From: Flavobacteriia bacterium
Lineage (GTDB): Bacteria; Bacteroidota; Bacteroidia; Flavobacteriales_D; Crocinitomicaceae
Length of the DNA: 37,542 bases
Reading direction: 5' to 3'
NCBI GenBank assembly: GCA_947464135.1
Contig: CANHVK010000016.1
Location: 1 to 37,542, forward strand
The notes beneath the pieces are model-generated. The model did not search any database, was not told the origin of the DNA, and saw only the letters and a list, made by a program, of their open reading frames with translations. Positions 1 to 37,542 of the stretch are shown one piece after another; the first letter of the stretch is position 1, and each line of letters begins with the position of its first letter. The translations under genes were made by a program, and so were the position numbers.

Positions 1-801
1 AAAATAATTATTTATTCTTTCTTTGTATTTTGATTTAAAATCTGATGGTTGTAATCGAATTTCTTCTTTTGTTTCCATATCAACAACACGAATTGGTCTA
101 TTTGGTAATTCGAAGTCTAATTCGAATTGTTGGTCTGTAATGTGAAAAATGATCACTTCATGTTTATTATATTTCAAATGCTGTAAAGCTTCGATTAATT
201 CAGGTTCTTTTTCAGGTGAACATAATAAGTCGCTGAATATAATCACTAAACTTCTTTTGTGAGTTAATTCTGCTACCATATGTAATGAATCTATTAGATT
301 TGTTTCACTATTCGTTGATGGTTGATATCTATGTAAATATTTTTCTAGTTCTTGATATATGAAATGTAGGTGTGAATTAGAAGATTTTGCATCAGAATGA
401 ATTTTTAATTCTTGATCAAAACAAGTGATTCCAATTGCATCGCGTTGTTTTTTTAAAATCTCCATTAACGATGCAGCAGCTAAAATTGAATATTCAATTT
501 TTGAAAGGTTATTTCCTTGTTGAAAATACATAGAACTCGAAATATCAAATACGAATTGACATCTTAAATTCGTTTCTTCATCGTATTTTTTAGAATATAA
601 ACGATCTGTTTTTCCAAATAATTTCCAATCTATATGTTTTGTAGATTCTCCCTGATTATAAATGCGATGTTCAGCAAATTCTACCGAAAATCCGTGAAAT
701 GGACTTTTATGTAAACCAGTTATAAAACCTTCTACAGCTTGTTTTGCAAGTATTTCTAGTGACCCAAATTGAATTAAGTCTGAACGATTTATTTTATGCA
801 T
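1..801 (-). CDS. DUF58 domain protein (partial, C-terminus beyond window)
   Basis: An open frame of 267 codons runs leftward from ATG at 801-799 to the window edge with no stop, so the C-terminus is missing. The translation begins MHKINRSDLIQFGSLEILAK. It carries the DUF58 signature: a G-x-HKSPFHGFSVEFAEHR segment, then YNQGES-x-HIDWKLFGKTD, then a von Willebrand-A-like core starting FVFDISSSM (DxSxS metal site). DUF58 proteins usually sit beside MoxR-type AAA ATPases and BatA/BatB genes in Bacteroidota, and such genes may lie to the left. The start overlaps the last 8 bases of the EamA permease, so the two genes are probably co-transcribed and translationally coupled. The molecular role of DUF58 is not well established. 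Confidence 0.88.
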   Translation of the reverse strand, partial: MHKINRSDLIQFGSLEILAKQAVEGFITGLHKSPFHGFSVEFAEHRIYNQGESTKHIDWKLFGKTDRLYSKKYDEETNLRCQFVFDISSSMYFQQGNNLSKIEYSILAAASLMEILKKQRDAIGITCFDQELKIHSDAKSSNSHLHFIYQELEKYLHRYQPSTNSETNLIDSLHMVAELTHKRSLVIIFSDLLCSPEKEPELIEALQHLKYNKHEVIIFHITDQQFELDFELPNRPIRVVDMETKEEIRLQPSDFKSKYKERINNYF

Positions 802-1714
802 TTATCCTATTATTTAAATAATGTTTAACAACAATATTTAGTAAAACACCGCCTAAAATTAAAAAAATACCAATAAAAGAATTTAGTGGTAAGATTTCAT
901 TAAATAAAAATGTACCAACTACTATTGCATAAATTGAACCTAAGTACTGAAATGGACTTACGATTGCTACATCCCCATACATAAATGCTTTTGTCATGAA
1001 AACTTGTGCAATCTGAGTGAAGATACCTAGTAATAAAATATAAATCCATTCTACTCCATTGGGCATAACAAAATCAAAACAAGACCATATTGCCATAAAA
1101 GGAAGAGATATCATAGGGAAAGCAATAACTACATTTAATGTATCTTCTGTTTGTTTCAATTTTACAACTGAAACGTATGCAATCCCAGAAAAAATAGCAG
1201 ATATCACACCAATGATTATCCATTTAAATGTTGAAATTGTATAAATTGAATTTAAAGTTGAAATATTTTTTCCTAATCCAATAAAAAAAACACCACTAAG
1301 CGCAATTAAAATACATAACCATTGCAACCATTTGATTTTTTCTTTTAAGAAAATTGTTGCAAAAATTAAAGTAAATATTGGCGCTAAATATTGAAGTGTA
1401 CTTGAAATTGCAATTGGTAGTTTATGAATGGTATAAAAAAATAAAGTCAGTGCAATCATTCCTGATGTTCCGCGTATTAGAAGCCATTTTCTATTATTTC
1501 CAATGATCGACAGATTTTTACGTTTCAATAGATAGGCACTTATTGTAAAGGAAATAATTGATCTGAAAAGAACTAATTCATGTATTGGAAAGACAGAATA
1601 AACTGGTAAAATATCAGTTTTTGAACTGTTAGTTAAAATTTTAACAAAAAAATTGACAAACAAAAAGCATATTCCAGAGCTTATCATATAAATTATGCCT
1701 TTATTTATTTTCAT
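794..1714 (-). CDS. EamA/DMT-family permease
   Basis: A 306-residue, very hydrophobic protein with about ten predicted membrane helices arranged as two EamA repeats. The first repeat ends with the typical segment LQYLAPIFTLIFATIFLKEK, and the second contains SPFQYLGSIYAIVVGTFLFNE. These proline-containing helices followed by an acidic residue are characteristic of drug/metabolite transporter superfamily members (RhaT/YdcZ-like). The protein is probably an inner-membrane exporter or permease for a small metabolite; the substrate cannot be read from sequence. It begins with ATG (MKINKGIIYMISSG) and its stop overlaps the start of the DUF58 gene. It is divergent from the FISUMP gene at 1826. Confidence 0.88.
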   Translation of the reverse strand: MKINKGIIYMISSGICFLFVNFFVKILTNSSKTDILPVYSVFPIHELVLFRSIISFTISAYLLKRKNLSIIGNNRKWLLIRGTSGMIALTLFFYTIHKLPIAISSTLQYLAPIFTLIFATIFLKEKIKWLQWLCILIALSGVFFIGLGKNISTLNSIYTISTFKWIIIGVISAIFSGIAYVSVVKLKQTEDTLNVVIAFPMISLPFMAIWSCFDFVMPNGVEWIYILLLGIFTQIAQVFMTKAFMYGDVAIVSPFQYLGSIYAIVVGTFLFNEILPLNSFIGIFLILGGVLLNIVVKHYLNNRINA

Positions 1715-1780
1715 TTTATAAAAATACGTACTTTAAAGATTGCTCACAATATTATCATTCTGTTAATTGTATTTAAACTA

Positions 1781-1811
1781 TTTGTGAAAATTCGGTTATG
1801 TTTTAATTTTG
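1781..1811 (+). promoter_or_regulatory. Bacteroidota-type promoter for the FISUMP gene
   Basis: TTTG at 1781-1784 is followed by a 19-bp spacer and TAATTTTG at 1804-1811, a full match to the Bacteroidota -33/-7 pattern (TTG ... TAnnTTTG). The box lies 14 bp upstream of ATG at 1826. It also overlaps the GTG at 1784 that would give a longer reading frame, which argues that translation begins at 1826. Confidence 0.7.
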
Positions 1812-1825
1812 AAAAAAAAATATAT

Positions 1826-2470
1826 ATGAAATCATTATTAACTGTGTTTTTTAGTTCTCTTGCGATTATGAATTTTTATTCGCAAAAATCAGGTTCTGGT
1901 GTTCAAGATATTGAAGGGAATTTATACAAGACTGTAATAATTGGTTCACAAGAGTGGATGGCTGACAATTTAAAAGTTACAAAATATAGAAATGGTAATC
2001 CAATTCCTTTTATATCTGACAGTACTGTTTGGAGTCAATGGAATGCTGGAGCATATATGTATTACAAACATGATATTAAACATGGTGTTTTGTATAATTG
2101 GATGGTGATTAGTGATTTAAGAGGAGTTTGTCCTGTTGGTTTTCATGTACCTTCAAATGCTGAATGGGATGTACTTTCTACTAACTTAGGTGGAAATGAA
2201 ATTGCAGGTGCAAAAATGAAATCCAAGTTACATTGGGAAATTCCAAATACAGGTGCTACAAATGAGAGTGGCTTTTATGCTCTTCCAAAAGGAAATTACG
2301 GTATTAATGGTTCTTTTAATGGAATTGGTAGAAATGCATATTGGTGGACTTCTACTCAAAATGGAGAATTAAGTTCATGGGGTAGAGAAGTTGGATTCAA
2401 TGATACTCAATTATTTGTAGGTCATGCTGATAAACGTGATGCCCTTTCTATACGTTGTTTAAAAGATTAA
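1826..2470 (+). CDS. Secreted FISUMP-domain protein
   Basis: A 214-residue protein from ATG 1826. The start gives a clean signal peptide (MKSLLTVFFSSLAIMNFYSQ, probably cleaved after FYSQ), with no lipobox cysteine. The rest is one Fibrobacter succinogenes major paralogous (FISUMP) domain: DIEGNLYKTVIIGSQEWMA, NLKVTKYRNG, VLYNW, CPVGFHVPSNAEWDVL, LGGNEIAGAKMK, a YWWTST motif and C-terminal LSIRCLKD. FISUMP proteins are exported or surface-attached in Bacteroidota and Fibrobacter; the biochemical role is unknown. A longer frame with a GTG start at 1784 is rejected because it would begin inside the promoter. A clear paralogue lies at 24491-25297. Confidence 0.85.
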   Translation: MKSLLTVFFSSLAIMNFYSQKSGSGVQDIEGNLYKTVIIGSQEWMADNLKVTKYRNGNPIPFISDSTVWSQWNAGAYMYYKHDIKHGVLYNWMVISDLRGVCPVGFHVPSNAEWDVLSTNLGGNEIAGAKMKSKLHWEIPNTGATNESGFYALPKGNYGINGSFNGIGRNAYWWTSTQNGELSSWGREVGFNDTQLFVGHADKRDALSIRCLKD

Positions 2471-2536
2471 ATCAGTTAAATTCTTTACATTGTATTCCTA
2501 GATTATTTGTATATTGGCTTTACATTAATCTTTTGT

Positions 2537-3226
2537 ATGCAAAAAAATAAATTTTTCAGTGTCTTTATTTTAATTATTTGTTTGTTTTCTATATCGAATC
2601 TTTACTCCCAAGACGAAGAGGAGTTCGATGATGAAACTTATACTCGTATTAAACCCAAACATTCATTTTCAGTAGAATTAGGATTACCTATTGGTTTAGC
2701 AAACAAAGGGTTTAAAGGTTTTTTACAAGGTATGGTGAATTTTTCTCCTTACTATCATTATAACTTTCAAAATAATATATCTATAGGTGCCGGTCTTAAT
2801 TATAATTTTTTTTGGATTAACCATGTGCTCGCTCCTGATACAAAAAACGTAGGAGCTATTCATTCTATAGGATCATTTTTAGAAGTTGGTTATGAAAAAT
2901 TCTTTACAGATCGATTGGGTACTGATTTTAGTTTCAAATCTGGTTTTTCACAATTAAATTTTTATTCAAAGAATAATAGAACTTTAGGTCTTGGAACACC
3001 TAAACAAAATGTAGTCTTCATTGAACCAACTTTTTCGTTAATTATCACTGCAGACGAATTTACATCTTATAGATGGATAGTCGGTTACGCTTTTCAAAAC
3101 TATAAATTTGACCCAACAAAACTTGGTTTTTCTGATTCTAAAGAATATCATACTCCTGAATACAATAAAATGAGTCAATTTTTTACTTTTGGTTTTGGTT
3201 TTACATACTATTTTAAACAATACTAA
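2537..3226 (+). CDS. Outer-membrane beta-barrel-like protein
   Basis: A 229-residue protein from ATG 2537, with signal peptide MQKNKFFSVFILIICLFSIS ending near NLYSQ. A short acidic linker (DEEEFDDE) follows, then alternating aromatic/polar strands such as FSVELGLPIGL, SIGAGLNYNFFWI and FTFGFGFTYYFKQY. The C-terminal aromatic residue and repeated glycine/aromatic strands are typical of small outer-membrane barrels (the OmpA-barrel / PorT-like 'outer membrane beta-barrel' class of Bacteroidota). The function is unknown. The stop lies 4 bases before prmC, so the two are probably co-transcribed. The frame can be extended upstream to a TTG at 2507, but that start would break the signal peptide. 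Confidence 0.75.
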   Translation: MQKNKFFSVFILIICLFSISNLYSQDEEEFDDETYTRIKPKHSFSVELGLPIGLANKGFKGFLQGMVNFSPYYHYNFQNNISIGAGLNYNFFWINHVLAPDTKNVGAIHSIGSFLEVGYEKFFTDRLGTDFSFKSGFSQLNFYSKNNRTLGLGTPKQNVVFIEPTFSLIITADEFTSYRWIVGYAFQNYKFDPTKLGFSDSKEYHTPEYNKMSQFFTFGFGFTYYFKQY

Positions 3227-3230
3227 GAAA

Positions 3231-6115
<2,885 letters not shown>

Positions 6116-6196
6116 TTCTATTTTAAATTATTTGAAGTGTAGGTTGTTTTTTAAAATTAAAACAAACAAAGACCGCTCTTTCCAATAATAACTTTC

Positions 6197-6224
6197 TTGT
6201 TTCAAGTTATTATTACTAATTTTG
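6197..6224 (+). promoter_or_regulatory. Bacteroidota-type promoter for dapA
   Basis: TTG at 6197-6199, a 17-bp spacer, then TAATTTTG at 6217-6224, 20 bp before the dapA ATG. The TTG at 6197 is also the first possible start codon of the frame. The promoter match indicates it is the -33 element rather than a translation start. Confidence 0.7.
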
Positions 6225-6244
6225 AAATTATTAATTATACATTC

Positions 6245-7129
6245 ATGAACAAATTTAAAGGTACAGGTGTCGCGTTAGTAACACCTTTTAAGTCAGATAA
6301 ATCAATTGATTTCGATGCGTTACGTAAATTAGTTCAATTACAAATTCAAGGTGGTACAGATTTCCTTGTTGTAATGGGAACAACAGCTGAGTCTCCTACC
6401 TTATCAAATGAAGAAAAAGAGCAAATTTTAAGTGTTGTTGTAGATGAGAATGCTGGAAAGTTGCCAATAGTTTATGGTGTAGGAGGAAATAATACGATTG
6501 AATTAACACATAAATTACAACATTTACCAAAAGGGATAGATGGAATACTATCTGTTTCACCATATTACAACAAGCCTACTCAAGAAGGCATATACCAACA
6601 TTTTAAATTAATTGCAGAAGCTTCTCCAGTTCCTGTTATTTTATATAATGTTCCAGGACGTACAGGATCAAATATGTTACCTAGTACCACTTTACGTTTA
6701 GCACAATTACCAAATATTGTAGCAATTAAAGAAGCTTCAGGTAACATGGAACAAATTATGGAGATAATAAGTCAGGCTCCTGATGAGTTTTCGGTACTTT
6801 CTGGTGATGATGGAATTACTATGCCATTAATTTCTTGTGGTGCCGTTGGAGTTATCTCCGTTGTAGCAAATGCACTACCTGAAAAATTTTCAGAAATGAT
6901 AAATCATTCATTAAATGGAGATTTTATTTCTGCACGAAAAATACATAATAGTTTATTGCCAATTACTAAAATGTTTTTTGAAGAAGGTAATCCTGGTGGA
7001 GTAAAAGTGGCTCTGGAAAATCGTGAAATTATGCAACAAAATTTGCGTTTACCTTTAGTACCTGTTTCTAAGTTTCTTGCAGATAGAATTAATTTAGAAA
7101 TGAAGTCTTTAGTAGAATTGGTGAAATAA
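6245..7129 (+). CDS. dapA: 4-hydroxy-tetrahydrodipicolinate synthase DapA
   Basis: A 294-residue aldolase-fold enzyme that condenses pyruvate with aspartate semialdehyde in the lysine/diaminopimelate pathway. From ATG 6245 the catalytic residues fall at the usual positions: GTTAES with Thr46/Thr47, SPYYNKPTQEG, Tyr134 within YNVPGRTG, and Schiff-base Lys162 in IKEASG. The SGDD motif near residue 196 is also present. The length is normal. It has its own promoter directly upstream, so it is likely transcribed separately from ligA. Confidence 0.97.
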   Translation: MNKFKGTGVALVTPFKSDKSIDFDALRKLVQLQIQGGTDFLVVMGTTAESPTLSNEEKEQILSVVVDENAGKLPIVYGVGGNNTIELTHKLQHLPKGIDGILSVSPYYNKPTQEGIYQHFKLIAEASPVPVILYNVPGRTGSNMLPSTTLRLAQLPNIVAIKEASGNMEQIMEIISQAPDEFSVLSGDDGITMPLISCGAVGVISVVANALPEKFSEMINHSLNGDFISARKIHNSLLPITKMFFEEGNPGGVKVALENREIMQQNLRLPLVPVSKFLADRINLEMKSLVELVK

Positions 7130-7210
7130 AACGTCTTTGTATTTTATTTCTATGATAGATGCCCAATTTTATTTTGAAACTACAATATTCGATTCATAAA
7201 AACATATTTA

Positions 7211-8212
7211 ATGACCATATATTCACAAATCAAAACGTTAGTAGATTCATCATCTAAAATTGTAATTACATCACATAAATCTCCCGATGGAGATTCAATC
7301 GGTAGTTCTTTGGGGTTATATCTTACATTGAAACAATTAGGGAAGGAAGTATATATATGCCATCCAGATCCTGCCCCTGATTATTTACATTGGGTTCCAT
7401 TTGTTGAAGTGATTAAAAATTGGGAAGAAGAAAAGGAAGAAGTGCGCATTTTGATGACTGAAGCGGATTTAATTTTTTCTTTAGATTATAATGAGCCAGG
7501 CAGAATGGGGGAAGAAATGGGGAGTTTTTTGTGTAAAACGAATGCAAAAAAAATAATGATAGATCATCATTTACATCCAGAGAATTATGTGGATATAATG
7601 CTTTCAGATACAGGTGCTTGTTCAACATGTCAGTTGGTTTTTGATGTAGTTGAAAATGCTGGTTGGTCAACCTTTTTGAATTCAGATGCAGGTGTTTGTC
7701 TCTATCTCGGGATTATGACTGATTCTGGTTCGTTTAGGTTTCCTTCTGTTTTACCACATACGCATGAAGTTGTATCAAAATTATTGAAATTAGATTTTAA
7801 TCACGCGGTCATTCACGAAAACATAAATGATACCAATACGTTGGATCGATTGCGTTTAAAAGGGTTTGCTTGTGCTGAAAAGTTGGTTGTTAATGAAGCG
7901 CTAAATATCGCATATATTTGGTTGACAAAATCTGAGTTAGAAAGGTTTAATCATCAAAAAGGCGATACTGAAGGGTTGGTGAATGTAGCTTTGTCTATAT
8001 TAGGAATGAAAGTAGCCGTTTTATTTACAGAAGCGGATGGATATGTAAAGATATCTTTTAGGTCAAAAGGTTTAAATAATCCAGTTAATTTATTGGCTTC
8101 TAATTATTTTAATGGAGGAGGACATGCAAATGCATCAGGCGGTAGATTTGATGGAAGAATTGAAGATGCAATAAAGTTATTTTTTCAAGTAGCACCAAAT
8201 TTTTTTTGTTAG
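7211..8212 (+). CDS. DHH/DHHA1 phosphoesterase (NrnA-like)
   Basis: A 333-residue protein with both halves of the DHH family. The N-terminal DHH domain has SHKSPDGDSIGSSLG (metal-binding D-x-D), DLIFSLDYNEPGR, IDHHLHPE (the DHH motif) and MTDSGSFRFPS. The C-terminal DHHA1 domain has SFRSKG and the substrate-binding GGGHANASGG near residue 310. Family members of this size are oligoribonucleases/nanoRNases and 3'-phosphoadenosine-5'-phosphate phosphatases (NrnA), or cyclic dinucleotide phosphodiesterases without the GdpP transmembrane part. Which substrate applies here is not decidable from sequence. It is followed by the FKBP lipoprotein pair in the same orientation. Confidence 0.9.
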   Translation: MTIYSQIKTLVDSSSKIVITSHKSPDGDSIGSSLGLYLTLKQLGKEVYICHPDPAPDYLHWVPFVEVIKNWEEEKEEVRILMTEADLIFSLDYNEPGRMGEEMGSFLCKTNAKKIMIDHHLHPENYVDIMLSDTGACSTCQLVFDVVENAGWSTFLNSDAGVCLYLGIMTDSGSFRFPSVLPHTHEVVSKLLKLDFNHAVIHENINDTNTLDRLRLKGFACAEKLVVNEALNIAYIWLTKSELERFNHQKGDTEGLVNVALSILGMKVAVLFTEADGYVKISFRSKGLNNPVNLLASNYFNGGGHANASGGRFDGRIEDAIKLFFQVAPNFFC

Positions 8213-8240
8213 TTAATTCATCTTCCTATTTAACTTTATC

Positions 8241-8753
8241 ATGAAATACTATTTTATTACGTTGATTTTAGCGTTAATGTTTTCTTGCTCTAATGACGAG
8301 TTAAAGAAAGAATTAGAATGGGATAAGAAAAAGTCAATGGAGCTTAACAGGAAATTAGCTCAAAAAGAAAAATTAGATATATTGATGTTTCTGGAAAATC
8401 ACCCAAAGCTAAAGATGCAAGAAACAGGTTCTGGTTTGTTTTATCAAATAACTAAAACAAATTTAACTGGTACTCCTTCAAAACCAGGGATGGAAGCATC
8501 TGTAAAATATAAAATATCTTTTTTAAATGGTGATTTATGTTATGAAACCCCAAAAGGTGAGTTATCATATTTTAAAATAGATCATTCAGATATAGAAACA
8601 GGTGTTCAGGAAGGGGTTAAGAAGATGAAAACAGGAGAGAGGGCAGTATTGATAGTTTCTTCTCATTTAGCTCACGGCATTACTGGTGATCAAAATAAGA
8701 TTCCACCAGCTACAACTTTAGTTATTGAATTAGAATTAGTTGACTTGTTTTAA
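8241..8753 (+). CDS. FKBP-type peptidyl-prolyl isomerase lipoprotein (GldI-like)
   Basis: A 170-residue protein with a lipoprotein signal (MKYYFITLILALMFSC, lipobox LMFSC), a short lysine/glutamate-rich helical linker, and one FKBP domain in the C-terminal ~110 residues. The FKBP hallmarks are VKYKISFLNG, GVQEGVKKMKTGERA, SSHLAHG, IPPATTLVIELELVD. Size, lipid anchor and position next to a DHH phosphoesterase resemble GldI, the gliding-motility FKBP lipoprotein, but motility cannot be inferred from one gene. It probably acts as a periplasmic folding helper. The active-site tryptophan of typical FKBPs (…GW.EG…) is replaced by valine. Confidence 0.82.
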   Translation: MKYYFITLILALMFSCSNDELKKELEWDKKKSMELNRKLAQKEKLDILMFLENHPKLKMQETGSGLFYQITKTNLTGTPSKPGMEASVKYKISFLNGDLCYETPKGELSYFKIDHSDIETGVQEGVKKMKTGERAVLIVSSHLAHGITGDQNKIPPATTLVIELELVDLF

Positions 8754-8755
8754 AA

Positions 8756-9613
8756 ATGATAGATATGAAATATGTATATGTTGTAATTTTATTTTTTCTT
8801 ATATCTTGTTCTGTAGAAGGAGTAAAAAAAAATAAAGATGAACGAGCTAAACTAAAAGAAATTAAATCTGATTTAAAACAGACCTTTTCTTCAAATAAAA
8901 CTTTAATTCCAACAAAAATTCAAGCTGAAAAAAAGTTTCCAAATGGATTAAAAATTAAATGGTTCAAACACGGTTCAGGTGATTATGTTAAAAATGAAGA
9001 TGTTATTCAAATAAATTATCAGGTTTTTTTAGAAGATGGAACTTTAGTAGATGGAAATGAGCTTCTTGCAAAGAGTTCATTGCCTTTTTTAGTGGGGTTT
9101 GGATTACAAACTAAAGGATGGGATTTGGCATTAACATCTTTAAGGGTAGGTGATTTTGTTGAAATTTTTCTCCCTTCAAAATTAGCAAGAGGAAAAAAAG
9201 GGATTAAAGGTTTAATACCACCTAATTCAATAAATATAATACGATTAAAAATTTTAGAAAAAAGAAAACCAACAAAAATTATAGACGGTATTAAAGTTTG
9301 GTTATTAGAAGAAAACAAAGAAGAATCTAAATATGCAAACCAAAATAATGAAGTTGAATTTCATTACATGGTAGGTACGCCTTCAAATCCTAAATATGAT
9401 ATTAGTTATCGTAGAAACACCCCTTACAAATTAAGATTTAATGATAAGGGTATTATTTCTGGATTAAAAAAAGCATTACTAAATACCAAAAGATCAGATA
9501 AACTTTGGTTGGTTGTTCCTTCAAATGAAGCGTATGGTTCAAAAGGTTTCCTTGACCTTGTGAAACCAAACGAAAAAGTATTTTATGATATTTTTATATT
9601 GGAAGTTTTTTAA
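8756..9613 (+). CDS. Lipoprotein with two FKBP-like domains
   Basis: A 285-residue lipoprotein (lipobox LISC after YVVILFF) starting 2 bases after the previous gene; an ATG at 8765 is an alternative start. The first FKBP-like domain spans about residues 62-165 (EDVIQINYQVFLEDGTLVDG, KGWDLALTSLRVGD, SKLARG, GLIPPNSINIIRLKIL). The second spans about 175-285 (NEVEFHYMVG, GLKKALLNTKRSDKLWLVVP, NEAYGSKGF, FYDIFILEVF). The first keeps the GW and IPP motifs; the second is more diverged. It is probably a periplasmic peptidyl-prolyl isomerase or chaperone, co-transcribed with the single-domain FKBP upstream. Confidence 0.82.
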   Translation: MIDMKYVYVVILFFLISCSVEGVKKNKDERAKLKEIKSDLKQTFSSNKTLIPTKIQAEKKFPNGLKIKWFKHGSGDYVKNEDVIQINYQVFLEDGTLVDGNELLAKSSLPFLVGFGLQTKGWDLALTSLRVGDFVEIFLPSKLARGKKGIKGLIPPNSINIIRLKILEKRKPTKIIDGIKVWLLEENKEESKYANQNNEVEFHYMVGTPSNPKYDISYRRNTPYKLRFNDKGIISGLKKALLNTKRSDKLWLVVPSNEAYGSKGFLDLVKPNEKVFYDIFILEVF

Positions 9614-9631
9614 TTGCAGTGTTTTTTTTTG

Positions 9632-9639
9632 TAAATTTG
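9632..9639 (+). promoter_or_regulatory. -7 element (TAAATTTG) upstream of the M23 peptidase
   Basis: A perfect TAnnTTTG lies in the gap after the FKBP pair. The best TTG (9614-9616) is only 15 bp upstream, shorter than usual, so the -33 element is uncertain. A leader of about 90 bases would precede ATG 9733. I saw no terminator or obvious structured RNA in this gap. Confidence 0.45.
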
Positions 9640-9732
9640 GTTTTCTTCGCGTTAAAAAACTCGAAATTAATGCACTTTTAATTTAATACAGACAGAAAAA
9701 ATAGAATTTAATCTGTTTATATATAGATATTT

Positions 9733-10761
9733 ATGAGAAAAATACTTTTAGGTTTTTTAGTTATTTCTACCTTTTACGGTTTTAGTCAAAACAGACGAAT
9801 AATTAATACTGATGAAGATTTAATTTTTGATACAGATCAAGAAGAGTTTACTCTAGATAATACATTTGACGGTATCCTTAATCACGATGTACATAGAAAA
9901 GTTACAAAAGACGAAAGATTAAATTTTTCGATGACTTGGGATAATGACTTTCTTTTTGCTTCAAAGAAAAGAAATTCGATATCAAGATTTGAAGATACTC
10001 TTTGGTTGTGTGTAGGTGATTCAATTTCAAATGAATTTCGTATTCCTTTTGACGGTTATTTAACTTCTCATTTTGGTCCAAGACATGGTCGTCCTCATCA
10101 CGGTGTAGACATATCTTTAAAAACTGGGGATATGGTTTATGCTGCCTGGAGTGGAAAGGTAAGGTATGCTAAATTTAACAAAGGTGGTTATGGTAATTTA
10201 GTTGTAATCAGACACTATAATGGATTGGAGACTTTTTATGCCCACTTAAGTAAATTGTTAGTCTTACCAAATCAAGATGTTGTGGCTGGTGATCCAATTG
10301 GCTTAGGGGGGAATACGGGTAGATCATTTGGTCCACATTTGCATTTTGAAGTACGTTTTTATGATATTCCGATTAACCCTGAACACATAATTGATTTTGC
10401 AAATAAAGATGTTAAAGATCCTAATGTTTTAGTTCATAGGGATTTATTTAAGGTTCATCTACCGGGCGAGCAACCTAAAATCGAATTTCCTGAAGAAGAT
10501 GAAGAACTTGAACATGATCATAGTATAGAAGCTGGTGATGTTCTTGCAGGATTAGCGCTACCGGTGGCTAAAAACATGGAAGAAAATACTAATAAACTTG
10601 TTCCAAATAAAGAATTTAGAAAATACCACAAAGTTAAATCAGGTGATAATTTAACTAAAATTGCAAATTCCTATGGAAGTACCGTTGAGAAGATTTGTGA
10701 ATTAAACGGTATGAAATCGAATAGAACAATTGATGTAGGTCAAATGATTCGAGTTAGATAA
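9733..10761 (+). CDS. M23 (LytM) peptidase with C-terminal LysM
   Basis: A 342-residue exported protein with signal peptide MRKILLGFLVISTFYGFSQN. The M23 zinc endopeptidase domain covers about residues 105-218, with the ligand and catalytic residues intact: HHGVD (His123, Asp126), the AHL histidine (His171) and HLH (His202/His204). A 70-residue acidic linker is followed by one LysM peptidoglycan-binding domain (YHKVKSGDNLTKIANSYGS to the end). It probably cleaves peptide cross-bridges in peptidoglycan and acts in the periplasm during growth or division. The stop is 8 bases before the bamD ATG. Confidence 0.93.
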   Translation: MRKILLGFLVISTFYGFSQNRRIINTDEDLIFDTDQEEFTLDNTFDGILNHDVHRKVTKDERLNFSMTWDNDFLFASKKRNSISRFEDTLWLCVGDSISNEFRIPFDGYLTSHFGPRHGRPHHGVDISLKTGDMVYAAWSGKVRYAKFNKGGYGNLVVIRHYNGLETFYAHLSKLLVLPNQDVVAGDPIGLGGNTGRSFGPHLHFEVRFYDIPINPEHIIDFANKDVKDPNVLVHRDLFKVHLPGEQPKIEFPEEDEELEHDHSIEAGDVLAGLALPVAKNMEENTNKLVPNKEFRKYHKVKSGDNLTKIANSYGSTVEKICELNGMKSNRTIDVGQMIRVR

Positions 10762-10769
10762 TTTTGAAA

Positions 10770-11549
10770 ATGCGCTACTTTTTCCTTTTCGTTTTACTTT
10801 CTTTATTCTTTACATCCTGTACTGAGTATTCCAGAGTTGTTAAATCAGATGATTACGAAAGAAAATACCAATTAGCTAATGATTTATATGAAAATCAGAG
10901 CTTTATAAAGTCTATAAATCTTTATGAGCAAGTATATCAAAGAAATCCCAAAAATATTCAGGGGGAAGTTTCTTACTATAGATTAGGGTTAGCGAATTTC
11001 AATCTAGGAGATTATTTGATGGCGTCTTATTACTTTTCGTCTTTTTCAGAGAAGTTTCCTGACAGTCAAAAATGTGAAGAAACTGCTTTTAGAAATTTAT
11101 TGTGTTTAATTAAAGAAACACCGCAATATTCTCTTGATCAAACTGAAACAAATGTTGCACTAAATGAAATTCAAATTTTTATTTATAAATTTCCTAAATC
11201 TACAAAGATTGATTCTTGTAATTTAATGATGGATCAACTAAGAAATAGGTTAGAATTTAAGGATTTTCAATCTGTTAATTTATATGACAAAACTGAAAGT
11301 TATATATCTGCAGTAACAACTGCTGAAACTTTTATTAAGGATTTTCCTACATCAAGATATAAAGAAAAGACGTATGAGATTTTAATAAGAAATTCATTTT
11401 TACTTTCTATCAATAGTGTTGAAGAGAAAAAAAAGGATAGAATTGTTAAAACTATCGAAAGATATAATAACTTTGTAATAGAGTTTCCAACTAGTGAATT
11501 TAATTTTGAATTAACAAACAAAATAAATAAACTTAAAGAACTTTTATAA
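10770..11549 (+). CDS. bamD: Outer-membrane assembly lipoprotein BamD
   Basis: A 259-residue lipoprotein from ATG 10770 (MRYFFLFVLLSLFFTSC, lipobox FTSC). The mature part consists of TPR-like helical pairs: YERKYQLANDLYENQSF, YYRLGLANFNLGDYLMASYY, FSEKFPDSQKCEETAFRN and repeated ...FIKDFPTSRYKEKTYEI, typical of BamD/YfiO. It is a subunit of the BAM complex that inserts beta-barrels in the outer membrane. The order bamD-rpoZ-coaBC-DUF4835-recN is a known conserved block in Flavobacteriia and supports the call. A TTG at 10764 is the alternative, less likely, start. Confidence 0.9.
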   Translation: MRYFFLFVLLSLFFTSCTEYSRVVKSDDYERKYQLANDLYENQSFIKSINLYEQVYQRNPKNIQGEVSYYRLGLANFNLGDYLMASYYFSSFSEKFPDSQKCEETAFRNLLCLIKETPQYSLDQTETNVALNEIQIFIYKFPKSTKIDSCNLMMDQLRNRLEFKDFQSVNLYDKTESYISAVTTAETFIKDFPTSRYKEKTYEILIRNSFLLSINSVEEKKKDRIVKTIERYNNFVIEFPTSEFNFELTNKINKLKELL

Positions 11550-11570
11550 CATCTTAATTAACTTAAAGAT

Positions 11571-11888
11571 ATGAATTTTAAAAACACTAATTCTGAACGT
11601 TCAACTGTTACAAGAGACACGATTAATTTTGAAGAAAAAACAGGTAACTTGTATGAATCTATCGTAGTAATGTCTAGGAGATCAAATCAAATTGCTTCAG
11701 AATTAAAAGAAGAATTAACAAGTAAACTTCATGAATTTGCATCTTCAACTGATAATTTAGAAGAAGTATTTGAAAATCGTGAACAAATTGAAATTTCTAA
11801 ATACTACGAAAAACTTCCAAAGCCAGTAGCTATCGCAATGTCTGAAATGTTGGAAGATAAAATTACGGTACGTAAAATAGAAGAATAA
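11571..11888 (+). CDS. rpoZ: RNA polymerase omega subunit (Bacteroidota type)
   Basis: A 105-residue protein. The central segment TGNLYESIVVMSRRSNQIAS corresponds to the conserved omega region (…YE.V.V...RA.QI…). The C-terminal segment EISKYYEKLPKPVAIAMSEM is the extension usual in Bacteroidota omega/RpoZ (about 105-110 residues). Omega binds the beta-prime subunit and helps RNA polymerase assembly. The position between bamD and coaBC matches the family context. The N-terminal 25 residues are polar and poorly conserved. Confidence 0.85.
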   Translation: MNFKNTNSERSTVTRDTINFEEKTGNLYESIVVMSRRSNQIASELKEELTSKLHEFASSTDNLEEVFENREQIEISKYYEKLPKPVAIAMSEMLEDKITVRKIEE

Positions 11889-11894
11889 ATTTTT

Positions 11895-13103
11895 ATGAAA
11901 GGTAAACGCATCCTTTTAGGAATATCTGGAGGTATTGCGGCTTATAAAATTGCTTTTCTAATTCGATTACTAAAAAAACAAGGGGCAGAAGTCAAATGTA
12001 TAATGACTCCTGCCTCTTCTGATTTTATTACTCCGCTTACAGTTGCTACATTAACTGAAAATCCCGTTTATATCGATTTTTGGAACAAACAAAATGGTCA
12101 ATGGACGAATCATGTTGATTTAGGTATGTGGCCAGATGTCTTTTTAATAGCTCCATTGACAGCGAATACTTTAAGTAAACTTGCTAACGGATTTTGTGAT
12201 AATTTATTAACAGCAACATATTTATCAGCAAAATGCCCTGTTGTTGTATCTCCTGCAATGGATTTGGATATGTACGCTCACAAATCTACCGAGATTAACC
12301 TTGATAAATTAGCATCTTTTGGTGTAAAAGTTTTACCTGCTGAGTTTGGAGAGCTTGCAAGTGGATTAGTAGGTAAGGGCAGAATGATTGAGCCAGAAAA
12401 AATTGTCGAATTTTTACAATGTTTTTTTGAAAAACAACATCAATTTTCATCGAAACAAGTGTTGATTACTGCAGGACCAACTTATGAGTACATAGATCCA
12501 GTTCGTTTTATTGGTAATTTTTCTTCTGGTAAAATGGGATATGAAATTGCTAAAGAATTTTTAGATAGAGGTGCGAAAGTTGTATTAATATCAGGACCAA
12601 CAAATGAAATATTAATTCATCCCAATCTAAAGATTCTAAATGTAACTACAGCTTTAGATATGCTAGAAAAAGTGCAAGCTAATTGGAATGATTCAGATAT
12701 TGGAGTTTTTAGTGCTGCTGTTGCAGATTATAGACCAGAAGTAAAAGAACAAGTAAAAATTAAAAAAAACGAAGATTCTCTTTCAATTAAATTGATAAAA
12801 AATCCTGACATTCTATTTTGGGCTGGAAAAAATAAAAAAACAAATCAATATTTAGTTGGTTTTGCATTAGAAACAAACGATGCATTGGAATATGGGCGTA
12901 AAAAACTTAAATCTAAAAATTTAGACGCAATCATAATAAATTCTTTACAAGACAAAGGTGCTGGTTTTGCAACTAATACAAATAAAATTTCAATTCTTGA
13001 TAAAGAAGAAAATTTAAGTGAGTATACCTTAAAACCAAAGTCAGAAGTAGCTTTAGATGTTGTAAATTTTGTTGCAGAAGAATATTCCAAATTCCTTTTT
13101 TAA
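11895..13103 (+). CDS. coaBC: Bifunctional CoaBC (phosphopantothenoylcysteine decarboxylase / synthetase)
   Basis: A 402-residue two-domain enzyme of coenzyme A synthesis. The N-terminal CoaC flavoprotein domain (residues ~1-180) has GISGGIAAYK, the catalytic His in NHVDLGMWPD, LIAPLTANTLSKLANGFCDN and the PAMDLDMY substrate clamp (PAMN in most members). The C-terminal CoaB domain (~185-402) has LITAGPTYEYIDPVRFIGN, SSGKMGYEIA, SAAVADYRP, KIKK and GFALET. It is 6 bases after rpoZ and probably in the same transcript. Confidence 0.96.
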   Translation: MKGKRILLGISGGIAAYKIAFLIRLLKKQGAEVKCIMTPASSDFITPLTVATLTENPVYIDFWNKQNGQWTNHVDLGMWPDVFLIAPLTANTLSKLANGFCDNLLTATYLSAKCPVVVSPAMDLDMYAHKSTEINLDKLASFGVKVLPAEFGELASGLVGKGRMIEPEKIVEFLQCFFEKQHQFSSKQVLITAGPTYEYIDPVRFIGNFSSGKMGYEIAKEFLDRGAKVVLISGPTNEILIHPNLKILNVTTALDMLEKVQANWNDSDIGVFSAAVADYRPEVKEQVKIKKNEDSLSIKLIKNPDILFWAGKNKKTNQYLVGFALETNDALEYGRKKLKSKNLDAIIINSLQDKGAGFATNTNKISILDKEENLSEYTLKPKSEVALDVVNFVAEEYSKFLF

Positions 13104-13110
13104 ATTTTCC

Positions 13111-13141
13111 TTGTTATTTGGAAAATATCTATCTAATTTTA
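13111..13141 (+). promoter_or_regulatory. Possible promoter upstream of the DUF4835 gene
   Basis: TTG at 13111-13113, a 20-bp spacer, then TAATTTTA at 13134-13141, one mismatch (final G to A) from TAnnTTTG. It lies 21 bp before ATG 13163 and could give the DUF4835-recN group its own transcript in addition to read-through from coaBC. Confidence 0.35.
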
Positions 13142-13162
13142 ATCTGACATTTTAATTTATTC

Positions 13163-14068
13163 ATGAAAAAAATCCTATTTCTTTTATTTTCATCTCTAAA
13201 TATTCTTACATTTTTTAGTCAAGAACTTAATTGTAAGGTGGATGTCTTATCAGATGCTAAAGTTGCATTGAGTTCGACTGATAAGGATATTATTGATCAG
13301 ATGAAAATCGCTATGAATGATTTTATGAATAATACAAAATGGACAAAAGATAAATTTGCAACAGAAGAACGAATCAATTGCGTACTTCAATTTCAAATAA
13401 CAGGGATGCCAACACCTGGAACATTTACAGGAACAATGCAAGTTCAATGTTCTAGACCTGTGTTTAATAGTTCATATAATACAACTTTACTAAATATTGC
13501 AGATCAAGATGTAACTATTCCTTTTCAACGTAATACGGTTCTATTATACACTCCTAATCAGTTTAGAGACAATTTGACATCAATATTAGCCTATTATGCG
13601 TATTTAATTTTAGGTATGGATTACGATTCTTTTTCTCTAAAGGGTGGTTCGGCTTATTTTATTGAAGCTCAACAAATCGTAACAAACGCTCAATCTTCAG
13701 GTTTTCCTGGATGGATGTCAAATGAAACGTCAAAGAAAAATAGATATTGGATTATAGACAATGCGCAACAGCAATTGTTTGAGCCGTTAAGAGAATGTTT
13801 TTATGAATATCATAGAAAAGGCTTAGATAAGCTATATGAAAATAAAGTTGAATCTAAAAAAGCAATGTATGAAGCGCTCAATAAATTATCTAAAATTGCA
13901 GTTTCAAGACCCAGCAGTGTTAATGTGACCAATTTTGTACAGTCGAAAACTTTGGAAATTAAAAATCTATATTTTGATGCTTCTCAGCAAGAGAAAACAG
14001 ATATGGTTAATTTGTTGAAAAAATTGGATCCTGTAAATACTTCTAAATATCAAGAAATACTAAACTAA
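13163..14068 (+). CDS. DUF4835 family exported protein
   Basis: A 301-residue protein with signal peptide MKKILFLLFSSLNILTFFSQ. Features of the DUF4835 family: an early ELNCKV segment, NDFMNNTKWTKDKFATEERI, then two cysteines (NCVLQF, MQVQCSRPVF) and RPVFNSSYNTTLLNIAD-like strands. A later segment has NQFRDNLTSILAYYAYLILGMDYDSF and GGSAYF. The family is found in Bacteroidota immediately upstream of recN, as here, and its role is unknown. The stop overlaps the recN start (TAATG), so the two are translationally coupled. Confidence 0.88.
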   Translation: MKKILFLLFSSLNILTFFSQELNCKVDVLSDAKVALSSTDKDIIDQMKIAMNDFMNNTKWTKDKFATEERINCVLQFQITGMPTPGTFTGTMQVQCSRPVFNSSYNTTLLNIADQDVTIPFQRNTVLLYTPNQFRDNLTSILAYYAYLILGMDYDSFSLKGGSAYFIEAQQIVTNAQSSGFPGWMSNETSKKNRYWIIDNAQQQLFEPLRECFYEYHRKGLDKLYENKVESKKAMYEALNKLSKIAVSRPSSVNVTNFVQSKTLEIKNLYFDASQQEKTDMVNLLKKLDPVNTSKYQEILN

Positions 14069-15726
14069 TGTTAAGTTCTATTTTTGTTCAAAATTTTGCT
14101 CTTATTGATCACTTATCGTTAGATTTTAATAAAGGATTTACCGTAATTACCGGTGAAACTGGTTCTGGTAAATCTATATTACTTGGAGCATTGAATTTGA
14201 TTTTAGGAGAAAGGGCCGATTATTCTGTGATTCGTGATAAAGAAAATAAAACAATTGTTGAAGCTGTTTTCAATATTGATCAATATCATTTAGAATCATT
14301 TTTTTTAGATAATGAATTAGATTTTAACAAAGAAACTATTGTTAGAAGAGAGATTTCTGCACAGGGTAAATCCAGGGCATTCATAAATGATACTCCTGTT
14401 TCTTTAACAGTATTAAAGGAGTTTTCAAAAAGAATGATTACGATTCATTCTCAGCATCAAACTATGGAGCTCAGAGAAAGTAATTTTCAATTAGATTTGT
14501 TGGATACTTTAGCAGGAACCATGAGCCTAAGGTCTGATTACGAGATATTTTTTACTAATTGGAGAAGAAAGCTTAAAGAATTACAACATTTAATTGATAA
14601 ACGATCTAAATTACTGCTTGATGCTGATTTTAATGCTTTTCAAGCGAAAGAATTAACTGAATTAGGTTTAGACAAAGAAAATTACGAAGCCATTGAGTTA
14701 GAACTGAACCAACTTGAAAATGCTGAAGATATTAAACAAGGATTTGCCTATATCATTGATTCTCTATCTCAAGAAGGTGGACAAGGTAATCTATTAGATG
14801 GATTTATTTCTTTAAAAGCTAGATTGGATAAATTAGCTAATTTACACCCTGATCTGTCTCTCTTAAATGAACGAATTAAAAGCGTATATATTGAATTAAA
14901 AGATATCGGAGATGAAGCCGTAAACGGAATGGATACTATCTCTGCAAATCCTAACCTGTTGTATACCCTGAATACCAAATTAGATAAATTTAACCAGGCA
15001 TTACGAAAACATAACGTAGTTACTCAAAGTGATTTGATTGAAATTTTAGACGCTTTGAATGTAAATCAATCGAACATAGGGGAAATAGAATCCGAAATTA
15101 CTTCGCTTGAACAAGAAATTGCAACAACGGAACAGCTTGTAATTGAAAAATCCAATGAATTGGCGCAAAAGAGACTTGATGCTGTGAATCTAATTGAAAA
15201 AGAAGTTGTAAATTTATTAGAAGAGCTCAAATTACCAGATTCAAAATTTGTTATGAATCTAACTACTTTAGAAAAACCTAATATAAACGGGATTAATGAA
15301 GTTCAGATTTTGTTTACTGCTAATAAAGGCATGGAACCTAAATCCATAGAAAAAGCAGCTAGTGGTGGAGAATTATCTCGATTAATGTTAGCATTGCAAT
15401 ATTTACTATCAAAGAAAAAACAATTACCGACTATTATTTTTGATGAAATAGATACTGGAGTATCTGGTGAAGTTGCTCAAAAAATTGGAAATTTACTTTC
15501 TAAAATGGGAGGTACAATGCAGTTGTTAGCTATTACGCATTTGCCACAAGTAGCAGGTAAAGGCCAACATCATTGGAAAGTACAAAAGTCACATGATGCA
15601 GAAAAAACGGTGACTGAAGTACTTGTTTTAAATGAAAATCAACGTATTGAAGAAATTGCTCGACTGATGAGTGGTGATAATATTAATATTGCTGCATTAG
15701 AAAATGCAAAAGCGTTAATGAGTTAA
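14068..15726 (+). CDS. recN: DNA repair protein RecN
   Basis: A 552-residue SMC-like ATPase of double-strand-break repair. The N-terminal Walker A is GETGSGKS at residues 29-36, within ...LGALNLILGERAD. A long coiled-coil middle (about residues 160-370, rich in E, L, K, Q) is followed by the C-terminal ATPase half, with signature motif AASGGELSRLMLALQYLL and Walker B TIIFDEIDTGVSGEVA. The terminal ITHLPQVA segment is the H-loop region. The length is normal. It starts one base inside the DUF4835 stop codon. Confidence 0.96.
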   Translation: MLSSIFVQNFALIDHLSLDFNKGFTVITGETGSGKSILLGALNLILGERADYSVIRDKENKTIVEAVFNIDQYHLESFFLDNELDFNKETIVRREISAQGKSRAFINDTPVSLTVLKEFSKRMITIHSQHQTMELRESNFQLDLLDTLAGTMSLRSDYEIFFTNWRRKLKELQHLIDKRSKLLLDADFNAFQAKELTELGLDKENYEAIELELNQLENAEDIKQGFAYIIDSLSQEGGQGNLLDGFISLKARLDKLANLHPDLSLLNERIKSVYIELKDIGDEAVNGMDTISANPNLLYTLNTKLDKFNQALRKHNVVTQSDLIEILDALNVNQSNIGEIESEITSLEQEIATTEQLVIEKSNELAQKRLDAVNLIEKEVVNLLEELKLPDSKFVMNLTTLEKPNINGINEVQILFTANKGMEPKSIEKAASGGELSRLMLALQYLLSKKKQLPTIIFDEIDTGVSGEVAQKIGNLLSKMGGTMQLLAITHLPQVAGKGQHHWKVQKSHDAEKTVTEVLVLNENQRIEEIARLMSGDNINIAALENAKALMS

Positions 15727-15735
15727 TAGTCAAAG

Positions 15736-16131
15736 ATGAAAAACAAGTTAATTACTACCGGAATAATTCTAATTGCAACATCCATTATATTAGGAGCTTT
15801 TGGAGCACATGCTTTGGAAAAATTGGTGACTGAAAATAAATTGAGGTCTTTTGAAGTTGGTGTAAGATACCAGATGTATCAAGGATTAGGTATGTTGTTG
15901 TTAGCTAGCTTAAAGCATCACTTTTCCTTTGATTTAAAAGCCGTATATAGATTCCATTTGGTTGGGATTTTAATGTTTACTCTTTCAATTTATGGATTAG
16001 TTTTAACCCCATTACTTGGTGTGAATTTAAAAATGATTTTTGGCCCTATGACTCCTGTAGGAGGTTTGTTATTGATTCTTGGATGGGGGATGTTACTTGT
16101 TAAACATCTGAAAAACAGAATTAATGAATAA
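15736..16131 (+). CDS. DUF423 family small membrane protein
   Basis: A 131-residue protein with four predicted membrane helices and the DUF423/YgdD (TMEM256-like) signature. The signature is: an N-terminal helix ending LGAFGAHAL; then R-x-x-MYQGLGMLLLASL; a third helix around MFTLSIYGL; and FGPMTPVGGLLLILGWGML. Its role is unknown; it is an inner-membrane protein. It overlaps the next gene by 8 bases, suggesting translational coupling. Confidence 0.88.
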   Translation: MKNKLITTGIILIATSIILGAFGAHALEKLVTENKLRSFEVGVRYQMYQGLGMLLLASLKHHFSFDLKAVYRFHLVGILMFTLSIYGLVLTPLLGVNLKMIFGPMTPVGGLLLILGWGMLLVKHLKNRINE

Positions 16132-16906
16132 ATTAACAATCACGATTTTAGGATCTGGTACTTCGCAAGGAGTTCCAGTGATCGCATGTGATTGTCATGT
16201 ATGTTCTTCAATTGATAAAAAAGACAATCGACTAAGAGCATCAATTTTAGTTAATTATAATGGTGAGAATTTTGTGGTTGATGCAGGGCCCGACTTTCGA
16301 TATCAAATGCTTCGTTCTAAAGTAAAATCTTTGCGTGGAGTCCTGTTTACTCACGAGCATAAAGATCATATTGGAGGTTTAGATGATGTAAGAGCCTTTA
16401 ACTTTAGAGAGTCACGCGACATGGAAGTGTTTTGTTCGAAAAATGTTGAAGATGCACTTCATAGAGAGTATCATTACGTTTTCTCTGAAGAGCGTTATCC
16501 AGGAATTCCTATGATTAATATTAATTGTATAGATCTAAGGGAGTTTATTCTTCCGGGAGAATTACCAGTAATACCCATACGGGTAATGCATTACAAAATG
16601 CCAGTGACCGCTTTTCGTTTTTTTGATTTCACATATATTACAGATGCTAAATCTATTGAAGATTCAGAAATTGAAAAGATTAAAGGAACGAAGATTTTAG
16701 TTGTAAATGCATTAAGATTATCAGAACATATTTCACATTTCAGTTTAAAAGATGCGCTCGAGCTTATTGATACAATTAAACCCGAAAAGGCATTTTTAAC
16801 CCATATTTCTCATTTATTTGGTACTCACAATGAAATTCAGGATATGTTACCTGAAAATGTTTATCCAGCTCACGATGGTTTGGTGATTGAAATGGATATA
16901 GTATGA
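16124..16906 (+). CDS. Metallo-beta-lactamase-fold hydrolase (PhnP-like)
   Basis: A 260-residue protein with the MBL metal motif HEHKDH (His77, His79, Asp81, His82), preceded by GSGTSQGVPVIACDCHVCSS and followed by GGLDDVRAFNFRE. The cysteine-rich N-terminus and the overall pattern match PhnP-type phosphoribosyl 1,2-cyclic phosphate phosphodiesterases and related MBL hydrolases. Later metal ligands are seen in TYITDAKS (Asp) and LTHISHLFGTHNE (His). No phosphonate genes are nearby, so the substrate is open. The start is chosen by overlap with DUF423 and by the family N-terminus. Confidence 0.88.
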   Translation: MNKLTITILGSGTSQGVPVIACDCHVCSSIDKKDNRLRASILVNYNGENFVVDAGPDFRYQMLRSKVKSLRGVLFTHEHKDHIGGLDDVRAFNFRESRDMEVFCSKNVEDALHREYHYVFSEERYPGIPMININCIDLREFILPGELPVIPIRVMHYKMPVTAFRFFDFTYITDAKSIEDSEIEKIKGTKILVVNALRLSEHISHFSLKDALELIDTIKPEKAFLTHISHLFGTHNEIQDMLPENVYPAHDGLVIEMDIV

Positions 16907-16942
16907 AATACAAAAAATAATTATCAATTAATTAAATAATAG

Positions 16943-16950
16943 TACATTTG
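16943..16950 (+). promoter_or_regulatory. -7 element (TACATTTG) of fabI
   Basis: A perfect TAnnTTTG 24 bp before the fabI ATG. I see no TTG at the expected 17-21 bp upstream, where the sequence is only AT-rich, so only the -7 box is supported. Confidence 0.5.
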
Positions 16951-16974
16951 TGTAACGCTAAAAGCTAGAAAACT

Positions 16975-17790
16975 ATGGCAAATAATTTATTAAAAGGAAA
17001 AAGAGGGATTATTTTCGGAGCTTTAAATGAGCATTCTATTGCTTGGAAAGTAGCTGAAAGAGCTCATGAAGAAGGAGCTCAATTCGTATTGACAAATGCT
17101 CCTATAGCAATGAGAATGGGAGAAATTAATAATCTTGCTGAAAAAACAGGTAGCCAAATTATTCCTGCTGATGCAACAAGTGTGGAAGATTTAGAGAATT
17201 TGTTTTCAAAAGCAATGGAAATTTTAGGAGGTAAAATAGATTTCGTTTTACATTCAATCGGTATGTCTCCAAATGTTCGTAAAGGAAAACATTATACAGA
17301 AAATGATTATAAGTTTTATGCTCAAACAATGGATGTTTCTGCAATCTCTTTACACAAAACATTAGCGACAGCTTATAAATTGGATGCAATTAATGATTGG
17401 GGATCGGTTGTGGCATTAACTTATATTGCTGCACAACGTATTTTCCCTGATTATAATGATATGGCTGATGCTAAGTCGTTATTGGAATCAATTACACGTT
17501 CATTTGGTTACCATTATGGAATTAAGAAAAAGGTGCGTGTAAATACAATTTCACAATCACCAACAATGACTACTGCAGGGCAAGGTATTAAAGGTTTTAC
17601 AGAATTTATTAACTTCTCTGAACAAATGTCTCCTTTAGGGAATGCTACTGCTTTAGATTGTGCTAATTACACAATTTCAATGTTCTCTGATTTGACTAAA
17701 TATGTAACTATGCAAAACTTATTCCACGATGGTGGTTTTTCTAATACGGGTGTTACGCAACAAGTAGTTGATAAATTCGGAGATGAATAA
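16975..17790 (+). CDS. fabI: Enoyl-ACP reductase FabI
   Basis: A 271-residue short-chain-dehydrogenase-type enzyme that reduces trans-2-enoyl-ACP in each fatty acid elongation cycle, using NAD(P)H. Diagnostic points: the N-terminal GKRGIIFGALNEHSIAW cofactor motif typical of FabI rather than ordinary SDRs; FVLHSIGMSPN; and the catalytic Tyr-x6-Lys in YNDMADAK. The C-terminal part has LGNATALDCANYTISMFSD and HDGGFSNTG. It has its own -7 box and a strong terminator overlapping the end of the convergent gene. Confidence 0.95.
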   Translation: MANNLLKGKRGIIFGALNEHSIAWKVAERAHEEGAQFVLTNAPIAMRMGEINNLAEKTGSQIIPADATSVEDLENLFSKAMEILGGKIDFVLHSIGMSPNVRKGKHYTENDYKFYAQTMDVSAISLHKTLATAYKLDAINDWGSVVALTYIAAQRIFPDYNDMADAKSLLESITRSFGYHYGIKKKVRVNTISQSPTMTTAGQGIKGFTEFINFSEQMSPLGNATALDCANYTISMFSDLTKYVTMQNLFHDGGFSNTGVTQQVVDKFGDE

Positions 17791-17801
17791 TTAGAAGCAA
17801 A

Positions 17802-19730
17802 TTAAATTTTATTAAAGCGTTGAAATAATGGTTTCAACGCTTTTTTTGTTTCTGTTGATAACGATTGTTCATTTTTTAAATAAGTATCTAAGGCAATCGT
17901 TTTAAATACTTGTGAAGGTAACATTTGCTCATAAAGTTGATAATTACTTTCAATATCACCGTAGGTACTTAAAAAATCGATAATAGCAGGGGCTGTTTTT
18001 AAATATCCAAAACGTATACTTTGTTCAAACCAAAGTCTCTGTATCGCTTTATTTGGGTGTTTACTAAAGTGGTAATGATATTCCAAATAATCTAATTTTT
18101 CGGCTTGTATTGTTTTAGGGAGAAGTGATAAAAATACAAACCAATCATCAATCGTATATTTTTTTGTTAGTTTTTTAAATTTTCTAATTTTTGATAATTT
18201 CCGCTGGTAACTAAATAGTTTACAATCTTTATGAATGGTTTTGTATCTTTTTGATTCAAAGTTTAATTCACTTTTTGATACATTAGTTCCGTTTAGAAAT
18301 TTTTTATAATTAAAATCAATATACTCGTTTTGAATTAAAAAATGGTTTATCTCTCTTTCAAAGTCTTCCTTATTATGTAGTGTTGGTTTTTGGATAAAGG
18401 CTTTTAAAAACGAATTGAATCCAACGTTACCAAGTTTTTTATCTAATTGAAGAAAGAACATAAATCCTTTTAATTGTAAATTCATTCTTTCTGAATAACT
18501 ATAATCTTTTAGAAAATCACAAGGTTTAGAATAAATGTTTGTCAGTCTTACTAATGGAACATTGTATTTATTTATATATCGTCTATTTGTTTCTATAAAA
18601 GATTTTATCAGCATGTCGAGATAGTTATTTCCTAGCGTTTCTCCTTTTGATCTCAACGCCAGGTATTTATTCATTCCGATAATTAATTGTCTGTTATCTT
18701 CACATTTAGTACTAAATAGAGGTTTCGGCCAAGTTTGAAATAAGTATTCTTGAATAAAATCTCCTGAATTCATGTAATTTCCTAAACTAACAGGATGAAT
18801 AAATGCAAGATTAGGATAGTCAAATGATTTATATGGGAAATTTCCAGGGAGTATGCAAAAGTTAAATTCTTTCCAAGGATGCTTACCTAATAAGTTTTCG
18901 ACGTGTTTAAGATAGGTATTAAAATGATTGAATTCTTTTAAACTTTTTGTTGAATTAAAATCATCTAAATAATACATTGTTATATTTTTAGATATTGATT
19001 TTTGTTTAAAGTAACCCATAAAAAACCCAATATCATATACATTGATTTTTGAAGGAGATTCATAAAAAAAACGATTGCTATCAAGCTGGTGAAGATTGTG
19101 TTTTGAGCCAAATAAAGGGGTTAGATTCAAATCATTTTGAATTTCAATAGAAAAGTCGATTTTTTGATTACTGACATCTTGAATTGGAATCCAATTTCGA
19201 GTGTATTTTTCACCAGGGATAAGGTAAAGTTTACTATGTTTGAAGTAAGAGCTATCAATATCCCAATGAAGGTTTGTTGGTTTTTCAGTAGTTTGATAGT
19301 AGATGTTGATGAATCGAGTTTTAGGTTTGATTCTAATACTCAAAGGAGCACCTAAGGTACTATCTTCTTTACCAATAATATATTCAGTATTTCGTTCATT
19401 TCCTATCTTTCCTATTGTTACTTTTTGAATTTGTAGACCATTAATATCGAACAAAATTGTATCAGAATAATGACGTTTTAATCGGTATCTTGCAATACCA
19501 TAAATGGATTTTGATTCGAATTTCACATCTAAATCTAAATGAAGATGTTCTATTCCAACTTTGGTAGAATTGGAATAGCTGCTATCGTTTCCAATTTCGA
19601 TATTAGTTATGTCGTTTGATGATACAGATGGAATATTTTCTAAGTCCGAATCGTTACAACCACAAAAGAATAGCCCTAGTAAAAAAGTGCTAGTTAAAAC
19701 TATATTTTTTATGGTTTTTATATTTTTCAT
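17802..19730 (-). CDS. Catalytically dead M1-peptidase-like lipoprotein (leukotriene A4 hydrolase fold)
   Basis: A 642-residue lipoprotein (signal MKNIKTIKNIVLTSTFLLGL, lipobox cysteine at 23 or 25). The body follows the LTA4 hydrolase/aminopeptidase B branch of M1. It has an N-terminal beta domain (HLHLDLDVKFESKSIYGIAR, WIPIQDV near 180), a catalytic-domain region (FPYKSFDYPNLAFIHP, 298-313) and a C-terminal helical-repeat domain (LPKTIQAEKLDYLEYHYHF, IQRLWFEQSIRFGYL). The zinc motif is gone: where the family has HExxHSW-18-E, this protein has EYLFQTW (328-334) and Ile351. GGMENP is replaced by KSFDYP. The proton-donor tyrosine of PYEKGF is Gln419 in LQLKGF. The gene has no stop or frameshift, so this is a maintained pseudoenzyme rather than a pseudogene. 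It may bind peptides or be structural; the function is unknown. Confidence 0.78.
   Translation of the reverse strand: MKNIKTIKNIVLTSTFLLGLFFCGCNDSDLENIPSVSSNDITNIEIGNDSSYSNSTKVGIEHLHLDLDVKFESKSIYGIARYRLKRHYSDTILFDINGLQIQKVTIGKIGNERNTEYIIGKEDSTLGAPLSIRIKPKTRFINIYYQTTEKPTNLHWDIDSSYFKHSKLYLIPGEKYTRNWIPIQDVSNQKIDFSIEIQNDLNLTPLFGSKHNLHQLDSNRFFYESPSKINVYDIGFFMGYFKQKSISKNITMYYLDDFNSTKSLKEFNHFNTYLKHVENLLGKHPWKEFNFCILPGNFPYKSFDYPNLAFIHPVSLGNYMNSGDFIQEYLFQTWPKPLFSTKCEDNRQLIIGMNKYLALRSKGETLGNNYLDMLIKSFIETNRRYINKYNVPLVRLTNIYSKPCDFLKDYSYSERMNLQLKGFMFFLQLDKKLGNVGFNSFLKAFIQKPTLHNKEDFEREINHFLIQNEYIDFNYKKFLNGTNVSKSELNFESKRYKTIHKDCKLFSYQRKLSKIRKFKKLTKKYTIDDWFVFLSLLPKTIQAEKLDYLEYHYHFSKHPNKAIQRLWFEQSIRFGYLKTAPAIIDFLSTYGDIESNYQLYEQMLPSQVFKTIALDTYLKNEQSLSTETKKALKPLFQRFNKI
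17814..17847 (+). terminator. Strong intrinsic terminator of fabI
   Basis: A perfect 12-bp stem, AAAGCGTTGAAA (17814-17825) and TTTCAACGCTTT (17832-17843), with loop TAATGG and a T-run to 17847. The entire hairpin lies inside the last codons of the convergent minus-strand gene (17802-19730). Confidence 0.85.
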
Positions 19731-19791
19731 TTATCTATTTATGTGTATTTAATGTCTTTTTATATTAATTCATTATTTAAGTTTGTTTTTA

Positions 19792-20520
19792 TTAATCTAT
19801 TTTTCTTACAAGGTGTTTTATGACTTCTGAAGCACCATATAGACCGAATAAACCTGGCATATAACTTATTGTACCATAAAAGGAACGTTTAAAGTTTTTA
19901 CCATCTGTCAGTTTTAAAGATTCTTTAATTTGTATTTCTGAAGAGTAAACGGCTTTAACTCGTTTAAAGTTAATTCCTTCGCGTTTCAATCTTTTTTTTA
20001 TGTGATGGCCTAATTTGCAATTGTTAGTATTTTCAAGTTTAGCAACTTGAACTTTTGCTGGATCTAGTTTACCACCTGCACCTAAGTGAGTTATAATTTT
20101 AATTTTTAAACGAAGGCAAGCTTTAATCCATTCTAATTTTGGTGTTACTGAATCAATACAATCCATTACGTAATCTGGCTTGAATTCTGCAAGAATTTCC
20201 CAAACTCTTTCAGGAACTACAAATTCTTCAATTATATTTAAATGAATTTCAGGGTTTATGTCTTTGATTTTTTCCCCAAGGACTACTGCTTTGTTTCGAT
20301 TAATAGTTGAGTCTGTTGCGGTTAATTGTCTGTTTTTGTTTGTTTTATCGAATACATCTCCGTCAATTATTGTCATTGTTCCTATGCCTGATCTTGCAAT
20401 AAATTCACCAGCAAAAGAACCTATACCACCAAGCCCTACGATAAGTACGTGAGCATTTTTAAGTTTTTCAATACTTTCTTCACCTATCAATAAGGCACTT
20501 CTTTCTAACCAATCTCCCAT
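19792..20520 (-). CDS. tcdA: tRNA threonylcarbamoyladenosine dehydratase TcdA
   Basis: A 242-residue ThiF/MoeB/HesA-type adenylating enzyme. It has an N-terminal SALLIGEESIEKLKNAHVLI segment, nucleotide-binding GLGGIG (29-34), IDGDVFDKTNKNRQLTA with the conserved asparagine/arginine, and DCIDSVTPK. The absence of the E1 catalytic-cysteine domain, the length and the segment LDPAKVQVA point to TcdA (CsdL/YgdL). TcdA converts t6A to cyclic t6A at tRNA position 37. Its start overlaps the end of the TatD gene by 16 bases, so the two are probably one operon. Confidence 0.88.
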   Translation of the reverse strand: MGDWLERSALLIGEESIEKLKNAHVLIVGLGGIGSFAGEFIARSGIGTMTIIDGDVFDKTNKNRQLTATDSTINRNKAVVLGEKIKDINPEIHLNIIEEFVVPERVWEILAEFKPDYVMDCIDSVTPKLEWIKACLRLKIKIITHLGAGGKLDPAKVQVAKLENTNNCKLGHHIKKRLKREGINFKRVKAVYSSEIQIKESLKLTDGKNFKRSFYGTISYMPGLFGLYGASEVIKHLVRKID

Positions 20521-21125
20521 TTCTTAAATACGGTTTTAAAATTGTTGTAAATTGTCAATTCCAAATCTAACAAAGAAATCTCTTTTATAGAAGCAACTTT
20601 CTGGTAAACTTCATAGATAGTGTGATATTCATCATTATCTGTTTCTAAAAACAATTTGTTTAATGGTATTGTTTTTAGAGCTTCTTGTAATTTTTCATCA
20701 TATAAAATTGCTGTACCTATACTGATATAAAACTCTTCTTTTAAAAGGTTTTTCAAAAGGTTGGTTTTTCTGAATCCATGTATTATCCAGGGTTGATTCG
20801 GTCTGATTTCGTGGTTTATTTGTATGAGTTCATTGAATGCTTTTACACAATGAATAATGACAGGTATATTTAGTTTTTCAGCATACTTTAGTTGTTTTAT
20901 AAAATTTTTAATTTGTTCATTAATATTTATTTGTATTATTTTATCTAAACCTATTTCACCAATACATATACAATTATTGTTTTTAGTTATTTTTTCATCG
21001 AAAACAAAATTATTTAACTCGAATGGACCAACACCATAACTGAAAGGTGTTTCTAATTCTTCCTTTGAATTAATAATTTCTAATCCAATATTTTTTCTGG
21101 TATGAGTATGTATGTTTATTAACAT
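20505..21125 (-). CDS. Short TatD-family metal-dependent hydrolase
   Basis: A 206-residue TIM-barrel amidohydrolase-like protein. Metal ligands of TatD are all visible: HTH (His6, His8), Glu57 in IGEIGLD, His92 in VIIHC, His116 in WIIHGFRK and Asp163 in LFLETDND. It is about 50 residues shorter than Escherichia coli TatD; the shortening appears to lie in the loops between strands and at the C-terminus. TatD proteins are 3'-5' exonucleases or DNases; activity here is inferred only from family. It overlaps tcdA downstream and is divergent from the POT transporter. Confidence 0.85.
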   Translation of the reverse strand: MLINIHTHTRKNIGLEIINSKEELETPFSYGVGPFELNNFVFDEKITKNNNCICIGEIGLDKIIQININEQIKNFIKQLKYAEKLNIPVIIHCVKAFNELIQINHEIRPNQPWIIHGFRKTNLLKNLLKEEFYISIGTAILYDEKLQEALKTIPLNKLFLETDNDEYHTIYEVYQKVASIKEISLLDLELTIYNNFKTVFKKWEIG

Positions 21126-21200
21126 TGATTTTCTTTTTTAAACGAAAGTTAACAAATTAAAATAAATTTCATATTTTCACGACTTTGTAAATTTAAACCT

Positions 21201-23057
21201 ATGGAACAAACTCAAAAAGGACACCCTAAAGGACTTTATTTATTATTTACCACTGAAATGTGGGAGCGATTTAGTTACTACGGTATGCGTGGTATTTTTA
21301 CTCTTTTCTTAACTGGAGCATTAATGTTTGATAAAAAGACGGCTTCCGGTTTTTATGGGTCATATACCAGTTTAGTGTACCTTACACCAATTATCGGTGG
21401 ATACTTTGCTGATAATTTATGGGGAAATAGAAGGTCAATCATGGTAGGTGGTATAATGATGGCAATTGGCCAATTCTTTATGTTTTTGAGTGGTTCGTTC
21501 TATCAACAACACGATTTGGCGGTTACTTTTATGTTAATCGGTCTAACTTCATTAATTTTCGGAAACGGATTTTTTAAACCTAATATTTCGACATTAGTTG
21601 GTCAGTTGTATTCAGAAACAGACAAACGTAAAGATGCAGCATTCACCATTTTTTATATGGGAATTAATTTAGGTGCTTTTATCGCTCCACTTATTTGTGG
21701 AGGTTTAGGTGAAAGATATGATATCAACGGTAATCCAATCGCTGGAGCTTTTAAATGGGGATTCTTATGTGCTTGTGTTGGTATGATTATCTCGGTTATT
21801 ATGTTCAAGTTAAGAATGAATAAAGTGCTAGTTGGTCCAGATGGAGAACAAATAGGTGTAGTTTCTAATAAATTGAGACTTGCAAAAATGAATGCAGACC
21901 AAGGTGTTGAAATAGAAGAAACTCCAAAATCTAAAAGCAACATTTATATCGGTGTTTTAATCGGTATCTTTTTATTTATCATTCTTAGATTTCAAGTTTT
22001 TATTTCTGCAGATGAGTCTACAGTTGATGTTGTCAATAATTACATCTCTGCGGCTATATTTGCTATTGCTGTTGCCATTCCTTTGATAATAATTCTTGAT
22101 AAATCTTTAACCAAAGTTGAAAAAAGCCAAATCAGTGTGATTTATATTATTGCTTTTTTCGTGATTTTCTTCTGGGCAGCTTTTGAACAAGCTGGAGCTT
22201 CTCTTACCTTCTTTGCTCAAGAACAAACGGATAGAGTATTTTTTGGATGGGCAATGCCTGCCAGTTGGTTTGGAAGTTTTAATGCTGTATTTATTGTTAT
22301 TTTAGCTCCAATCGTTTCTATTTTGTGGACTAAATTAGCTAACAAAGGAAAAGAACCTGCATCTCCATATAAACAAGCTATGGGGCTATTTTTACTTGCT
22401 TTGGGTTATGTATTTATTGCTTATGGTGTGAAAGGAGTTGAACCTGGTATCAAAGTGAGTATTATTTGGTTGACAGGTTTATACCTAATTCATACAGTTG
22501 GTGAATTATTTTTATCTCCAATTGGATTATCTATGGTAAATAAATTAGCTCCTGTACGTTTTGCTTCATTATTGATGGGGGTATGGTTTTTAAGTACAGC
22601 AGCAGCAAATAATTTTGCAGGATTTTTAAGTTCATTCTATCCTGAACCAGTTGTAAAAGCTTCTTATGTTCGTGAATTAGAAAAAGAATATTCTACCAAA
22701 AATCACAAGGCATTATTACAAGTTGAAGATTTAAATGCGGCGAAATTAGCTGATACAACAGTTGTTTTTGATGCGAAAGGAATTGAGCAAAATGTGAAAT
22801 ACGATGCGATTAAGTTCAACAATCTGTTTCCGAAAACTACAAACAAAAAACAATTAGAAGAAAATGCTAAAGTGATTGAAAAAATTAAGATCGAAGCAGC
22901 TAAAAATTCAATCAATATTGAAAAATCATTTCTTGGAATCAAAATTAATGATTTGTACTCATTTTTCATGCTATTTGTTTACTTAGCAGGTGGTGCAGCG
23001 ATTGTGCTATTTTTCTTAAGTAAACCATTATTAAAAATGATGCATGGAGTGAAATAA
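21201..23057 (+). CDS. POT/PTR-family proton-coupled peptide transporter
   Basis: A 618-residue inner-membrane protein of the proton-dependent oligopeptide transporter family. The hallmark E-x-x-ERFSYYGMRG motif is on helix 1 (residues about 19-30), followed by GGYFADNLWGNRRSI, GFFKPNISTLVGQLY and FTIFYMGINLGAF. WAAFEQAGASLTFFA is the helix-7 signature. A hydrophilic segment of roughly 90 residues (about 485-575) precedes the last helix; this insertion is common in Bacteroidota members. It takes up di-/tripeptides with protons. A terminator follows closely. Confidence 0.93.
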   Translation: MEQTQKGHPKGLYLLFTTEMWERFSYYGMRGIFTLFLTGALMFDKKTASGFYGSYTSLVYLTPIIGGYFADNLWGNRRSIMVGGIMMAIGQFFMFLSGSFYQQHDLAVTFMLIGLTSLIFGNGFFKPNISTLVGQLYSETDKRKDAAFTIFYMGINLGAFIAPLICGGLGERYDINGNPIAGAFKWGFLCACVGMIISVIMFKLRMNKVLVGPDGEQIGVVSNKLRLAKMNADQGVEIEETPKSKSNIYIGVLIGIFLFIILRFQVFISADESTVDVVNNYISAAIFAIAVAIPLIIILDKSLTKVEKSQISVIYIIAFFVIFFWAAFEQAGASLTFFAQEQTDRVFFGWAMPASWFGSFNAVFIVILAPIVSILWTKLANKGKEPASPYKQAMGLFLLALGYVFIAYGVKGVEPGIKVSIIWLTGLYLIHTVGELFLSPIGLSMVNKLAPVRFASLLMGVWFLSTAAANNFAGFLSSFYPEPVVKASYVRELEKEYSTKNHKALLQVEDLNAAKLADTTVVFDAKGIEQNVKYDAIKFNNLFPKTTNKKQLEENAKVIEKIKIEAAKNSINIEKSFLGIKINDLYSFFMLFVYLAGGAAIVLFFLSKPLLKMMHGVK

Positions 23058-23077
23058 TAAACTCACTTTAATTTAAG

Positions 23078-23104
23078 GGCTTTCTTTTTAGGAAGCCTTT
23101 TTTT
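23078..23104 (+). terminator. Intrinsic terminator of the POT transporter gene
   Basis: GGCTTTC (23078-23084) and GGAAGCC (23091-23097) form a 7-bp stem (one G-T pair) with loop TTTTTA, followed by T7. The IS3 remnant begins about 10 bases after the T-run. Confidence 0.8.
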
Positions 23105-23120
23105 ATGTTTATATTGTCCC

Positions 23121-23139
23121 GTCCTAAAATAAGTTGACA
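23121..23139 (+). repeat. Left inverted repeat of the IS3 element
   Basis: GTCCTAAAATAAGTTGACA, complementary to 24407-24424 apart from one extra A. It lies just upstream of the orfA start (23157). Confidence 0.75.
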
Positions 23140-23156
23140 ACATTTAGCTTATTTTA

Positions 23157-23555
23157 ATGAAACCACAGGAAGAACAGAAGAAGAAGCGTACCCAACGCGA
23201 TTATAACTTAGGCTTTAAATTAGCTTTTATCTCTCAAGTTGAAAAAGGTGAAATGACCTACAAACAAGCCCAAAAAGCTTATGGTATTCAAGGTCGCAGT
23301 ACAGTTTTAAATTGGTTAAGAAAATTTGGTAATTTAGATTGGAAAAACCCAAATGTTCATTTTATGTCATCTCCAAAATTGGAAGAAACGCCAGCTCAAA
23401 AGATTAAACGTTTAGAAAACGAATTAGAAGAACAGCGATTTAAAAATGAAATGCTTAATTATATGATTGATTTGTCTGATAAACAATATGGAACAGCAAT
23501 CAGAAAAAAGTTTTCACCCAAACAATCAGAAGATTCCAACAAGAACGAGCAATAA
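23157..23555 (+). CDS. IS3-family transposase OrfA (helix-turn-helix)
   Basis: A 132-residue protein with an N-terminal helix-turn-helix of the IS3/IS911 OrfA type (YNLGFKLAFISQVEKGEMTY ... AYGIQGRSTVLNWLRKFG). It is followed by a leucine-zipper-like coiled coil (IKRLENELEEQRFKNEMLN). OrfA binds the element's ends. Near its end it has a canonical programmed frameshift site. OrfA itself has no visible lesion, although the product would be non-productive without OrfB. Confidence 0.85.
   Translation: MKPQEEQKKKRTQRDYNLGFKLAFISQVEKGEMTYKQAQKAYGIQGRSTVLNWLRKFGNLDWKNPNVHFMSSPKLEETPAQKIKRLENELEEQRFKNEMLNYMIDLSDKQYGTAIRKKFSPKQSEDSNKNEQ
23504..23510 (+). other. Programmed -1 frameshift heptamer (A AAA AAG)
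   Basis: The slippery sequence AAAAAAG is in exact phase with orfA (codons AAA at 23505 and AAG at 23508). After a -1 slip the frame stays open through GTT TTC ACC ... into the orfB sequence. This is the standard mechanism by which IS3 elements make the OrfAB transposase. Confidence 0.75.
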
Positions 23556-24375
23556 GTCTTTCTCTTACTTGTCGATTGTTTGGGATTAGTAGACAATCAA
23601 TTTATCAAAAAGAAAAAAGGTTTTCCTTTCGTCAAAAAGAACTTGAACAAGTAAAACAAGAAGTAATTAAACTACGAATGGAAATGCCTCGAATAGGTGG
23701 ACGTAAACTCTATTATTTATTAGAGGAGACCTTCAATTCTAGGTTTATTAAAATTGGTAGAGATGCTTTTTTTGATTTCCTACGTAAGGAGTGAATGCTG
23801 GTAAAACCAATGAAAAATTATACCAAAACAACCAACTCAAAACATTGGTTACGAAAACATCCAAATCTACTTTCAAATCTCGTAATAAAGGAGCCTGAAC
23901 AAGTTTTTGTTAGTGACATAACTTATGTAAAAAGTATGGATGATACTCATTATTTATCTTTAGTAACAGATGCTTATAGTAGAAAAATAATGGGTTATCA
24001 TTTAAGCAATGATATGACTGATGAAAATGTGTAAAAGCACTAAGAATGGCTATTAAAAATAAGAAAACAAACAAACCATCTATACATCATTCAGACAGAG
24101 GATTACAATACTGTTCAGAACTTTATCAATATGAACTGAAACAAAACAATATCACTCAATTAATGACAGATGGATATGATTGTTATCAAAATGCTCATGC
24201 AGAAAGAATTAATGGGATATTAAAAAATGAATTTTTAATCTATAAATGTCATAATAATCAACAACTCTATCATCTAATCAAAGAATCAATCGAAATTTAC
24301 AATAATAAATGACCGCATTTGAGTTTAAAATATAAAACCCCTAATTTTGTATACGAAAAAACCGTGAGAAACTAA
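23510..24375 (+). pseudogene. IS3-family transposase OrfB, broken by two nonsense mutations and a frameshift
   Basis: Read from the frameshift site, the conceptual product has the HTH_21-like segment (IRRFQQERAISLSL, CRLFGISRQSIYQ) and the complete rve-type integrase core. All three DDE acids survive: Asp in VFVSDITYVK, Asp in HHSDRGLQYCS and Glu in AHAERINGILKNEF. There are three lesions. First, TGA at 23792-23794, where the family has glycine (LRKE-G-MLVKP, GGA to TGA). Second, a one-base deletion at about 24029-24031 (ENV-VKALRMA), which moves the frame. Third, TGA at 24310-24312, where YNNKRPH is expected (CGA to TGA). The restored frame ends at TAA 24373-24375. Confidence 0.88.
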
Positions 24376-24395
24376 TCCCACGGTTTAATATTTTT
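24359..24395 (+). terminator. Terminator-like hairpin at the 3' end of the IS3 element
   Basis: AAACCGTG (24359-24366) and CACGGTTT (24379-24386) form a perfect 8-bp stem around a 12-base loop, followed by AATATTTTT. It overlaps the last codons of orfB and probably terminates the transposase transcript. Confidence 0.6.
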
Positions 24396-24406
24396 AATTT
24401 TTAACC

Positions 24407-24424
24407 TGTCAACTATTTTAGGAC
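24407..24424 (-). repeat. Right inverted repeat of the IS3 element
   Basis: TGTCAACTATTTTAGGAC, the reverse complement of the left repeat except for one missing base. Confidence 0.75.
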
Positions 24425-24490
24425 AAGTTATTTATATGTTTATTTAATCAAAGATTATGTATATAATAAACTTTATGTAGATTGTATAAT

Positions 24491-25297
24491 TTAGTCTTTA
24501 ATACAACGTATTGAAAGCCCTAACTTTTTATTACTGTTGTTTGTACTAATTGATTCAGAATTGGAATACATTCCTTTATAGTATGCGTCTATTGAATTTA
24601 ATTCTGTTGAAGTCCACCAATATCCATAGTTTCCAATTGAACCGAAATTTCCACCATTATTTCTGTATCCACTGGGTAATGCAGTAAAAAGAGATGAATT
24701 AGTAGTGTTTTCATTCGTTTGATTCCAACTTGTTATTTGGATTTCTTTTAGCTTTCCGCCAGCAATTTTTTCTCCACCTAAATAATTAATGAGAATATTC
24801 CAATCTATCTCACTTGGTACGTGCCAACCTATTGGACATACATTTTTATTGATATTCACTTCATCTTTTATTACATACCAATTGTACAAATTTCCATATT
24901 TTGAATTATATGTTGAATCATTATTAAAAAAACAATAAGTTGGTTGGTTATTGGTTGACCAATTGTTTGAATTTGGTTCTATATTAATTTTAGTACCATC
25001 ATTATATTTTGTAACTTTTAAATTCTCAGCCATCCATTCTTGATTTTCAATAATTACTGTTTTATATACGTTTCCTTCAATGTCTGTTACACCATTCCCA
25101 AATTGACCAATTGATTTTATAGATGAACTAAAGTTAATTGCGTTGTTTTTTTTGTCAGTAATTTCAGTTTTAACAATTTGATTATGAGTATCAGATTTTT
25201 TTTCTTCTTTTTTTTTACAAGAAAATAATAAAAAGGTTATTATGATCGTTAATGAAAAACTATAAAACATAATTATGTTTGATTTTTTAATTTGCAT
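24491..25297 (-). CDS. FISUMP-domain lipoprotein
   Basis: About 268 residues. The N-terminus is a lipoprotein signal (FSLTIIITFLLFSC, then a run of K and E), followed by a polar linker of about 40 residues and one FISUMP domain. The domain has DIEGNVYKTVIIENQEWMA, NLKVTKYNDGTKI, YGNLYNWYVI, CPIGWHVPSEIDWNILINYL, GGEKIAGGKLKE, a YWWTST motif and terminal LSIRCIKD. It is a paralogue of the secreted protein at 1826-2470 but lipid-anchored. Start choice is uncertain: ATG 25297 gives an N-terminus with lysines before the hydrophobic core, but it lies only 3 bases after a -7 box. ATG at 25270 is the alternative. The TTG at 25303 is within the -7 box. Confidence 0.83.
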   Translation of the reverse strand: MQIKKSNIIMFYSFSLTIIITFLLFSCKKKEEKKSDTHNQIVKTEITDKKNNAINFSSSIKSIGQFGNGVTDIEGNVYKTVIIENQEWMAENLKVTKYNDGTKINIEPNSNNWSTNNQPTYCFFNNDSTYNSKYGNLYNWYVIKDEVNINKNVCPIGWHVPSEIDWNILINYLGGEKIAGGKLKEIQITSWNQTNENTTNSSLFTALPSGYRNNGGNFGSIGNYGYWWTSTELNSIDAYYKGMYSNSESISTNNSNKKLGLSIRCIKD

Positions 25298-25300
25298 AAA

Positions 25301-25308
25301 CAAATATA
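25301..25308 (-). promoter_or_regulatory. -7 element (TATATTTG) of the FISUMP lipoprotein gene
   Basis: A perfect TAnnTTTG on the minus strand, 3 bases before ATG 25297. It implies either a near-leaderless transcript or initiation at the downstream ATG 25270. No good TTG is visible at the -33 distance. Confidence 0.5.
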
Positions 25309-25367
25309 GTTTTTGTAACTTAAAATTGATTTTTATTTTGTGTCTGTTTTAGTAATTACTGAAAATT

Positions 25368-26738
25368 TCAAAGAACCGATACTAATTCTTCAATATTCTT
25401 AACATACATCATCGAAATTTGATGTAGCAAACCATCGTTCGTCTTTTTACCCTTTATAGTGATATTCCCACCTTGATTATGCAGTAAGAAAGTAATAGAT
25501 TCAATTGCATCTAGAAATTTTAAAGGGTTTTCAATTGAGCGAATTGTTTTATCATTTTTTGATTGATAGGTATAATAAAATCCTGCCTGTAAAGTATTTG
25601 TTACATTTTTCGGGATTGTATTTGTAAGCAAATCTCCATTGAAAGTGATGTTGGGAATAGGGGACTGATTTAAATATGGGCTGATTGTTTTTTTTATTAA
25701 ATCCGCCTTTTCTCCTAATTGAATGAAACAAGTTGGAATTGTCTGGTGGTGATAAGCTAATGCAAGTTCTCCTTTTGTAATATTTGAAAAAGGTTTATTC
25801 CCTAAAGACATGAGAGCTAACTGCATCATCAAATTTTCTTCTGTTAATCGAGAAAGCAAATTGGGGTAAAAGTCAGTTAAGAATGCATCTGTTTTATACG
25901 GATTGATTGATAATCCCATTCCACTTACAAAATCTGATTGTGAAATTGAATTCAAAGCAGCAGGCGCATTATCGTTAAAGAATAACCGTTTTTTTAATGC
26001 TACACTAAAATCAAAATCAATATCACCATTCAAACTTCCGTTTTTAAACGTGAAATCCCCTGTTATGTAGCTGTTTTTATAAAGTGATAATAATTCTTCA
26101 CGTTGTGATCCTAGTCGGTCTAAATAGTGTGCATCCAACATTCGTTGCATATTTTCCATGTGTAATCGAATCGAGATAGCTGTATTATTTTTGTTAGTGG
26201 AGATTAAATTTTTTCTGGGTTTTAAAGAATGAGTATACGCTTTGTTGATTGTTTCTTTGGATGCGAATTTTGATAGGTGTATTATTGCTGTGTGCGCATC
26301 GATTCTACCAGATAGATTATTTCCAGTAATAAAATTGGAAGTGGTTCCAGGTTCTACTAAATAACCCAATGAACTGAATTTATCACATAATGAATCTTTT
26401 TGTTTTACTGGTAAAAACAAGTATACACCTGAAGGTGTGCCGTTTGCTTGAAACAAACTGTCAATCGTAAAATAGATGGATTGTTTTATGTCAAATCCTT
26501 TACTTAAGGTTGATACTTCGGATTTAAGTAGGGTATTTAATTTGGGAATGTCTTGATATTCCAAGTCGTTTAATAAATTATCTAAAGTTATTTTTCCTGA
26601 TAAAAAAGTAGAAGGGGTGTGTTCAATAAAACTTAAGAATGAATCTTCTGTCGTTTTTGTTTTTTCCTTATCAGAACAAGCGATTGAAAGTATGAAAACA
26701 AATAAAACACAAATAAAAATACGAGTTGAAAAATACAT
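25368..26738 (-). CDS. Lipoprotein of unknown function, DUF4836-like
   Basis: A 456-residue protein with a lipoprotein signal (FICVLFVFILSIAC, lipobox SIAC). The mature protein has features reminiscent of Bacteroidota DUF4836 lipoproteins. These include: an early P-x-x-(A/T)-x-FLSGKI segment; GFDIKQSIYFTIDSLF; a GVYLFLPVKQKDSL segment; and later strands such as ITGDFTFKNGSLNGDIDFDF and GKKTNDGLLHQI. No enzymatic motif is visible. The DUF4836 assignment is from general resemblance and is not firm. It is divergent from the acidic protein at 26787 with only 48 bases between the two start codons. Confidence 0.7.
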   Translation of the reverse strand: MYFSTRIFICVLFVFILSIACSDKEKTKTTEDSFLSFIEHTPSTFLSGKITLDNLLNDLEYQDIPKLNTLLKSEVSTLSKGFDIKQSIYFTIDSLFQANGTPSGVYLFLPVKQKDSLCDKFSSLGYLVEPGTTSNFITGNNLSGRIDAHTAIIHLSKFASKETINKAYTHSLKPRKNLISTNKNNTAISIRLHMENMQRMLDAHYLDRLGSQREELLSLYKNSYITGDFTFKNGSLNGDIDFDFSVALKKRLFFNDNAPAALNSISQSDFVSGMGLSINPYKTDAFLTDFYPNLLSRLTEENLMMQLALMSLGNKPFSNITKGELALAYHHQTIPTCFIQLGEKADLIKKTISPYLNQSPIPNITFNGDLLTNTIPKNVTNTLQAGFYYTYQSKNDKTIRSIENPLKFLDAIESITFLLHNQGGNITIKGKKTNDGLLHQISMMYVKNIEELVSVL

Positions 26739-26786
26739 AGTGCTAATTTTATTACCAAATTTGTAAATATATTCAATTCACCTAAA

Positions 26787-27353
26787 ATGCACTACATCGA
26801 GCCTTTTTATTTATGGCGTAATTTTTATATTGCTTCTGAAGATGCTTCTTCTCCTTTTTATGGAAAAGAGAATAGTGAATTCGAATTTACCGACCATATT
26901 TACAATTTTGTAATTCATCCACAATGGGATTCGATTGGTTCTCCAACCTTGTTTATTAAAATATTATTTGTTGATTATGAAGAAGGTTTTGCCATTATTG
27001 AGATGATAGGAGAATGGAATGATGCGATTGAAAATGACATCATGATTTTGAAACGAGATATTATCGAACAAATGATGGAATGTGGAATTAATAAATACAT
27101 TTTAATAGGTGAAAATGTATTGAATTTTCATTATTCAGATGATTGTTATTATGAAGAATGGTTTGAAGAGGTAGAAGAAGGTTGGATCGCGATGGTTAAT
27201 TTCCACGACCATGTAATTCGTGAGTTCGAACGCATTAATATTGATAGTTATTTCGTGATTGGGGGAGAGTTAGAAGATGAAGAATGGAGAACTTTGTCGC
27301 CTATGGATTTTTACAACCGCGTTTCAGATTATGTTGTTAAACGACTTAATTAA
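26787..27353 (+). CDS. Conserved acidic protein of unknown function
   Basis: A 188-residue cytoplasmic protein without signal peptide or membrane helix. It is very acidic and aromatic: segments such as SDDCYYEEWFEEVEEGW and GGELEDEEWRTLSP. It has a short alpha/beta-like pattern (FAIIEMIGEWNDAIENDIMI, CGINKYILIGENVLNFHY). I do not recognise a named family. It ends 9 bases before the sigma-54 response regulator in the same direction, so the two are probably co-transcribed and may be functionally linked. Confidence 0.75.
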   Translation: MHYIEPFYLWRNFYIASEDASSPFYGKENSEFEFTDHIYNFVIHPQWDSIGSPTLFIKILFVDYEEGFAIIEMIGEWNDAIENDIMILKRDIIEQMMECGINKYILIGENVLNFHYSDDCYYEEWFEEVEEGWIAMVNFHDHVIREFERINIDSYFVIGGELEDEEWRTLSPMDFYNRVSDYVVKRLN

Positions 27354-27362
27354 AAGATTAAA

Positions 27363-28529
27363 ATGAAAAAAATAGTAATCATAGATGATGAGCGAAGTAT
27401 TCGCAGAGCCTTAGGAGAAATTTTACAATTTGAAGGGTATGATGTGTTAGAAGCTGAAGATGGAATGGTAGGAGTAGAATTGATTAAAAATAATCAAACG
27501 GATTTGGTGTTTTGCGATATCAAAATGCCTGGTATGGATGGTATGGATGTGTTGGATGAATTACATCAGCTTCATCCTGAAATTCCCATTGTTATGATAA
27601 GTGGTCATGGAACTATTGAAACTGCTGTTGAAGCAATTAAAAAAGGAGCTTTTGATTTTATTGAAAAACCCTTGGATTTAAATCGAATTTTAGTAACAAT
27701 TCGAAATGCAAGTGAACGAATTTCATTGGTTGAACAAACAGCAATATTAAAAACCACGATTCGCAAAATTAAAGGTAGTAACATCATTGGTGAATCGAAT
27801 GAGATAAAGCGTATTCGTGAAATGATTGAAAAAGTTGCGCCGTCGGATGTCCGCGTGTTAATCACTGGAGAAAATGGAACAGGGAAGGAGTTGGTTGCAC
27901 GTTCGCTTCATGATTTGTCAAATCGTGCAAAACTTCCTTTTGTAGAGGTAAACTGCGCTGCTATTCCAGGTGAATTAATTGAGAGTGAATTGTTTGGTTA
28001 TGAGAAAGGAGCTTTTACATCCGCTGTAAAAGATAAAAAAGGTAAATTTGAGTTAGCAAATGGCGGAACACTTTTTTTAGATGAAATTGGAGATATGAGT
28101 TTAGCCGCCCAAGCAAAAGTGCTTCGAGCTTTACAAGAAAATGTAATTCAAAAAGTAGGTAGCGAAAAAGATACGAAAGTAAATTGCCGAGTGATTGCAG
28201 CTACTAACAAAGATTTACGCAAAGAAATTAATGAAGGGAGATTCAGAGAAGATTTATTCCATCGTTTAGCAATTATTCCTATACACGTTCCAAGTTTAAA
28301 CGAACGTAAAGAAGATATACCTTTATTAGCAGAACATTTTCTTACATTAATTTGCAATGACCATGGAATTGCTCGTAAGTCTTTTGAAGAAGATGCTTTA
28401 ATGGCTATGCAAAACATAAATTGGACTGGAAATATTCGTGAATTACGCAATATTATCGAGCGTTTAGTTATTTTAGCAGATCATTTAATTACCAGTGAAG
28501 AAGTAAGAAGATATGCAAATGTGACATAA
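27363..28529 (+). CDS. Sigma-54-dependent response regulator lacking a DNA-binding domain
   Basis: A 388-residue NtrC-type protein. The receiver domain (1-120) has IIDDERS, phospho-acceptor Asp52 in CDIKMPGMDG, MISGHGT and Lys102 in IEKPL. The AAA+ sigma-54 activation domain (~140-375) has Walker A GENGTGKE (169-176), ELFGYEKGAFTSA, Walker B TLFLDE (236-241), RALQE, R-finger region FREDLFHRL and the NIRELRN segment. The protein ends at RRYANVT right after the AAA+ domain, so the usual Fis-type helix-turn-helix is absent. The sigma-54 contact loop reads GAFTSA (216-221) instead of GAFTGA. Such HTH-less forms occur in Bacteroidota and presumably activate from solution or with a partner. Confidence 0.9.
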   Translation: MKKIVIIDDERSIRRALGEILQFEGYDVLEAEDGMVGVELIKNNQTDLVFCDIKMPGMDGMDVLDELHQLHPEIPIVMISGHGTIETAVEAIKKGAFDFIEKPLDLNRILVTIRNASERISLVEQTAILKTTIRKIKGSNIIGESNEIKRIREMIEKVAPSDVRVLITGENGTGKELVARSLHDLSNRAKLPFVEVNCAAIPGELIESELFGYEKGAFTSAVKDKKGKFELANGGTLFLDEIGDMSLAAQAKVLRALQENVIQKVGSEKDTKVNCRVIAATNKDLRKEINEGRFREDLFHRLAIIPIHVPSLNERKEDIPLLAEHFLTLICNDHGIARKSFEEDALMAMQNINWTGNIRELRNIIERLVILADHLITSEEVRRYANVT

Positions 28530-28534
28530 GCTAA

Positions 28535-29014
28535 TTAAAGGTACTTTTTAAGATACTCTTCAATTTTTTCTGGCTTTGTAGTAGGTGCAAATCGTTTTAT
28601 TGGTTTACCATTTTTATCAATTAAGAATTTTGTGAAATTCCATTTTATACTATTTCCAAGAATTCCAGGAAGTTGTTGTTTAAGAAATTTGTAAATTGGG
28701 TGAGCATTGTTTCCATTTACTTCGATTTTACTAAACATAGGAAAACTTACACCGTAGTTAATCAAACAACCTTCTGAAATCGATTTTTCATCTCCAGGTT
28801 CTTGATTACCAAATTGATTACAAGGAAAACCAAGGATGATTAAACCTTTGTCTTTATACTTCTGAAACAACTTTTCTAATCCTTCATATTGCGGGGTTAA
28901 ACCACATTTACTAGCAGTGTTAACTATAAGAATCATCTTACCAAAATACGTTTCCATAGTAATATTAGAACCGTTTATTAGTATCGCATCATACTTGTAA
29001 AAAGGAGATTGCAT
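28535..29014 (-). CDS. Glutathione peroxidase family protein (thiol peroxidase)
   Basis: A 159-residue protein with the GPx signature. It has NTASKCGLTPQYEGLE with peroxidatic Cys37 (cysteine, not selenocysteine), GFPCNQFGNQEPG with the glutamine of the catalytic tetrad and a possible resolving cysteine, and WNFTKFLI. It reduces hydroperoxides, in most bacteria using thioredoxin rather than glutathione. There is no signal peptide. It ends 5 bases from the convergent sigma-54 regulator and lies downstream of the O-antigen-ligase-like gene with an 8-base gap. Confidence 0.9.
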   Translation of the reverse strand: MQSPFYKYDAILINGSNITMETYFGKMILIVNTASKCGLTPQYEGLEKLFQKYKDKGLIILGFPCNQFGNQEPGDEKSISEGCLINYGVSFPMFSKIEVNGNNAHPIYKFLKQQLPGILGNSIKWNFTKFLIDKNGKPIKRFAPTTKPEKIEEYLKKYL

Positions 29015-29021
29015 ACGTAAT

Positions 29022-30782
29022 TTATAAAGAATTTAGATAATTTTCAATTTCTTCTCTTCTTGGGGAATCTGTTTTTAATAAAGTTTTATAATACTTAGCC
29101 TTTTTTAAATCTCCAAGGTTTATATATATAACAATTAAATTAAGAATAGGTTCATCAAATCTTGGACTTATTTTATGAGATTTTAGAAAATAAAAAATTG
29201 CTTTTTGAGTATGTCCCATTATGGTATAAATTGTACCCAAATCATTTAATACATGTCTATTATAAGGAGCTTTTTGATATGCTTCTTTTAAATCTTTAAG
29301 TACCATTTTATTATTACCTAATGATGCATATGTTGTTGCACTATACCATCTCAAAGGGACTGAATATGAGTCTATAGAACAAACGATAGATGTTGAATTT
29401 TCTACAGATTCTATAATTTCTAAACCATTATTTAAACTTATGTTTTCATGTATTTTTTTTATTTGAGTCTCTGAATAAAAACGAATTATAAAAATTAAAG
29501 CAGTTACTGGAAATATAATTTTGGTAAAATAACAAAATAGAATATTAAACCTGTTAGGTATAGATTTAAAATAAGAGTTATCGATTTTTGAAATTAAGAA
29601 CCCCAGTAACATAAATATGAAAATAGAATGTTCTGATCTTTCTCTAGGAAAGTCAAAAAATCCAGCAATAAAAAAACCAATAATTCCAAAAATGATTACA
29701 TATATGTAAATATGTTTTTTGGTTGTAAAGAAATAACTAAACAATAGAATTATTGTAAACAATAAAATTTCAAAGTTCAAAATACCCAATTCAGATATAA
29801 TCCATAGAACGTCATTATGTGGTCTCTGAAATGTTACATTTAAATCTTCAGCTCGCCATATGTTTGATAATGTTTGTTTGGGGAAATTTATCTGCCAATT
29901 ACCACCTCCGTGACCTAAAAATGGTTTTTCTGAGATCATTTTAATTGTTTTATCCCACAATGTAATACGTTCTTGATCTTCAATTTTACTAAGTTTTAAA
30001 TCACTTTTTTGTATGTCATATCGGTTTATAATAAAATAGATGAAAAATATAAAAATGATATTTAATGCAAATGTTAAAAATAGAGACAAGAACAGAATGT
30101 TTTTTCCAATAAAAAAATGTTTAAACTTTATGTAAATAAAGAATAAGACGATTCCAATAGAGATACCTAACCAAACCGCTCTTGTTTTTAAAAAAAATAT
30201 TATGAAAAGGTCTAATAGAATAAAAAATAATATTATGTAGGTTTTATGGTTTTTGTTTTCGAATAAAAAATAAGACACCTTTATAGTTAATAATAATAGT
30301 ATAAATGATGAAGTTAAATTTTTATGACCATTTAAACCTGTTATATTATATAGATTCCATTCAGTTAAATTTAGGATTTGATATAAGCAGGTTATTGCTA
30401 TAAATAAAGACAAGATCCAGGAAACATTAAAAATATCATTGAATGATATTTTTTTTTGTTTGAAAATAGAATATGAAAAAAATAAGATATTTAATAAAAA
30501 AAGTGATTTAAAAAAATCATAGATAAATTCTTCTTTATTAAATGCATTTATACCTGAAAATAATGTAAGTATTAAATGTATTATAAATAAATTTATGAAT
30601 ACTCTCGGTGGAAATTCAATTATTTTATTAAAAAATGATAAAATTGTAAAAGTTATAGCAAATAGTACAAATCTAATTGTAAGTGTTTGGTCAAGAGTGT
30701 TTTGAGATATCATAATTGAAGATATCACAAAAAGTATTATGGCATAGTAATTTCTTGATTCTTTAGTTTGATCTATAGACAT
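29022..30782 (-). CDS. O-antigen ligase-like (WaaL/Wzy) membrane protein with TPR tail
   Basis: A 586-residue protein with about ten to twelve membrane helices over residues 1-440. The Wzy_C / O-antigen ligase signature is present: TRAVWLGISIG, then a large periplasmic loop with GHGGGNWQINFPKQ, and RPHNDVLWIISELGIL (the conserved H-N-x-x-L motif). The C-terminal ~150 residues contain TPR-like repeats (HVLNDLGTIYTIMGHTQKAI, EPILNLIVIYINLGDLKKAK). This architecture (Wzy/WaaL plus TPR) is common in Bacteroidota and may polymerise or ligate surface glycans, or glycosylate proteins. No glycosyltransferase cluster is adjacent. It follows the T9SS cargo gene by 6 bases. Confidence 0.87.
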   Translation of the reverse strand: MSIDQTKESRNYYAIILFVISSIMISQNTLDQTLTIRFVLFAITFTILSFFNKIIEFPPRVFINLFIIHLILTLFSGINAFNKEEFIYDFFKSLFLLNILFFSYSIFKQKKISFNDIFNVSWILSLFIAITCLYQILNLTEWNLYNITGLNGHKNLTSSFILLLLTIKVSYFLFENKNHKTYIILFFILLDLFIIFFLKTRAVWLGISIGIVLFFIYIKFKHFFIGKNILFLSLFLTFALNIIFIFFIYFIINRYDIQKSDLKLSKIEDQERITLWDKTIKMISEKPFLGHGGGNWQINFPKQTLSNIWRAEDLNVTFQRPHNDVLWIISELGILNFEILLFTIILLFSYFFTTKKHIYIYVIIFGIIGFFIAGFFDFPRERSEHSIFIFMLLGFLISKIDNSYFKSIPNRFNILFCYFTKIIFPVTALIFIIRFYSETQIKKIHENISLNNGLEIIESVENSTSIVCSIDSYSVPLRWYSATTYASLGNNKMVLKDLKEAYQKAPYNRHVLNDLGTIYTIMGHTQKAIFYFLKSHKISPRFDEPILNLIVIYINLGDLKKAKYYKTLLKTDSPRREEIENYLNSL

Positions 30783-30788
30783 TTAAAT

Positions 30789-32912
30789 TTAATCTACAAT
30801 TATTTTTCTAGTATAAGTTCGATTATCAATAGTTAATTCTATAAAATACAAACCTGGAATCATATTGTTTTTAAATTCATTACTGTTTATTATTTTACCC
30901 TGAGTATCAATCAATTTATATTCTCCGTTAAAAGGTTCTCCACCAAACATAATGTTGATTTTTCCATTAGTTACAGGGTTTGGATAAATTGTAATTTCAT
31001 TATTTTTAATTGATTCTATTGATACACTTTTTATATCTTTAATTTCAAGTATTGCATTAGAAATAATTTCTGTCGTTGGGTTTTTGATGAACACTTTATA
31101 TTTTCCAGGTGCAACATTTGAAGGTACAGCTAAGCTTAGTTTAACTGTTTCATTAGTTGTATTCAGTATTTTAAATGTTGGTGTACATTCATCTTCAAAT
31201 TCAAAGTATAATCCAGAAATAGTTTGAGCATTTACATTCATATTTTCTATTGTCAATGTAAATTCACTGGTAACTCCTGTATATCCAATATTTGGTTCAA
31301 TCTTAGTTATATCAGGGTTTGATCCTTTTATGTTTAAAAAATTTTCACTTTCAAATAAACCATCTTTTAATGTTTCAAATATTACCTTATATGATCCTGT
31401 TTTAGCAAATGGAGACACATAACAACTTAAAGTTGCTTTGTTTAATGATTTGTTAGAGATAGTAATTGGTGTTGGTTCTTCATTATTACTGAAATAAACA
31501 TACGCTTTTTGTAAATCCGATTCTAGGTTAAGACCAGTTGATTGGATATTAAACAAAATCTCTTTATTGGAATTAAAATAATTTTGTTCATCTATTTTTA
31601 CAGTAGGCATAATATTGTTTACTACTTCAATAGCATTTTCGTAAAAGTCAATATATTCTCCAAATGACACTCCATTTCCTTCAATGATTCTGTTTATGTA
31701 AAATGAATATTTCCCTGATTTTGTGCCTTTTGGTACATAAAAGTCAAAGGTTATATTTGAAGAATTATTTGATTTTGGTATATTGATATTGGTACTACTA
31801 CCTTGATCAAAATTTACATAGATTGAAGTGGCAAATTCATTAAATTTCATATTTATCCCATTCAATATTACATTTTTATTAATACCAGGATATAATTTAA
31901 TTGGCAAATTTGTTAATGTTGGGCGTGGATTATTATTTATAATCAATGCATTTTCAAACGAAGCAAATTCACCATAGTTGTATGTATAATATAAAGAATA
32001 ACTTCCGTTATAAATTGGACCTTGATTATCAAGGTCTAATTCACACTTCATTTTATTAGAACTTAATATTGTGGATGATGCTGAAATGAAATGATCATTG
32101 ATCATAAAATTAACTTCCCTATTTTGATCTAAATAAAGATTATGCTCAGGATTAACAGTTATTTCAAATAGAAGTGTAGTTGATGCAGAGTATAGTTTAT
32201 TAACTGATATAATTTTTGCTTGATTTTCGCTTTCGACATATAAAACTTTATTCATTTCGTAAATTGAAAGTTCACCATCAAGGTAATTTTCAACAGTTGG
32301 GTAGTAAAAACCTGAAAAAGCATTAGTTGGTATTGTGAAATTCGCATCCAAATCTGTTTCTGAATTTATTTTATATGATGTAGCATAAATAGTACTTGAA
32401 GCAGAATAACTTGTTGAACTTCCTTGATTAAAATGATTAAAACTTACTGTTGTTTTACTTGCTTGTCCAGATTTAAAGTTTGTATTTAATCCTGAAAACT
32501 TAACGGTTAACTTTTCTCCTTTCTTTGCTTTATTCTTGCTAATTGATGTAAGTACTGGGTTTCCATTTGAATATGTTTGTAATGCATTTTTTAGAGTGTT
32601 AGAATAACCTGAGTTTAAATCTTTAATTGTAAGATCATAACTAGTTGTAAAATAATTATTAGAGTGAATAGTGATTTTAGCGATATCGTTGCAAACAAAT
32701 TCTATGTTTTTTATAACAATAAAACCTAAACTGTAATTATTTGAAAAATAAAACTCGTATTTATTTTGTTTAAAATCTACATTATAGCATTTAACTGTTA
32801 TTGTAGTTTCAGTACGATCTTTGATTGTTTTAGGAAACGATGAAAGTATATTTTGAGAAAAATAAAAATTAGAACAACAAATCAATAACGTCAGCAATAA
32901 AATTTTTTTCAT
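30789..32912 (-). CDS. T9SS-secreted protein with IPT/TIG-like repeats
   Basis: A 707-residue protein: signal peptide MKKILLLTLLICCSNFYFSQ, then about five to six immunoglobulin-like units of roughly 90-110 residues. The units are recognisable by starts such as NPVLTSISKNKAKKGEKLTV, RPTLTNLPIKLYPG and NPDITKIEPNIGYTGVTSEF, which resemble IPT/TIG domains. The C-terminal ~75 residues are a T9SS type A sorting domain (ITIYPNPVTNGKINI, GLYFIELTIDNRTYTRKIIV). The protein should be exported by the type IX secretion system and attached to or released from the cell surface; it is possibly an adhesin. It is divergent from menD and upstream of the O-antigen-ligase-like gene. Confidence 0.87.
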   Translation of the reverse strand: MKKILLLTLLICCSNFYFSQNILSSFPKTIKDRTETTITVKCYNVDFKQNKYEFYFSNNYSLGFIVIKNIEFVCNDIAKITIHSNNYFTTSYDLTIKDLNSGYSNTLKNALQTYSNGNPVLTSISKNKAKKGEKLTVKFSGLNTNFKSGQASKTTVSFNHFNQGSSTSYSASSTIYATSYKINSETDLDANFTIPTNAFSGFYYPTVENYLDGELSIYEMNKVLYVESENQAKIISVNKLYSASTTLLFEITVNPEHNLYLDQNREVNFMINDHFISASSTILSSNKMKCELDLDNQGPIYNGSYSLYYTYNYGEFASFENALIINNNPRPTLTNLPIKLYPGINKNVILNGINMKFNEFATSIYVNFDQGSSTNINIPKSNNSSNITFDFYVPKGTKSGKYSFYINRIIEGNGVSFGEYIDFYENAIEVVNNIMPTVKIDEQNYFNSNKEILFNIQSTGLNLESDLQKAYVYFSNNEEPTPITISNKSLNKATLSCYVSPFAKTGSYKVIFETLKDGLFESENFLNIKGSNPDITKIEPNIGYTGVTSEFTLTIENMNVNAQTISGLYFEFEDECTPTFKILNTTNETVKLSLAVPSNVAPGKYKVFIKNPTTEIISNAILEIKDIKSVSIESIKNNEITIYPNPVTNGKINIMFGGEPFNGEYKLIDTQGKIINSNEFKNNMIPGLYFIELTIDNRTYTRKIIVD

Positions 32913-32991
32913 AAGAAATAAATATAAATTATTTTAATTTTACAAAATTAACTAATTCTACAATATTAATTAACAGATAATATTTATTTAA

Positions 32992-34695
32992 TTGAAAACG
33001 ACTGCTAAAAAAGGAGTGCAAATATTAGTTGAACAATGTGTTGTGGCGGGAATGAAGTACGTTGTTTGTTCACCTGGTTCAAGAAATGCCCCTTTTGTAA
33101 TAGCTTTTAATCAACATCCATCGATAGAATGTATTGTAATTCCTGATGAACGTTGCGCTGCTTTTTTTGCACTAGGAATGGCTCAACAGTTGCAGGCGCC
33201 TGTAGGTATAGCTTGTACTTCTGGTTCGGCAGCTTTGAATTATTACCCTGCAATAGCTGAAGCATATTATCAACAAGTTCCATTATTGGTATTTACAGCG
33301 GATAGACCGGTTTCTTGGGTAAATCAAGGGGATGGACAAACTATAGTTCAGGAAGACGTTTACGAAAATCATATTTTATATTCAACTACCATTCCAGAAG
33401 AAAATGGAATGTCAGATTTCGAATGGTTTGTAAATAGGGAGGTATCTAAAGCAATTCAAACGGCTTTAGGTAAAGTTAAAGGACCAGTTCATTTGAATTT
33501 TCCTTTTTCTGAACCTTTATACAATCAAACAGAAGTTGATTTAGTTCCTATTCAGCCAATTAACGTTGTTGAAACTGACGACGTTTTAAGTCCTTCATCG
33601 TTAAAATTTATTACTTCTAAATGGAATACATATTCTAAAAAGCTTGTATTGGTAGGACAACTGCCTCCTAATTTACATTTAGAAAATATACTAGCAAAAA
33701 TATCAGAAGATAAAAGCGTTGTGTTTTTAGTAGAGAATACAGCAAATCAAGTGAATACGAATTTTGTTCAATGTATTGATAGAACTTTAGAAGGGATTTC
33801 GGATGCGAGATTGATAGATTTTTCTCCAGACTTATTGGTTGTTTTTGGTGGTGCTGTAGTTTCTAAAAAAATCAAAGCCTTCTTACGAAAAGCTCAACCT
33901 AAGGAAACATGGAGAATTGGATATGATTTTCCATTTATGGATACGTATCAATCGTTGAGTCATACCTTTCAAATGAATCCTACGATGTTTTTCACACAAA
34001 TAAATGAAGTGGTTGAGAAATCATCCTTTTCACCTTTTTGGAAAACATGGAAACAATTGGATTACATAAATCACGACAGAGCACTTGAATATGTTCAAGA
34101 CGCTCCTTATTCTGATTTAAAAGTGTTTCATTTTTTGAATGATATCATACCAGAAAATTCTCATTTACACCTGTCTAATAGCTCTGTAATCAGATATGCT
34201 CAATTGTTTAATCCTATTAAAGGAATTACTACCTGGTCAAATAGAGGGACAAGCGGAATAGATGGTAGCACAAGCACGTTTTTAGGTTCAGCATTGATCA
34301 CGAATGAAACTTGGCATACTTTAATTACGGGAGATGTTTCTTTTTTCTATGATAGTAACGCTTTTTGGAATAAATTAACATTCCCAAATGCTCGTATCTT
34401 TTTGATTAATAATGGAGGTGGTGCCATTTTTAAAATTATTCCAGGACCTGATTCCACGGAAGAACTAGATGATTTTTTTGTTTTTAATCATGGTTTTTCT
34501 GCAGAGCATATTTGTAAGGCTTACGGAGTAGATTATTTTTCGGCTCATAGTATAGACGACATTGAACAACAATGGGAACAGTTTTATCAATACGATGAAA
34601 ATGGGAATGCTGCTTTGATGGAGATTTTTACTCCAAGAGAAATAAATGATAAAGTACTCAAAGATTATTTTAAATCTTTAACCCATAAATCATAA
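32992..34695 (+). CDS. menD: SEPHCHC synthase MenD (menaquinone biosynthesis)
   Basis: A 567-residue thiamine-diphosphate enzyme that joins isochorismate and 2-oxoglutarate in the second step of menaquinone synthesis. Motifs: CSPGSRNAPF at the N-terminus, the ThDP-activating Glu in VIPDERCAAFFALGMAQ, TSGSAALNYYPAIAEAYYQ, WSNRGTSGIDGSTSTFLG and the ThDP motif GDVSFFYDSNAF ... NNGGG. The start is TTG at 32992. An in-frame TAA (32989-32991) lies immediately before it and the next in-frame ATG is at codon 21, inside the conserved N-terminus, so TTG initiation is effectively required. It is divergent from the T9SS protein gene. Confidence 0.94.
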   Translation: MKTTAKKGVQILVEQCVVAGMKYVVCSPGSRNAPFVIAFNQHPSIECIVIPDERCAAFFALGMAQQLQAPVGIACTSGSAALNYYPAIAEAYYQQVPLLVFTADRPVSWVNQGDGQTIVQEDVYENHILYSTTIPEENGMSDFEWFVNREVSKAIQTALGKVKGPVHLNFPFSEPLYNQTEVDLVPIQPINVVETDDVLSPSSLKFITSKWNTYSKKLVLVGQLPPNLHLENILAKISEDKSVVFLVENTANQVNTNFVQCIDRTLEGISDARLIDFSPDLLVVFGGAVVSKKIKAFLRKAQPKETWRIGYDFPFMDTYQSLSHTFQMNPTMFFTQINEVVEKSSFSPFWKTWKQLDYINHDRALEYVQDAPYSDLKVFHFLNDIIPENSHLHLSNSSVIRYAQLFNPIKGITTWSNRGTSGIDGSTSTFLGSALITNETWHTLITGDVSFFYDSNAFWNKLTFPNARIFLINNGGGAIFKIIPGPDSTEELDDFFVFNHGFSAEHICKAYGVDYFSAHSIDDIEQQWEQFYQYDENGNAALMEIFTPREINDKVLKDYFKSLTHKS

Positions 34696-34706
34696 CCCAT
34701 AAATCA
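34679..34706 (+). repeat. Tandem 14-bp duplication at the menD stop
   Basis: The unit TAACCCATAAATCA occurs twice in perfect tandem (34679-34692 and 34693-34706). The second unit begins with the menD stop codon (34693-34695). The repeat fills most of the gap before the TerC gene. Confidence 0.85.
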
Positions 34707-34714
34707 TAATTATT

Positions 34715-35467
34715 TTGGACTATTTTTCAATATTATTTACAGGAACAGGCGTTTTTTACTTAGTTGTATTATCGCTTTTAGAAATCGTTTTAGGAATCGA
34801 TAATATCATTTTTATATCGATTGTTACGGATAAACTACCAGCAGAAAAGAAAAGATTTGCTCGAAATATAGGAATGGTTTTAGCATTAGTCGTTCGTTTA
34901 TTTTTATTGAGTATAGTAGGGATGATTATGGGGATGACAAAACCTTTGTTTACCATCCTTGATCAAAGTTTTACGGGGCAGAGTCTAGTTTTATTACTTG
35001 GTGGATTATTCTTGATTTATAAGAGTACTACAGAGATGCATAGTAGCATTCGTGGAAATCACGATGGTGAGGTGAAGCAAAAAAATAAACTTGCCCAAGT
35101 GATTTTTCAAATAGTGATGATCGATATTGTATTTAGTTTTGATTCAGTGATTACAGCTATTGGTATGACTAATGAAATTAGTAAAGGTGACCCAACTAAA
35201 AATCCAATGATTATCATTTTTGGCGCAGTAATTATCTCTATGATTATTATGTTAATTTTCGCTAAACCAATATCTGATTTTATTAATAAACGACCAACGA
35301 TTAAAATGATTGCGCTTGCATTTTTAGTGACTATTGGTATGGTTTTAATTGCAGAAGCATTTGGTCAACATGTTCCTAAAGGATATATTTATTTCGCTAT
35401 GGTGTATTCTTTAGTAGTAGAATTCATCAATATCAAGATGAGAAAGAATAAAGGAATAAAAGAATAA
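34715..35467 (+). CDS. TerC-family integral membrane protein
   Basis: A 250-residue protein with about seven membrane helices and the TerC/Alx signature. It has LLEIVLGIDNIIFIS on helix 1-2 (acidic residues in the membrane), ARNIGMVLALVVRL, and VMIDIVFSFDSVITAIGM. A cytoplasmic loop (HSSIRGNHDGEVKQKNK) follows, and the C-terminus has LVVEFINIKMRKNKG. The family handles metal ions (manganese) or tellurite resistance. The start appears to be TTG 34715; no ATG is available near the conserved N-terminus. It overlaps the next gene's start (TAATG). Confidence 0.9.
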   Translation: MDYFSILFTGTGVFYLVVLSLLEIVLGIDNIIFISIVTDKLPAEKKRFARNIGMVLALVVRLFLLSIVGMIMGMTKPLFTILDQSFTGQSLVLLLGGLFLIYKSTTEMHSSIRGNHDGEVKQKNKLAQVIFQIVMIDIVFSFDSVITAIGMTNEISKGDPTKNPMIIIFGAVIISMIIMLIFAKPISDFINKRPTIKMIALAFLVTIGMVLIAEAFGQHVPKGYIYFAMVYSLVVEFINIKMRKNKGIKE

Positions 35468-36033
35468 TGACTCAAAAAGAAGCATTAACATATTTGGGTG
35501 AAGATTGGGAAGATGCTTTCGAAGAGGAGATTTTCGCTTTAAAGCAACAGATATTAACCATAATTCCTATTCAAAATTTATATCAAGCGAAGATTGATAA
35601 ATGTAAAAAATTAGAAGAGGCATTTGTGTTTTTAGGTGGTAGATTAGCGATTGAAAACAATTTTATAGATGATCGTTATACTTTCTCTGAAATAATCCTA
35701 GATGCTTTTCAAAACTATCAACAATATAAAAATAAATTAAAGTTGAATTTAACCCAAATTTACACAAGTAATTCAATAAAATTTATTTGTGAAAGTTTAC
35801 TCAAATTAGAAATTGAATATGCTAATCTGTGGAATTTGAATTCTGAAATTGTTCAAGTTACTCTTTCTAATCAACCTGATCCTATGGAGCTATTACAAGC
35901 GATTAAACAATTTAATAAATTGAAAGGGTACACTTTTTCTGATTTAAAAGAAATGTTAATTGTTGCTCCAAAAGTATTGGTTGAGGAACAGAAACGTTTA
36001 ACTTTGTATACAACAAAATACGGAAAACTATGA
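35467..36033 (+). CDS. Hypothetical helical protein
   Basis: A 188-residue, mostly alpha-helical cytoplasmic protein with no signal peptide. Segments include GEDWEDAFEEEIFALKQQIL, KCKKLEEAFVFLGGR and YTFSEIILDAFQNYQQYKNK. I do not recognise a family. It is embedded in a tight run: its ATG overlaps the TerC stop, and its stop overlaps the start of the DUF493 gene, which suggests translational coupling. Confidence 0.75.
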   Translation: MTQKEALTYLGEDWEDAFEEEIFALKQQILTIIPIQNLYQAKIDKCKKLEEAFVFLGGRLAIENNFIDDRYTFSEIILDAFQNYQQYKNKLKLNLTQIYTSNSIKFICESLLKLEIEYANLWNLNSEIVQVTLSNQPDPMELLQAIKQFNKLKGYTFSDLKEMLIVAPKVLVEEQKRLTLYTTKYGKL

Positions 36034-36296
36034 GTGATGTTTTAGCGAAGCTACGATTGCAATTGGAAACCATGGAATGGCCAAGTGTATATATGTATAA
36101 GTTTATAGTTCCTAATCATCCAGAAAAAGTAGACGCGATTAAAGCTATGTTTGATGATTCAGCAGTTATTAAAACAAATACATCTAAAAATGCTAATTTT
36201 ATAAGTGTAAGCATAGAAGTTGTTGAGTTAGATGTTGATTCAATTATAGAAAAATATACAATAGCAAGTCAAATTCAAGGAATAATTTCATTATGA
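36030..36296 (+). CDS. DUF493 family protein
   Basis: An 88-residue protein matching the small DUF493 (YbeD-like, ACT-like fold) family: WPSVYMYKFIVPNHPEKVDA, AMFDDSAVIKTNTSKNANFI and SVSIEVVELDVDSIIEKYTI. YbeD-type proteins are thought to be small regulators; the function here is unknown. It starts by overlapping the previous stop (ATGA) and overlaps the next start by 4 bases. Confidence 0.85.
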   Translation: MSDVLAKLRLQLETMEWPSVYMYKFIVPNHPEKVDAIKAMFDDSAVIKTNTSKNANFISVSIEVVELDVDSIIEKYTIASQIQGIISL

Positions 36297-36691
36297 TTTT
36301 AGCAACATTTTTAACTACCAAAACTGCGATGACTTTTTTATTTGTCACTTTGGCAGTATTAATTGGAATGATTATTTACAAACGTATCCTCGGTAAAATG
36401 AGAAAAGGAGAAGTTAGTATGAATGATTTCTGTATCCTGTATAGCCTAGAAAAGAACCAGCAAACAGGAGACTTGGAATTCTATTTTACTAACGAAAACA
36501 CTAAACATGTCATTTTTGAAATTCTTTCAGAGTCTGAAGAAGTTTTACACAAATTGACTGACCAAGTGTTTAAAAAAGGAGGACATATTATTCGTTTTGA
36601 TTCCAAACAATTAGCAAATGGTACGTATTTTTATCAGTTAAAAACAGATAACCAACAAACTAAAAAAAGGATGGTTATTAACAATGGTTGA
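36293..36691 (+). CDS. Single-pass membrane protein with a sorting-domain-like beta tail
   Basis: A 132-residue protein. One membrane helix (about residues 13-31: TFLFVTLAVLIGMIIY) is followed by a strongly basic segment (KRILGKMRKGE), which by the positive-inside rule places the C-terminal domain in the cytoplasm. The soluble part ends IIRFDSKQLANGTYFYQLKT ... KKRMVINN, which looks like the last strands of a type A T9SS sorting domain or a related beta-sandwich. There is no cleavable signal peptide. The function is unknown. It overlaps DUF493 by 4 bases. Confidence 0.72.
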   Translation: MILATFLTTKTAMTFLFVTLAVLIGMIIYKRILGKMRKGEVSMNDFCILYSLEKNQQTGDLEFYFTNENTKHVIFEILSESEEVLHKLTDQVFKKGGHIIRFDSKQLANGTYFYQLKTDNQQTKKRMVINNG

Positions 36692-36723
36692 CAAGCTGTC
36701 AGATAAATATTATTGGCAAACTA

Positions 36724-36754
36724 TTTGTCATTCATACAACAACTATTAATTTTA
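36724..36754 (+). promoter_or_regulatory. Probable promoter of the thioredoxin gene
   Basis: TTTG at 36724-36727, a 19-bp spacer, then TAATTTTA at 36747-36754 (one mismatch from TAnnTTTG), 43 bp upstream of ATG 36798. The arrangement copies the promoter at 1781-1811. Confidence 0.5.
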
Positions 36755-36797
36755 TAACTCGAAATTAATCGAGAATTTTTGAACTAAATTAATTACT

Positions 36798-37115
36798 ATG
36801 GCATTAGAAATTACAGACGCAAATTTTGAAGAATTAGTGTTAAAATCAGACAAACCTGTATTGGTTGACTTTTGGGCAGAATGGTGTGGACCTTGTCGTA
36901 TGATTGGTCCAGTTGTTGAAGAATTATATGGTGAGTACGAAGGAAAAGCAGTTATAGGTAAAGTAAATGTCGATAACAATCCAAATGTATCGGTTCAATT
37001 TGGTGTTAGAAATATACCTACAATCCTTTTTATTAAAGGGGGAGAAGTTGTTGATAAAGTCGTTGGAGCTGTTCCTAAAGCACAATTAGCTTCTAAATTA
37101 GATGCGATTATCTAA
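36798..37115 (+). CDS. trxA: Thioredoxin
   Basis: A 105-residue cytoplasmic thioredoxin of standard length. The active site WCGPC is at residues 29-33 (Cys30, Cys33), within [20 protein letters not shown]. The cis-proline is in RNIPTILF. It reduces disulfides, for example in ribonucleotide reductase and peroxidases; the glutathione-peroxidase-family enzyme at 28535 may be a client. It is followed by a clear terminator and is the last gene before the long intergenic region. Confidence 0.96.
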
Positions 37116-37142
37116 TTTTACTCTGAATCTCTTTTTTATTTA

Positions 37143-37170
37143 GGCTACATATTGTGTAGCCTTTTTTTTT
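37143..37170 (+). terminator. Intrinsic terminator of trxA
   Basis: GGCTACA (37143-37149) and TGTAGCC (37155-37161) form a perfect 7-bp stem around loop TATTG, followed by a run of at least eight T. Confidence 0.88.
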
Positions 37171-37358
37171 CTGAATTATTTCAAATTACACAACACACCA
37201 GATTTAGACCGATTAAAATTGCTAAAGAAAATGTTGACAAGGCATTAACTTTTCATACTTTTTCAATTGAATATCTCGATTTTAATATTAAAAATGATTT
37301 AACAAATAATTAATAATCATATGTTTGAGAATTAAATTAAAATTAATTACATAATAGT

Positions 37359-37390
37359 TTGTTAAAATAAAAAAAGAGTGATTATATTTG
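37359..37390 (+). promoter_or_regulatory. Tandem promoter P1
   Basis: TTG at 37359-37361, a 21-bp spacer, then TATATTTG at 37383-37390. Immediately downstream CCGC-AATCGA-GCGG (37395-37408) forms a 4-bp GC hairpin. Confidence 0.7.
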
Positions 37391-37435
37391 CACTCCGCAA
37401 TCGAGCGGTGAATGTCACTTGAAATCAGAAAAAAA

Positions 37436-37453
37436 ACTTTTTTTTAAAAAAGT
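37436..37453 (+). repeat. A/T inverted repeat between P1 and P2
   Basis: ACTTTTTT and AAAAAAGT flank a central TT in perfect symmetry, just upstream of the P2 -33 element. It may be a bent-DNA or UP-like activating tract, or a weak terminator for P1 transcripts. Confidence 0.45.
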
Positions 37454-37454
37454 G

Positions 37455-37484
37455 TTGTTTAAATAAAAACTTTGATTATCTTTG
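37455..37484 (+). promoter_or_regulatory. Tandem promoter P2
   Basis: TTG at 37455-37457, a 19-bp spacer, then TATCTTTG at 37477-37484. It is followed by CACCGC-AAACGA-GTGGTG (37487-37504), a 6-bp hairpin with one G-T pair. The block 37474-37505 is 28/32 identical to the P1 block 37380-37411, with a period of 94 bp. Confidence 0.72.
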
Positions 37485-37542
37485 CACACCGCAAACGAGT
37501 GGTGATTAAAATTTACGAGTGAATGAGATCACGAAGTAGAAC

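Follow-up and report, generated by a model that had tools for sequence, protein, structure and literature searches.

The window, by which we mean the whole stretch of DNA analysed here (37,542 nucleotides of contig CANHVK010000016.1), comes from a draft genome of the Crocinitomicaceae that is 84% complete and divided into 104 contigs; the habitat of its genus is presumably freshwater, judging from isolate names and the surveys behind them. On the reverse strand the window carries a gene for a lipoprotein related to the M1 aminopeptidases, preceded by genes for ThiF-family and TatD-family proteins (Table 1). The sequence-only reading had described this gene as free of lesions, and its frame indeed runs from an ATG start to the stop codon without interruption. 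POT-family transporter genes stand in tandem beside the locus, both in the window (21201-23057) and at 11481-18277 of L041, and reach as many as four consecutive copies in genome G012.

Table 1. Features of the M1-related locus in the window. Residue numbers on the left of each replacement are those of LTA4H.
Feature	Position	Strand	Basis or remark
Candidate pseudo-M1 lipoprotein gene, 642 aa, LTA4H/ColAP branch	17802..19730	-	Open reading frame, homology, predicted fold
Signal peptide, lipobox FCG-C25; next six residues NDSDLE, three of them acidic	19656..19730	-	
N-terminal beta domain, residues 49-247	18990..19586	-	At present under the strongest constraint
Former catalytic domain, residues 248-480	18291..18989	-	Column comparison with active relatives
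C-terminal helical domain, residues 500-632	17835..18233	-	PF09127 match at 527-631
GGMENP replaced by KSFDYP, residues 301-306	18813..18830	-	Alignment columns
HExxH replaced by E328-Y-L-F-Q332	18735..18749	-	Alignment columns
Third zinc ligand Glu318 replaced by Ile351	18678..18680	-	Alignment columns
Proton donor Tyr383 replaced by Gln419	18474..18476	-	Gln in 10/11 genus members and in G186
Carboxylate-binding Arg563/Lys565 equivalents replaced by Asp592/Glu594	17949..17957	-	phmmer and alignment columns
Cys343, new	18702..18704	-	10/11 genus members, 0/29 active relatives
Cys404, new	18519..18521	-	Same 10 genus members as Cys343, 0/29 active relatives
His312, new	18795..18797	-	10/10 genus members besides G012, 0/29 active relatives; also in G186
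ThiF-family neighbour, upstream, marks the orthologous locus	19792..20520	-	
TatD-family neighbour, same block as ThiF	20505..21125	-	

In phmmer searches, residues 49-618 of the window protein aligned with the aminopeptidase ColAP of Colwellia psychrerythraea (PDB 3cia; 9.5e-38, about 570 residues) and residues 58-450 with human leukotriene A4 hydrolase (LTA4H; about 1e-21). The NCBIfam equivalog model for LTA4H, TIGR02411, aligned with residues 49-629 (1.6e-35), its score of 122.9 bits lying below the curated cut-off of 761.7 bits. A Pfam search returned the C-terminal LTA4H domain (PF09127, 1.5e-9) as the sole match, with none to the Peptidase_M1 domain PF01433, and the protein therefore falls outside the curated profiles for enzymes of the LTA4H branch. 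Two AlphaFold models, one with the 11 genus proteins (pLDDT 77.9) and one with 40 sequences (82.9), have the three-domain M1 fold and match 3cia with a Z of 30.6 over 564 residues; superposed on LTA4H they give a Z of about 30 over about 565 residues. The predicted helices 323-332 and 344-366 hold the former HExxH and Glu318 positions, as expected. In full-length sequence and in predicted fold alike, the window protein thus belongs to the LTA4H/RNPEP branch of the M1 family, as had been recognised from the letters, and on these models the fold has been retained.

All the substitutions that the sequence-only reading had listed proved correct in a comparison of each alignment column with 29 active relatives. 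The zinc ligands His295 and His299 have become Glu328 and Gln332 and the general base Glu296 has become Tyr329, so that, with Ile351 at the third ligand, the HExxH-x18-E zinc site is gone; the GxMEN exopeptidase motif and the catalytic tyrosine are likewise replaced (KSFDYP and Gln419). The loss extends to the Arg563/Lys565 pair and to the equivalent of Gln134, which is Ile171 in the window protein and isoleucine or leucine across the genus; these residues bind the substrate in LTA4H. A HExxH-like site elsewhere in the protein had been named as one observation that would overturn the reading; HExxH was looked for in the rest of the frame and not found, and it is absent from all 11 proteins of the genus. 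The window protein is thus an enzyme homologue without the required catalytic residues, the first mark of a pseudoenzyme. Both zinc histidines and GxMEN are replaced in every one of the 11 gene-bearing genus genomes, while the general-base and third-ligand glutamates are still present in L009 and L010; such a distribution fits a stepwise loss in which the histidine ligands and GxMEN would have gone first.

The gene is present in 11 of the 13 genomes of the genus, including all six good ones, and in 217 of the 240 genomes of the whole family. We did not take its absence from G003 and G005 as gene loss, both genomes being about 75% complete; the G005 contig stops at the ThiF gene adjoining the expected locus. 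A coding pattern for HE(L/M)AHSW(S)G was detected in 205 of the 240 family genomes, none of them from this genus, and HE(L/M)AHSW is kept in about 205 of the 206 gene-bearing family genomes outside the genus versus 0 of 11 inside; the one exception outside is G186. Among well-completed genomes of the order, only G273 has in addition the gene without the motif, and it was not counted because its frame is a 230-aa fragment. Two well-completed family genomes (G062 and G081) gave no match at all, and it seems that elsewhere in the family, as in these, the enzyme has been lost outright.

Each genus genome has one PF09127 match, which leaves no active copy of the LTA4H branch and rules out a paralogue beside a still-active copy. 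Across the order, too, almost every genome with the gene has a single copy; G312 (family f9), with two matches on different contigs, is the only such genome in the order sample. Five further M1 genes, of different branches, occur in the same genome as the window protein and keep HExxH, so that the loss of the motif is no genome-wide artefact. The TatD-ThiF-M1 locus, with POT transporters beyond, is common to the genus and to the active G020, G021, G058 and G073. The genus proteins form one clade in the tree (support 100/100), with long branches within it; the tip leading to G012 has a length of about 4.5, and given this long branch its placement is unsure. The G012 gene itself (L041 8148-10013, G012:C6) is an open frame, so diverged that the new Cys, Trp-Pro and Gln of its relatives are absent. 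Public labels of three metagenome-assembled members of the genus (L080, L082 and L086) read Chryseobacterium gleum, Chitinophaga pinensis or Candidatus Planktophila lacus and look unreliable, given as they are to members of a single genus.

Outside the genus, the M1 site has been lost in one species of g37, another genus, whose frame is complete and open (L128 485-2458, G186:C4). Here AHELAHSW has become ANQLARSW (His to Asn, Glu to Gln, His to Arg), GGMEN has become GGTEN and the tyrosine has become glutamine, with the third-ligand glutamate kept; the Tyr-to-Gln change and a new histidine at 312 are common to G186 and the genus studied here. In an early quick tree G186 branched basally to the active group. 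With more of g37 included, three intact proteins form its sister group (100/99) and it nests among active relatives, for which reason we rejected its membership in the same pseudoenzyme clade. Compared with an intact sister, dN/dS is about 0.09, dS being saturated. Judging from these sequences, G186 is an independent second loss of the M1 site, at an early stage.

The proposed dN/dS comparison within the clade was carried out pairwise on the whole mature protein by the approximate Nei-Gojobori method. Genus pairs gave values of about 0.05-0.16, those for distant pairs being rough since their dS is saturated; for the close, unsaturated pairs among L004, L005 and L007 (dS 0.16-0.26), dN/dS is 0.10-0.12. 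The frame is open in all 11 genus genomes that have the gene, and together with these ratios, within the limits of the method and of the saturated deep pairs, this indicates retention by selection, the second mark of a pseudoenzyme. Recent random decay or an assembly error was rejected as the main explanation, given open frames and purifying selection across 11 separate genomes and the five M1 genes that keep HExxH. Intact homologues at the same locus, which according to the sequence-only reading might betray recent random decay, do exist in other genera, but the pattern within the genus is clade-wide and conserved, and that part of the concern falls away.

The distribution of constraint along the protein has been reversed. 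From active relatives to ten genus proteins, invariant columns fall from 87 to 21 (of 233) in the catalytic domain and rise from 39 to 56 in the N-terminal domain; the two sets differ in size, depth and divergence, and the reversal of the domain ratio is large. Most of the formerly invariant catalytic-domain positions (76 of 87) are unconserved in the genus. Long branches, and a G012 protein devoid of the new conserved residues, indicate that relaxed constraint is part of the genus history. This lends itself to the reading of a slow decay, in which the enzyme became dispensable and the gene, under relaxed constraint and with no present function, is drifting towards loss. We judge this unlikely. 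It would account for the long branches and the extreme divergence of G012, for the reduced constraint on the catalytic domain and for the absence of any match in complete genomes of other genera (G081 and G062), but it is already weakened by the 11 open frames, by dN/dS values that are low in young pairs too, by an N-terminal domain with more invariant columns than in active relatives, and by new invariant residues common to ten diverged species.

These ten proteins (all of the genus except G012) share Pro335, Phe339, Cys343, Cys404, Gln419 and His312, next to Trp334, which is retained from the active enzymes. A second cysteine pair, Cys307 and Cys382, occurs in six genus proteins (L003-L008) and in no active relative. 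Paired gains of cysteines in an extracytoplasmic lipoprotein suggest disulfides, and we propose that Cys343 and Cys404 form one. The LTA4H residues near Thr310 and around 367 presumably line the same substrate pocket, which would make such a link plausible as a lead; the loop of Cys404 (392-407) is of low confidence in the AlphaFold model.

Alternatively, the former cleft might have become a new functional site for ligand binding or new chemistry, involving for example Cys343/Cys404 with Gln419 and His312. We consider this improbable: these four residues are invariant in the ten diverged members and missing from all 29 active relatives, and a second origin of Gln419 and His312 is seen in G186, which was inactivated independently, but the catalytic domain is mostly variable (21 of 233 columns invariant), G012 is without all four, and a structural disulfide is the simpler account of the cysteines. 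Improbable, too, is a scenario of genus-wide conversion without duplication in which the cleft was rebuilt as a ligand or redox site from the cysteine pair, Gln419 and His312, with another lineage of the family independently starting out likewise. That the protein still works as an M1-type peptidase, through another metal site or a motif that has moved, is most improbable, for although a passage in PMC10211241 allows that catalytic residues may have migrated in some pseudoenzymes, and L009 and L010 keep the general-base and third-ligand glutamates, HExxH is absent throughout the 11 proteins and GxMEN, the tyrosine and the substrate-binding Gln, Arg and Lys are lost too.

All 11 genus proteins and all 29 active relatives have the lipobox cysteine (Cys25). 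An export signal of Bacteroidota lipoproteins has been described (PMC5080379), the rule being that at least two acidic residues follow the cysteine (PMC12578637). Of the 11 genus proteins, 10 carry two or more acidic residues among the six next to the lipid cysteine (nine counted by a script and L008, CDDIKES, by eye) versus 17 of 43 others scored, an enrichment (p 0.005) that is only indicative, the sequences being non-independent. By this rule of sequence, Cys25 followed by NDSDLE marks the window protein as probably a surface-exposed lipoprotein. As a possible precedent for a surface lipoprotein resembling a peptidase, those of the Bacteroidota BAM complex were weighed and set aside, as the paper in question mentions no peptidase.

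Taken together, we hold, with a probability of roughly 0.7, that the window protein is non-catalytic and kept by selection for a binding or structural role. The membrane-anchored pseudopeptidase originally envisaged is well supported by the universal lipobox cysteine, the genus-wide catalytic loss, purifying selection and positional orthology. Of the roles suggested for it, the protein may fill that of a scaffold; peptide binding through the old site is unlikely, since GxMEN, the substrate glutamine and the Arg563/Lys565 pair are also lost and the gain in conservation sits in the N-terminal domain. Under the non-catalytic reading, the ancestor would have been a single LTA4H/ColAP-type M1 aminopeptidase lipoprotein of the Crocinitomicaceae, from which the present gene would descend directly, with no spare duplicate. 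The zinc and substrate sites would have been lost in the common ancestor of the genus, with the protein retained in the outer membrane by its lipid anchor, non-catalytic and probably turned outward. Perhaps, and this is tentative, the N-terminal domain is a binding interface: the conserved beta domain would meet a putative envelope partner, the protein most likely acting by binding. The emptied catalytic domain may then act as a folded support and would probably be held by the new Cys343-Cys404 disulfide, which would stand where zinc once ordered the site.

Among known proteins, ColAP resembles the window protein in whole-length homology and predicted fold, but was solved as an aminopeptidase with its zinc motif intact, whereas here ligands, base, GxMEN and tyrosine are all replaced. 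Human LTA4H, a soluble, active, bifunctional enzyme, has a similar fold (Z about 30, from the models) and the same three-domain order; the window protein is instead a lipoprotein and has neither the catalytic nor the carboxylate-binding residues. Closest in context are the active LTA4H-like lipoproteins of other Crocinitomicaceae (G020 and G021), which share locus, lipobox and fold family and, unlike the window protein, have fully intact catalytic motifs. The model of the window protein also matched chain B of the TFIID entry 7edx (Z 19.9), which we take to be TAF2. TAF2 is not known to be catalytic and is alike in using an M1 fold as a non-protease scaffold, but it is eukaryotic and nuclear, with a larger APN-type architecture, and is no orthologue. 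Its fold had been predicted to be aminopeptidase-like (PMC4309443). The yeast M1 protein Tma108, a nascent-chain binder, has been proposed to act without catalysis; it retains almost all of its active-site residues, and its former substrate pocket is proposed to hold the nascent chains (PMC11266112), whereas the window protein no longer has the residues of that pocket.

Pseudopeptidases are an established kind of protein, M1 Tma108 included (PMC11266112). A search of openly available papers turned up no account of an inactive bacterial M1 protein of the LTA4H branch or of an aminopeptidase pseudoenzyme in Flavobacteria. Many well-studied pseudoenzymes are duplicates beside a surviving active twin. 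What is surprising here is the conversion of a single-copy gene in place, throughout a genus, with a parallel case in G186. Together with the early-stage G186, the active positional orthologues of related genera form an ordered series, which allows one to ask by what route an enzyme gives up catalysis and what residues are the first to go. Meanwhile, annotation by homology could misname these genes of freshwater bacteria as aminopeptidases.
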